Shown here piece after piece: positions 1-64,000 of a DNA stretch of 64,000 nucleotides (positions are counted from its first letter, which is position 1; every line of letters starts with the position of its first letter). Where the stretch lies: assembly GCA_011109175.1 (NCBI GenBank), contig RDEW01000019.1, positions 495,482 to 559,481 on the forward strand, written 5' to 3'. The notes beneath the pieces were generated by a model. The model saw only the letters and a list, made by a program, of their open reading frames with translations, was not told the DNA's origin and did not search any database. Made by a program: the position numbers and the translations under genes. The stretch comes from Dicyema japonicum. Lineage: Eukaryota > Dicyemida > Rhombozoa > Dicyemidae.

Positions 1-1716
1 TCAGTGATCTCCATCATAAATGTATATGCCCCAACCGGAGCACGTGTATCAACGAATATCGAAGAACTGGATACGTTTTACTCTACTCTCACAAGTGTGT
101 ACAACTCACTTTCATCCTCTTACTTTCTTTTTATCGCCGGGGACTGGAACGCCAGGGCCGGAAAAGCAAGACCTGGTGAAACGTGTATTGGATCCCACGG
201 TAGAAACCGCCGTAACATCCCCGGAGAGGCATTAATACAATTTTGCACGGCATTCAACCTACTCATATGCAACACTTGTTTCAAGCACCCGGCAAGACAC
301 AGGACCACGTGGGTTGGTACCAGAAAAGGCAAATCTGGAAACACAGTCAATATATACAATCAGATCGACTATATTATCTGCAAGCAACATCAGAAGGCCC
401 TCCTACAGGACTCGAGATCTTACGGTGGACTTGAAACAAGTAGCGATCATAAACTTGTGGTCGCCCGGCTAGTACTTAAAAGAATCCATGGAATACACGG
501 GAAACACAAAGGCCTTACCTCAGTACGTTTCGACACTGAGAGGTTACGCTACGAAGAATCCACCAAATGTCGTTATAGTGCAGTTCTGAGAGATAGCATC
601 AACAGTATTAACCAAAATCAGCCGACAAACAGCTTATGGGATGAAATAGTGGTTGCTATCCAAAACACAGCCTTTAGTGTGCTTGGTCACATCACCAAAT
701 CTCGTCACAAACAATGTAATCCGGATATCGGACAACTCTCTGTAACACAGAAAGAGCTCAGACTCCGGATGGAAAACACAAACGCTCCGGAAGATATCAA
801 AGTACTGCGCACCCAGAGAGGGAGAGTCTTAACGAAGATCAAACAAATACAAAGATTCCTTGCCAAAAATGAAGCTGAGGAGAAAATCTCAGACATATTA
901 AAGTACAAGAACGGACCAAGAATGTTCAAAGCAATCCGGCTTCTTAGCAGAGAAAACTGTCCAATTTCGTTAACTGTCCATGACAACCTTGGTCACGACG
1001 TTATCGGGACCATTAACAAAGCAAACGTTCTGGCATCCCATTTTGACCTTATGTTCAACAAACAGGACGCGGCTGACCAAGCAATGAAATCTCGGAAGTC
1101 TTACAAGTACACTCTAACTAGCCCTATTACCATATCCGAAACTCAACAAGCTATTAAAAAATTAAATACCGGAAGATCTGCCGGACCAGACTTCATTACT
1201 GCAGAACTTTTACAATACGGCCCGGAGGAGCTAATTGAAATGATTACTAACATTTTCAACCGGTCTCTCGAGGGTGCAGATGAACTGGAACTGGGAAAAG
1301 GGTGGCTAATTCCACTACAAAAACCGGGAAAAAGTAAAGGCCCCCCTCACAACTTCAGACCTATTATACTCCTAACCTCCATACGAAAAACATTATCCCT
1401 CATTGCTTTAAACCGAATAAAGGAGAGGGTGAACATATTTCTTTCGGACGGCCAAAGTGGATTCCGGACGGGCAGGTCCACGGCTGACGTGGTATGGGGG
1501 CACAGGTGGTATTGTGCCCTGTGCCAAAAATACAAAAAATCTATTGAGATACTTGGTATCGACATGTCCCGTGCGTTCGACTCGGTGGACCGTGGAAAAC
1601 TTATGGAAGTGTTGGAGAGTTTTCTACTGCCTGACGATGTCAAAATAATACACTTACTCATGCGGAACACTCAACTTGCCGTCAAAAATTGCCGGACAAG
1701 CACCTCCACAGACTGA
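1..1716 (+). mobile_element. LINE-A non-LTR retrotransposon, AP endonuclease plus N-terminal part of RT, open frame
   Basis: One uninterrupted 570-codon frame enters from the left edge, so the 5' end lies outside. The first ~155 residues are an APE-type endonuclease: INVYAPTGA, the catalytic GDWNARAG (residues 46-53) and SSDHKLV (about 145-151). A basic linker follows, then reverse-transcriptase fingers and palm: NFRPIILLTS, SGFRTGRSTADVVW and, near residue 520, GIDMSRAFDSV with the first catalytic Asp. The frame stops (TSTSTD-stop) just before the GVPQGDSLSP block seen in the sister copy at 59.4 kb. YADD, the C-terminus and the 3' tail are missing, so this copy cannot be active. A 1.7-kb intact frame suggests it is young or was recently truncated. 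The clade is uncertain; only APE-type LINE is safe. Confidence 0.88.
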
Positions 1717-3105
1717 ATATGTATTATCTATAAACCAATTATATAAAGAACACGTTATCCCTGGAAGATAATATCTTTATAGCAGAGTTGAAGCATTCGG
1801 GACCACATAATTGAGACGATAACCCAACTTTTCAGTCACTCGATATGCAAAAACAAATTTCACCAATTTGGAAGAACTCTTTAATATATCCGTTATTGAA
1901 CAGAATAAACTTGAGACGACCCTTGCTATTTCCGGCCAACATCAATACTGTGTGGATACCATGAACACAGGAAAAATTACTCCTCCAGAAATCACTCATT
2001 TTTACAACTTACCTCATCATTTTCTATAACGAACCTGTTCAATTTAACTATGAGTGAGTGAATTGTGCAAAGCCACATTAGAGAACGGAAGATAGTGACA
2101 GCAATATTTTCTCCATTTCAAAAGTTGTTCGCTTTCCTTGTCATTGGTCAAAAAGGATAAGTGAAGATAGGAAATAACATGCCTAAGTCTCAGAACCTCC
2201 CGAATATGATCCATCAAGGATCTCAACTTTACCAACATTATTCAATCTTTTTCTCAAAGATTTTCCCACTCCAAATACTGATAACATTCTTTTTGCGACT
2301 TTATAGTCGCATTAAGAGATCGAAGTAAAGAAGAACCAAAACCAAGAACGCGAAAGACTCCGAAACAAATTAGTCTTTCGTTGATGACTTCAAAATAGCG
2401 TCTGCAATTTCACTATTTGTGAAGGAAATGCAGGGTCAATTATCTCATTAATTACACTAGATTAAATTTAATTTTGTTATTCTCATTATTTTTTAAAAGT
2501 GGTCCTTCAATTTTTTTAACTATCAAAAATACAAAAAATGGCTTTGTCTTAAAAGGTTGCCGACAACTGGACTATGTCAAGCAAATAATCAATATTATTA
2601 GAGATTATTTTAGATCTTTTTAATGCTTACTAAGTTTATTTTTATCGTTGTTCATCTTAAAAAAGATGCGCTTGTTAGGTGAGTTATTCCGCACAACTTC
2701 TGACTAAATTCAGTACATGATAAATATAGGTTCTGTACATTACAAATAAGACATGACTTGATTCTTTTTCAGTAATTCTCTATCGTGAGATCACAGAAAT
2801 TGTATTAACACGATTAATGAATAATTTTAAAGCAAAAAATCTTGAAGTGATTAATTAAATGGTTTTGAGAAAATGCATGACTTAAGTTACTTGGTTGAGG
2901 TGATCAGTGTCATAAGTGTCGTACATATTTCAGTGACTTGTCGTGAGCTTAATGTCACGATCATTCTTTGATTTATCAATTGACCTAAAAATAATGAATT
3001 AAATAAGAATATCTCGATTTTGATAGGGAAAATAGGTTGAAAACCACTGTCTTGAATCATTATTAAAAATATTACTATACGACTAGCTTAGAAAATCTAT
3101 TCTTC
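1717..3105. other. no gene recognised
   Basis: AT-rich sequence with stops in all frames. No repeat family defined elsewhere in the window is recognisable by eye. Confidence 0.5.
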
Positions 3106-3109
3106 TATA

Positions 3110-3515
3110 TAAGGATGGGACCTGGGCAACCACTATAAAAGAAGAGGAGATGCTGGTCTCTTTTACAGGAATCACTTGAAAAAAATAAATGAATAATTTG
3201 TCGACCGGGATCTCATGTAAAGGAATATACAAGAAATGTGCCTGTTAGCCAATAAGCATGTAGACAATTTAATCTCGTTGGAGACTATTTGAGTACATCA
3301 TGAAGATGGAGATTGCATCCCTGCCACAAAGAACTATGAAAGACAACTATGTTGGCCAACAAGACCGTTTCCGTTTATGTCCTAGGATAACTCTACCATT
3401 AGTCTTACAAAAGGACTGGAAAACTAAAACACAGAAAGGGCTCTTGCAAGAACCGATGGTTGTATTTGTCCGTTAGTGAGAATTCGCTAATGCACGGGAC
3501 GTGATTACATTTTCC
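3110..3515 (+). mobile_element. LINE-A 3' coding remnant, badly decayed
   Basis: Broken reading frames resemble the C-terminal region of LINE-A. The stretch around 3350-3420 aligns by eye with the segment encoding YRKRHRTTLPIVLQKNW in the copy at 15.3 kb. Several frameshifts and stops are present; no function is expected. Confidence 0.5.
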
Positions 3516-4639
3516 ATCTTAACTCATTTTTAAATACTTGAAAAATGTAAACAAGCTAATCAAAGCGAAGGACAGAAACGATTTCCATTCGATCACAAGC
3601 TAGATACAAACAAATGAACCTCTTCAGTTAACATAATTTGAATCATTCTTTAAGAGCAGAACATTGCAGTCCAAACCATCGTCTTGAATCTTTTAAAACT
3701 CTAATAATTGAGTAGATATATTATTTTATTACCTAACCCGTAGTCCTGCTAATGATGGTGTCTCTCGCATTCTCCTAATTGTAAAATGTACTGAAGTTGT
3801 TATGTATTCAGAATGCTTCTTCAGCATCCACCTCTTTTTCGTTCGATGTTCCTCATGAGATCCCTGTTTCTCTGTAAACTCGCACGATTGTAATTACTCC
3901 ATGTGAAATCAACCTTGCACTTGTTTTACTCAATAAGGTATAGAGTATTCTTTAATTAATAGGTTCTACCGTTAGTGGAAAAAAAGTTAAGAGATAAAGT
4001 ATATTTAAGGTATATTCAGTTTCCACTGTTAAAAAGACGCTTTCATTCTAAACATCACATCCAATAATATAAGCATTGTGGAAAACCCTCAAGTAGAGTA
4101 GAAAAAATATATATACTTTTTGGATATCGGCCAGGTATTGGGTTTCTCCTAAAACAGCCTTTGGATTTGAAGAGCTGAACAAAATCCTTCGACTATGAAT
4201 GTATTCTACATAATCTATCTATGGAGTAGGCTATATGTAAGTTAGTTATTAAAATGATCTATGACGTTGATCACAAGCATATAAATGCTTATGGTTCCGC
4301 ATTTGCCGTGCCTTTCACTATCCATTCTATCAGTTTTCTCTATGGAACTTTCCTACTCTGACGGCTCCGCAGTTCTTGGAAGAATCCATACATGGAGGTG
4401 TCAAACTGAGTCCTCTGACGTTGAAAGTTGCAATTAAAACGGGCTAGAATAAACAGATTGGGTAAAATAATTACATTATTATGACAGAGACCACTCAACC
4501 AATCGGGCATAACTAGATTAAATAATGATATAAATTATAATAGGCCAATTTAATTAAAAATTAAATTAATCATTAATCCAAAATGTTTATTAAAGGGAGA
4601 ATACGACAAAAAACGATCATGAATAAATATCCATTACAT
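3516..4639. other. no gene; short SINE-2 scrap on minus strand near 4118-4170
   Basis: The only recognisable piece is at 4118-4170, which resembles the minus-strand SINE-2 core at 19.6 kb (shared words GGCCAGG and ATTGGG). The rest is AT-rich and unassigned. Confidence 0.35.
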
Positions 4640-5195
4640 CCATAATTTTTCAACAAAATGAAAAAGACCTGGCTTCTACACAAAAGTCTTGACCATAAAA
4701 CTCGAATGAAATTTTACAATGCCCTATTGAGGCCATCCTATTATATAATGCCAGTACATGGGCATGTACAGGGCAGGAACTCGAAAAGTTGAATTCTTTT
4801 TACAGATATCATTTCCGAGCATTTTTTCTTCTCGAAGCTTTTTCAAAAATCTTATACAAGAGAACAAAAAACTGAGCCAATATCATGTGATATTACTGAT
4901 TCAAGATGACGGTTCTTTGGACCATACTCCGCCACGATGTGGGATCTCTGCCAACATAGCAATGGAGGAATATTTTGTCTTAGAAGCTTATCGTTTCCGC
5001 GGCCGGCCGAATACAATACTGCCGGTTATTCTAGATGAAGATCTCAGGAGGATTGGAAAGTGCCTTAAAGATGGGGACGATCTAGATATGTATGCTACGG
5101 AACATGGCAACGGATCGAAAAAGATGGGCGACGTTAATTAGATTGTTAACTTTTCGTGTTGCACATGCTTTGTCATGATCTTGGCATCGCGTACG
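4640..5195 (+). mobile_element. LINE-A 3' end, 5'-truncated
   Basis: The frame at 4758-5141 and its neighbours translate to the LINE-A C-terminus: a segment ending MEEYFV, then RFRGRP and a TLPV-like run followed by LDEDLRRIGK, matching MDEYF...FRGRPRTTLPITLNED of the better copy at 60.3 kb. The terminal residues read GDVN-stop against the family's QGNLN-stop. The 3' sequence ends in an (AATA)n run at about 5199-5213. Frameshifts are present. Confidence 0.7.
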
Positions 5196-5640
5196 TGCCT
5201 ATAATAATAATAAAAAATCCATCATAATCCTTGGTATAAACAAGCTTCTAAAGCGCATTCCTTCAATTATTTACAAAGGTTCGCGTACAATTATTACTTA
5301 AGTACATTCATATCTGTACAAAATTGTATAATCGTACAAATTAGAATTCGGGATCCTATTTTTTTGAATATCTCATTTTAAAATTTTGATCAAACTTTTT
5401 AATAAAAATGTTATGTTAAAAAAATATTTCGTCTCTAATGTGCTGTAACACCATTTTAAAAAGAATTCTACACTCCCTTCTTAAATCCCCCTCTCACCAG
5501 ATCATCCTCGTACAAGTGAATCCGTACCTATCAGCTTTAAATAAGATTTTTTTATTTTTTAAGTCCACCTGGGAAACGAGTAGCGCTCGGTAATTTGTAG
5601 CGCCTGTAGCATAAAACGACGTTTACAACACTGGCATTCT
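5196..5640. other. no gene recognised
   Basis: AT-rich, stops in all frames, no family match seen. Confidence 0.4.
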
Positions 5641-5645
5641 TTTAA

Positions 5646-6070
5646 TTATCCGATTTGAATATGCTTATGCAGATCTGCAATGACAAAGTCACAGTATTCC
5701 TCCATGATTTCTCGAATTTCTTTGTGATGAAAATTAAACTTAATTTTCCATTTTGTAGCCAACTTTTCTCTAAATCTCAATCCAGTTAAATACTTCAGCG
5801 CAATATATTTTATTGATGAAATAAAAAGTAATGATCCACTTAATCGAAAAATTTTTAACATCTATACAAAGTTGTCAACTTAATTGAGTTCGCTGCACTG
5901 GTTAGTATTGCCTGTTCTTTTTCGGTTTGACACATTCTTCGGGTTTCACTAGGGTATACTTTCCTGAATCTACTTGCCACCAATTGACAATCGTAGACAT
6001 GATTGATGTGAATATTTAGAGAAAGAAGTTGCACATACAACCAATAGCTCTTCAGTTTGGGAGGTGTTAA
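5646..6070 (-). other. unassigned coding-like segment, minus strand
   Basis: Two adjoining minus-strand frames (61 and 71 residues) read like ordinary protein, for example YDCQLVASRFRKVYPSE followed by KWKIKFNFHHKEIREIMEEY. They could be exons separated by a short intron or a transposase relic. I recognise no family. No ATG is needed if they are internal exons, and no clear splice pair joins them. Confidence 0.25.
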
Positions 6071-6640
6071 ATCACTTCAAGGATGTTTTCTTTGGTAAAG
6101 TCTTCAAGTGTGACTTCTACATCGATCACTTGTTTGTTCATCAAATGTGTTCTCATTAATCGCCAATTTCTTCCAAATATTCTCTCAGATTAAAGACACT
6201 CGCTTTCATTGAAAAAAAATCAGCATTTTAATTCTCTTCATTTAAAACACAACAAAAATATCTCGGGATGAGTTTAAAACACCGATTATGTTTTCTGTAT
6301 TATTAAATTCAAGGATTCTGAGTTTTTCAAACACATTGTTTAGGGCACCCTCCCTGTCTTTCAATATCTTTATTTACAACACATATCTCGCTTCATAGTC
6401 ATATTATTGAGTTCCTCTCTGTCTGGTAAACTATGATTTAGCTTCTTTAGTTCTCTAAGCTTGGCTTCTATACCCTAAATTCGGTTACTTTCTAAGAAAA
6501 CTCTATATTCTCGTTTCCAAGCATAAATTGAGGTGGAAATGAGTTTATATAATTATTGATTGCTGTCGTTTTTGAAAAATCTCATCCAAGAAAAATCTCT
6601 TCTGTTCTTTTTCAAACCTTTTGGCTCCAGAGGATGTTGA
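6071..6640. other. no gene recognised
   Basis: AT-rich sequence; minus-strand fragments upstream of the coding-like segment are broken by stops. Confidence 0.35.
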
Positions 6641-6644
6641 ATTG

Positions 6645-6820
6645 TTAGGTTGCGTCATGTGGTTCACCATCTCTGGTGGCGCAAGATTTAATCCTAAATT
6701 TTATCCGAAAAGAATCATTAGTCAACCATGCACTGGAGTTCTCCCTGGACGGCACTTCCTTTATGTCTTAGCATGCGAAGATTGCTGAGGAGGTTGGGAT
6801 CACGGAATTTTTTTCATTCT
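6645..6820 (+). mobile_element. SINE-2 core scrap followed by LINE-B C-terminal scrap
   Basis: GCGTCATGTGG-TTCACC at 6655-6675 matches the SINE-2 core at 17.5 kb. At 6770-6815 the sequence resembles the LINE-B C-terminus, encoding EEVGIT, but the stop codon after GIT is lost. Confidence 0.45.
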
Positions 6821-6879
6821 GGTTATGACGGTGTTATTTGGTACAATTAATTTAATCTGCTCAAAAACACAAAAATCAA

Positions 6880-7200
6880 TCAAAAACGATTCCTGCCTAC
6901 ATAATTGACGTTGAGTTGCCTCTCGCGATGACAGCAGAGATCAACTGGAGAACCTTCCAGTCTCACGTACGTCGTGGCTTTTTAGTGTAGCAAGGCGTCC
7001 AAATTTCTTTATGAAACGAAACGTTTTCCCGCTTAAACAATGTACCGCGCTCCGACAATGTTGGAGGGGCAAATGGGGTCGACGCAAGTAACAACCCATA
7101 CCAAAGGTTTCAGACATTTGCTTTTTTAATCTCAAAGGAAGGAATAAAAGAATTAATCTTTTATCAAAGACATTCAACAGAAAACTATTTACTTGCATGT
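6880..7200 (-). mobile_element. LINE-D C-terminal remnant
   Basis: The minus-strand frame 6941-7198 ends with FIKKFGRLATLKSHDVRET, nearly the same as FLKKLGRLPTLKSHDARET in the plus-strand copy at 58.9 kb. That segment is part of the C-terminal PD-(D/E)XK-like domain of LINE-D. Confidence 0.65.
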
Positions 7201-7204
7201 TAGT

Positions 7205-7820
7205 GTCACAGAAATAGAATAATTCGGATAAATAATATCCAAATTACTTAGACTTATTAATAAAATTCGATTATCCCTGATTGTCTGTCACTTTTTGTTA
7301 TCAAAATCGACACGCTTTCTAATCGTCAAATATATGATAATATAGTTATTTAACTAACTACGGCCTCACAAACTTGTAGGAGCCCTGCAGCTATTAAATA
7401 AGACGCAGTAAATGCCGGTCTACCATAGATTGGTCAGTCCTGGAAATGTAGACAAACGTTGCTATAATTCATGACATTCAAATATGATTTTTTGTCCACT
7501 CGGATATGTTTAAATATGGTTGTGTTAACTTAACTCGAATATCAACCATAATTAAGATAAAATTACATAAATAACACACTGGAGATTTCTGTGAACGCTG
7601 TTTGATATTTGAGCGAATCTCGTTTACACTCCTGGCTAGATAGTCAAGGGGGTTACTGTCATGGGGGTACTTTATGAATTAGATTGATTGTTTCTTATTT
7701 AATAAATAAACTGTCAATCATGGCAAGTTTAATCTCTAAAGACTCCAACATACAGTATGACAGTCACTGAGGAATCTAGAGAGCCAATTAATTCAAGTTA
7801 GTTATTAATTCAAGCTCTCC
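7205..7820. other. no gene recognised
   Basis: AT-rich, no coding or repeat signal identified. Confidence 0.4.
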
Positions 7821-7829
7821 ATTAGGGTG

Positions 7830-8640
7830 TGCAGACTTTGAGCACGCAATGGGAGTTACCCTTTAATCCTATGATTGTGACGTTTATAGTAAAATAAACA
7901 ATAGATTACCCTGAAAAACGTAGTCTCCAAGACCAATTTTTTCACCAGACTGAAGAAGATTATTTTGCAAGAATGGTTATTACCCATAATGGCTACCAAA
8001 TGGCCCACACCATAGTAAGAGAAACACCCCCAGATCATGATATTTTCTAAAATTGAAATTTCAGTAAAACCTTTTCCAAACTTATGAGCTTGCGCGATGA
8101 ATTCCGGTTTCGAAGAGCCTTTTGCACTTTTATAAACCATTGCGTTCTAATTTGTCGGTCTCAGTTCAAATGAACATTCGTCAAAAAAGATAAAAGTTCC
8201 ACCCATAATCATAAACTTGTAATAAAAATTTAACGATTTTCGTCTTTCCAGTATGTTTTTTCGATTCAAATAAGGTTATTTGATTGCTTTTCGACAAAAT
8301 ATTTCCTTTTTATTCAGAGTTCCGATTTCTTTATGCCTGGAAACTTGTGTTTTAGTGGAATTCTTGTGTTCCGTGGATAACTTTAGCGACGAAAACGAAG
8401 GATTTTCACGGAAAATATTGCATAAATTTATCTTCGATTCATTTAACTTTGGTAGACGCCCTGTACCCGGTTTACGAGAAATCCTTCCGGTCTTTTTTGT
8501 ATCTACTGATGAAACTTCCGACAGTATAAAAGGGAACAACAGTCTCTATAGAAATTTTCTAAGAGACATTTTTTGGTTATGCAGTGCAGTTATTTGACTT
8601 TTTAAAACTTCAGATAAGTGATTTTTTTCTAAAAACTATC
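7830..8640 (-). mobile_element. Tc1/mariner-type transposase relic
   Basis: Minus strand. The N-terminal part (8539 to 8276) reads GRISRKPGTGRLPKLNESK, a Tc1-like helix-turn-helix linker. The central part (8140 to 7856) contains IMIWGCFSYYGVGHLV, the hallmark block around the second catalytic residue of Tc1 transposases (family pattern VMVWGCFS..G.G.L). The two parts lie in different frames, the final catalytic region is missing, and I found no convincing inverted repeats. Inactive DNA transposon. Confidence 0.8.
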
Positions 8641-9834
8641 GAAAATTATAGGTAAATTAAGAAATTTAAGTGGTGTACAATTTTCTGTGAGCAACAGGAT
8701 TCATCACGATGAAAATTATATTCAAAATAAGAAATAAATCGACGTATAAAATATATTACAAATCAACTTAATGAAAAAATTTGACAGTCTTTCTTGAAGA
8801 TATCTTGGTATAGGATCAAACTTCTGAAATTATATTCAGGGGGTCGAAGCCATGTACCCAGTTAAAACAGATGTCTCAAAATAGTTGACACCTTCCATGA
8901 AACAATTCTCCGCAAGGTCTTTCCAATAGACTTATTCTAGTGCCTTGGCATATAATTTTTCGATGACTTTCAGAAGATTGAATTTCATTAATCAAGTTTT
9001 TGTTTTCATCCACCACCTCAATCATCAACTCTAAGTAGGCTATCGATTAAAGGAACAGCCAATTTATGTTAGAGACCATTTGTTACCCAAAGCATATCCC
9101 AGAAGATCAATGCAGACTCACATGATTGGGTCATAATTATAAGAACTGTAATCACGTTATATCTCATCGGTTTTGTGAGTTAAAAAGGGAAAAATCTCCA
9201 TATTATATAACATTTGCATGATTCATTCGAATGTATTTGTTGAAAAAAAGTTTGGGCAGGGAATTTTGTAAATCCAGCAGGGCTATAAGGTGTTCTTTAG
9301 ACGATGTCAATAAAATTCGTCGAACTGGAAACAGACACCTGTCCTGAGTATTCCACTTCTATTAAGTAAAAGCAGAACATCATTTAGCTTAGATTTGGCA
9401 GAGTCTTTTCTTAGATTAGGATATCTATATTTTTTAAGGTTTAAAATTATACCACAATTATTCGTGATGTCAACTGATCTGACATTGAGTTGACAATGAC
9501 GTTCATTTGTTCTCTCCCAACCTAGTCTCTACGTAAAATCGTTTGGTATTTTTAATCACCAACGAACCCCACAAGATCAAATATTTAAATTTTAATCAAA
9601 TAATAAAAATATTTTAATTTTATATGAATTAAAAAAATAACTTAAAATTAAAAATTTATTAAAATAATTATGTGATCTGTGATAAGCGCAGAGAACGCAT
9701 TCGTAACCCAGACCTCTTAAGTAAACGTTTTCATCAAGTCGACATTAGAGAAATTTTGTAAAAAATTGGTACCAAAACAGGAACACTTATGTAGTATTAT
9801 TTATTGACCACTTCGACATAATTGCGGTGGTGTC
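8641..9834. other. no gene recognised
   Basis: AT-rich, including a very A/T-only block at about 9575-9670. No repeat family recognised. Confidence 0.4.
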
Positions 9835-9950
9835 GGTTCTCGTTCTAGTAATAGAGATCAACTAGGAGACCCAGGATTTTCACGGACGTCGCCATGGCTT
9901 CTAAGTTTAGCGAAACGGCTCAGTCTAATTTCCCGACTTATGCAGTTTTG
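9835..9950 (-). mobile_element. LINE-D scrap
   Basis: AGATCAACT-GGAGA and the CGTCG(CC)ATGGCTT word order match the minus-strand LINE-D remnants at 6.93 kb and 37.7 kb. Very short and decayed. Confidence 0.35.
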
Positions 9951-10377
9951 AAATTTATAAATAAAAAATTATTATTAAAAATAATATAACTAAACTTTTT
10001 TGAAACAGAATAGGATAGGATATATATCTAACGGTTATTTAACTCCAGATATAAAGAATGTTAGTAAAAAAAATTTTGTGGGAGTATCAGGAACAAATTA
10101 CTTTGTGGGGAACTTACAACTTTAACATTATTGTTTTTAGAAATCCCTCTCTTAAGCAATTTCTTGACATTTTTTAACCTCAGAGTGTTCATGCAGCCCT
10201 GAAGCCAAATGTCCTACTTCGGATCGTGTATTTTCTTCCATCAAATAAGTAGGAAGGGCAACAAGAATTGTTCCGTACTTGAGAGAGCAGACATACAATC
10301 AACCACACAAGAAACACACGTTTATTTTTTATTATTATATAAATAATGAATCACCGATTTCTATAATTGGTAGAACT

Positions 10378-10402
10378 ATGAATAATAATAATAATAATAA
10401 AA
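10378..10402. repeat. (AAT)n microsatellite
   Basis: About eight AAT units just upstream of a SINE-1 copy. Similar trinucleotide runs terminate the LINE and SINE tails elsewhere in the window. Confidence 0.8.
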
Positions 10403-10444
10403 TACTGAAATTGTCGTGAATATAAATAATTTGTACAATCATGC

Positions 10445-10652
10445 CCATCCAGCCGGATGGAATGTGGTTAGGTGTCGGGCTAAATTGGCTCAGGTCACGG
10501 GTTCGATTCTCGCTGCTGTTCACCTAATAGAAGGTTCCACGCATCTACGATGCTAAAAGGGCTTGAGGAGTGACGCCGTCATCAGTGGAGATTCACTGCG
10601 AGACTGGATTGTCTAAAAGGACACACAACATAGAAAAAGAAANATTTCCTCC
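10445..10652 (+). mobile_element. SINE-1, 3'-truncated copy
   Basis: tRNA-like head with the A-box region reading GGAATGTGGTTAGGTG and a B box GGTTCGATTC near 10500, then the SINE-1 body (GTGACGCCGTCATCAGTGG). The copy stops after the A-rich stretch and lacks the usual tail. It contains the only ambiguous base of the window (n at 10643). Confidence 0.85.
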
Positions 10653-10654
10653 TC

Positions 10655-11045
10655 CCAACGAAAACTAAACTTTGTAAACACTTCTTGGATACTACAAAGG
10701 CTGTTTCTACTCAGCGTTAAGCTACCTTTATACGCAATACAATCAACCGACAATCAGCTACGGCTGTGCGGCATATGACGCAAACCTGTACTATACGAAC
10801 CTAGAAAAAAATAATGTCTTTCAAGCAAGTCACGAGGTCTTACAAAGCTTGACCTCCTCACGGTTAATAATAACTCAGTTCGAGGAACTTGTGAGGGGAA
10901 CGGGAATCCAATTGCCATTTCCGAAATCCAGTATCCAGTACGTACAGGAAGTGCGTCGATTCTCGGGACGATGAGGCGGATGCTAAAGGAGGCCGGAATC
11001 ACCTGAAACCACGTATCTTTTTAATATGTCGGTGATGGTTTAAAA
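10655..11045 (+). mobile_element. LINE-B 3' end, 5'-truncated
   Basis: Decayed C-terminal coding sequence ending MRRMLKEAGIT-stop at 11006, then a short 3' UTR and an (AATA)n tail. GIT-stop is the family's C-terminal signature. It is followed directly by another LINE-B copy in the same orientation. Confidence 0.65.
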
Positions 11046-12290
11046 TAAATAATGATAATAATAAATTATAGTTTGAATTTTAACGTGGATAATATCTTTA
11101 ACAAGTTGCTAATTCTGGAGTGGCTTGTGCTCGGGAGAATAAAAGAATTTTTACCAGAAAAGAATTTTCAACATGGATTCAAAAATGAGAGATCCACGTC
11201 TACATATTTTCAAACATTGACCAAATTCGGATTCACAACCAAGCCGAGACACTTTAAAACAGTGCCATGCTCAATCGACATATATGCTCAATCGACATAC
11301 ACAACGCTTTTGACTCAGTCTCGAAGAAGATTCTATCGAGAAAAATATTTCAATCGGAGATCAGAGGGAAGCTAAAGCTTTGGATTATTAACTTCCTAAG
11401 TGGACGAAGGGGACGTGTTTGCCTCGGAGGTATGAAATCAATCTCACGGTTTTTTCCAAACGGAGTCCCTCAAGGATCGCCTTTATCCCCTTCTCTTTTT
11501 AACTTCTTTCTGGCGGATATTCCGAGTCTTGAATCTGATAATGATGTTCTACTTTCCTATGCGGATGATATTGTGTTGGCTTCGCGAGATCAGGACATCC
11601 AGAGGGCCACAGAAAGAATACAAATTAACCTGGACAGGCTTAATGCCTGGATAATGGAAAACCGGCTCGTGGTGAATGCAGAGAAGTCGTCTACGTCACT
11701 ATTTACCTCGGACAAAAAATTGGGAAGGAAGACAGTCACCTTGAAGTTAAACAAGGTCGGCATCCCTTTCCACAGATGTCAAAGGATCTTGGGTGTAACA
11801 ATTCATATGCATCTCTGTTAAACACCTCACGTAGAAAACATTCTATTGAAATGCGAGAAGAAACTGAACGTATTGAAAAGTTTATCGGGAATATGGAAGA
11901 GTGGTACTCACCCAGTCTTGATGAACGTATACAAACAATACATCGAGTCATGTTTCTCATATGCATGCGCCTCGTAGGGTCCGTCCATATCTTGGACAAA
12001 TATGAGGAAAATTGAGGAAATGGCTAAGAGGGCTTACAGAGTAACGGAGCGTTGGATTTGTGAAGATCATCGATTCGGACCTACGCCTCTGGAGGCCCTG
12101 ATGAGACTTGACTCCAGATCACGGGAAATTGGCCCTGAAAATTCAAGCAGCCGTCCTGTACGTTCATGCACGGGCACGAAGGAAGAACGACGGGCAAAGA
12201 TGAGGTCTTTGTTAGAATGCATCGGGATCACGTGATAATTAGTTTTGTTTTACTGTGGTCTTGGGTTAAATAAATAAAATAAAAAAATAA
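11046..12290 (+). mobile_element. LINE-B RT and C-terminus
   Basis: Contains RT domain pieces in shifting frames: FQHGFKNERSTSTY (11170), SIDIHNAFDSVSKK (11270), NGVPQGSPLSPSLF (11460-11500) and YADDIVLA with the catalytic YADD at 11558-11569, then NAEKSSTSLFTSD. The C-terminal frame ends RAKMRSLLECIGIT-stop at 12235, followed by TAATTAGTTTTG and an A-rich tail. Frameshifts near 11265 and 11800-12000 inactivate it. The endonuclease half is missing. The last ~185 nt are almost identical to the piece at 61.96 kb. Confidence 0.85.
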
Positions 12291-12671
12291 ATTCAACATG
12301 GATTGATCTAAAAAGCTTTCTCCGTTAAAAAACGGTAGATTTATGCCTGAGACAAAGGGTTTCAGGAAACTTAATATAATCAAACCGCTCTTGAAGTCCA
12401 GGCCGTCACAGGAATGCGCCCTCGTCGTGTTCAATCAACTCCAAAAACCGACGATTGAGTATGCCTGTTCCTCATGGGCCTATGAAGTTTCGATATCAAA
12501 TTCACTCAAGATCAATTCCCTAATTGGCAAACTAGCACGTCTAACGAATCTACCCCCGATCTTTTCTTCCCAATGCTTGACCACGCCGCAATCAAAATTA
12601 ATGGCTTCGGCTTCATCGGTCTGTGTGCCCAAGAAACAAGTCTTTCTTCCATTCAAGGCGAGTGGCCTATT
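12291..12671 (+). mobile_element. LINE-B C-terminal domain fragment
   Basis: The frame 12343-12726 encodes KGFRKLNIIKPLLKSRPS and PTIEYACSSWAYEVSISNS, the same subfamily as 27.5-27.85 kb (KGFRKLNIMKPLLKSRPS). It breaks off where the opposing minus-strand element's tail begins. Confidence 0.75.
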
Positions 12672-13125
12672 TTTTAATTTATTTAACCCAAGAACACCAA
12701 TTTTTAATTTAATTGTATTAAACTAATTAGGTGATCCCGGCCGCCTCCATCAGGTCTCTCATCTTTTTCCGGTAGACCTTCCGAGATCCAACACAGCTTC
12801 TCTGAGGACGAGAGGGTTTTGAAAGAAATACAAGAGGGCTGATGTAAAGTCTTCTAGTAGGACCCAATCCATTAGAGCATTGTAGGAAGTTGGATTTTCG
12901 GCACAAAGCGGCGAATCCCTTCCCATTTTGTCCGATAAGGTTTTCCAGAGAGGTGGGTGTGAAACTGACTGTTCTCACGAGCTTGCCGATAGTTGTAGCT
13001 GATAGGGACTGAATATCACTGATTTTCTGTTTGTGCGTCCAGGATAGGTTGATTCCCCAAGACGCACAGGCGTAGCTGATAGATGGCTCAATGAATTGTT
13101 TATGTAGTAGTTTCAATTTTTGAAA
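12672..13125 (-). mobile_element. LINE-B C-terminus and tail, minus strand
   Basis: A 129-residue minus-strand frame (13116-12727) reads LLHKQFIEPSISYACASWG and ends RDLMEAAGIT-stop. The 3' UTR runs to about 12672 with the family's TAATTAGT...TTCTTGGGTTAAATAAA tail. Convergent (tail-to-tail) with the preceding plus-strand fragment. Confidence 0.8.
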
Positions 13126-13139
13126 TTATACAGTGAATC

Positions 13140-13545
13140 ACTAGTTAGCTCTCTTCAATGTAAAATCATAGGCGAAATTTTATAAATCCTGAGACTGATG
13201 GACACACCCATACGATTGAAAAGCTGAAGGTAAGTGCCAGATGGAGGAGCAAGTTGCAATGTAGAACCGCAAGACAAATAGGGGCTCGTATTTTTCTGGT
13301 TTAAGTATATAAGCTAAAAATATTGAATTTAGCATCAGAAAACAAATCAGATGTTATTATTACGTATTTAGAGAGATCTTAGAAATCATTGATTTGTTTT
13401 GGCCCTATTCTGTTCGAATGAAACGTAGAGAATAATAATAATTTTAAAAAATTACAATAAAATTTCAGAAAAAAAATAAATTAAAATGTTAGTTAATATC
13501 TATTTTTAGCAAGTTTAAAAAATATATTTTTGAAAAAGTATATAA
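13140..13545. other. no gene recognised
   Basis: AT-rich interval between retroelements, no signal identified. Confidence 0.4.
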
Positions 13546-13549
13546 TTTT

Positions 13550-15507
13550 GGTGAGGTGGTGACGTGCCTCGTTTCTTAATTGGATCACAGTTAAGAAAAA
13601 TGTCTAAAAAGCAAGGGATATAAAGGGATGCATCTCGTCTAAAGCTCCATACGTTCAATGCTAGAGGCTTATCTACGACATGGTCGAGGAAGATTCTTTG
13701 ACGACTGGATAGATACGACGTATCTATTAGGTGCCTACAAGAGACGAAAGTTACTTGTAGCCTTGCGAATAACGAATAATATGTCTACCGAGCGACTCAA
13801 AATATTATGGACTTGGATTTGCCATCCACTCAAAGTTGACAAGTACAGTCAACCGTATATTTAGTGTGAATGACAGGATCTGTGTTATACAAATCCGGCT
13901 AAACGACTTACCTCCTTCGAAGAGGCTCATTTTGAGAAGCTTTTCAACATCAAAACCATAGAAATCCATTTATCTAATAAAAGGCCAAGATCCCTGAAGA
14001 TACCAATCACGGTCGAAGAAATCAAAACAGCCTGCCGAAAACTCAAGAATAACAGAAGTCCTGGACCAGACAAAATAGATTCCGAACTACTAAAATACTG
14101 ACACCACTGCCTGTATGACAAAATTGCAATACTACTAAATGGAATGTTTTCCACCAACTGCACTCTACCTTGGGTACGGGACTACTAATCCCCATACAAA
14201 AAATCAACAAAACCAAGGACCGCTCGAAGATTTGCGATTCATCATACTACTAAATTCATTACGCAAATTCTTAGCAAACATTGTGCTTGAACAAATAAAA
14301 GGATCTGCTTACAAATACCTACCAGATAGTCAAAGTGGTTTTCGAGAAGGGAGATCCACAGCTGATGCGGTCTGGAGTCACAGATGGAGGTGTGCAACAC
14401 ACTAAACATACCATAACGGCACCAATTCTCTGGGAATTGACTTATCAAGAGCTTTTGATACGGTTAACAGGAACAAGTTAATGGGGGTACTGAGCGGATT
14501 TCTTGTTAAGTCGAGTCTAAGGATGATCAGAATTCTACTTTCCAACACTGAGCTCCTTGTAAGAGTCGGAAAGACCTATTTAAGAAAATTGAAAACAAAC
14601 ACGGGCACTCCATAAGGAGACTCCTTTCTCCTCTACTATTCACAATTTATTTGGAAGCCGCTATGAGGGAACTTAGACCGTTATACCAAGGAAAGACGGA
14701 AAAAGTGATCTACTTGCGACGATGTAGACATAATTTCTGAAGACAAAGAGGTCCTGGAAACTATTAGAAAAAGAACCAGATGTACTAGGGAAAAGTTTTC
14801 CTACTGTGAACAGAGAAAAAACAGAACTCACAGAGATAAGAAGGATTAGTAACGCCCTAGAAGAGAAGTGACGACAAGTAAAGAAACTCGGTTCACTTAG
14901 GGAGATAGCGAAGATATCTTACGTAGGAAAACTCTAGCCAATGCTGCGTTATATAAACTGAAGAATCTATGGCTCAATCAAAGAGGTATCACACGAAAAT
15001 GAGAATTTATTATACGACTCATTCATATAACGTTGGAACTTGGGCGACCTCATCAGCGGATATGGAAAGACTAGACTCGTTCCAGTGAGGTCAGCTGAGA
15101 AAAATAACAGGAACTACTTGGCCTACAAGAATATCGAGAAATGCTTTATATAAGAAATGCATCACTAGACCCATCAGTTTAGAAGTACTGGAATCCCGAT
15201 GGAAGCTCTTCGGACACGTGTTGAAGATGGGATTAACATCTCCACCGAACATATCTATGGAAACATACTACGTTAGTCAAGAAGGCCGCTATCGTAAAAG
15301 ACATAGAACAACACTGCCAATAGTTTTACAAAAAAACTGGTCAATATCAAAAGAAATCTAAAAAATGCCGACCACCTGGACTACATGAGAGCTTTGGCTA
15401 GGAACAGGGGAGCATAGAAAAGGATGACATCTAACCTTGTTCTTTTGCTGCACATATAATTAGTATGGCTCTCGTGAAGTGCGTAAAATAAATAATAAGT
15501 ATATATT
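13550..15507 (+). mobile_element. LINE-A, near full-length but heavily decayed
   Basis: The 5' end at 13550 has the GAGGTGGTGACG motif that also opens the short LINE-A at 18.33 kb. The start of the endonuclease is recognisable (RSFNARGLST, then CLQETKV around 13735). Most of the endonuclease is deleted. RT follows: SQSGFREGRSTADAVWSHRW (14330-14395), GIDLSRAFDTVNRNKL (14430-14480) and a damaged GTP-GDS block at 14600. The C-terminal region ends near 15430, and the tail ATGGCTCTCGTGAAGTGCG plus AATAAATAATAA ends at about 15507. That tail is shared with SINE-1. Confidence 0.8.
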
Positions 15508-15630
15508 GTCGGCTATCAAGAATACCGAGAAAGGAAGAGGAAGCTGCTTAAAGAGGCCTGGATCACCTGACGGTCCCCACTCTCTTTTATTTTGTTGGTG
15601 ATTTTAAATTTTAAATAAATAAACAGAAAA
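15508..15630 (+). mobile_element. LINE-B 3' end
   Basis: Short 5'-truncated insertion directly behind the LINE-A tail: KLLKEAWIT-stop (GGG to TGG change in the GIT signature), then a 3' UTR with ACTCTCTTTTATTTTGTTGG and AAATAAATAAA. The copy at 47.39-47.51 kb has the same end. Confidence 0.65.
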
Positions 15631-15779
15631 TATATATTAAAAAATACTTTATAGGGAAGTTGCTGTTGTTATTGTATATTTTTCTTTTTTGTTCTATTCT
15701 TTTCTTCTATTATACTCTATCCTGTTCTATCCTTCTATTAGTCTTTCTATTTTTTATGACCGTTATTGTAGAAAAAATA

Positions 15780-17345
15780 TTAAGAGACCTGTCTGATCTG
15801 CCAACATAGTAATGGTAGAAAGTTCGGGGTCACTTGTGACACGTGTCAGCGATTTCACCATTTCTCTTGTGCCGGGATGAGCAAAAAAGTTGCAAGACCA
15901 ATGGAGGAGTGGATGTGTGTTTGTTATCGGTTGGAGTCATCTCCGGGATGTTGTATGGCACACCCAATCTCGGATATTTCGGAACTATGACTCCAGAGGA
16001 ATTTCTAATTGCTATTTAGAACAATCGACGCAGGAAGATTATCTCTGTTAAAATCTCTAAGGCTTACCGTCACGATTTTGCCTCTCTTCGTGCTTCCTGT
16101 ATCGAAAAAGCAATTCTCAATGGTTCTACGAGAGATTGGACGGTGTTTTTCTCTTTCCCTGTAGTCGCACTAGGCCTGTAATCGACGCCTAATTCTCATT
16201 TACGAAAACGGTCTTTGTCAAGTCGAATGAAAGCACGCTAGAGTAACTTTATGAAATCTTGGGAAAATTAGCCGCAGAACTATTTATACTATTTGGGACT
16301 GCACTAACGTTATCAATTGGCCAACCTTCCTCTGGGTCTGAGAGGCTTAGAGAGATATTGATGGAAGGGGATCTAACTGTCGCTGTTCGTACTTTGTGTA
16401 CTGATTTTATTCCTATTAATTGCTCTCATTAGACAGTTTCTCTTCTGAAGGCAAAACACCCTCTTAGCCAGATGATATTTATGCACCCGTCTTTCCCGAT
16501 CTTTTTTGAGCGAAGTTTCTTACGCCGATCTTCGTGATGCCCCATGATCATTCCGAAAGAGCAATAGTGGAGAAGTTGATGGACTAATGCCTAGATTTTT
16601 TTCTCAATCTGTTGCTCAGCCAGCTATACTTCTATCCGAGAGAATTATGATCTTGTGAATACGTTGCTTTCTAGGACTATTTCTGATTTTGGTCGCAAAA
16701 TCATTTTTCTGCAAATCTAACTGCGTTGGGGAAGAAAAACGGTGAAATTCTTCATATTGCAGTTGGCAACGTTTTCCGCAGCCATTCTGGAAGATTGCGT
16801 GTCGATTGTCATTGCAAATATTTTTGCCCACATGCGTCTATTACAACTGGGCGTGAAGGTCAGAGGTGGATGCGGAGTGGGGTGAATTAGCCATGCTATC
16901 ATTGAAGCTGAAGATAGGGCCTTTTCAAATTGGATCTGCGCAACGCTTTCAACTCGGTCAGAAGGGTTGTCATCCTTGATGTTTGCTTAAAAAACGCCAA
17001 AAATATATCATTTGTCTACCTATCGTATTCGAGTGCTTTTCAGTCGTTTTCGGAAATGAAATCATTTTTTCTGAGACGGGAGTACAACAGGGTGACCTGC
17101 TCGGTCTTTTTTCTTTTTCATTGGCGATCGATCATATCTAGCAAGGCGTTTCTACTCCTCTCAATTTATGGTACCTGGACGATTGCATCCCTGAAGGATG
17201 CCATGAAGACGTCATTTCAAAAGTAACCTCGGATGCTTTTCAACTTCCTAAGTTTCCCTTGTTATGATAAAAGGATCTCCTATCTCTTTTTGACAATGAA
17301 TTTAAGTCAACCGTTGAAGCAATTTTAAACATACATTTTGATGAC
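15780..17345 (+). mobile_element. LINE-D: PHD-like finger plus reverse transcriptase, decayed
   Basis: A PHD-like finger at 15826-15930 reads TCDTCQRFHHFSC, then WMCVC (C-x2-C, H-x-x-x-C, W-x-C pattern with the last spacing shortened). The linker keeps EGDLTVAVRTLC and LLKAKHPLS (16360-16465), typical of a metazoan RT polyprotein class. The RT palm has LDLRNAFNSVRR (16935-16970), FVYLSYSSAF and the catalytic WYLDD block (17170-17190). Stops and frameshifts throughout. Separate LINE-D copies in this window supply the C-terminal nuclease-like domain that this copy lacks. Confidence 0.75.
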
Positions 17346-17404
17346 TATTGATGGCTTCAGGCAACTTTGCCTGTTTTTGGAGGATTTCCGGTCATTGTTT
17401 ATTA

Positions 17405-17760
17405 TTTTTATTTATTTATTACATGTATTTGCCGCGTGGCGCCATGTGGTGCTGCGTGGTTAATTAGTTTAAATTTTCTGCTTGCTTGTCTGTTCCTCCT
17501 CTCTCTTCCTAATACAGTGGCGTCATGTGATCCACCTGTCTAGGTGACGCTCAGTGCCAGGCCGGCATGAAAAAGGATCATTTGCTCTTCCCCACTCCAC
17601 TGGAGGGGTTTCCACAACTGCATGTAATGGACGTCTTACCTTTTATGCTGATTCCGGATGGACTCTGTTTCTGTAGAAATGGAAACTGGGATACACTTAA
17701 TTAGTTGTTTACTTTAGCTTCTTTCTTGGTGTATCGGGGTTTAATAAATTATTATTATTA
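17405..17760 (+). mobile_element. SINE-2, full-length type copy
   Basis: Body: TTGCCGCGTGGCGCCATGTG, GGCGTCATGTGATCCACCTG, AGTGCCAGGCCGGCATGAAA and CCACTCCACTGGAGGGG. The 3' tail TAATTAGTTG...CTTTCTTGGTGTATCGGGG plus (TTA)n corresponds to the LINE-B 3' UTR at 28.02-28.08 kb, pointing to LINE-B as the mobilising partner. It carries a start-like ATGAAAAAGG whose downstream frame matters at the copine gene (23.38 kb). Confidence 0.8.
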
Positions 17761-18055
17761 CCCCCAGGATCACTGGGTCAAAAAGAAAGAAATAAAAGTT
17801 CTCATCTAACTAAGTGATCCCAGACCGACAAAAGTGAGGACGAGTCCGGCGGGGTTGAGAATCCTGGACAGCTCTTCTCATTGGACATGGCATCGGCTCA
17901 AAATTTTTGTATGATTGTAGATAATTCGATAGTATTTGGAATAAAGGGCAGCTCGGTAGAACAGCCTCCTTTAATAGTTTCCGTTGTTGTTCGATTAAAA
18001 AGTTTTCAATGGGTTGGATATTGTGATCTGGTCCAATTAACTTTAACAAACCTGC
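17761..18055 (-). mobile_element. LINE-B-like C-terminus, minus strand
   Basis: A minus-strand 79-residue frame ends RPHFCRSGIT-stop at 17810. The signature and position fit a LINE-B C-terminus, though the upstream residues diverge from other copies. Tail-to-tail with SINE-2. Confidence 0.5.
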
Positions 18056-18270
18056 TCAAAAAAAATGTCATGTGGCTCGCCGACGACGTGGTGGCATTTG
18101 AAAAAAAACCACACTTTCCCCTATCTTCACGGGTGGACCAATAAGGAAGGCCTGCGCCGCTGTGGAGACGTTGAGGCAAACCCTGGACCAGCCAGAATAG
18201 TCCAACTGAACATAAATGGAATCAAGAACAAAATAAATAAATTAAATTTAAAAAATGTTTAAATAGTAAA
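18056..18270 (+). mobile_element. LINE-B 5' end with intact 2A-like motif
   Basis: The frame 18065-18262 reads LRRCGDVEANPGP, then ARIVQLNINGIKNKI. D-V-E-x-N-P-G-P is the invariant core of 2A ribosome-skipping peptides. QLNINGI is the usual first strand of the APE endonuclease in jockey/CR1-type LINEs. The order 2A then endonuclease is known for some metazoan non-LTR elements. The copy ends in an A-rich run shortly after the endonuclease start. Confidence 0.75.
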
Positions 18271-18321
18271 CTCATTAGAAAACGACAAATATTTATAAAT
18301 TTGTGTAATTAAAAAACGTTT

Positions 18322-18805
18322 GTAAATTGGTTGAGGTGGTGACGACGCCTCTATTGCACTATGTCTTATTCGTATTCCTTACCGACTTTTCCGTTCACTC
18401 TGGGATCCTTCAATTGCAGAGGACTTAAACAACCTTACAAGAAACACCAACTGGTATGCGATCTAACCAAATATGACGACTCTGTCTGCTGTCTACAAAA
18501 GACAAAAACGACCGTACAATGTATTGAACTGTTTGGAAAATTCCACCTTTTTATCCTCCCATCGACCTACCGACATTATGGTCTCGGATTTGCAATCCAT
18601 CAGGACCTGATTCACTACGCCACAGCAGTGTGGACATCATCTGATATTATAATAGAAATGGCGGACGACCTGGACTACCTAAGAGAACTAGTGCGTAACA
18701 GAAGATCATGGTCGAAGTTGACGAAGAGGATGATCCGGAATATGGCACAAGGGAAACTTAACTAATTTTATGTTTTCCGGGAGTGCTTTTTAATTAATTA
18801 ATAAA
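18322..18805 (+). mobile_element. internally deleted LINE-A with a 134-codon fusion ORF
   Basis: Starts with the LINE-A 5' motif (GAGGTGGTGACGACGCC, 18332). The intact ORF 18361-18765 joins the start of the endonuclease (LGSFNCRGLKQPYKKH, CCLQKTKTT, GLGFAI) directly to the last ~35 residues of the RT protein (ADDLDYLREL, RMIRNMAQGKLN-stop), followed by the normal 3' tail. All RT is deleted. It keeps both element ends, so it resembles a non-autonomous LINE derivative. Confidence 0.8.
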
Positions 18806-18939
18806 CAACGTTAGTAATGAGCGTCAGGAAACCAAATATTTGTTCTAAAGATTCCACTGGCAGTTGTCAGGGGAAACAGTCATTCCATTCTATCAGTTGG
18901 ATTATTTTGATTGTCTTGTAGTGTAAAAAATTGTTTTAT

Positions 18940-19078
18940 ACTCGGAGGAATGCTTGCCAGAGAGAAAAGGGATCAACGAGAAGGGTTCGGGCTGAGACAT
19001 AAGATTGGAATGGCCATACTCGGAGAGAACTCGTTCGCGATCCTCGCAGCCGGCTACCTCAACTGTCTTAAAAAAAGT
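18940..19078 (+). mobile_element. LINE-D C-terminal end
   Basis: Encodes KIGMAILGENSFAILAAG, corresponding to the terminal LSVA-Q-GNA motif of LINE-D-type polyproteins. Near-identical copies sit at 44.08-44.18 kb (+) and 32.12-32.21 kb (-), giving a small three-copy family. Confidence 0.6.
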
Positions 19079-19079
19079 A

Positions 19080-19600
19080 AACAACTATAAATAAAAAAAT
19101 TAAAAGTGTATGTATGGGTTTTGTGAGTCTCGACAAAAAAATAAAAAATTCAAGACTCAATCCATACCAATTTTGAACAGAAGATCGATATTGTAGTCAA
19201 AAGATTTCGGCTAAATCAAAAAGCTAAATCTTTCATTTTTGAGGATGATATTTTATATTAAGGAAGAGGAAGAACTTACCAAAAATTTATTGAAGTTTTC
19301 ATATTATTTGAGTTTAAACTGAGCACACTTTGAATCATTTTCTCCGGGATCAGTTGTATTCCAAACTCAACGAAATTTTATGGAATAACAAGGGCAAAAA
19401 TTAATTTCAACTTAGATTTCATACCAACCAAAAAAGCAATTTTACTGCAACAGAGATGATGGAAGATATTCTTAAATAGAAACACGATGAAGATGTCTTT
19501 AAAAATGGCATGGTTATAATAAGGCATCATATAGTCATTAAATTAAATTTATTCCAAAGACCAAGGGTAACCAAACTAACTAACTCTTGACCTGACTTGT
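19080..19600. other. no gene recognised
   Basis: AT-rich with no assignable coding or repeat signal. Confidence 0.4.
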
Positions 19601-19604
19601 CTCC

Positions 19605-19735
19605 AGGTGGATCCTCTTGATGCCGGCCAGGCATTGGGCGTCTCCTCAGTAAGGTGGATCCAATGAAGAGGGAAGGAAAATAATTATTGACCAACTAGCC
19701 ACATGGCGTCACGCGGCGAAAAAATCAAAATTATT
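19605..19735 (-). mobile_element. SINE-2 remnant, minus strand
   Basis: GATGCCGGCCAGGCATTGGG followed by the reverse complement of the GTGATCCACCTG core and CCACATGGCGTCACGCGGC match SINE-2 in reverse orientation. Confidence 0.65.
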
Positions 19736-20160
19736 TAGACAGATAATGAATAAAAAACAATTGTATGATCGAATTTTGCTCGCAATTCTGAGAGTGAACA
19801 GCCACGCAGTGAGGGTGGCATCTGACTAACTAATGTTTTGTCCTTATGTTTTTTTAATAAAAATTGTATGATGGATTGAAACTTACGAGATACATAATAG
19901 TTGATAAGAAATGTGAAATCTGCACATTGGAATGTGACTTGTAATTTTTAAATATCATGGTTAGGACTGGGATATATTTCCTTGGAATAATTTCCGTGTC
20001 AATCCACATCAACCAGTTCCGGGATCTGCACCTTGTCTCTCGGCTCACTGTTTCGAATTATAACTTGCTCCATTTTGGCCCCCTTCCTCGTGGAGGTCGC
20101 GTTTTTCTTTAAATACTACACTTTTATTAATTTCATTCATTGTAGTACGTCGCTCAAAAG
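19736..20160. other. no gene recognised
   Basis: No coding or repeat family identified. Confidence 0.35.
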
Positions 20161-20161
20161 G

Positions 20162-20265
20162 TTATTATTATTAACCCCAGGTTTACCATTGTAAGCCCAG
20201 CACAAACTGTCATAACTAACTATCCAAGGAATGAATCAAAGGGAGAACGTATTCTAAAGAACAAA
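20162..20265 (-). repeat. repeat G, 3' end
   Basis: TTATTATTATTAACCCCAGG, then GTCATAACTAACTATCC; related segments occur at 25.42-25.51 kb and 34.60-34.69 kb. The trinucleotide run at one end suggests a retroposed 3' tail read on the minus strand. Confidence 0.5.
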
Positions 20266-20289
20266 AATTTATTAACAATAAAATAGTAT

Positions 20290-20545
20290 TCTTAAATCAA
20301 GAACAGTTAATTTTAACTAATCGTAGAACCAAGGAATGATCATCACTTCTTTTTTTCTTTTTCTTGTGTGTGGGTCTTTTCTAGACAATCCAGTTCCGCA
20401 GTGAGTATCCACTGATGACGGCGTCACTCGTCAAACCCTTTCTGAATCGTAGATGCGTTGAACCTTCACCAGGTTAACAGCAGCGAGAATCGAATCCGTA
20501 ACCTAAGCCACTAAGCCGACACCTAACCACTATGCCACAAGGTTA
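20290..20545 (-). mobile_element. SINE-1, minus strand, tail truncated
   Basis: Reverse complement of SINE-1: body (GATGACGGCGTCACTCGTCA), then B box (GAATCG-AATCC) and A-box head ending at about 20545. The terminal LINE-A-like tail is absent. Confidence 0.8.
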
Positions 20546-20624
20546 ATCCTGTAATTGAAAATTATATTTTAATAATTAATTTAATTAAAGTTATATTAAA
20601 TTTACATAGTAATTCGTGGAGCTA

Positions 20625-20800
20625 CCCAAAAGTGTCAAAATGCGAATGGAAAATCTTTATGACTCAGACGATTTCCGAAAAATCGCAATCTCAAGTGGAG
20701 CGTCAGGCTTCTGATGTCAAAGATTATCCGGGTGTGACACAAGCGACGTCAACTGATTAACTTTCTTGTTGCGAATGTGCATAATAATAAGCGAAGAACC
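20625..20800 (+). mobile_element. LINE-A C-terminal remnant
   Basis: One frame reads YDSDDFRKIAIS, equivalent to GDLDSFRKIEIS of the copy at 35.1 kb, and the 3' end GAATGTGCATAATAATAA fits the LINE-A tail (GGGAGTGC...AATAATAA). Confidence 0.5.
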
Positions 20801-21234
20801 CAAGGATGGAGAAAGTCTTCACATATATATCATCCTTGTGATGACGCTCAGCATCAACTTGACAGAAAAAGCATTATACCAACCTACCGATTAACTAGAC
20901 TGTAGATTCTAGGTAATTTCGGTAAATTCAAGGGACCACGTGGGCGGGTTCTTTGACAGAAGGAGGACAAATTTTTATTTTTATATTATCGCTAAAATTT
21001 GATTTTGGAGATTCAATTCGAATAATTCGACGATTTGAGTCACGTGACGAAATCCTCACGCTATAAAATCAAAAAGTTCTATTCTCCAAAAAATGTTAGG
21101 TTCTAATCAGCGATTTGGACAACGTGGGTGGGTCTATTGGTTAAAGTGATATAAAATTATTGATTATCTTACTGATTATTGATTAAAACTAAAGATCAAA
21201 CTTTGTATGTTTTAGGCTTGCATGTACGCTTGTG
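20801..21234. other. no gene recognised
   Basis: No assignable signal. Confidence 0.35.
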
Positions 21235-21490
21235 ACGACAAAATTCATTCTCCAATAATCCATTACAGACTTCCGCTTCTGAAGAGTGGTGTAGAAGTAG
21301 GTCCTCTCTTCTATTTTATCAAACGATTACCGTCACGACTCATGACTTCCATCGTGGAATTAATCCCTAAAATCGCATTTTAACTATAATCTCAAAAATC
21401 AACATTTTGATCTCTTCTATCTAGGAACCCGTTCACGAGGTCTCTTGATTTACGGCGATGAAATTAAATTACTGGTTACATTATATTCCC
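21235..21490 (-). repeat. repeat G, internal part
   Basis: Words such as CTTCCGC-TC-GAAGA, GAAGTAGGT and TACCGTC-CG are shared in order with 34.69-34.80 kb. Coding content unknown. Confidence 0.4.
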
Positions 21491-21539
21491 ATTCTTCTCG
21501 TCCTTGCTGTCTGGTGGTGTAGAACCAACCTGGTTCTTC

Positions 21540-22900
21540 CCTAACTATTCTACAACTCTATGTCAATGGGGTCCGTAGTAGGGTTATGGAACTGCGATTT
21601 CAATGTAGAAATTGCGCTGATTTGGAATCGAAGCTTTCTAAATCAGTCCCCATACCCTGTTTCCCTGTTCTACGGAAAAACAGGGTGAATGGATCTGATG
21701 GAGGATTTATCCACGGACAATTATCAGGAGTGGAATTGTATTCAAGGATTTTTCACAAGCTGTGTCTTCTCTCTGAAGCGAATAATACATTGAAACAGAT
21801 CTCTATTGGAATATCCTTTTACATTTTCTATATATTCCACTTTCGGTATCATGTCCCACCTCGTATATTCCAACCTAATGAGACAATGTGGTTTGAAAGA
21901 CTTTATTATTTTTGGCGATTTGAACGACAAACACACCGATTGGTTACAGTTTCAACCAAATGACAGTCGTGGGGAGTATATATTGTCGACTTGACCATGT
22001 GATTATCCTCAACAATCCTGATCATACCATGACCCATACTCGAAGAATGGGCAGTTCTACCTCCCCAGATTTATCATTATGTACTTGCTCACTTGTGAAA
22101 TGTTTTTCATGGGATTTTCGGTATGATCCTACATTTGCTACACTCATAGAAACAACATTAATAGTTAATCTCTTCCATCTTTTTCTGTCGAATGCTAGTG
22201 ATCTCAATTCGACCAGGTCGTACCCAGTCTTTAGATTTTTTCTCACACGATTTAGATCTTTGTTTAAGGCAGTCGGAAGTGTCGATCTAGGTCATCGGCG
22301 GAAGAGTTTGTTGCAACTGTCAAAGTAATCTTCCATCGCTTTGTTAGCGGATATGTGTGATTATTCTAGCAACACACTTGTCTCTCAAATATTTCGAAGA
22401 ATTCCATGCTGAAAGCAGGAAAGCCGAAAGATGATCCTGTTTTGTTCCCTAGGACACCCTTAGATGCAAATTGTCTAAAGTGTTTGAAAAATTTGTAAAA
22501 AAAAAATAATTTTCCCAATATTACATCACCTTACTTACAGGATGGTTTCAGACAAGATTACTCAACTACGTACGACGCATGGAGGTTTGCGATATCCTCT
22601 TCTAAACTAAGTAAACTAAATTCAATGCCCTCTTTCCACTTTCCTTTCAAAGGAATCCATAAGGAACCATGGCCGAGGCTTCCTGAGTTTCTGAAAGAAC
22701 CACAAAATTCATTTTACGATTGTTCGATCAGAAGAAGGCCGATCTGTCCTAAAGAAGGACACCCCAATCGAGTTTCTTCGTAGGTTCTACCGTTTTACAG
22801 TTGGGATATTGGAAGACCAAGCAAGGAGCATCTGGGAATTAATGAAAGTTGGGTCACTTAATTAAAGTTTTCTGCATCTTTATTGGGGATCTTTAAGTTC
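21540..22900 (+). mobile_element. LINE-B, decayed endonuclease and RT
   Basis: Endonuclease motifs appear in broken frames: FIIFGDLNDKHTDW at 21903-21945 and downstream HDHT-like fragments. RT is represented by YLQDGFRQDYSTTYDAW near 22540. Multiple stops and frameshifts; no tail seen. Confidence 0.65.
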
Positions 22901-22904
22901 TCAA

Positions 22905-23229
22905 ATTAATAGGTTTGTAATACCGATGGGAAATAATTCTATGAGCAACCTACGTCATCATATAATAAAAATTATTTTAATGAGAAAATTTAATTTTAAA
23001 AAATTCAATAAATAAAAATTTACGCAATCACAACTCAATTATAGTATAGTTATTAACCAAACTTTCGCTAACACGTATGAAGCTGGCTACTGTTGGAAAT
23101 TACGGACATCTTCAATAGCTTACCTTGGCTAAATAAAATTATTAATAATAAATAAAATAAATTTAATTTAGTTAAATTTTAAGATTATAATTAAAATAAA
23201 TTTATTGTTAAAATACGTTTTGTTAGTCA
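22905..23229. other. no gene recognised
   Basis: AT-rich spacer upstream of the SINE-2 that abuts the copine gene. Confidence 0.35.
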
Positions 23230-23450
23230 AATGAATATTTGCCGCGTGGCGCCATGTGGTGCTGCGTGGTTAATTGTGGTTTAAATTTTCTGCTTGCTTG
23301 TCTGTTCCTCCTCTCTCTTCCGAGATGACAAGAGTGGCGTCATGTGATCCACCTGTCTAGGTGTCGCCCAGTGCCAGGCCGGCATGAAAAAGGATCATTT
23401 GCTCTCCCCCACTCCATTGAAGGGGTTTCCACAACTGTATATAATGAACG
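23230..23450 (+). mobile_element. SINE-2 5' half, fused to the copine start
   Basis: Nearly identical to 17409-17630 (GCGTGGCGCCATGTGGTGCT, AGTGCCAGGCCGGCATGAAA). Homology runs through the copine ATG at 23444: the SINE reads TAATGGACG where the gene reads TAATGAACG. The SINE's own 3' part and tail are absent. An ATG inside the SINE at 23384 is in frame with the gene, with no stop between them. Confidence 0.85.
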
Positions 23451-25315
23451 CGAGCGAGCCGTTATCGAAAGTATTAATTGGAATTAACTGCTTAAAACTA
23501 ATCTCATCCGATTTGCTCTCAAAATCAGATCCTCAAATTTCAGTAAAAGAGTACATATCTGGAAAATGGATCGAGGTAAAAGAGTACATTAATTAAGATT
23601 TACCGAACCGAAAAAATAATGAACAGTTTAAACCCGAGTTTTAGCGAGTTTGAAAAAGACTACTTTTTCGAGCGACAACAAAAACTAAGATTTGAAATTT
23701 ATGACGTCGACGATCACAGAAATAACAATTTTATTGAAAAGGGCGATTTCCTTGGTCAGTTAACAGCAACTTTAGCGCAAGTTGGTTTAAAATATAGCTT
23801 TAAGCTCGCCAGAGCTGGAAGGACATCTGAGAGACTTAAGAAATTCGACGGAAAGGATCTCAAAAGCGGGTCAATTGAAGTTTCAAGTTCAATGTTATTA
23901 AGATTAACGTGCGAGAAGTCCAGAATTTCAAAGATCAATTCGAACTGGGATTCTCTGCCTCGAATTTACCTAAGAAAGTGACTTTATAGTTTATTTTAGG
24001 GCAAATTTTTCAAGGAAGATCCTTCAACCTGTCTGACCATTGAATCGATTGATCATAGTAAACAGTGGAAAGTGGTTTACAAATCAAACGTGAGAATTTT
24101 AAGCTTAACCTACAGACAGTCAAAGAATCAAGAAATCCGATTTACAATACATTTGCTATCAGAATGTTCAAACTGACCACAAACGAAGGGCAGCTTGAAG
24201 ACAAAATCAACGTTGCAAAATTTTTGTAATTTAGATCTCCATATGTAAGGCTAAAAAACTCTCTTCAGTTTATGGCTTGGTCACAATTTCCATATCTGAG
24301 CTGATCAATGCGGCAAATTCAAATTCTCAGGTAAAATTAAATTTTAATGCTACAAAAGAGATCTTGGGAAATTTCACACGAATCTGGAAGCTTTAATATA
24401 AACCTTGTATTGTGCAAAATGAGTCAGTGCTATACTTTTGTTGACTACATTCAAAGTGGATTGGATCTCAACATCGCAGTTTCGCATTTTTAAATATTTA
24501 TTTTTAATTAATTTAAAATTAATTTTTATAAAATAATTAATTTTTAAGGTTGCTATTGATTTCACGGCATCGAATGGTGATCCAAAAAAATCAAACTCTC
24601 TTCATTATTTAAACAGTTATGGAAGTTACTTACAAAATGATTATACCCAAGCAATCGAGGCTGTCGGCCGAGTTATAGAAGATTATGACACGTGATTGTG
24701 AAATAATTTATTTTAGCGACAAAAAGTTTTTAGTTTTAGGATTTGGAGCGAAACTGAGGAATAATAATTTTTCTTTTGTCAGTCATGATTTTCCAGTAAA
24801 TATGAATCCTGAATTTCCTGAATGCTTCGGAATTGACGGAATACTCCTGGCTTACAGGAACTGCATTCTAAACGTTCAATTATTTGGCCCAACCAATTTT
24901 GAACCTGTAATACGGCGAATCATTAGTATGGCTTCAAATTTTTCAATTTCTGCAATGCGATATTTTGTGCTGCTAATTTTGACTGACGGAGTTATCACGG
25001 ATTTTCAAAGAACCATTGATGCCTTGATCGAGGCTTCTGAGTTGCCAATCTCAATCATTATAATTGGCGTTGGAAATGCTGACTTTACTGATATGAACAT
25101 GCTGGACAGCGATGATAAACTTTTGAGATCTGGTCGAAGACAATCTAAAAGGGATATTGTTCAATTTGTTCCCTTTAACTACTATCGATCGGTTTTAATG
25201 GTTTAATTATTTTTTCAAGTCTTTGGATATGCTAGCTAAACAAGTTCTAGCAGAATTACCAGAACAAGTTGTTAATTTTTATAAATCTCATGGGTTGCCA
25301 CCTCGCAGTATTTAA
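23444..25315 (+). CDS. copine, ten exons with micro-introns
   Basis: Copines are cytosolic Ca2+-dependent phospholipid-binding proteins that move to membranes. Spliced length is 534 aa, normal for the family. Exons: 23444-23575, 23598-23879, 23903-23977, 24000-24089, 24116-24211, 24235-24330, 24359-24478, 24549-24691, 24717-25191, 25220-25315. Introns are 22, 23, 22, 26, 23, 28, 70, 25 and 28 nt, all GT-AG. C2A: LLSKSDP, NSLNPSFSEF, LRFEIYDVDD, GDFLGQ. C2B: SASNLPKKGK, KQWKVVYKSN. The vWA-like copine domain has AIDFTASNGDP (MIDAS-type), SLHYLNS, VGRVIEDYD, FGFGAKL, GPTNFEPVI, LLILTDGVITD, SIIIIGVGNADF and IVQFVPF; it ends AELPEQVVNFYKSHGLPP. No frame lesion. The N-terminal start is uncertain because the preceding sequence is SINE-2; ATG 23444 gives the usual short N-terminus, ATG 23384 would add 20 SINE-encoded residues. 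Confidence 0.95.
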
Positions 25316-25419
25316 ATTTATTAACCTTTAATTTGATTTTTTTAAACTAATTAAAAAATATTTTGAATTTACCTGATTGCTATGAATTAATCAATCAATT
25401 TATTTATATATATATATTC

Positions 25420-25515
25420 AAGGTTTACAATATTTGGTAAGCCCGTCACTAACAGTCACAACTAACTAGTCCAAGAAAGGAACTCCAGGGAGAACGTTTG
25501 CCTATGCCGCCCAAT
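25420..25515 (-). repeat. repeat G, 3' end
   Basis: AGGTTTACAATATTTGGTAA and CACAACTAACTAGTCCAAG parallel 20.17-20.26 kb. It lies about 100 bp downstream of the copine stop. Confidence 0.45.
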
Positions 25516-25689
25516 ACAGGTTTCCGAAGAGATGGAAAAATAGGTACACCTTCCATTCACATCCACTATGTTGAAGGAAATGTATTTAGTTTTTTTAAAT
25601 AATTAATCTCTATTTATTATGACTTTTATCGATATTATATTCTTGATAAATTATTCTTTCTAATGTATTGCTTCAAACATCTAACTAAA

Positions 25690-28085
25690 CATTTACATTT
25701 TACCGCCGGGATCCTGTCCTAATAACTATGTTCCGAAGCTCGACAAACTACAAGAAATTAAATGTGTTACTATGTGGGGATTTCAACGCCAAACATCCGC
25801 AATGGCTCAGTACCCAGTCGGCAGACAAGAGGGGGAGTCTAATTATCGACTCTCTCGAAAAATGGTGATTCTGAATCACCCGAACATCTTCACAAGGATA
25901 CCAGTTTGAAGAAATAACAACCCAACCTCCCCCGACATATCCTTGCTTCCTCTAGGATTGCCCGAAGATTTCATGGAACATCTCCTACGATTTTCATAGT
26001 GATCATAATCCGATTATATTAAAACTGAGCGGATTCCATAATTCACGTAGAATTAAGGCAACCTTCAAGATCTACAAGAAAGCTGACTAATCGAATTTCA
26101 AGCTCTTCATTGACCAGAACCTAATACATTTTGATTCCACCTCATTTTCCTCTATCGAAAAAACAATGGACCATCTAAACAATGTAATCCTTCGAGCTGA
26201 AAAGTTATTTGTCCCACGTGCAGTTTACAAATCCTACAATCCTACTCTGGACTAGGAGACTCGTCTCCTCATCAAACAAAGAAACTCCCTGAAGATGAAT
26301 CATCAACAAATCTTTTCTGATTTGAAAATATAAAATGCTTAAATTAGAAAATTACAAAACTCATCAAAGAAAAGAAAGATAGGGCGTAGAACCGCCTATT
26401 ATCATCTATTGGACATATGAAATCCACGAGTCTTTTATGGAAAACTATTCATCGAATCAAGCTAAACTCATCAGATGTATCAGAATCTTTTTCTGCTCCA
26501 AATACTGTGCAAGCTAACAACCTAATGAAATACTACGCATCTATAAGTCATAAGAACTTCTCGAAATTTCATTCTTGTCACCTTCGGAATTTAATGCCTA
26601 AACTAACTTCATGGATCAATTTATTTACATATGTCGAAGTCACACAGGCTATAAGATCGATGAAGATATCTTGTACGTGTGGTCCTGACGGCATTCCAGG
26701 AATTTTGCTAAAACACCTTGGTAGTGTTGCAATCAATTCGATTACGTCAATTTTTAATTTGTCTTCTAACAAGAACGTCATACCATGCAAAAAAACTCAC
26801 TTATAATACCCCTCCTAAAAGGAAAACCGAAAAACCTTACCTTCTACCGTCCAATTTCATTAACGTGCGCATTATCGCGCATAATAAAGAAACTCGTACT
26901 TTGGAAAATTAAACCCCATTTGCTTGACTGTCACTTTCAACATGGTTTCAAATGTGAGCGTTCAACTACGACACATTTAACTTCACTGTCTCAATTTATA
27001 TCAGAAGGGTTCAACGACCGAAACGCTATCTACGGACAATATTGTCTCCCTGGACATCCAGAAGGTGTTCAATATTGTGTCCGAGAACATTACTTACGAA
27101 AAAGGTTTTTGACACCAATTTGAAAAGATGGATAGCCAATTTTCTTCCGGAAGAAAAGGACGTGTATGTACAGGCCACGCAAGATCGAGGTCCCGTCTCT
27201 ACCAAATGGCGTCCTTCAAGGATCGCCCTTCTCTCCGGCGTTATTCAATTTATTCCTAACGATTTACCCTGCCTTGGAGGACCAGATTCAATGCTTCTCA
27301 CATATGCTGACGACTAATTATCGCTAGCAGGAACAAATACGTGGATATGCAAAATCAGAGCTTCAGTCACATATTGACGACCTGGGAGCCTGGTTGAAAT
27401 TGAATCGTCTCTCCATATCCAGGGATAAATCAACGTATACTATCTTCACCAGAGACAGAAAAGAAAAATATACACTGGATTTGAACATATATGAGACTTT
27501 TTCATCCAACTATTCTGGGAGTGACTTTCGACCCTATGATGACATTTTCTCAACATGTGAAGAACGTTATGACAAAGGGTTTCAGGAAACTGAATATAAT
27601 GAAACCGCTCTTAAAGTCCAGGCCGTCACGGGAATGCTTGCACAATCAATTTCTAAAACCGACGGTAGAGTATGCTTGTGCCTCATGGGCCTATGGAGCT
27701 TCAATATCCAATTTATACGAAATCAACTCCTTAACAGGCATACTTGCAGGTCTAACAATACCCCCGATCTTTTTTCCCCAATGCTTGACTACGTTGCAAT
27801 CAAAAATAACGGCTCCGGCTTTATCAGTCTGTGTGGGTCAAGAAACAAGTCGTTTCTTTCATTCAAGCCTATAAGCCTCAAATACACGTAATTTGGGGAA
27901 AAAACCCACCCCTCTTCAAACTTTAATGAAAGATGATCGTCGCTATACAGGAAAGCCGTGAGTACTCTGGAGGAACATAGGAAAAATCTATCGATCCTGT
28001 TGAGGCGTACCGGGATCACATAATTAGTTGGTTTACTCCTTCTTTCTTGGTGTTCCCTTTTCAGGGTTATTAAATAAATAATAAA
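25690..28085 (+). mobile_element. LINE-B, near full-length, decayed
   Basis: Endonuclease: LLCGDFNAKHPQW (25770-25810) and SDHNPIILKLSG (25998-26035). Linker: AEKLFVPRAVYKSYNP (26200-26245). RT: CTCGPDGIPGILLKHLG (26670-26720), FYRPISLTCALSRIIKKLV (26840-26900), FQHGFKCERSTTTHL (26935-26980), a damaged palm, and SMLLTYADD at 27290-27317. C-terminal domain: KGFRKLNIMKPLLKSRPS and PTVEYACASWAYG (27570-27700), ending LSILLRRTGIT-stop at 28022. The tail is TAATTAGTTGG...CTTTCTTGGTG and AAATAAATAATAAAATAATAA. The 3' UTR matches the SINE-2 tail. Confidence 0.85.
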
Positions 28086-28429
28086 ATAATAAACATCTAA
28101 AGATTAAAATTCCGTCTTAATTAAAACTCCGAATTATTTTTTACTGAAATCAATCTTTCCAGATCGTGAGCGGAAGTGGTAATCCGATAAGTCGTCGGAG
28201 ACCATCTTTCCATATTATTTATTATTTTTGTTGAATAAGTATTACTAAACCTTCACAATCTTCGTTTTCATTTAAAAAGTACCATTGTTTTTAATCCAGG
28301 TCCTTAATTTTTAGGATTATATCGTTCTTCACTAATCAGTATTTTAATCGTATTTACATAACTTCAATGTTATCCTACATATAAAATTGTTTGTTTCACA
28401 TTGCTCTTTAATATAATTAATAATTCAGG

Positions 28430-28620
28430 TTTTCCATTACACATCTCAGCTTAGACAGAACTAACACTTTGAAGAAGTAAAAAACCTTTATGCTAGTTGA
28501 TCCAAAACCAAAACATTGAAGATGTACTTAACTTATTTTTTTACTTGAGTTTGATTTCTCTGAGACAATCAGGTTCCGCAGTGATTACTAATTAATGACG
28601 GCATCACTCGTCAATCACTG
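28430..28620 (-). mobile_element. SINE-1 variant remnant, minus strand
   Basis: GGTTCCGCAGTGATTACTAA and GACGGCATCACTCGTCAA are the SINE-1 core in reverse. The adjoining sequence (TTAGACAGAACTAACACTTT) recurs at 55.02 kb, so these two copies share a variant 3' part. Confidence 0.55.
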
Positions 28621-28639
28621 ATTTGTATATACCATAATA

Positions 28640-28770
28640 ATATAGAGACTATTAGGAGTCCCTCAAGGTTCATCGCTTAACGTCGTGCTATTCAACATCC
28701 ACATGGTTCACATAAAGATACCGAAGATGTGATGACTGGTACTAAACCTCTAAGAAAAACCAAATAAAAT
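28640..28770 (+). mobile_element. RT scrap (LINE-B or LINE-C)
   Basis: Encodes LLGVPQGSSLNVVLFNIHM, the palm segment between the catalytic Asp motifs of APE-type LINE RTs. Confidence 0.55.
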
Positions 28771-29812
28771 CGCAGTTAGAAAATTCAAGAAGAGCTGTTA
28801 AAATCTTGCGCAAAAAAGTGGGATGAATAAGGATTCAGTATCGAAGAAAAAGGCCTGATAGAGTCAATGAAGATGGTGATACAGGACAAAATGAGTAGTT
28901 CTAAAGAAGAGTAGAGCTAAAGACTCGTACAAGACTTCAAAATATGTAAAAACGGAGATAGGCACTGATAAAGAGTTTAACTCATATAGTAAGACTTGTG
29001 GCAACTGATTATCTCCTTTAACTAATCCGTTTGTTAACTTTTTTGTTATAGGCATTAAAAATATTACATCATCCAGGTAGTTTAAGGCAGTACACAAAAC
29101 TTAAAAGTTATTTAGACATGATTTATTTTAAATCTTCAGTTTTTACATTTTTGAACTTCTCGGAGATTTAAAATTTTAGATTATAAAAGCATTAATTTTT
29201 CACTTTGAAGATTGCAGCGCCGAAGAACGGACTCTCGTTCTTTATTTTTACTTTTTTTAAAGCGATCGCCGTTTTGGGCAACATACGATTTGTTTATGTT
29301 TTTTTAAAGAAGTTTTGTTGCAATTAATATATTTTGCAAAACTTAGCCAGATAATTGGGGGTATTCGCTGAAAAATGTAGAACATTTTTTCCGATGAGTT
29401 CAATTCTCCAAATAAAGTTTGAAAGTTCGTGTCGCTTTTTTGAAACGATACCAACAATCCATTGTACGCCATAAAATAATTATTAATTTACGTTGGCTGC
29501 AATTTTTTTGCAATTTCCCTAAAGAGAAATTTTGAAACATAAATTGTCTTTATATTAGTAGTTAATTATTGAGTCCAGCAGATATGATCGAGTGGCTGTT
29601 ACCTCTGACTACTGCCAGGGATATCCTTTGGAAAAGCCACTCGGTTTCCCGACGCTCCCTCGAGGCTTTGGTCAATAGACACCCAAGTGCTCAATGGATT
29701 CACTTTATATTAGTCAGAAATTAAAAAAATCTTTTTAAATGTCCTAAAAATTGTAAACAAAACATGACCTTTTGTCAGAGTTTTATAGTGGTCAGGAGTA
29801 CTGTAGTATTTT
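28771..29812. other. no gene recognised
   Basis: Only short unrelated frames. No repeat family match seen. Confidence 0.4.
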
Positions 29813-29814
29813 TG

Positions 29815-30150
29815 TTATTATCATTATTATTAAAAACCTTATAATCCGAGAAAGAAGTTTACAGAGTACAACTAATAAAGTGCATCCAGTTTTTACTAAA
29901 AGAAACTGAGTCTTCGACGTCACACAAGTCCACCCAGAACCAGCATAAAAGGTAGAAGACCCTGCAGTTGTGGAACCCCTTCAGTGGAATAGGGGAGAGC
30001 AAATAATCTTTTTTCGTGCCACCGTTGCACTGGGCGCCATTTGAGACAGGTAGATCGCGTCACTCTAGTAGAAATAAAGAGATGAAAAGCAGACGAAACA
30101 AACAGAAATCTTTAGTCAGGTTGCAATATGGCACCATGATAAACGCTGGC
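29815..30150 (-). mobile_element. SINE-2, full-length, minus strand
   Basis: Reverse complement carries TGACGCGATCTACCTG, CCAGTGCAACGGTGGCACGA, CCACTGAAGGGGTTCCACAA and the LINE-B-like tail ACTTCTTTCTCGGATTATAA with AATAATAATGATAATAA. Confidence 0.8.
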
Positions 30151-30464
30151 AACACGTGGACTTCATTAATCTCATTAATATAGTATCTTTGTTAGAAACT
30201 ATTTAATACAAATCAAGTATACATTAGTATAATCACACTTTTGGTGTTTTAAGGGTAGTTTGACTGCATCAACAAGAATCTTTTACTGTAGAAAAATTGA
30301 AAATACCAAACTTGGGACGCTTTTGTGTCAATGACTTTTCTTTTTCCAGCCTCACATTGACAGCAATTCACAAAAGGATTAGTCTCAGCGAACGGCGAAA
30401 TTTTTAGAAGAAAAAATACGAGACTCATGAAAGACAGTTCAGTTTCAAGCCTATTGCAACCGAA
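30151..30464. other. no gene recognised
   Basis: No assignable signal. Confidence 0.35.
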
Positions 30465-30545
30465 ACTTTAGCAAATGAAAAGCAACGCAACGTCGATAAT
30501 GTCGGCGGGGTCCAGTTTGGATGGTTGGCTGTGTTAATTTAATTA
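30465..30545 (+). mobile_element. LINE-D terminal scrap
   Basis: AAGCAACGCAACGTCGATAA through GTCGGCGGGG is almost identical to 58.99-59.04 kb, which encodes the terminal SNATSIMSAG segment of LINE-D. Confidence 0.6.
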
Positions 30546-30784
30546 CATTTAGGTAATTAATTGTTAAAATCAAAATTTCTGGCATTAAAGATAGATGATT
30601 TTATTAACATAACAAACTCGTTACTAATTACAGGCTAATTAAACAGGGAGAAGGCAATGAGTTCGTCCTAGTTGATGGGGTCTGGTATAACGAGACACCA
30701 TATGTCTCCTCTTCGAATTGTTGACTCCTTGCACCAAACAAGAATTATTTTTCAAAGATCTTGCACGTCTTTCATAACTAGGCG

Positions 30785-31400
30785 GTAATTTAGATTTTAA
30801 AAAGTCCATATGTCAGTTTAATAGCATATCTCCTCGATCTATAGAAAAGCTCTACAAGAATACTTCTCTCATCACTTTCAAACCATCCTTGGAAGCCATA
30901 ATTCAAGAATGATTCTATACAAGCTGTATAAACATAGATAAAAGTTTCCGGACTCAATTGATAACGTAGAAGCGATTTCAATATCGCTGTAGCTTTTTTC
31001 CTTTTTTTCTTGATGTAATTTATAAAGTTTTCTTCGAGTTCACATAAACACCAAGATATTGCAACTGTTCCATGCATTTGATTGCTCCAGTATTAATACA
31101 AAATTTTGACTTATTTTTGTTATTCACAATCTATGAAGCAGTAAACTTTTCAAGAGATAGGGATAAACCTTTATCTCGGCACCAACATTTAATTTTTTTC
31201 GATATGAGTTGAGAAATCGATTTATTAACACTTTGATCAAGCAGAAGTATATTATCAGCATAAACAATCACTTTCGAATTTAAGTGTTCAACCTACGGAA
31301 TGTCACACATAACACAATTGAATAAGAGGAGGCTTAAGACAGACCCTTGTGGTCGGTTAGTGCAAAAACTCAAAGCCACAAAATCCTGGCATTAAGTGAA
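30785..31400 (-). mobile_element. LINE-C (CR1-like) RT and C-terminal domain, minus strand
   Basis: Minus strand: RPQGSVLSLLLFN, then VYADNILLLDQSVN (YADD changed to YADN), KGLSLSLEKF and YLGVYVN. The frame 31077-30790 continues with KKATAILKSLLRYQLSPETF and CIESFLNYGFQGW. Stops interrupt it. The same family is at 43.1-43.9 kb. Confidence 0.7.
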
Positions 31401-31407
31401 TAAGCCA

Positions 31408-31738
31408 GCCGGGTGGCATAGTGGTTAGGTGTCGGGCTTAAGTGGCTTAGGCTACGGGTTCGAATCTCGCTGCTGTTCACCTAGTGGAAGGTTCTACGCA
31501 TCTACGATGCAGAAAGGGTTTGACGAGTGACGCCGTCATTAGTGGATACTCACTGCTGAACTGGATTGTCTAGAAAGGACACTCACACAAGAAAAAGAAA
31601 AAAAGGAATGAAGATCATTCCTTGGTTCTACGATTAGTTAAAATTAACTGTTCTTTACTTAAATAAAATGTGTGTCCTGCCTATGCGGAGCTATATAAAT
31701 ACTATGGCTTTCGTGAAAAGGCTTTATTATTATTAAAA
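31408..31738 (+). mobile_element. SINE-1, full-length copy
   Basis: tRNA-like head with A box TGGCATAGTGG (31414-31424) and B box GGTTCGAATC (31457-31466), consistent with an RNA polymerase III promoter. The body contains GAGTGACGCCGTCATTAGTG. The tail ACTATGGCTTTCGTGAAAAG plus (TTA)n matches the LINE-A 3' end at 32.75 kb and 15.46 kb. Very similar to the copies at 54.2 and 57.1 kb, so recently amplified. Confidence 0.92.
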
Positions 31739-31739
31739 G

Positions 31740-32118
31740 AATAAAATCGATATATATGTGTTTGGTGCATGCAACATAAATCTTTCAACAATAGTGCGTG
31801 TCTATGTACTTTGTTAAGATAATAATCTTATTGATCTATTGCAAAACAGTAGCATATTGTTAGTTGTCTGACAATTAATCAGGTAGGGTCTCGGCGACAC
31901 AAAATTAAAAATATTAAGTTTTGAGAAATTATCATTTTTATTAAATTTTGCTATAATTCAAAAAATTCTAATTTTTATTGTATTAACTCAGAAATTAATT
32001 TTGGATCAATTTTTGAAACTAAAGAAAAAAATTTAATTTTCTAGTGTAAAGTATTTTTTCAAATAACAACAATTTTTGTATTAAAGACAATTATTTAACA
32101 AAGAAACAAATGTTAGTT
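31740..32118. other. no gene recognised
   Basis: AT-rich, no assignable signal. Confidence 0.4.
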
Positions 32119-32119
32119 G

Positions 32120-32212
32120 AGGAAACCGGCTGCGTGGATCGCGAACGAGTTCCTTTGGAGTATGGCCATTCCAATCTTTTGTCTCAGCCATAACCCTTCT
32201 CGTTAACAACAA
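32120..32212 (-). mobile_element. LINE-D C-terminal end, minus strand
   Basis: Reverse complement of the KIGMAIL-x-x-NSF element found at 18.94 and 44.08 kb (GATTGGAATGGCCATACTCC). Confidence 0.6.
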
Positions 32213-32214
32213 TT

Positions 32215-32744
32215 AAGAAAATCTCTTGGTTCTTTCCAGAAATCAACCGCACACATTCACTTTTATATGAACTTAAAAAAATCTTCTCTCGAGTATAGTC
32301 CTGTTAACTATCTCTTTTTTGTTGTTGGAGTGTTTTAGACGTCTTTATAGTTTTCATTTATTATGTTAACTAGAAAAATTAACAAATTTTTGCACATTCA
32401 ACTGATAACGAGAGAATTTTACGCTATTCCTAGTAGGGATATTGCTACATCGGCTATTTAAACAATGGAAACTTACATCATGCAAACCATCGAAGGAAAT
32501 CTCGAAGCAGACTGAGAATAATTTATCGAAGATATAGATGTAATTGTTGCCTCCATAAGAAAGCGCATAGCATAACAATGTGGAAAAAACTGGTCAGTTG
32601 GATCTGAAACGGGCTAAACGTAAGATAGAAAAATTATCATTTTATTTTTTAGAACAGACGTACCGGAGTTAAATTATTCAATAAGATAAACCACAACTAG
32701 CAATCGAGTTTTTTCTGTAATTTTGTTTTATTATTATCAGCACT
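32215..32744. other. no gene recognised
   Basis: No assignable signal; a 70-residue minus-strand frame at 32366-32578 has no recognisable features. Confidence 0.35.
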
Positions 32745-32880
32745 TTCACGAAAGCCATTATATTTTGTTAGCACTTCACCGCCCCGCATGTGAAGCAAAA
32801 AATATAAGAGAATTAGTTAGCTTGCTCCAAGCTCTTCTGTTCTTAGCTAGGTCCCTCAGTGAGTCCATATTGTAATCTTT
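32745..32880 (-). mobile_element. LINE-A 3' end, minus strand
   Basis: Encodes MDSLRDLAKNRRAWSKLTN, the LINE-A C-terminus, followed by a 3' UTR ending ATGGCTTTCGTGAAAGTGCT plus (AAT)n. This UTR shows the SINE-1 tail most clearly (SINE-1 at 31.71 kb: ATGGCTTTCGTGAAAAGGCT). Confidence 0.7.
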
Positions 32881-33274
32881 TTAATTTTGTTAACCACAGA
32901 TAAATTTTAAGTTCAAATGTTTTTTTTAAAAACTCACAATTAATTCTATTAAATTTCAAAATTTTTATAAATTAGCAAGCAGCTCTTGTGATTAAAAGCG
33001 GGAGGGAAAGCTTTGCGTAATTTAGTCTTTGCCTCCCACTTAATACCCGCTGGGTCCTACAAGTTGGTGAGATCGGAATTACTTAAATAACTAACTAAAG
33101 AGCAATCTTCTTACAATTTGCATGGAAAAATATTCGATTAGACAACCCTCTTCTCGGTAGCCCCTTTTTTATTTGCTATATACGATTCGAGGATACGTGG
33201 GAAGGAAAAAGATTTGAGTCTTAGAAATTCCAGTATTTCAAAAGCGACGGGCTTAAAAACGAACCGTATTCCTA

Positions 33275-33335
33275 AGGTCGCGTATTCTTTAATGGTTTCA
33301 GCTCTCGGTCTTCGCTGAGGCAAATCCTGGATGAA
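33275..33335 (+). mobile_element. LINE-B 5' scrap with degenerate 2A motif
   Basis: TTCGCTGAGGCAAATCCTGG corresponds base for base to most of the 2A core at 18.17 kb (GACGTTGAGGCAAACCCTGG), encoding AEANPG before a stop. Confidence 0.5.
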
Positions 33336-33730
33336 TGGCTGTCATCATGAAGTTTGAAAAAGAAAAGCCATCTACACAGTGGCGTCCCAACCCAGACATT
33401 TATCCCTCTTTCAAAAGAAAAAAGTCATCTTTTTTAATTAACACAATAACATTTTTTGACAAACAAGTGGTTTTGTTTAAAAGATGCGTATTAACTGTTC
33501 ACACCAAAGAAAATGTTATCATCAGAATTATAGTCGTTCAAGTATTTAGTCAAACGTTGATTTGGATGCTTTTCAAACAAGTGGAAAAACGACTAAAAGT
33601 GCGATTCAATTAGATTAACAACTAAAAGTGCAATTTAATTGTAAATAAGTTTATAATTGAATTAACAATTACTGAAAGTGAAAGTGCGATTTAACTGTAA
33701 ATATGATTGTAAATTAGGTTCATTTGAAAA
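33335..33730 (+). other. unassigned 92-codon frame and degenerate tandem sequence
   Basis: The frame 33335-33613 (TQWRPNPDIYPSFKRKKSSF near its start) is not recognised. At 33590-33720 the words ACTAAAAGTGC and GTGCGATTTAA-TGTAAAT recur at irregular spacing, suggesting a decayed tandem repeat. Confidence 0.25.
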
Positions 33731-33984
33731 TTTTTAAATTTTATCAGAACAACAAAAATGAATGAAATGCTATTATGTTAGACAAAATACGACTTAGAAG
33801 GCTCGAATCAAGTTTATATTTTTAAAATTTTTGGGGCGGTTTTTTTACAATAATCAATATAAAAAAAAACTACAACTAAAGATCAAACATAATTTATAAA
33901 TTTTTTTATGAAGTAATAAACAAAAAATTCTGAAATGATTAAAATGTAAATCAACAAAAATGAAAAACAAAATTAGAGCTAAAA

Positions 33985-34265
33985 GGCCTCAGTCCTAACT
34001 GCGTGGCTATTTCCCCTCATGATTGCCGAAGAATTCCATTCGAATAGCTAGTATCGTCCATGAAGTTCTCCTGAGCTGGCTATAATTAAAGTTTCAAGTT
34101 TATTGAAAAAATCTTAGGACAAGAGTCCTAGAGTTCTAAAATTTTTTATAGGAATAAATTTTACATCATAGTCAGCGTACTTGAGGCAATTTAATGTCTC
34201 GGGTTTCCCAGCGGTTGAACAGGCATTGGAAGCGTTTTAAATGATGTTGCTTGAAGCGAATGTGT
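33985..34265 (-). mobile_element. LINE-D C-terminal remnant, minus strand
   Basis: Parallel to 38.30-38.57 kb: GCGTGGCTATT-CCC-CTCA at the start and AGCGGTTGAACAGGC at the equivalent internal position. Decayed. Confidence 0.55.
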
Positions 34266-34599
34266 CCCATTTGAAGTAAATAAAAATATCAGACAGTAGT
34301 TAACAGATCAGATAACAACCTCAAAATGATACTATATATATATTTTATTTGTACTGTCCTTTAAATATTGAACATAAAATTCATGATTATTAGCAAAATA
34401 CATAAAATCCTATTAACTGCCACTATATACGGCAACTTTAGACAGATTATCATCTATGTTATTTCAATTTTTATTCGAACAGATCTTTCGTATATCTCAT
34501 TTTTTTCGTTCTGATCTTCGTTTTTTGATTTCACTACTCAATCATATTATTCAATGCTACGAAAAAGGAAATCATCCATTAATAAAGCAATATGCAATT

Positions 34600-34960
34600 T
34601 ATTTATTAACCTCAGGTATACAATCAGCGGTAGAAACTGTCATAACTAATTAATTCAACGAAGGAACCTAAAAAAGGTCTGCTTGTAACGACCAAAATGC
34701 TTCCGCATCAGAAGACAGATGAGGAAGTAGGTTCGTCTCTTTCTATCTTCATAATAAGTCCTACCGTCGCGGACATCACTTCATTCTTCACGCGGAAGAG
34801 TTTTCATAATGATATCTTCACCAGTGGATTTGGTTGAAAAAAGGTAGGAAGATCCCTTTAAACTGCTATGTCGTGCCTGAAGGGCATGTCGCCTCACGGT
34901 TGGGATCTGTTTGACGAGAATTGATCTTCGCTGAAAAGTCTATTTTTCTGATTCGAATTC
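34600..34960 (-). repeat. repeat G, longest copy
   Basis: TTAACCTCAGGTATACAATC, GTCATAACTAATTAATTC, then CTTCCGCATCAGAAGACAG and TACCGTCGCGGACATCAC. The end matches 20.17 kb and the body matches 21.24 kb, linking them as one family. The trinucleotide-rich end suggests retroposition on the minus strand. Confidence 0.5.
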
Positions 34961-35029
34961 ACGAATGTCAGATCAGATGTTATCAGACTACGTTCTCCTA
35001 AAAATCAATATGTGTTATAGAGGTACGAG

Positions 35030-35330
35030 AGGTACATCACTAGAATTTATTATTATTCACAATCGCAATAAGAAACCTATATCCTTCCGTTCGCTTGTAC
35101 CACTTTCTCAGATGATTCTATCTATTAGATTCTTCCACACTCTTCTCGAGATTTCGATCTTTCTGAAGCTGTCTAGATCACCTGCGTCTTCTAGTGCCAT
35201 TTTAGTTTGATTTATATCGATGTTTATTATTGATGGCGAAGTTGTTCGTGGCTTCCGTATAAAAGAGCTTGAACAGAGGAAGTATGATTTCGTAATTCGT
35301 AAGCAGGACGGCATGATTCATCCGTAATAA
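35030..35330 (-). mobile_element. LINE-A C-terminal fragment, minus strand
   Basis: The frame 35314-35108 reads KPRTTSPSI, then GDLDSFRKIEISRRVWKNL, equivalent to RPRTTLPI...DDLDELRDLAKRRGLWMRL of the 60.4-kb copy. A sister fragment with closely similar breakpoints is at 54.74-54.90 kb. Confidence 0.65.
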
Positions 35331-35435
35331 TCCCAATCGGATCTTAATAATAATTTTATCCAAGTGCTTCGATTTGTCTTGGTTTTTGATAAATACGATT
35401 TTTCCAGTGTGTGTCTTAGACATACGCGAAATTGA

Positions 35436-35464
35436 GAGACGTCACCACCTCAGCCAAGAACGTG
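35436..35464 (-). mobile_element. LINE-A 5' terminal scrap, minus strand
   Basis: GACGTCACCACCTCAGCC is the reverse complement of the LINE-A 5' motif seen at 13.55 and 18.33 kb. Confidence 0.45.
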
Positions 35465-35539
35465 GTTGTGGTGTGGTTATGCCATTTGTGATAAGAGCTC
35501 CGACAAAAAACATTATTAAAACCAAAATGGTCGTGACAT

Positions 35540-36720
35540 CTAATGTCATGCGGAGACATTGAAACAAACACAGAATCTATAGCATTCGTCCAACTAAATA
35601 TTAATAGAGTCAAAACCAGATCATTGAATCAAGGAACCTTGCTAATGATATTTTACTAATACAAGAATCAGAACATCCGAGCGGAGACGTGATACCGAAG
35701 TTCCTTTGTTACTCGTAATCCGTTGTGGCGGACATAAAAAACTTGAAGGTTCATGAGTCTAGATTTCTTAGGAGAATATGATCACTACGTCTACATTTCG
35801 AACTCTCGTTTGCGAAAATTCAAATCCCACGACTCTCTCGCAGCGATCAACGAATGTCCTTGCCCACAATTTCATTCTCATTTGCAACTTTCACAATTTC
35901 TTTCCTTATTCTGCCCAAAAAACTTTAATTTGTGAAGACTTAAATGTGGAGGTGATAATTTTCGGACGTTCCCTTGACCAGCTTATGATAAAAAGAGGAA
36001 ATTCTAATTGACCATCTGTTCAACCTTAGAATCTTAATCAAACCGACCGCCAATACACGAGCATCTAGTTGACATAATGATAAGCTATCCCCCGATCTCC
36101 CACTGGTTTCGCCATCTCTGGTTTCGTTAATCAGTTGATTTGTCAAAACGACACTTTAAGCGACCATAACCCAATCTTTTAGAGAATAAAGATACGATCA
36201 AATTCAGACATTTTCTAACCTTAATCGACTATTTCCTTCCCAGTTAGAAAGGCATCAGCTCTCGCATATAAGTATGACTTCACTAGAATGCATACCTTCA
36301 ACGGGGAAATTGATAAATTCGTCAAAGACAAAGGCACAGAACATTGAACAAAGCTATTTACACTTTCGTTAGACATCTGGAAAACCGGTTACTGCATCGC
36401 TGAACAGAATGACAGCTCTGAAGATTATCTTATCATTATCCAGCCAATAGTGTTCTGCCAAGTGGTCAATGGTCATTTTCACTTCCTCCCTGCACAGATT
36501 ATCTACAATCTAGGAAGCCGCTGAGTCATTTGTCCTAATTCCAAACCTAAACAGTCCTTTATAAAATCATTTTCAGATATTTTGAAAACCCGTCAATATA
36601 TGAGCTGACATTATTCCCAACGAGGAGACCAATACCTGATGCCAGTTTTACGACGGTATTGGTTTCTCTTTTTGTCGGTCTGATCAATGGTCACTTAAAT
36701 TGCTGAGTGTTTTTTCTTTG
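35540..36720 (+). mobile_element. LINE-B 5' half with degenerate 2A and endonuclease
   Basis: CGDIETNTES, then FVQLNINRVKTRS (35553-35620), aligns residue for residue with CGDVEANPGP...IVQLNINGIKNKI at 18.16 kb, with the Pro-Gly-Pro lost. Endonuclease relics follow (TLICEDLNVE near 35925-35950). Many stops. Confidence 0.6.
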
Positions 36721-36724
36721 TAGA

Positions 36725-37655
36725 TAAGATGACGTCCTTTAAAAAAATAATTCATGTTCTGAATTCATAAAACTAGAAAATCTCAAAACTTGAGGAGAAA
36801 AGGTCCGAATCGTTTTCATGAAAGACGGATACTGTCTTTTATGACTCATTTTGACCACATCATGAAGATTGACGTTAACATGGCTGTAAATATTTCGATA
36901 GATTACTACTTACTGGAATCTATTATTACGCTTTTGGAAATTGTTATTAAGACCATGTAAAAATAAAACTGAGAAACAGTGAAGACTTTTGTGATCTGAG
37001 AATTTAGCTTATAGCAGAAGTGCGTGTAAATTATCATTGGATAAAGTCATCACTGGGCACAAGTTTTATTAATAACAAAAAATTGGCACTTATAGAATTA
37101 CAAGATATTATGATGTGTCACATAGATTGTCATCAAAACGTCGATCTATTCACTTCGTATGGACTAGATGAACTGATGAAACATCAGCTAAACAAGTTTT
37201 GGATTTGAATTCCGACATGCATTATTAGACACAAAAGTATGACAATTATTAATGAAGGTCACTTCAAAAGCATGATTGAAAGTGACAGATATGTATTCTG
37301 TTAAGACATGCTGTTATATTTTAAGTACTTTTAACTTTGATCTCCAAACACTACAAGAGTTTATATTATTTTGGTAGCAATGAGGGCATATATCCTCATT
37401 TTTGCTGAATCAGCATTCAAAAAAATACTCGATAAGCTGAGACAAAGAATTAAACTATTCTTCCTTTAAGCACTTAATGAAAGCGGGGACATAGTTTCGC
37501 GAAGATCTAGAAGTTGATGATAACTAGAAAATAATGGAAGGGATCATAGCTTCTCTTCTAAGGAAAGAGTTTTTTATTAGTAATAAAACATTTGTGAATT
37601 AATAAATTAACTAATAATTCTCTTATTTTTTAAATCAATAGATTTATTTTCAAAA
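36725..37655. other. no gene recognised
   Basis: AT-rich; a 62-codon frame at 37020-37208 has no recognisable features. Confidence 0.35.
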
Positions 37656-37659
37656 ACAC

Positions 37660-37760
37660 AAAATCAATCAAAAATGGTCCCGCCGACATAATCGACAGAG
37701 ATCATCTGGATAAGCAACCGAGTCTCACGTGTGTCGTGGCTTTTTAGTGTTACTTTTTTC
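37660..37760 (-). mobile_element. LINE-D scrap, minus strand
   Basis: GTGTGTCGTGGCTTTTTAGTG matches the minus-strand LINE-D copy at 6.97 kb. Confidence 0.45.
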
Positions 37761-37764
37761 TTAT

Positions 37765-38295
37765 TATTCATGAAAGCTGATGAGAATCATTCGTCCAAAT
37801 TTATATTTGACCGAATTTGAACTCAGAGCGCAGTGTATCAAAACTTTCACATTTAGTCTATCCAAACAAGAAGGGAAACGAAAGATTACATCCATTTTAA
37901 GAAGATAAAATACTCACAGATCGAATTTTTTTAGTCAACCTCTTTTCAGAGTCAGGAATGCTCGGCACAAGAGTGCTAAAATTTGTTAAAATGATCGTTG
38001 TTTAGTTAAATCACAAAAGGAAAAGCATTGAACGACATGTCGGCTCTTCCAGAAAATAAGGCTTTCGATCCTGAAATGTAGCCCAAAAACCAGTGGTAAA
38101 CATTTGCAGGTTTAATTACTTTAACTATAAGTAATTGAAATATTTTTGCAAAACAGTAAATGAAATAGTAAACAAAAATTAATGGGTTATTTGAAGCAAA
38201 AAATTGTTCTTTTCATTTAAACTCGAAATTTTTTTTCAAACGAACAATTTGTTACTCAAAAATGTGAAATAATGGTCAATAAAGTGAAATAATGG
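37765..38295. other. no gene recognised
   Basis: AT-rich, no assignable signal. Confidence 0.4.
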
Positions 38296-38930
38296 TCCCT
38301 GACTGCGTGGCTATTCCCACTCAGGATGTCGGCGAGATTCACTCAAATAATCAGCAACACTCACGGGATCTCCTAATCGTGTAGAGATCCGATTCCCTAG
38401 ACGTCTCGAGAATTTCAACGTAGCAGGCACAAGGTTACCGGAAGTCTCAACGGCGGGTGGAATAAAAAAATCATTTGGTAGGACCGCGTACTTTGCCTGT
38501 TTTACCCTCTCAGCCTTCTCAGCGATCGAACAGGCTCCAGAGGCACTCTGGAGTCGGTTGTAGGGGCAAACGTATCGGTGCAGGTGACGTCCAGAAAATA
38601 GGTTTACCGACTTCAAAGAGAAGATGGTCATCCCATCTGGTCGTTTCGCATCACGCTTGTAAAGACCGCCTGGTTCGAGCATGAAGGGGTATCCGATGGC
38701 GTTCAAAGCTCGCTTAACGACTTCGTTCAAGGCCATTTCTTGACAAGGGTGTTACAGGGCATTAGCGACGAGAGATATGCAGGGAAAGATATTTCTACGG
38801 GATTGCGAATTTCAACCCCTGCGCGTCTGATTGACAGTGTGGCCTGCTTCCATGAGTATTCCTCAAACCGTTGATGATACGATCGCTGTTGAACGGAAGA
38901 TCCCGTCAATTTTTGCGAATTGGTCACACT
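38296..38930 (-). mobile_element. LINE-D: end of RT polyprotein and PD-(D/E)XK-like C-terminal domain, minus strand
   Basis: Two adjoining minus-strand frames. 38927-38727 has LSIRRAGVEIRNP and SFPAYLSSL, the usual GGLGIR...ALPAFLAS segment after RT. 38736-38311 (141 aa) has GLYKRDAKRPDGMTIFSL, then AKYAVLPNDFFIPPAVETSG and RRLGNRISTRLGDPVSVADY. This is the C-terminal domain common to a large class of metazoan RT polyproteins, whose pattern is RPDG...WDVTV...FIPVAVET.G.GEPRE. The second Asp (WD) of the nuclease pattern is not conserved here, so catalysis is doubtful. A frame shift separates the two parts. Confidence 0.8.
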
Positions 38931-38934
38931 ATGT

Positions 38935-39945
38935 GAAATAAATATTTTTCTAATTCAAATAATATTTATTGTGCTGTTAAGTTATTTATTTATTAAATCA
39001 AGTGACTAATATTAACCGCAGTTTGATTTTTTGACAAGTTAACCAACCGATATTGCGTTTTATGTTACCAGCATTAAAGAAACAATGACACATATATTTT
39101 CGATGAAATAAATATTACCTTGATTCAATTTTGAAAGTTGAATTTAGAGAAAAATCTGTTTTAAATAGACTTATCATTTTCTTTTAATAATAATTAAAAA
39201 TCGCATATAAAAATCGAGTCAGACCAGTAAACTTAGTGGTTTGAAGATTGAAGTAATGATGTACCTCTATTACATAGAATGTTTACTTTGGTCTCATGAT
39301 GGATAAAGCCCAAGTCTTCCTTCTTCTTTGAGCATGGACGAAGTAACAGTAACAGAGACATTGGAAATTTGAACTTCTGAACAAAGAAAGCATCAGGTGC
39401 GCATTTGATATACACATGAATCTCGTCCTGGCCAAAATTGAAAGAACTTGAAGGATCAATGTTATAAATTGCATGCATGTGTTTCGGTTTGAATGGTAAT
39501 AAATAAAAAAACGTCTTTTCAACGACCAAACTGACATTTTTGATATTATCAGCAAGATTTGTGATAAATTGAAATAAAATTATTCAATTTACTTTAGAAT
39601 TTAACAGTGATATAGAAACTACGGAAACGAGCGGTTTACACAAATAGCGAAATCGACGTAATATTTTAAAATAAGCGAATGTTAAAGATGACAGGTATTG
39701 TAATATTTGGTTTTCACTAAAAATAGCAAAATATCAATAAAATATAAAATTAATAGCTAAATTAATATTCCACCCGCTATTTTGATTACTAATAGATAGC
39801 TTCGATAACACAACTATCTTATGGGTATATTATCTTACCGCTGCTCTTCAAAAGCACTTTGGGGAATATTATCTGTATTTGCACATTTTGAATTGCTTTT
39901 ATTTTAATCTATTATAATTTTTTGAATTATTCCTTTAACCTTTGT
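38935..39945 (-). other. no identified gene; unassigned minus-strand frames at 39233-39555
   Basis: Two overlapping minus-strand frames (98 and 90 residues) occupy 39555-39233. The first reads plausibly as protein (LLPFKPKHMHAIYNIDPSSS). It lacks an ATG before residue ~18, so it could be an internal exon of a gene divergent from the Islet-like gene. No family recognised. The remainder is AT-rich and probably contains the promoter side of the Islet-like gene. Confidence 0.3.
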
Positions 39946-39947
39946 AA

Positions 39948-40825
39948 ATGTATTTTTGCGTTTTCATCTTATCATTTCTAGTAGAATCTCAATGTCATCG
40001 ATGTCAAACTTTTATTGAGGATGATTTTGTGATCAAAGTAGAAAACGAAGGAAGTGTGATGCTTTGGCATGAAAACTGCTTTAAATGTATCTCATGTGGA
40101 TTGAATTTGTCTCTTAATAAGACTTGCTTGTTGAAGGATAAAACACATCTTTATTGCCGTGAAGATTATTTAAAGTGGTTTATAATATTTTCATTTTACT
40201 AGATTAAATGAATTTCACTGTAAAATTTGTGGAGAAATAATAAGTATGGTTGATAGCGCTTTCAAACACGAAAAATATTTGTATCACGTAAATTGCTTTG
40301 CTTGCGAAAAATTTTTACAAGCCTCATGCGGGGGATTTGTTTTTTTCTCTAAAAGGTCGTTTGTTTTGCTCAAATCATTGCGAAACTGACTGCAAGGTCA
40401 CAAACAATGAAGCCGATAACAATTTAATCAGCTATATTCGTCAACTTGAAGGTATTATTTTTTTTTTATTTTCTAAAATTGACAAATTTCATTTAATTTT
40501 TAATAATTTAATGAAAATGATTATTTTAGACGGTGAATTTGAAATGTGTAAATTCCAATCAAATCAATTTCAAAATAACTACAGTTTATGTTACCCCAAT
40601 AAAGACCAAACGGAAAATATACAAAGATTAAAAAGTCCTCGATTTCGCACTGTATATACGGATGATCAATTATACACCTTAAATAAATTTTATAAGGAAA
40701 ATACAAGACCAGATTCCCTTATGAGGGGGCGGATTGCAAAAATAACAGGTCTTGATCCCAGATCTATCCGTATATGGTTCCAGAATAAACGCAGTAAAGA
40801 AAAGAAAAACGTACTGTGTCTATAA
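39948..40825 (+). CDS. Islet-type LIM-homeobox transcription factor, one frame lesion
   Basis: Nuclear transcription factor with two LIM zinc fingers and a homeodomain; Islet proteins specify neuronal and other cell fates in animals. LIM1 (about 39990-40174): CHRC, WHENCFKCISC, CLLKDKTHLYCRED, all zinc ligands present. Intron 1 is 40175-40202 (28 nt) and restores YCREDYLK-LNEFHCKIC, matching the LIM1-LIM2 junction of Islet. LIM2: CKIC, YHVNCFACEK, then a shift of frame at 40312-40313 that removes the third Cys, then GDLFFSLKGRLFCSNHC. Intron 2 is 40452-40529 (78 nt, no in-frame stop). Homeodomain 40628-40810: FRTVYTDDQLYTLNKFY, NTRPDSLMRG, ITGLDPRSIRIWFQNKRSK, with RPD-LM and SIRIWFQNKR diagnostic of the Islet class. 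Stop 40823-40825. The 5' start is unsettled: an unspliced ATG at 39948 gives a short hydrophobic leader, so an upstream exon is likely. The lesion is a net 2-nt loss relative to a TGT codon: pseudogene, assembly error or alternative splicing. Confidence 0.85.
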
Positions 40826-41074
40826 TGACATTCATATTTTTGTCAATATAAAAAAAAAACTTTATTACTTTAAGAAGAACGTGTTTTTATTTCAAAACAT
40901 GATTCAAATGGAGTAGTTCTGTTTTCTGCAGACTCGATTGATTAGGAAAATTACAGATAAACAAAAAAACGATAAAATAAAATTTTCTGAAAAATTATTT
41001 TTGTTAGTTTCGCCTGATTAAAAAACTGACAACAATTTTATGGATAAAATATCAAAATCGTTAGCACTTCAAAT

Positions 41075-41250
41075 TTGCTTAAAAGATGATTACGAAACAG
41101 CAGGTTGTAAATTGGTGACAGCAGACGATCTTGACGATGTTCGAATGATGGCCAAAAACAAGATGGCGTTGGCGTGGATGGCGAGGATGATAGCTTCTAA
41201 TATGACTCAAGCGAAACCCTTTTAGGGTCACGTCAAAGAGTACTTAACTA
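41075..41250 (+). mobile_element. LINE-A C-terminal fragment
   Basis: The frame to 41225 encodes VTADDLDDVRMMAKNKMAL and ends MTQAKPF-stop, equivalent to the DDLDELRDLAKRR...AQGNLN terminus of LINE-A. Confidence 0.6.
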
Positions 41251-42225
41251 ACTAGCTCTGCATTAAGAAAAGACAGCGGACATTCAAAGGGCGATAACAA
41301 TTCCAAAGCGATTAATTTGAATGTTTTGGACAGAATCATAAAATTTAATAACCATGGATATTAATTTTAATTATTAAAGAATTCCGTCATATGCAGTTTT
41401 AATTTTGAAGGCCAAGATCAAAATCTTTTGTAGAATCAGTTATTAACATGAATGTCGATTAATCTCAAAGGCCGTATTAATTTATTTCATCTCAAGGATA
41501 AATGAAAATTATTGTCTAGGTTTTAATCAGTTCGAAGATAGGAAACCGTTATTTTGGGATACAACATGTGTCGACTCTGTCCCCCACCTAAATCATCCGG
41601 ATAACAGTAAAAGAACTTTCCGCTGCTGAGAAAGCAAGAGAGATAAAGAAAAGAAATACTTAGTATTCTCGACCGATGTACTTTCCGGATATTGCTGTCG
41701 AGACAACCAGGGCAATAAGTCCATGATCTTCCTCGAGAAACTCGCATGTATTGCCTCACTCAGAAACCACGATGACCGTTAAGCACAATGGCTTATCCAG
41801 TTGGTCTCCATAGCGGTCCAGAGGAGAAACGCCGCATCATTAAGGTCAGCGCGATTAAAATAATTACTTTCTAATTGTTTTCTTTTCTTCAAAAAAATCA
41901 GTTTAGTAAAATAATATAGAAAATGTTTAATTCAGTAGATCTCAGTTGAAAGTGTCTTCTTTATGCAATAAAATTAAAATTACAATATTTAAATTTTAGA
42001 AAACTAAAAGGTGCTTGTTTAGTAACTTTAGAGAATAAGGACACTGATACAAGCTCAAAGGACTTCAAATAGTCCGAGGAAGATTTCTTTTGAGTAGTCA
42101 GTTAATCGGACCATTTTATTTATTAAAGTTAATATTTTTTTTGATGAAGTTGAACTTAAAGTCTTTATAGGCTTACAAATTAGCTAGAAAGAATTGACAT
42201 TCAGCATAAAATGAAATTCATTAGA
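41251..42225. other. no gene recognised
   Basis: Only a 78-residue minus-strand frame (41759-41523) without recognisable features. Confidence 0.35.
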
Positions 42226-42227
42226 GA

Positions 42228-42560
42228 AGCCGGTGGCATGGTGGTTAGGTGTCGGGCAAAGTGGCTTAGAGCACGGTTCGCTTCACGCTGCTGTTTCACC
42301 TGGTGGAAGGTTCCACGTATCTACGATGCTAAAAAGAGCTTGACGAGTGACGCCGTCATCAGTGGACATTTGCCGCGGAACTGGATAGTCTAAAAGGACA
42401 TACACCAATAGAAAAAGAAAACAAAAAGTGAAGAGTATTCTTGATCCTCCCCGATTAGCTATTATGACTGTTTTTTACTTAAAAATAAAGTGTTTGTTCT
42501 CCCTGTAAGGAGCGATAACTGATATGGCTCCTCAGAAAGTGCGAACATTATTATTATTAA
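42228..42560 (+). mobile_element. SINE-1, full-length but diverged
   Basis: Head TGGCATGGTGGTTAGGTG, damaged B box (GGTTCGCTTC), body GAGTGACGCCGTCATCAGTG, and tail ATATGGCTCCTCAGAAAGTG plus (ATT)n. The AAAGTGCG element of the tail is closer to LINE-A than in the younger copies. Confidence 0.88.
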
Positions 42561-43079
42561 AGGAGATTATTTGGTCGAGTTTTTAGAGATTACTGACGGG
42601 ATCTATAAGTGCTACCATACAGTCAGCTTTAACCTCGTTGTTTGAAATTTTATAAAATTATTAGTTTCTTTTTGTTCATGTGAGAATTTAGTGCGGTGAT
42701 TTATATATAAAAAATCCAATCTTTCGGGAAGTCTATAAGAGTGAGTACATAAATCAAGAAGGAATTTCTGTTGTTGCAGGACAAAAATGTGTAACCTGTA
42801 TTCTTAGAAGAAATTCATAATCTATTAGGAGATGAACTATCAAAAATACATCAGGTTAACCTTAACGAGCACATGTCTTGTCTGGCCATTTAGTCTCTAA
42901 AAGAATAGTTGGAAAAAATCTCCTGTTTCCTTACCAATAAGTCACAGCTCTATAAAAGCCGCAATTGATAGTTCAGTAAAATGTACTAAAAAAATGCTCC
43001 TGGAAATGCCAAGGTCACTCACCCAGGCTCCCAATGAATATTTAGGGTATCTTTAACTGCATTGAAAATTGACAAAGGT
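42561..43079. other. no gene recognised
   Basis: No assignable signal. Confidence 0.35.
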
Positions 43080-43910
43080 CTAGATAATACGTAAATAAGT
43101 GAAATCTATATGCTTGATAACAAGTTGTCGGCCAATAAGCCACATAATGACAATTTTCTGAATTATGGAAAGAATTGTGTTTAAAAGACGTTCTGAACAG
43201 GTGGAGCGCAACAATATTCTAAAAGAGCAGCATTGGGATTTCGCAAAAATCGATTTTGTGGGGACTTTGCGAAATATTAACGTAAGACTTTTAATGCTAA
43301 AGAACGCTTGACTGTAATCTACTTTGACATATCCAAAGCTCTTCACATTGTGCGGCATCTTGGACTTCTTTTATGTCTTGCAAGATATAACATTGAGAGG
43401 GAATTTTATCTTTGGCTACGAAGTTTTCTTTCGGACAGACAGTCAATTGTGAATTTTTTTCATAACTTATGACATCACTTTAAACCCTTTTTTATCTGAG
43501 AATCGTTTGAAAAGATATATGGATTATGTTTAAAAGTGGTTTAGTGCAAACTCTTTTCGTTGCACATAAGTCTGGTTTGTTAAGGGTTACTGGAAGCAGG
43601 AGGTCGACTAATCTACAGAGCTTTACAAGACATATCCCCGAAGAAGACAGTGTATATCTTGGCCTCCATATCGATGAGAAAGGTAATTTTATTCAACATG
43701 CAAAAACACACAAGAAAACAGAAAACTCTCTGTTAAGCATGAGAAAATTAAAACTCGAACCGGAGACCTTTATTATTTGTACAACTTCCTGATTCTGCAT
43801 GATTCTTCTTGTTATAATGTTTTGAGGAATGGCATGACTCAAAAAGAAGGGTTCAATTTTCAAGAAAGTTGAGAAAACACGGAATTTTGCTTTTACGCTT
43901 GTTTACGTGC
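43080..43910 (+). mobile_element. LINE-C (CR1-like) RT, decayed
   Basis: Pieces in order: FEQVERNNILKEQHWDFAK (43190-43250), YFDISKALHIVRHLGLL (43320-43370), FYLWLRSFLSDRQSIV (43400-43450), then the frame 43526-43792 with YLGLHIDEKGNFIQHAKTH and LRKLKLEPETFI-like text matching the 30.8-kb copy (LLRYQLSPETFI). Deletions remove the YADD block. Confidence 0.7.
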
Positions 43911-44074
43911 CAAATTTTAAGGAGCCTATTTCTCAAATACAAGGTTGGGTGAATTATCGAGAATCTTATTCGATGCTTCAAAAACCGCATAAAAGTAAAT
44001 GGGACTTATCTTAAGAGTTAAAAAAAGTTGGTTGGCAGGCTCAACCATTTCGTAATTTCTTTCCTTAACTTTCG

Positions 44075-44185
44075 AAAGAAAAGGGATCAACGAGAAGGGT
44101 TCTGGCTTAGACAAAAGATTGGAATGGCCATACTCCTAGGGAACTCGTTTGCGATCCATGCAGCCAGCTTCCTCAACTACCATTT
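44075..44185 (+). mobile_element. LINE-D C-terminal end
   Basis: GGGATCAACGAGAAGGGTTC and GATTGGAATGGCCATACTCC, as in the 18.94-kb copy; encodes QKIGMAILLGNSFAIHAAS. Confidence 0.65.
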
Positions 44186-44189
44186 GTTT

Positions 44190-44815
44190 TTTTGTTGAAT
44201 AATTTATTTTAAATCAATGTTTCCTTTAATAAAGTGTTTGTAACTAAAAATATCTTAATCAAAATTTCGAACGAATTGTTAAACCAACTGCGAATTCAAA
44301 GAGATATATGTAACTACAAAGATATAAACGGTGAAGGAAACCAAAAAGCAAACTGCAACAGCGCAGGTGAAAAAATGCAATGATATAAAAAACGGAAATA
44401 GAAAAGAAGATTAATGATGCAGTGAAAAGACTAAAAAACAGAATATTTTAAATATTGAGCTATCTGCCATCGATAAGAGTATAGATAGCATCAAATTTGC
44501 AATTCATTATAAAGATTCAAATTCATAAAAACGTTAGAAGGGTCCTAGAGAATTTCACCTCAAATTTAATGAGAAAGCAGATAAAACCTACCTTTTTTCT
44601 CGAACGACAACCATAAGATGGTGGAAATACAAATGTATCAATCTGAGATTGTTCTGAAGAGTGTAACTATATGGGTTAAAGAGAATGATTTTCCGGTTTA
44701 TGTTAAACAGTTTACCCTTAGCACTTGGTCGGAAAGAAATTTCGTATCATAAAATCTAGGGCATAAGCCTCTCCAATCGATTTTTATCTATGTAATCTGA
44801 AGTTTGAAAACCGTG
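44190..44815. other. no gene recognised
   Basis: AT-rich with broken frames, possibly older LINE sequence but not assignable. Confidence 0.3.
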
Positions 44816-44819
44816 GATT

Positions 44820-45500
44820 ATTGCATCAGCTCAGTGTGAGTTTGTTGGATGTTCGTTGTGTCGGCGAATGAGTCAAAATCCTTTACGAATGAACTAAAGA
44901 GATTACTGAGTTCTGTTCAAATCCGTTGGCCATTCTATGTGGAGATTTAAGAACACATGGTTCAGTTAAGAATAACATGGCTGGCAAGCTATGAAGGAGC
45001 TAGGCGAAGTCCTTTGTGTGAGAGTCCTTTATTCGAAGGAAGACGATCATTACTCTTTGTTCAGATGAGACAAGCAGGAACAATCGACTACTATGAATCC
45101 ATGGTGGAACAAACTTCACATGGAAATCTCTCTGACAGAAGTAAAGATGGTCATAAAAGTTTTCAAGAATAAAGTATCAGAACCAGGATTTTAAAGAAGG
45201 TCTGGAAATCCTGTTCGAATCCCCACGGAATATGTACCACGTGTTCCTCATTGTTGGAAAACTAAGATTTTACAGATGCTAGCAAAGTCAGGAAAATCGT
45301 AGAGGAATCCGTCAAGCTTGAGTAGTGATATTTCTCCAAACACAAGAAAGTTGAGGAGAGCTCTCCATAAACGACTCGATTAAACCCTAGACGAGGATGA
45401 TGATACGCTGTTAGAGAAGCCGTAGAGAAGAAAATGTGGAACTTCCCAAAAAAGAAATGTAACTATTGAATCTCATATCGCCAAGCATTAAATATAAGAG
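44820..45500 (+). mobile_element. possible LINE endonuclease relic
   Basis: PLAILCGDLRTHGSV at 44925-44965 resembles the GDLN-x-H endonuclease block of LINE-B. The surrounding frames, including 44957-45172, are not recognisable. Confidence 0.35.
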
Positions 45501-46465
45501 GGATGAGATTACGTTTTTGTGTTAATAAAAATCAAAAAAACATATCATTATCGATCCAGATTTTTTTATTGGAAAATCACGTACATTAGAACTACGTCAC
45601 AAGTTGGATTAAACTAATTAGATTCTAAGAGTTGACCCTAAAAATTATTCCTCAGAAGTTGACTGACCATAACTTACATAATAAAGACTCGTTGGGAACA
45701 CGAGATTTCATACATGGTGAAGTAGAGCTCATAAATATGCATGAATGTGAGGAAACTCACAAGGACATAACTATGCGAGGATGAAATTTTTAAAAGAGCA
45801 ACCGGGGTCTCTCGTTAAAAACCCCCAAAACATATTTGACGCTAGCCTGAGGCTTGAATTTGAAATTGTCTGTTATCAGGATGGTTTCGAAACAGAGAAA
45901 ACCAAAGGACTTGTCAAGCTACCAGCCAATAATCCTAATACGTTCGTTACCAAAGATAATGGTATGAATAATCTTAATGAGATTATCAAATCCGTTGAAT
46001 CAAGGAATGTGCTATAGAAGAGTCCAGGGTACTAAATTCTCTCATGAGCTATCCTAACTTATCTTCCTTGCAAATAACACATACGTTGCATCACGTGATA
46101 CATATAGCTAACAGATGATCACTTCCAATTAAGATTCACAACTTTGGTCGTCAAAAAAAGTATTGGTAGCGTTGGAGAGTGAATCTTAAGTTTTGTCACT
46201 TTCTTCCATTGTTTAGAATTTCGAATTTCTGATGTCTCCCATATCTGTCACATCAACCGTGCTCACGAGGAGAAAGACAAGGGTTTTCAACAGTCATGAA
46301 GCTCATTAAACGTTTCATGCAATAGAGGTACGTCACCATCTCAACCATCCGACTAAATAACCACGTAGCTAACCTCATACGTTATAGGCAAAAATAGCAA
46401 CAACAAAATTCAAATAAATTTAAGCCAAATAAAATATAAAAACTTTAAAATAAAAAATTCAAATA
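45501..46465. other. unassigned interval with a 78-codon frame
   Basis: The frame 45781-46017 (RLEFEIVCYQDGFETEKTKG) reads plausibly but matches no family I know. A minus-strand scrap at 46327-46347 resembles the LINE-A 5' motif. Nothing else assignable. Confidence 0.25.
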
Positions 46466-46472
46466 TTAGTTT

Positions 46473-46817
46473 TCAATTTATTATTTGTTCAACCTCCCTC
46501 TTACCGAAGAGCCTTAGAAAATATTCATCTACGGTTTCATGCTGGTCTTCTGTGATGTCACCAAAGAGGGAACTGTAGTCTGGAATGAATTCATCTTTGA
46601 ATGAATATTGATTTTCATCTATTGATGATTCATGTACTGGAAAATACTCGTTGTCGTCCAATTTGATGAGTCTGATGACATTCCGGGATGTCACTCTCCT
46701 TGTGGTACTAGACTCCTGAATCCTGTAAGAAAATAAAGATTCAATAGAGTTTACATTTAGAAGAGTGGAAACACCCGTTCTAAAAAATTCGTCAATTACA
46801 TTAACAGAGACAGTCAT
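46473..46817 (-). CDS. unassigned 114-aa protein, possible TONDU-like motif
   Basis: An intact acidic frame starts MTVSVNVIDEFFRTGVSTLL and continues LIKLDDNEYFPVHESSIDEN. It ends DEYFLRLFGKREVEQIIN. It is not a retroelement fragment as far as I can see. ETVDEYFLRLFG near the end loosely resembles the Vestigial-like TONDU pattern (VDxHFxxxLG) with His to Tyr and Leu to Phe changes, which is weak evidence. A GTAAGAG donor-like site overlaps LFGKRE near 46488-46494, so the last residues may be intronic. A TTATTTTCTTACAG acceptor-like string lies at 46724-46737, but no in-frame splice uses it. Function unknown. Confidence 0.4.
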   Translation of the reverse strand: MTVSVNVIDEFFRTGVSTLLNVNSIESLFSYRIQESSTTRRVTSRNVIRLIKLDDNEYFPVHESSIDENQYSFKDEFIPDYSSLFGDITEDQHETVDEYFLRLFGKREVEQIIN

Positions 46818-46904
46818 TCCACGTGAAACAATATATTTTATGACGTAAATTTAATTTAAATAAATTGTTAATTAAATTCTAAATTAAGAAATAAAATTAT
46901 TTTT

Positions 46905-47510
46905 AAATCGTTGAAATATTCTATATATGGAAATTGACCCTCGGCATGAAAAGACCCTTATGTACTCTATTGATATACAGAAGGCTTTTGACTCGAAGAT
47001 TTTTGGCTCTAATATACCAAACAATTTGAAAATTTGGCTTATAAACGTCCTCGACGGAAGAAGAGGATGAGTAATTTCACATTCTTTATTTTCTGTCACT
47101 AAACTTTTGCCGAATATGGTCTCACAAGTATTCCCGAGATTTACTGGAAAACCTGAACTGTTGGCTTACGAGGAACCTATTGCACACAAGTCCTGAAAAG
47201 TAGAGTTCAATGATTTTCACTAAAAATAGAAGACGGATAAACTCGGTACCTTTTTTGACCATTGATGGAATATCAATCCACTCCACTAACTATATCAAAA
47301 TACTGGAGATCACATACGACACCTTTGTGAACTTTATCAACGTCATCTTCTCCCAACAAAAACTAAATTTTGTAAATACTGAAGTGTGTCGGCTATCGGG
47401 AGGAACACGAAGAAAAGATGATGATGCTGCTTAAGGAGGCCGGGATAAACGGAGGGCACCCACTCTCTTGTATTTTATTTTGTCTGTGATTCTTGGTTTT
47501 AAAATAAAAT
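46905..47510 (+). mobile_element. LINE-B, internally deleted
   Basis: RT palm YSIDIQKAFDSKIFGS and NNLKIWLINVLDGRRG (46960-47070), a middle fragment, then the C-terminal MMMLLKEAGI-N (GIT lost) and the tail ACTCTCTTGTATTTTATTTT with AAATAAATAAATA. Same 3' subfamily as 15.51-15.63 kb. Confidence 0.7.
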
Positions 47511-47757
47511 AAATAAATACTATTTTGCAAGTCCGATATGGGAAATGCAGATTTAACGCTCCTTGTCATTGAAATTGTCCTCAATTCAAGGAGACTGGAG
47601 TAAAGTTGATTGAACCAGAACACAAGATTCAAGATAAATTGCTGCCATATTATATTGAGAATAAATATACTTTTCAATAAAAACATTCTAATAAAATATC
47701 AGTTATTGGATTAAGATTTATATTAAACATAAATTAAAAAAAATTAATAAATAATTA

Positions 47758-47829
47758 GGCCTTATAGCTCAGTGGTAGAGCATTGGTCTTGTAAACCAAG
47801 GGTCGAGGGTTCGACTCCCTCTGGGCCTT
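47758..47829 (+). tRNA. tRNA-Thr (anticodon TGT)
   Basis: Cloverleaf: D stem GCTC/GAGC, anticodon stem TTGGT/ACCAA with loop CTTGTAA (anticodon TGT, decoding ACA), T stem GAGGG/CCCTC with TTCGACT loop, and pol III TTTT terminator right after. A box TAGCTCAGTGGTAGAG and B box GGTTCGACTC are intact. The acceptor stem GGCCTTA/TGGGCCT pairs with one C-C mismatch, or one G is missing on the 3' side compared with other animal tRNA-Thr genes. It may be functional or slightly decayed. No intron. Confidence 0.88.
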
Positions 47830-47834
47830 TTATT

Positions 47835-48695
47835 TTATTTAAAAATTATTTTTAGGAAAAAAAATTTTACGACAAATTTAAATTTTTATTTCATTCTCTT
47901 TTATTATCATTTTGACTTGTATTACTGATGTTTTTCATGTAGAGTGTTTAAATCAGACGTCAAAGACTAGCAGAAGAGCAACTCCAACGGGGATTGTATT
48001 CCTGTTAAGCAGAGTTCAACTCCCCGACCGGGAATGCATGAGCCAGGTCCCTACATTATCAGCAGTTGCTGCAGTCAGACAATATTCTTCATAGTGATTT
48101 ATCTAGGGTTCTAAGACAAACCATAGGAGGAAGTATCAATCAACAATAACGTTGTTTGTCTCGTTGAATCGATTTCTGCTTATTGAAGAAGTGGTTTTCC
48201 AGCGATCGTGGTGATTAAAAGCCCCCCTCTCCCGATGGGATTACTGTCTTGACCTTCTCTCGAAGGAAATGCCTGATTTGGGATGGGCATGCACATACAC
48301 CTTTTTCCCAGTCAAGATTTTCAGACTACACTTTAAAAGCTATGTAGACAACACAAGCATTTGACAACTCTAAAATAGGAAAATATGACAGTCTCTCTAC
48401 CAGATTCCATGAACATCCCGTTGTCTCTAGACCAGAAGAGTCTTTGGGTACAAGATTGTCTTTTTTCTATGATCACTTGAGTAAATGATATCGAAAGTGA
48501 GTAATGAGTGTCAGGAAACTAAATAGTTGTTTCAAAGGATTTCTCTGGAAGTTGGGAAAACAACTATTCATTCTCTTATTGGATTATTTTGATTGTTTTG
48601 CTAAGTAATAAATTGTTTTTGTTAAAAAAGCATAAAACTATTACTGAAAATTATGGAAAAATACTTAATTTTTATAATTAGCTAAGGATTATCGT
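47835..48695. other. no gene recognised
   Basis: No assignable coding or repeat signal. Confidence 0.35.
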
Positions 48696-48699
48696 TTCC

Positions 48700-48965
48700 A
48701 AATCTCTGAAAATCACTCTTTTTTAGTTGAGTTGTTTATTAAGAGACAAAATCGAAATAGTTGTCAACGTGGCTACTTTCTCTAAGGACTTTGATTAAGA
48801 TGCTCTCAAAAAGCTATCAGTGTTCTCAGAAATCACCAAACCGAGATTAGACTTCCAACTACTCAGAAAAAGGCGTGGGACGAATGTCCGAAAGCTCCGG
48901 AAGTTTCCACGGGGTAGATAACGAAGTCACGTAATGGGGAAGGTCAACATATTTTTTCACTTGGG
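48700..48965 (+). mobile_element. possible LINE-D scrap
   Basis: Encodes NHQTEIRLPTTQKKAWDECP, reminiscent of the segment between RT and the nuclease-like domain in LINE-D-type proteins. Confidence 0.35.
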
Positions 48966-49078
48966 GCACTGGTTCGTATGGGTAGAAGGTTGCATTTTTT
49001 TGATTTTTAAAGTGACATATATCAATTCTCTTATTATCAGAATTTTATTTTTTATGATGGCAACCATAATTTTCTACT

Positions 49079-49279
49079 GTGATTTTTAGCGTGCTACATT
49101 TTTTTGAGGCTTCTTACAAAGGTTATGTGAAAGATAGTTTACAATATCGAACTTTAAAAGACATTTTACGTAATAAATTAAGTTTAACCATTGGCCCATG
49201 CCTAGTTGGTGGGCTATGTGACATATTTCAACAGCTTTACATTAGAATCAATTATTTCTCTTTTTCTCACATCATTTAA
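49079..49279 (+). other. unassigned 66-codon frame
   Basis: FEASYKGYVKDSLQYRTLKD and LTIGPCLVGGLCDIFQQLY look like ordinary protein and the codon texture is gene-like, but no start context, splice partner or family was identified. Confidence 0.25.
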
Positions 49280-49310
49280 AAGTCGTCCCAAAAACTTGAT
49301 CCAAGATTCC

Positions 49311-49400
49311 ATTTAAAGAACCAAATAAATCTGTTGAGAAAAACAAAAAGTTACTATTTAAAGAACGAAATAAATCTGTTAAGAAAAACAACAATCAGTG
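49311..49400. repeat. 45-bp tandem duplication
   Basis: Two adjacent units start ATTTAAAGAACCAAATAAAT (49311) and ATTTAAAGAACGAAATAAAT (49356), differing at a few positions. Confidence 0.8.
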
Positions 49401-49954
49401 GCTGCTCTCAGAATCGAGAAAGCATTTCCCCTTATAATGTACAAGAAAATGCGCTCAATGAGCCAGCTCCGTTCTTTTCTATCATTTCCTTCTTCGGGAT
49501 AAGCGATCTGTTTTTTGTTTAGCAAGGTCAGTGACCTACTTCCTATGATTCCTGACGTTTCCACGACGATCGGTTCAAAAATGAACTTTCCACTTACATT
49601 AGTATTTTATCTCTTTAATATTAATCGCCGCTTCTTCGCCAAACAAGCACTATTAATCAAACATTCTAAAAAATCTGAGTCTGGCCATACTCACAAATCA
49701 CAACGTCTGCAAAACCCAAAACCTTCTCAATTTACCTCGGTGGCTATCGTGAGAGACAACGAGTCAATTATGGAGGATAGGTAAACAATTATAACTGAAT
49801 AAATGTTAACTAAATATATTAAGAAAATAAACTAATTTTTATTGTGAATAAAGATTATTCTTCTTAAATTATGAAATATTAAATTTTGTAATTTTATGAC
49901 TGTTTGTTAGCTAATAAAAATGTGTATTAGTAATATTCCTAAATAAATTCAATT

Positions 49955-50285
49955 AATGGGCTAGATAGCTTAGTGGTCAGGATATAATATGCCAGTTGGA
50001 TTCGTGTTAAATCCCCTCTATTGGCTATTTTTTCTGAGGTTTCTGTTTTTTTGTTCCTTATCTTTTTTCATTCTACTAGATCATGTGTCATTTGATTTTT
50101 CTGTCTCAGGTGGTGCCAAGCGCCAGAAGGATAAAAAAGGATTATTTAATCCACTGAGGGGCTTCACACAATTGCATAGACTGGACGATTTCTCTCCTTT
50201 TCACTGGTTCTGAATCGACCTGTCGATATTGGAAAGTCTTTCTGTTGCTGTTAACATGGAGATTTAATTACTTGTTAGCTATTAA
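49955..50285 (+). mobile_element. SINE-2, diverged, with tRNA-like head
   Basis: Head GGGCTAGATAGCTTAGTGG (A-box-like) and a damaged B box, then the SINE-2 body in order: CATGTGTCATTTGA, CAAGCGCCAGAAGG, GGATTATTTAATCCACTGAG and GGGGCTTCACACAATTGC. The head suggests SINE-2 is also tRNA-derived. Confidence 0.65.
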
Positions 50286-50412
50286 TTTTTTTAATTGATA
50301 AAATAAACTAAAATAACTCAATTTTTAATTTCATATTATCTAGCCAAAACTGACTTTGTAGAAATCAAAATTATCTAAAAAAATATTGGAACAAAAAATG
50401 TTAATTTAGAAT

Positions 50413-50715
50413 TCAGGATGATTTATCTTCAGAACTAGCAGGATCATGATCCTTCAAAAGTTGGAGCAACCTTTCATCGGTCTATAAAATTAAACACTAC
50501 AATACTCGTGGAGTTTTAGGATTGATTCTTACGTAAATCTTGCACCCTTCATTACGAGTTGATACATCGATTGTGTCAGGATTTAGAGAGCGAAAAAATT
50601 CTAATATACTACGATCATATTCATCTAAATAATATCTTTTCCTTTTTATGTTTATCATAGGCTGTTTTTTTGAGGCGTTAGGTGAGTCGCTATCTGAAGT
50701 CGTAGTCAAAACCAT
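50413..50715 (-). CDS. unassigned 92-aa gene with a 24-nt intron
   Basis: Exon 1 (50715-50506, 70 codons) begins MVLTTTSDSDSPNASKKQPM and contains KRKRYYLDEYDRSILEFFRS and DTIDVSTRNEGCKIYV. Intron 50505-50482 (24 nt, GTATTG...TTATAG) joins in phase 0 to exon 2 (50481-50413): TDERLLQLLKDHDPASSEDK-SS-stop. An alternative donor GTAAGA at 50532 would give a 51-nt intron and drop nine residues, also in frame. The protein is charged, with an Asp/Ser-rich N-terminus and no membrane segment. The micro-intron matches the other genes of the window, which supports a real gene. No family recognised. Confidence 0.55.
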
Positions 50716-50814
50716 TTTATTAAATAAACATTGAATATTTTTATGAAAAATATTTAAAAAGCAAATTAGAGTTTTTAAGTATTTATTTTAAAAACAAAAA
50801 AACAAAAAAATATA

Positions 50815-51235
50815 GATAGAGGGGCGAAGTCCTAACTGGTCGTTATTCCATTTCTGAGCTGGAATAAAATCCTCGATTTTTCCTTAGTCTGTTCAAAAAC
50901 AGATCTCAACGATTCTTCAGGTATAAAGAGTGGCACAGAATCGAAGGCGGATTAAGAAAAGAGGTGGCTGAATGCCTCCGTCTTGTGATCGTCTAGAAGG
51001 CAAAATGGGCACAGCGAAAAAAAACGATATTCTGATTCTGTTCATATATTCTTGGACATCTGTATGGTTAACGCATGAACTCCCCGGGGTATGGAAGCTA
51101 AGTTTCCTCAATTTTCAGCGGTGGACGCCTCAGAAACTGTTTGCTATTAATGGCATTAGTCGAAACCCGATCGTTAATGGTTTGAACTGCAAATGGGGGT
51201 TTAGTCAGCCATTTCTTAGATGAACATGAAAAAAA
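50815..51235 (-). mobile_element. possible LINE-D remnant, minus strand
   Basis: GAAGTCCTAACTGGTCGTTATTCC at the left end parallels the start of the LINE-D copies at 33.99 and 38.30 kb (GTCCTAACTGCGTGGCTATT). The rest is not assignable. Confidence 0.35.
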
Positions 51236-51239
51236 TGAA

Positions 51240-52205
51240 GAGTTTCATTCTTCATTATGTGATATAGACATTTCATATTTTGTATGTTTTGGAAGTTAAA
51301 ATTGCAATTAATTGCATTCAAATTTAAGTAGGATGTAAAATTAAAAAACACATAGTTAGATATCATTCATATCAATTAGGTTTTGAATTAAATTGAAAAT
51401 TCCAAAATCACGGTAAAACAAAACAAAGTTATATTGAGAAGTTCTCTGAACCACACAGAAGCAAATTTAGAGTTTATAAACGGATGCTCATATTTACACA
51501 GGCTCAATTCTCCGTTATACTAATTAGGAGCACAAGAGGATTCCTCTTTTGCTTTTAATGGTATTTTTAGGAAGCTATGATTTTCTGGTATTTCTTTAAA
51601 GATGAATGAACCAAACATGGCTTATGTGCAAGAAATGCACAGCTCTATGAAGTGCTTATGGATACTCCCTTATTTATTTGTTTATTGCCTCGAGATCACC
51701 AGATTAAAGAGAGAGAAAATCGTCAACTAACAAAGTGAACTCAGATGTTCCCACTGTCAGAGTGAGACATATCCATTCTAAGAATAACATCCATCAATAA
51801 CCGCTATTGTGGGAACCTTTCCGATGGAATATATTTATATGATACCATTTATAGACTGGCAGGCACTGAGCGTCTTCTTGTACAAGTGGATCACATGCCA
51901 CCTCTTAGGAATTTAAGATGGAAGAGAGCATAAAAGAATTCTTCAACAGTTATGCAATAATGTGAACTAACAGTCAATTCAACACGTGCTGCAGAAATAG
52001 ACACCATTCTACCGAGATGAATCACGTTATTATTTTGATATCCGATCTTCCATAGCCGTGAGAGACTTAGTCAGTTTTGGTTTATTAATTTAATGCAGTT
52101 GGTGGTAAACATTTCAGTCAGTTTTAGGTTTATAAATTTAATTATGTTAATTTTAAATATTTCATTAATTTAAAGTTTTTAAATTAACAATAGTTTAGTG
52201 GTCTT
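51240..52205. other. no gene; SINE-2 scrap on minus strand at 51840-51925
   Basis: GGCAGGCACTGAGCGTCTTC followed by GTGGATCACATG is SINE-2 core in reverse. Elsewhere no signal is identified. The 3' part is the putative upstream region of the PDRG1-like gene. Confidence 0.4.
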
Positions 52206-52207
52206 AA

Positions 52208-52670
52208 ATGAAGGACAAACAATCAAAATCTATAGAAGACAAAAATATAGAATTTTTCAGAGAAGCTGAAAAGTATGCATGTGATCTATTATCTCTGAAG
52301 TCTGAATCACTAGCTTTAAACAAACAAAGGAACAGTAATCGTGAAGCTATTCGGTAAATTTATCAAAGTATGTCTTAGAGCTCTGGAAAGTCAAGGGAAA
52401 GACTATTCTTGGATTTATTTGAATAATTTATTTATTAAGTTTGACAAGAACTCTGCGCTTAATAGGATCAAAAAAGGTGAAATTAGAATTCTAATGGTAG
52501 ACCAATCAACGTTGGAATCTCGAGTAAATGAAATTAGGAATGAAATGAAGGTGTGTGTTGAAAAGCTTGATGACTTGGATATTATTGATAACCACCCAAT
52601 TTCCGCATTTCGGCTAAATCCAATTTCTAATTCTGACATGAAAAATATTAAAAATTTTTATCAGTTATAA
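52208..52670 (+). CDS. PDRG1 homologue (prefoldin-like), three exons
   Basis: PDRG1 is a small prefoldin-like subunit of the PAQosome (R2TP/prefoldin-like) complex that helps assemble RNA polymerases and other machines. Exons: 52208-52353, 52379-52476, 52501-52670; introns of 25 nt (GTAAAT...CTTAG) and 24 nt (GTGAAA...GGTAG). The spliced product is 137 aa against ~133 in human. Matches to the family: NKQRNSNREAIRALE (human TKRNQNREGLRALQ), YLNNLFIKF (human GNMFIKM), a second coiled coil DQSTLESRVNEIRNEMK, and the terminal SAFRLNPISNSDMKNIK (human KGFNLNPLNQDELKALK). The layout is two coiled-coil helices joined by a beta hairpin. The ATG at 52208 is the first in frame before the first helix. 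A poly(A) signal AATAAA lies at 52751-52756. No lesion. Confidence 0.9.
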
Positions 52671-52835
52671 TTAATCTTTTTTTACTGAGATCAATAAGCA
52701 AGTTGAATCAAAATATGTTCAGTCTAATCATCACTAGGGCGATTTTTGTCAATAAAGTCAAAAATTCATACGTTTTTTAAAATTTTTTAAAACTTATAAA
52801 AATTTAATTTTTATCTAAAATATTATATAATCAAC

Positions 52836-53045
52836 TTATCCTTGGCTGACTCTCTGATACATAGTGGAGAAAACGATCTTATCTTGCTTATGAATGCGAC
52901 ATCTTTTCAACAGATTAGGACCAAGACATCCAGGCAGCCAAATATAAATTACAACATTATTTGAATTGTTTTCTTGTGTTACTGAACGAAAATCGACTGA
53001 AATAAGCATTCCATCCTTATTCACTTCGAACAAAAAAATGTCAAA
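52836..53045 (-). other. candidate terminal exon, minus strand
   Basis: A minus-strand frame reads VNKDGMLISVDFRSVTQENN, then VVIYIWLPGCLGPNLL, ending QRVSQG-stop at 52836. It reads like real protein and is cut at its 5' side by a SINE-1 fragment. It may be the last exon of a gene truncated by that insertion. No family recognised. Confidence 0.3.
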
Positions 53046-53255
53046 CACCTGATGGAAGGTGCTAAAAAGGCTTGACGAGTGACGCTGCCATCAGTGGAGA
53101 TTCACTGCGGAATTGGATAGTCTGAAAGGACATACACCCAAAAAAAGAAAACAAAGAAGTGAAGAGTATTCCTTGGTTCTCCCTCTACGATTAGTTATAA
53201 TAATTGTTCTTTACTTAAATAAAGTGTGTGTTCTGCACGTGTGAAACCTAGGCAT
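53045..53255 (+). mobile_element. SINE-1, 5'-truncated
   Basis: Lacks the tRNA-like head. The body GAGTGACGCTGCCATCAGTG and the A-rich segment continue to AATAAAGTGTGTGTTCTGCA. Confidence 0.8.
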
Positions 53256-53319
53256 TTTACGTACTTATGGCAACGCGGGAGTGCTTACTTTATTAATGGA
53301 AAGTCGAGAACTATCCCGT

Positions 53320-53630
53320 ACTAAAAACAGTTTACTCTCAGTACATTGAACCGTGCATTTCCTATGCAAGTGCTTCATAGGGACCTTACATCTCTTGACT
53401 AATGTACAGAAAATAGCGGCTACACAAAAAGGCTTTTGAAGTGACAGAGAAGTGGTCTATGGACATATAGAACATTATGTCGACATTATTGGAGATTATA
53501 GTCAAAATGAACATCAGAGAAGACCTGATCAAACGTGATCAGGAGAAACCTCGACCAAAACGAGTTTGTGTAGGATATAGGCAGGAACATCGAGCCAAAT
53601 TGAGAGCCTGAATTAAATTAGTCAGGATTA
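53320..53630 (+). mobile_element. LINE-B C-terminal fragment
   Basis: QYIEPCISYASAS (compare QFIEPSISYACAS at 13.1 kb), then EVTEKWSMDI and RPKRVCVGYRQEHRAKLRA, all LINE-B C-terminal elements. The GIT end is missing. Confidence 0.65.
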
Positions 53631-53836
53631 CTTAGTTTGTTTTTTTCAGTTTAACGATGGTCTTCGAATAAAAATTGATTTGATGGTCCTTAAGCAAAAG
53701 TTTACTCAAAATGCATTTTAAATAAAAAGTGACATTCTGATAAAAAATGAAAAGGAATCTCATTTTTTTCTTAATGAGTGATCTTGTAACAATAAATAAT
53801 GCAATAAAGTAATAATTGAGAACCAAGTCAACAGAA

Positions 53837-54004
53837 TTACTGTCTAATTACCAGTGGAGGAAGTGACAGTTCAATTATTTCCGAATCTTTGACTATAAAT
53901 GATGATTCCCCACTTATTAAGCTTCTCTTAGATGCTTGAATTCCTGGATCTAATTTATCGGACATTATTTGAAGGATATCCGACGTGTCTTTTATTTCTA
54001 TCAT
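53837..54004 (-). CDS. candidate 55-aa ORF, minus strand
   Basis: ATG at 54004: begins MIEIKDTSDILQIMSDKLDP and ends ELSLPPLVIRQ-stop. No similarity to the mobile elements here, and balanced amphipathic composition. A GTAATTAG donor-like site near the end means the real C-terminus could be spliced. Function unknown; could be chance. Confidence 0.3.
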   Translation of the reverse strand: MIEIKDTSDILQIMSDKLDPGIQASKRSLISGESSFIVKDSEIIELSLPPLVIRQ

Positions 54005-54169
54005 TATACATAACGATTACACCTTTAATTTCCTTCATTAACTCACTTTTGTTCCGTGTAGGTCTTTGACTGATTTTCATAGGACATATCACCAAAATGA
54101 ATAAAAGTATCATCGATCAATCTTGATTATTTTCATTTTTATATTTAAATCGAAGAATTTAGATATTTT

Positions 54170-54529
54170 TTACGAAATGTAATAATTTTTAATAAAGCCT
54201 TTTCACGAGAGCCATAGTATTTATAGCTCCGCATAGGCAGGACACACACTTTATTTAAGTAAAGAACAGTTAATTTTAACTAATCGTAGAACCAAGGAAT
54301 TATCTTCACTTCTTTTTTTCTTTTTTTCTTTTTCTTGTGTGAGTGTCCTTTCTAGACAAATCCAGTTCCGCAGTGAGTATTCACTGATGACGGCGTCACT
54401 CGTCAAACCATTTCTGCATCGTAGATGCGTGGAACCTTCCACCAGGTGAACAGCAGCGAGATTCGAACCCGTAGCCTAAGCCACTTAAACCCGACACCTA
54501 ACCACTACGCCACCCGGCTTACGAAATGT
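54170..54529 (-). mobile_element. SINE-1, full-length, with 11-bp target-site duplication
   Basis: Reverse orientation. The LINE-A-like tail is at the left (AATAAAGCCTTTTCACGAGA) and the tRNA-like head ends at about 54518 (B box read in reverse GATTCGAACCC). Perfect direct repeats TTACGAAATGT flank it at 54170-54180 and 54519-54529, the mark of target-primed retroposition. Very similar to the 31.4- and 57.1-kb copies. Confidence 0.93.
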
Positions 54530-54739
54530 GTTCAATGAATAAAAAAATATAATAAAATGATTTCGACCAAGGTTAAAGCCAAACTAATTCCTTGATCTTG
54601 ACGCGTTCCAGTAGAACCTTCACCCAAGAACAGTGATCGTGAGGTCGTTTATTCAACGAATGGATATAAACTTTTCAAATGTGTATTATGTCTTAATAAT
54701 GATAATGCACATTCACAAAAAGAATATTATATCCTTCCA

Positions 54740-54905
54740 GTCTCTTGTGTCACCCTTGGATGATCCGGTCTCGACGCTTTTCTTGAGATTGATTTTTCGG
54801 AGGCTGTCTAGATCATCTGCGTCTTCTAATGTCACTTTAACAAGTTTTAGATCGATTTTCATTATTGAGGGCAAAGTTGTTCGTGAAACTGATTTCTACC
54901 AAAAA
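54740..54905 (-). mobile_element. LINE-A C-terminal fragment, minus strand
   Basis: Minus-strand translation has RTTLPSIMKIDLK and DADDLDSLRKINLKK, matching the 35.1-kb fragment. Confidence 0.6.
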
Positions 54906-54984
54906 AATAAATGAAATTGTTGCCTACTTAGGTTTCTCAATGATTGTAATAAAAAAACAGCCTTTTCAGCAAGAAGTAGATAAT

Positions 54985-55240
54985 ATTTCCATTACCTAAA
55001 CCTCACCTTAGGCAGAACTAGCATTTTGTTTTAAGAAGTAAAAACAGAATGTTTACTAATCAAAGACAAAAGGTTCTTGACTTCTCGTTTTTTTATAAGT
55101 GTACAAGTTCCATGAGACAATCAAGTTCCGCGTTGTTAAACACTGATGATGGTGGCACTCGTCAACCATAAATAATCATAGATACGTAGAACCTTCAACC
55201 GAATGGATAGCAGCGAGATTCGAATCGAAGACCTTATCAT
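54985..55240 (-). mobile_element. SINE-1 variant remnant, minus strand
   Basis: GACAATCAAGTTCCGCG, GGTGGCACTCGTCAA, GTAGAACCTTCAACC and AGCAGCGAGATTCGAAT follow the SINE-1 order in reverse. The part at 55.0 kb matches 28.43-28.49 kb. Confidence 0.65.
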
Positions 55241-55740
55241 TTTGGTCAAGAACTTATTACTTTGATTGTATTAACGAGAATATATTTTTTGATTATTGAT
55301 AAGACGCAAATAAGAGGAAAAATGTATATTTGATGAAGAATATTGCCTTTCCAACACTCGAAACAGTTTGAAAGTTTTATATTAAAGTTCATTATTTTGG
55401 GTTGACAGGCTTAATTTTGAATACAGAATATGAAGATTATTTTACGGAGGAAGCATTTTTAGACATGAACAGATTCACTTTATGGAAAATCCACGTAAAG
55501 TGAATGAATATATTTCTAAAATCTCAATTGACAGAGATTTTGGAAATACTAAAATATTGAAGTCTCCCACCATCTGTATATGAAAATCTTCGAAATCGTA
55601 CATCCAGTTCTGAATCGGTTGAAAAAGCTAATTCACTAATATTCTCACGAATGATAAAAATTTAAAAACAAAAATATTAATGACAATTTGATTTCACTTT
55701 ATAATAAATATTATTTATAAACAAATACTATTTTTTAAAT
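55241..55740. other. no gene recognised
   Basis: AT-rich, no assignable signal. Confidence 0.35.
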
Positions 55741-55745
55741 TTTAG

Positions 55746-56100
55746 ATGCGAAAATTAAAAATTCTATTTTGCAATTTTAAAAAATTCTATTTTCTGGTTG
55801 CCCTAATTATTACTCATTTTACTTCTGCTGACAGTAGACACTATGGACAAGGGTTTGGGACTGAGAGTTTACATTGGAAAAACCCTATCCAGAGAATAAT
55901 GACAACAGCTGGCATACCACAAGTAGATTCTCTATCCTATTCGTTGTCTATTTGGAATCGGCTATTAGCAGTCTCAGAAAGTTCTACGGTAATAATATTA
56001 TGGAGATTGTGCACACTGACGACGTGGAGTTTGTCTCGAATGACTGGGAATCACTCTGGTATCTGATTGAGGTAGCGCCGAGTCATCTATCCAAATAGTT
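55746..56100 (+). mobile_element. LINE-A RT scrap behind a signal-peptide-like frame
   Basis: From about 55850 the sequence is LINE-A RT: GIPQVDSLSYSLS (compare GVPQGDSLSPILF) and HTDDVEFVSNDWESL (compare YADDLDFVSDDSEFL). The frame 55746-56066 begins with MRKLKILFCNFKKFYFLVAL and runs to FTSA, a credible signal peptide fused by chance or exonisation to the RT relic. Confidence 0.6.
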
Positions 56101-57079
56101 CCCATTCACGACCATCTCAAAGAAAAATAATGTCGAGATCAAAAAGAAGGAGTATCGTAGAAACGAAAGATGGAAAAAGTCTATAATGCTTGATTTTCTC
56201 ATTAGAGATTCTGAAGATATCACCAAAAGAAAATTTTTATCGTCAGTAAATATAAATTTATAATTTTGACTATTAGCTTCCTTAGACATTCCTAAAATAG
56301 TTGGTTAAGTAATCATCATTTTCCTGTAATCATCATTTTTTGGGAAAACCTCAAAATTGAAGAATTTTTCCCCATTTTGGGGTAAGACTGTATTTAATTT
56401 TTAGGCTTAGAAAATCTATTAAAAGGTGTATGTCAACTACTAGCAATTCAAACGATAAATTTGGAGAATATATTCGAATATTAAAAAAATAGTATACGAT
56501 CATAATAATTCGATTCTTGGCATAACCCGGCAAATGCCAGTTAATGTGTTCATAAAGATTTCGTTTAAAATAAGATGTAAAAATAAAATAGAATCCTTAA
56601 ATGCTTTTACCTGGATGAATCGGTAGAAGAAACGTTTGACATACCAGTCAATTTACTATGCACAGGAAAAGAAACCAAAATTTGTTGAAAAATATTAAAA
56701 AGCCATCATTAAAAATAACAAAAAAGTAGATGAAAATTCTGCAAAAAATGAAAGCTTGAATCATGCGAAAATGAGATGTTTACAATTAAGGATGACCAGT
56801 ACTATGCTAGCACGAAAAAAGATCATTTGCTCTCTTCCTCTAGAGGGGTTTCTTTTCCAAAAAATCATATTATCTATTCATGTGTGTAACAACTGCCAAT
56901 TGGTTCTTATATTACTAGCTTATAAACATATAATAACGTTTCCGGATTCCAATAAAAAATAAAACAATTTTAACATTGCCTCTTCTTTTCTACCTTTTAT
57001 AGAATAGCTATTTTCTCTCTAAATAGATATAACATGATCCCTTCTGATCAACCCACACTCCAAGTTATTTTAATAGTTC
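56101..57079. other. no gene; SINE-2 scrap near 56805-56860
   Basis: GATCATTTGCTCT...AGAGGGGTTTC at 56820-56855 is a piece of SINE-2. Otherwise AT-rich and unassigned. Confidence 0.4.
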
Positions 57080-57080
57080 C

Positions 57081-57424
57081 AAGGCCTTGGGTGGCTTAGT
57101 GGTTAGGTGTCGGGCTTAAGTGGCTTAGGCTACGCGTTCGAATCTCGCTGCTGTTCACCTGGTGGAAGGTTCCACGCATCTACGATGCAGAAAGGGTTTG
57201 ACGAGTGACGCCGTCATCAGTGAATACTCACTGCGGAACTGGATTGTCTAGAAAGGACACTCACACAAGAAAAAGAATAAAAAATGAAGTGAAGATCATT
57301 CCTTGGTTCTACGATTAGTTAAAATTAACTGTTCTTTACTTAAATAAAGTGTGTGTCCTGCCTATGCGAAGCTATAAATACTATGGCTCTCGTGAAAAAG
57401 GCTTTATTATTATTAAGGCCTTGG
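57081..57424 (+). mobile_element. SINE-1, full-length, with 10-bp target-site duplication
   Basis: Flanked by perfect AAGGCCTTGG repeats (57081-57090 and 57415-57424). The head has A box TGGCTTAGTGG and B box CGTTCGAATC, the body GAGTGACGCCGTCATCAGTG, and the tail ACTATGGCTCTCGTGAAAAA plus (TTA)n. Confidence 0.93.
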
Positions 57425-57765
57425 TTTGGTAAGTTTTCAAGTATTTTTTCTGTTTTTGAATATCTACGGAACAGTATATTTTCCACGAGATAAAAATAGT
57501 AATTTAACACAGAACCATTTTTTTAATTTTCCAGTATGATTCAAAATTATTTTCCAACAGTTAAGAAAAATCAATACAAATTAACAGCCAACTTAAAAAA
57601 ATAGTTCATTAAAATTTATTTTTAAAAGTTATAATATAAATTTATTTACATTTTTTTTTAAATTAAAGAAATAATTTTACTTCTTTGTTGGTAACTTATG
57701 ATTTAATTGTTATAGCCCTTCAAGTATTCCAAGAAAATGTATAAAACTTTCGCTTGTAGAAAATT

Positions 57766-58012
57766 TTGAACATTATGATCACTAAAATGTTTATAATGCT
57801 GAAACAGGATTTTTATAAACTTATTCCATTAAAAAGCATCTTTAAAAATGTTAGCAAGGGATTTAAAATCATTAAAGATAGAATTTCTTTTCAATCGTGT
57901 GTAAATATGTCGGGTTCTGATAAGCTGAAACCAGTAGTTATTGGCAAATTTGCAAAGCTTAGATGTTTAAATGAATTTAATCATTCTTATATTGCTGATC
58001 AAGAGAACTAGC
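57766..58012 (+). mobile_element. Tigger/pogo-type transposase fragment
   Basis: DFYKLIPLKSIFKNVSKG, then DRISFQSCVNMSGSDKLKP and VVIGKFAKLRCLN match the DDE core of Tigger/CENP-B-like transposases (family text: GLFYKL.PDKT...K.R.T..L..N..GSEKL.PLVIGKS..PRCF). Only ~80 residues remain. A LINE-A end follows immediately. Confidence 0.8.
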
Positions 58013-58130
58013 GAGCAACAGAAGATCATGGTCGAGGCTGACGGAGAGAATAATTCAGAATACAGCACAAGGGAGACATAATTAACTTTATGTTTACTCG
58101 GGAGTGCTGTTTAATAATAATGTATTGTGG
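58013..58130 (+). mobile_element. LINE-A 3' end
   Basis: CAACAGAAGATCATGGTCGA corresponds to 18.70 kb (RNRRSWSKLT region), followed by ACAGCACAAGGGAGACATAA and the tail CTCGGGAGTGCTGTTTAATA. Confidence 0.7.
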
Positions 58131-58685
58131 AATATTTCAATTCTTCAAATGCCTGGATGACGAATGATATTTTCTATAAGTCGATTTTTAATTGAGATTT
58201 AAGTCTGGTCAAACTACAAAAAAGGTTTTGTTGGTAATTGATAGCTGTGCTCTTGATAAGACTTAAATAAAATTAAAAAATATCATCAAATGTAACCAGT
58301 TTATTGCAACCGCTTGACCAAGGATTTAAATTGGTTTAAACACAGTTTACCAGCAGAAAACTTAATGATATATTGAGCAACTTGAATCGGGCAAACATAC
58401 AAAAATCTGAACATTAAAGACGCTATGATTTATTTGAGCTTTGCTTGGAAAGAAAGTTGACAAAGTACCATTTTAAATGTTTTAATCGCGCCAAATGGTG
58501 CAATAAGAAATGAACTCACTAATAATAAAAAATGTTGAGAATTATTATGATTTTGTTTTAAGGTCTAATTTATTAGATCCTACGGTAGAAGAGGGTTTTA
58601 GAATATCAAATGTCGAAAAGATTTTATTTTAAAAATAATGGCTTGTACAGAAAAGACAAAAACGTCTTGAGGGAATCACAATTTT
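58131..58685. other. no gene recognised
   Basis: AT-rich, no assignable signal. Confidence 0.35.
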
Positions 58686-58689
58686 TACA

Positions 58690-59055
58690 TTCGAAGAGGG
58701 GAAACCTCTGGTCTGAAATGCTACTTGTGTCGACTCCCTCTACTTATCAAACATTGTTGGGAGCGCGGTAGAGTCACTCCATGCCGACGAAAAAACGATG
58801 GGGGCAAAGAAGAAGAAATACGAAGCGCTACGCGACCGATTCGCGTTTTAAACCCATTGTGGTCGAGACAACTGGAGGAATAAGTGGAAAATCGCTTTGT
58901 TTCCTAAAGAAACTTGGACGTCTACCTACACTAAAAAGCCATGACGCACGTGAGACGCGGTGGCTCCTCAAGTTGATGTCTGTTGCAATCTTGAGAAGCA
59001 ACGCAACGTCGATAATGTCGGCGGGGACGACTTTGGATGGATGGATGTGTTAATT
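58690..59055 (+). mobile_element. LINE-D C-terminal domain
   Basis: The frame 58781-59053 reads SRFKPIVVETTGGISGKSL, FLKKLGRLPTLKSHDARET and KLMSVAILRSNATSIMSAG. The VVET.G, L..LG and LSVA-Q-GNA elements, in this order, are the C-terminal PD-(D/E)XK-like domain of LINE-D-type polyproteins. The longest intact LINE-D C-terminal frame in the window besides 38.3 kb. Confidence 0.7.
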
Positions 59056-59344
59056 AGTAATTAATTGTTTTATTATTAAAAATTTTATATTAGAAAAATT
59101 GAAATTGAAACGGCTGAATAAACAAATAAAATCAATAAATTTAATGTGCCGTGAAATATCTGATAATACAATCACTAAGTTTATTTTTACTGATTAGCCA
59201 ATGAAAAAGAATGAATTTAGAACCATGCGACATCCAACCACTAGCCTACCTGGTAAAATTAAAATCAGAATTAGTTCTAGTAATTTGTTAGCATTTTTGT
59301 TGTTATTAATGAATTTTTAATGTATTAAAATTAGTAACTCTATC

Positions 59345-60595
59345 ATTGTATTAAATCGAATCAAAAGGAAAGTCGACAAATTCTTATCGCCTGGACAAAG
59401 CGGTTTCAAGGAAAAAGATCAACCGCCGACATAGTATGGACGCACAGATGGTCTGGCGCTATATGTCAGAAATACAAAAAATGCATAAAAGTTATGGGAT
59501 CGACATGAGTCGTGCATTCGACTCTGTACACAGGGGACTACTTATTAACATTCTGAATACATTTCTAGACACGGATGATGTTAGAATTATTTCCTTGCTC
59601 CTAGAAGATACTCACCTGGCTGTCAAAATCGGAAATACCGCTTCCAATTTTTTTAAAACCACTCGGGGAGTTCCACAAGGGGATTCGTTGTCTCCTATTC
59701 TATTTATTATTTATCTTGAGGCTGCACTGAGGGATTTCAGATTATCCATTAAAGGACAATATTATGAGTTGATTTACGCAGACGATCTGGACTTTGTATC
59801 GGATGATTCTGAATTTCTCAAGTACATAAACGAACATCTTCCAAAAATGGTTCTTGAAGATAAACACTGACAAAACGGAATTTACATCATTCAGCCGTGC
59901 AGAGAGGATATCCGACGAGACGTGGAGAAGACATAAGAAGGTCGGATCGCTCTTGGGGACGAGGAAGATGTAGCTCGACGGAAAATCCTTGCATCTGGTG
60001 CTTTCAGAAGCCTATCTAAAATATGGAGTTCGGGAAGAAGACTTTGTGGAAAAATAAAGCTTATGATATACAAATACATTGTTGTGCCCATCCTAATATA
60101 TAACTGTGGGACATGGGGTTTGTCTAAACGGGCAATGGAGTCTATTGACAGTTTCGACCGCAGTATGACAGTTTCGACTTAATATTCACTACAAAATGAA
60201 GATCAAAAACGAACAATTATATAAGTTGAGCAAAACAGAACCATTATCCATGGAAATCAGAAGATCGAGATGGAGACTGTTCGGTCACATTATGAGGATG
60301 GATCTGGATGTCCCGGCAAATCACGTAATAGATGAATATTTCATGGAAAAAACAAAATCATTCCGAGGAAGGCCTAGAACAACCTTACCTATCACGCTAA
60401 ATGAGGACCTAAAAGCCATAGGCAGGGAGTTGAAAACAATGGATGACCTCGATGAACTAAGAGATCTTGCGAAACGGAGAGGTCTTTGGATGCGATTGGT
60501 GCAAAGGGTGGCCGGCGCGGCACAAGGGAACCTTAATTGACTTTTGTTTTTTTTATGTGTTCTCGGCAGTGCTGATAATAATAATAATATAAATT
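59345..60595 (+). mobile_element. LINE-A RT and C-terminus, least decayed 3' copy
   Basis: RT frame 59436-59870: YGIDMSRAFDSVHRG, LAVKIGNTASNFFKTTRGVP, QGDSLSPILFIIYLEAALRD and YADDLDFVSDD (YADD 59774-59785). One frameshift near 59865, then LGDEEDVARRKILASGAFRS and LIYNCGTWGLSKRAME. A second shift leads to the frame 60196-60540: SRWRLFGHIMRMD, RGRPRTTLPITLNEDLKAIG, DDLDELRDLAKRRGLW and ending RVAGAAQGNLN-stop. The tail GTTCTCGGCAGTGCTGATAA plus (AAT)n follows. Two or three small lesions only. The endonuclease and 5' end are absent. Confidence 0.9.
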
Positions 60596-60599
60596 AGTA

Positions 60600-60965
60600 A
60601 CGGCTTAAACCTTTATTCCTTTTCACCGGAAACTTAATTTATCCAAATTCATCCGAATCTTATGTCAGAGAGGATTCGAGCAGAGTTCCGTTCCGAATCT
60701 CCAGAAATTTCAAGACTAACTCATTTCCTCTGTTCACCGAGAATTATGAAGACAAGAAGGTTTCACCCACCATGCGGAGATAGATATCCATCCTACTAAA
60801 GCTGCATAAGGATGCATCATTAACCAAGTCTACAGCTCAACCTTTCTAACAATTATCCGTTAGTCTGACTGTCGCACTTCCCACCACAAAAACAAACATA
60901 AATCACAAGGCAGATTTAGTAAGTAAAAAATAAATATCAATTCCGGTAAATAAAAATTTAGTTGA
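60600..60965. other. no gene recognised
   Basis: No coding signal; contains the 3' flank of the minus-strand GDT1 gene. Confidence 0.35.
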
Positions 60966-60967
60966 AT

Positions 60968-61810
60968 TCATGAAGAAAATAAATTAATAAATCCAAACAT
61001 AAAGAACACAAACGACCCAACATAATTCACTAAAATATAAAAAAATAAATACAAGTTTTGGTAGAGAGATAGTCAGCCAAAAAGTGCCCGCCAAAAACGG
61101 CGGTAAGGACTGCAAAGCGAATGCCCCAAAATAGCTCCAAAAACGACTCCATAGAAATTTTAAAAGTCACAACAAATTAAACTTTTTGAGAAGCTGCAAT
61201 AATCGTAGAAAGTTGTGATCTGTCGCCCCATTCAGCTAAGAAAACCATAATAAAAGCTTGAAAAAATATAGAGGACGCAATAACACGTAACTTATAACTT
61301 CCCCCATAAACTACGGTGGACTGACTCTCTATGGCCTCAATGCTTGGCTGAACTGGTTACTTACAATTATAATACATTTAAAGATTCTTTAGCCTCCAAA
61401 TATTCAAGGTTCACAGCAGAGTCACATGCCTCTATTTCTACAATAAATGGGTTAAACTTAAAGTACCAGCTTCATGGAATAATTTGGCTGAAAAAGCGAA
61501 CAAAATAAAACACGTGAAATCTGATATGAATTTCTGAGGAAGAAAGTTAAAAAATTTTCCAAAACAAGCTATAAATGATTATAAATAATACCAGAGATGA
61601 CTGTTAGGATAATCAAAGCAAGGATGGACCCACAAAAACTACCAACCTTGAATGAGTCATCGCTAATATGGCTGTAACAAAAAAAGTTCTATCTCCAAGT
61701 TCTGATATGATGATAATTATCAATGTGGCAAAAAAGCCGTGGTATTCTCCATTTTGTACAGCATCACTTTGAATTGCATCATTTGCTTGCATTAGATATG
61801 TTGAAAACAA
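60968..61810 (-). CDS. GDT1/TMEM165-family membrane transporter, with frame lesions
   Basis: Golgi-type cation/proton exchanger family (human TMEM165, yeast Gdt1), involved in Ca2+/Mn2+ homeostasis and glycosylation. Family signatures: first ELGDRTFFVTAILAM (human ELGDKTFFIAAIMAM), second FLAEWGDRSQLSTIIAAS (human FLAEWGDRSQLTTIVLAA). Exons on minus: 61810-61592, 61568-61467, 61437-61376, 61347-61183, 61159-61053, 61029-60968; introns of 23, 29, 28, 23 and 23 nt. Also ISDFTCFILFAFSAKLFHEA, GVVFGAILGHSLC, AVFGGHFLADYL and NYVGSFVFFMFGFINLFSS-stop. Lesions against the family: one G too few at 61629-61631 (VVFVG-SILAL), acceptor AA instead of AG at 61160, one base too many near 61110-61113 (GHSLC/VLTAV). 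The first in-frame ATG is at 61792; a hydrophobic RRVLILFSTYL stretch upstream suggests a missed 5' exon with a signal peptide. Either a unitary pseudogene, assembly indels, or genuine alternative introns. Confidence 0.85.
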
Positions 61811-61961
61811 GATCAGAACACGTCGAATAACTTTATTTGAGTTAAGTAGATCATAAAATATTTAAATTTTTTGAACTTATTTTACATAATTTTAAATTTA
61901 ATTAATAATTTAAATTTAACATTTTTTTATTAGAAATTAGTTCATAGTTATGCCTTTTGAG

Positions 61962-62145
61962 ACTTGTGAGACTTGACTCCAGATCACGGGAAATTGGCCC
62001 TGAAAATTCAGGCAGCCGTCCTGTACGTTCATACGCGGGCACGAAGGAAGAACGACGGGCAAAGATGAGGTCTTTGTTAGAATGCATCGGGATCACGTGA
62101 TAATTAGTTTTGTTTTACCGAGGTCTTGGTTAAATAAATAAAAAT
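61962..62145 (+). mobile_element. LINE-B 3' end, very young
   Basis: About 185 nt almost identical to 12105-12290 (six or so differences by eye): GACTCCAGATCACGGGAAAT through ATGCATCGGGATCACGTGAT, ending CIGIT-stop and TTAAATAAATAAAA. A 5'-truncated insertion beside the GDT1 gene. Confidence 0.85.
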
Positions 62146-62159
62146 GTTTTAAAAGCGCT

Positions 62160-64000
62160 AAATTGCTTTTTAGGCTGAGAAAAAAGAATTATTCTCTCCC
62201 CTACCCTGTCACATCGCTGCATGTGATGTCTCTTCTTCTCCCGTAGTCTGCAGATGTTCTTTGAGGACGTAGAACAGAACCCTGGTTTATATTCATTTCT
62301 GACCATTTTATAATTGAACGTAAACGCAAAGTTTTGTAACAGCGTGGCTTACTGACTGATCATAAAGTCGATATAACGGTAATCCAATAAACACAGTAAC
62401 TAAGTCAATCCCCACTCCACACTTCCCAGGGTATGTGGTAGTCAGCAAGGACCGGGAGTGAAGCTCTGTGGGAGCTTTAATGATTGTTAGAATTGGATTA
62501 TCATTCACGGATATTTCCATTGTTACCCAATATGGCTTAGCATCTAATATTCAGACACTCGAGGACAATTTATCTTCATCTCTCTCTTTGTGACCTGAGT
62601 ATCCTTAACAACCCAGATTCTTATACGAAATCCGCGGCGAATTATTGATGGATTTCATCGCCGGATATTGCATTATGCTCTATTTTATTAATTGACTATC
62701 TACATAGAATGTCCAGTGTGGTTTTTCAAGTAACTATAGATACATTATACGGTTCAATTGTAATACTTGTGCATATCCTGAAATTTTGTGAAAGCAAAAT
62801 GAGTGAGCTCACTAAGTATGTGGATTATCAGTTTTCTCGTTTTGGATGACGAACATCACGATTGATGAAGCAGCAAATATGTTTAGAACTATTATTTTCA
62901 AGGCGGATAAACTATTTATTCCCTATCTTCATGTATGGATTTTAATCCCAAGCGATATTTTTATACGCTAACTCTCATAAAATAGAGGACATGCTCAAAC
63001 AGTCAAGAACCCGTGATGTAGGCACTATTGACTCTATAAGACAACATAACATCTCCATTTCATGGCAAATATGACAACAATTTAAATGAAAAGGTCAATA
63101 CTCGTCCATAAAAAAATCTCAAGTCCCAGTATGACTTTTTCCACTTTCGAATAAGTTTGGAACCAATTGGCTCCTTACGGAATTCATGTGCTTGTAGTTC
63201 CAACGAGTATCTGCACGTCACCTGAAGCATTTTAGGGCCGTGGCGAGATTGATACTGACGAACGCATTAAACTTCTCTTGAATGCACACACCTACCACGA
63301 TATCTGAAAAAATTAAATCATCCATCCTATTCTAAAACCTGGGAAATCAAAGAATGACACATCCTCATATCGTCCGATTTACTGACGTGCACTCTCAAAG
63401 ATGTTAGAGGAGTTAGTTCTTATGAAGATTTTTCAATGTGGCATCCGAATTGGTAGATCTCCCACAACGCACTTAACCAACCTATCACAGTTTATCATAG
63501 ACGGCTTCAATGTCCAAGGTCTCATACTTGGACGGCGTTGATTTCTATCGATATCCGAACGGCATTCAATTTTTTCTTGAGGATATTCAACTTCAATATT
63601 TACCCAAACCTTAAACTCTGGCTGGAAAACTTTCTGTCCCGAAGTGTATACCTGGTGAAAGCAGGTGGAGATCACGACTGCTCTCATATGGACTTCCACA
63701 AGATTCCCATCTTTCCCACTATTCACGTCTGATCGTGCTACAAAATGTATCCGAGCTACGCCTATATGTGCCTATAGCCGTTTCAAAGAACCCTAAAATC
63801 CTTGGAGTGACAGATGACTCATAGAAAAGCTTCATAGCAAAACCTCTCGAATCCTTACAAAAGGACTCCAGAAGTTGAATGTCCTTCAGGCAATTGTTGC
63901 GAAGAAGTCCGTACTCTGTATAAGATTGCATACATAAATTATACAGACAAACCATCGTTTCCCTATAAAATATGCTTGTGCTTCATGGAGGTATCCATTC
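62160..64000 (+). mobile_element. LINE-B, 2A remnant through RT, runs off the window
   Basis: FEDVEQNPGL at 62256-62285 is a 2A core with the final Pro changed to Leu, and LNVNAKFCN follows where other copies have LNINGIKN. The linker ADKLFIPYLHVWILIPSD (62903-62960) matches 26.2 kb. RT is decayed: ISSDLLTCTLKDV (63380), LISIDIRTAFNFFLR (63538-63580), NLKLWLENFLSRSVYLVKAG (63608-63667), then LGVTDDS. The C-terminal domain continues past the right edge. Confidence 0.75.

Follow-up and report, generated by a model that had tools for sequence, protein, structure and literature searches.

Predicted ultrashort GT-AG introns with weakly specified 5' splice sites in a dicyemid genome

From alignments of genomic DNA with homologous proteins, we infer with high confidence that the short GT..AG segments interrupting the genes of this genome are dicyemid spliceosomal introns, approximately 21-30 nt long in the sampled genes, which the major spliceosome would remove by intron definition. 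An earlier note on the window (the whole 64,000-nt stretch analysed, C94:495482-559481 of the assembly) had proposed that its genes are built on GT-AG introns of 22-29 nt. This observation is confirmed by protein-guided alignments, and the wider reading of GT-AG introns of about 21-30 nt is supported both in the window and at the loci sampled from the genome.

The earlier list comprised 18 GT-AG introns, nine of them in a copine gene, two in Islet, two in PDRG1, four in GDT1, and one in a gene at 50.4 kb. The copine was aligned using a spliced protein-profile aligner with a flat intron cost, an intron range of 15-150 nt, and no preference besides the end dinucleotides, the profile having been built from 20 of 120 listed copine homologues. 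The same DNA was also realigned 256 times, once for every possible pair of end dinucleotides. The copine features are as follows, with all introns and the 24-nt segment placed by alignment.

23444..25315, plus strand: copine gene, 532 aa when spliced, the protein matching copines (best E 2e-157 among the matches listed)
23576..23597, plus strand: predicted intron 1, 22 nt, phase 0
within 23598-23879, plus strand: C2 domain of the copine (Pfam match, PF00168)
23781..23804, plus strand: GT..AG segment of 24 nt, not listed earlier, open in frame if kept
23880..23902, plus strand: predicted intron 2, 23 nt; 23 nt at the corresponding site of a second copine, by eye
23978..23999, plus strand: predicted intron 3, 22 nt
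24090..24115, plus strand: predicted intron 4, 26 nt
24212..24234, plus strand: predicted intron 5, 23 nt; 63 nt there in the second copine, by eye
24331..24358, plus strand: predicted intron 6, 28 nt; the run with free end dinucleotides placed other gaps here
24479..24548, plus strand: predicted intron 7, 70 nt, AT-rich; 23 nt there in the second copine, by eye
24692..24716, plus strand: predicted intron 8, 25 nt, phase 2; also 25 nt in the second copine
24709-25188, plus strand: PF07002 domain of the copine (Pfam match)
25192..25219, plus strand: predicted intron 9, 28 nt; also 28 nt in the second copine

The flat-cost alignment returned all nine of the listed copine introns (22, 23, 22, 26, 23, 28, 70, 25, and 28 nt) and scored 464 spliced versus 236 unspliced. 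Among the 256 end pairs, GT-AG ranked first with 464.0, ahead of a runner-up at 432.4 and a median of 317.2. With the end dinucleotides left free, the score rose to 500, boundaries moved by at least a few bases, and additional gaps of 13-16 nt appeared, one of them replacing a listed intron. Since the free run scores higher and shifts the boundaries, the exact ends of the copine introns rest upon GT-AG together with homology. Homology locates the places at which removal is needed, not every base of the intron ends. The additional 24-nt segment at 23781-23804 may be coding.

The remaining listed genes of the window yielded more varied results.

39969..40822, plus strand: Islet-like LIM-homeodomain gene (LIM PF00412, homeodomain PF00046; by reading)
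40175..40202, plus strand: predicted Islet intron, 28 nt, phase 2, recovered by alignment
50482..50505, minus strand: GT..AG segment of 24 nt with an internal stop, in the ORF at 50.4 kb (by reading only)
52238..52652, plus strand: matched part of a PDRG1-like gene, aligned to a PDRG1 sequence
52354..52378, plus strand: predicted PDRG1 intron 1, 25 nt, by alignment
52477..52500, plus strand: predicted PDRG1 intron 2, 24 nt, by alignment; open in frame, its removal deleting an 8-aa insertion
60971..61741, minus strand: GDT1/TMEM165-like gene with two E-x-G-D motifs (motif scan, reading, and alignment)

For PDRG1, the spliced alignment scored 61.9, the unspliced one 38.4, and the best of 40 shuffled DNAs 17.0. 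In Islet, the aligner did not use the listed 78-nt intron; retaining it leaves the reading frame open, so that its removal is unnecessary. Two unlisted gaps of 76 and 21 nt were also proposed, the 76-nt gap lying near a frame break. By reading, the Islet frame seems to be broken in the G run 40330-40334. The GDT1-like gene (minus strand 61741-60971) scored 86.4 spliced versus 58.0 unspliced, and listed lengths of 29, 23, and 23 nt reappeared beside gaps of 26, 40, and 48 nt, the first two fusing to 61 nt at a higher intron cost. As a T run (61634-61638, minus strand) seems to break the frame and makes the full list untrustworthy, the GDT1 introns were left out of the recovered count. The ORF around the 24-nt segment at 50.4 kb had no Pfam match. 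Altogether, 12 of the 18 introns proposed earlier were recovered by alignment (nine of nine in the copine, both in PDRG1, and the 28-nt intron of Islet), while four in GDT1, one in Islet, and the one at 50.4 kb were not secured.

Beyond the window, 28 loci were drawn from 142 protein-kinase matches: the 17 that scored highest, several of those ranking behind them, and five entries made up of multiple pieces. The sample is non-random, with the multi-piece entries chosen partly for visible short exon gaps. Across these loci, GT-AG again ranked first of the 256 end pairs with a score of 4779, leading the next pair (4233) by 546, whereas alignment without introns reached 2864. Among the 113 kinase GT-AG introns, 89 (79%) measured 20-30 nt with a mode of 22-23 nt, compared to an average share of 31% and a maximum of 57% under the other 255 pairs. 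Refitting the splice sites by EM on the kinase loci plus two copines yielded 131 introns with a median of 23 nt and an interquartile range of 22-26 nt, 112 of which fell within 20-30 nt, in keeping with a genome in which most introns are approximately 22-30 nt. The proposed lengths of 15-19 nt and most of those above 40 nt are probably artefacts, some adjoining frame breaks, and individual boundaries can be wrong.

When examining the splice sites themselves, it is evident that little information resides at the 5' end. Measured against exon background in 101 introns of 20-28 nt, exon positions -3..-1 carry 0.85 bits and intron positions +3..+8 only 0.43 bits, while the 3' side (-10..-3 plus exon +1,+2) carries 2.02 bits. 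The 5' site amounts to an exonic AG followed by GT(A/T), with +4, +5, and +6 close to background, and is therefore nearly uninformative beyond GT. After EM, GTRAG occurred in 3 of 131 introns and a G at +5 in 27 of 131; among the 19 introns of actin, aldolase, PDRG1, and Islet, GTRAG occurred once. A canonical 5' site hidden from the aligner was also considered and rejected, as EM started from a canonical matrix and from a flat start converged on the same weak site. As a contrast set, 504 exonic GT..AG decoys of 20-28 nt (22 per kb) were separated from the introns with an AUC of 0.77 by the 5' side, 0.90 by the 3' side, and 0.94 by all features together. The T-rich 3' ends described in the earlier note were likewise borne out, T making up 54-58% at each of positions -3 to -6 in 121 introns, and internal TTAG was rare (2 observed versus 13.7). 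Exonic GT..YAG decoys of 20-28 nt numbered 195 versus 239 +/- 15 in synonymous shuffles, but those of 40-48 nt were also low (216 versus 247 +/- 15), with 219 versus 230 +/- 14 at 60-68 nt. Since the 40-48 nt decoys are depleted as well, selection against exonic decoys is no more than suggestive.

U12-type 5' splice sites resemble RTATCCTT. Such a site (GTATCCTT within one mismatch) was found in a single one of 124 introns, so the introns do not have a U12-type character. The single U12-like 5' end is probably that of a 22-nt intron at locus L043 beginning GTATCGTT, and it may be due to chance.

A classical branch-point motif was not found in 121 introns, in which YTRAY occurred 32 times versus 27.8 +/- 4.7 in shuffles and CTAAY 7 times versus 4.8. 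One alternative is that the branch point is fixed by position instead of motif, through an adenosine (TNA) at -7/-8 of the 3' splice site. An A stands at -7 or -8 in 77 of 105 introns versus 50.5 expected, and TNA in 50 of the 105, compared to 23.9 +/- 4.3 across 500 shuffles, in which the highest count was 37, and to 69 of 415 exonic YAG. Moreover, the kinase introns show A at -7/-8 in 67 of 89 versus 42.2 expected, and the 15-nt introns of Stentor, whose branch A sits at an almost constant position, provide an analogy (PMC9505925). However, the position was chosen after scanning along the intron, and the excess did not replicate outside the kinases (20 of 35 versus 18.9 expected), with 10 of 16 in the copines and 10 of 19 versus 10.7 in actin, aldolase, PDRG1, and Islet. 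We therefore regard a position-defined branch point as rather unlikely, and the adenosine excess at -7/-8 as unproven.

It is also conceivable that the segments themselves result from chance or from alignment, with common GT..AG pairs bridging frame breaks or loosely conserved stretches. Such pairs are indeed plentiful, as the copine region contains 306 of 18-90 nt and exons carry 22 decoys per kb. Furthermore, free end dinucleotides outscore GT-AG and several genes carry frame breaks. However, an artefact of this kind would fit poorly with the lead of GT-AG over all 255 other pairs at the 28 kinase loci and with the concentration of its introns at 20-30 nt, and also with the aldolase gene on contig C68. 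This gene needs five exact excisions (23, 27, 23, 23, and 23 nt, by eye), after which its 361-aa product aligns gaplessly with the 361-aa Dicyema acuticephalum protein A4PCF1 (269/361 identical, 75%, 601 bits). As a general account, the artefact is largely refuted and very improbable.

The aldolase is equally informative about the source of the DNA. The second-best match by score was a 612-aa plant protein with 52% identity, and among the 120 matches listed, no other with a query coverage of 97% or more exceeded 62%, the value of a metagenome protein. In a tree of 27 rows, the clade with the D. acuticephalum protein was supported 100/100. The dicyemid origin hinted at earlier is thus borne out, on the basis of one gene, while a 25% difference in aldolase indicates a species other than D. 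acuticephalum. A4PCF1 is presumably the product of the aldolase cloned from that species (PMC2222250). Actin was uninformative as a species marker, as no dicyemid appeared among the best 120 matches listed, the top of which was crowded by long and fused actins.

The actins do reveal conserved intron positions. The predicted introns measure 27 and 22 nt at L041; 25, 25, 25, and 27 nt at L051, plus a 19-nt gap resembling a frame-break bridge; 28, 25, and 25 nt at L052; and 27 and 27 nt at L040, plus a 17-nt gap following a frame break. Positions after RPRHQ/RPKH(V/L) and after PLNPK are common to all four loci, and one after YLMK is found in L051 and L052. Similarly, most intron positions of the second copine (C141, L001) are common with those of the window copine, as judged by eye from junction peptides. 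At two corresponding sites, an intron of 23 nt in one copine faces one of 63 or 70 nt in the other, the longer ones being AT-rich, which suggests that intron length turns over while position stays.

Ciliate internal eliminated sequences have a similar length range in Paramecium. By analogy, the segments could be DNA-level inserts excised in some nuclei, for which the shared length range and the many circular contigs reported in Dicyema sp. (PMC6543705) would speak, but this is very improbable and the least credible of the alternatives given the GT..AG ends on the coding strand with GT-AG first of 256 pairs, the positions common to paralogous actins and, by eye, copines, and the study of cDNA and genomic clones in which same-size dicyemid introns are reported as spliceosomal (PMC2222250).

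Two further observations concern the condition of the genes and the window. Apparent single-base frame breaks occur at the G run 40330-40334, at the T run 61634-61638 (minus strand), in a C run in L040, and also in L051. Three of these lie at homopolymers in genes otherwise well conserved, which suggests uncorrected sequencing indels or young pseudogenes. Such breaks can mimic introns in homology-based models. In addition, ORFs and decayed ORFs that by eye resemble the endonuclease and reverse transcriptase of non-LTR retrotransposons are found at window positions 1-1713, 11258-12012, 18343-18762, 25737-27888, and 59355-60537.

Genes for several components of the major spliceosome were also matched in the genome. 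U1 snRNA yielded 11 matches, none above the Rfam cut-off (best 69.0 versus 69.5), U2 yielded 25 (22 over the cut-off), and U6 yielded 10 (nine over the cut-off), which together with the GT-AG ends points to U2-type introns. In the two U1 copies that were read (L014 and L015), the ACUUACCUG 5' end and the AUUGCACU loop are intact. In both, the loop of stem-loop 1, usually GAUCANGAAG and the binding place of U1-70K, is altered. SF1 had one match. The U2AF2-like (U2AF large subunit) pieces at C114:219969-221071, separated by gaps of about 50, 22, and 23 nt, matched exon by exon, none over the whole-protein cut-off. The METTL16 family (PF05971) had one match of 123.3 bits covering positions 6-149 of 299. 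Several simple causes for the weak sites consequently find no support: neither of the two U1 copies read, out of 11 matches, shows a changed 5' end, both U2AF2 and SF1 were matched, and loss of the U6 methylase as a cause of the absent +4A preference is countered by the PF05971 match. Separately, a single U12 snRNA match (C68:163471-163599, 85.4 bits) was encountered, which may mean that this reduced genome retains a minor spliceosome.

Based upon these features, the spliceosomal introns would presumably be recognized as follows. U1 would meet a 5' site reduced to about an exonic AG and an intronic GTW, while U2AF and U2 would read a T-rich stretch ending in YAG, which supplies the bulk of the signal. 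The short, near-fixed intron span would provide the remainder. In this scheme, 3' end, exonic AG, and short span together would substitute for the 5' signal ordinarily found on the intron side, with the major spliceosome removing the ultrashort introns via intron definition. A stronger version, which we advance tentatively and consider somewhat improbable, is that 5' site choice in dicyemids is decoupled from intron-side U1 pairing. In that case, the 3' end, the exonic AG, and the size of the intron would together identify it as a unit of 22-28 nt, and position, not motif, would set the branch A. The basis for this proposal is the contrast between perfect ACUUACCUG U1 ends in the two copies read, with METTL16-like, SF1, and U2AF2-like genes, and a near-uninformative stretch from +3 to +8.

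Introns of 22 nt offer scant space for the usual separate signals, and dicyemids therefore show an animal spliceosome working on the least information. With U1, U2, U6, U12, SF1, and U2AF2-like genes and the introns themselves available in a 191-contig genome, the question becomes testable in an animal. There is also a practical aspect, as most genes of this genome would be fragmented by gene-prediction programs that do not accept introns until well above 22 nt.

Ultrashort introns, a weak 5' site, and a missing branch signature are already published traits of dicyemids, which are parasites (PMC2222250, PMC2483917, PMC6543705, PMC6736024). The introns that the earlier note found surprising are thus supported, but their size is a published trait of the phylum; since published dicyemid introns share both the size and the weak 5' site, the phenomenon is known and the present case is another member. 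What is added is confirmation at genome scale, the intact U1 ends beside near-uninformative 5' sites, and the intron-length differences between paralogues. Among titles and abstract openings on dicyemid splice sites and branch points, with subscription papers mostly outside the scope, none linked dicyemid introns to dicyemid snRNAs. In D. acuticephalum, introns were reported at 26.2 +/- 1.9 nt (n=16; PMC2222250) and at a mean of 24.93 nt (s.d. 2.51, n=41; PMC2483917), the latter report describing a 5' boundary of 0.5 bits as the weakest known and the branch-point signature as absent. The 0.43 bits at +3..+8 found here compare closely with that printed value. The 131 aligned introns here have a median length of 23 nt. 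Restricting them to the 118 no longer than 40 nt gives a mean of 23.9 nt, nominally lower than 24.93 (p 2e-4), although a true difference in length is not established because the median is 25 nt in the 19 introns that belong to neither kinases nor copines. For Dicyema sp., a median intron of 27 bp was reported, with roughly two thirds below 30 bp, in a paper that cites Ogino et al. 2010 (PMC6543705). The Dicyema japonicum genome was reported at 67.5 Mb with a GC content of 36.7% and a mean intron of 38.2 bp (PMC6736024). The present assembly of 64.67 Mb, with 35.4% GC measured on the window alone, agrees with a genome of about 65-68 Mb and about 37% GC.

Outside the phylum, Stentor, Paramecium, and the Bigelowiella nucleomorph similarly have introns of 15-35 nt whose splice sites are weak or which lack a strong branch motif (PMC9505925, PMC2483917, PMC2222250), although these hosts of tiny introns, unlike dicyemids, are protists or a relict nucleus. 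Stentor additionally has a near-fixed branch A (PMC9505925), a feature not established in the dicyemid introns here. A parallel among animals is provided by the Fritillaria tunicates, in which the site rules are likewise relaxed while the core spliceosome is conserved (PMC13326754). In Fritillaria, however, most introns escape GT/AG and the U2AF subunits are duplicated (PMC13326754), whereas GT-AG fits best in the dicyemid genome.
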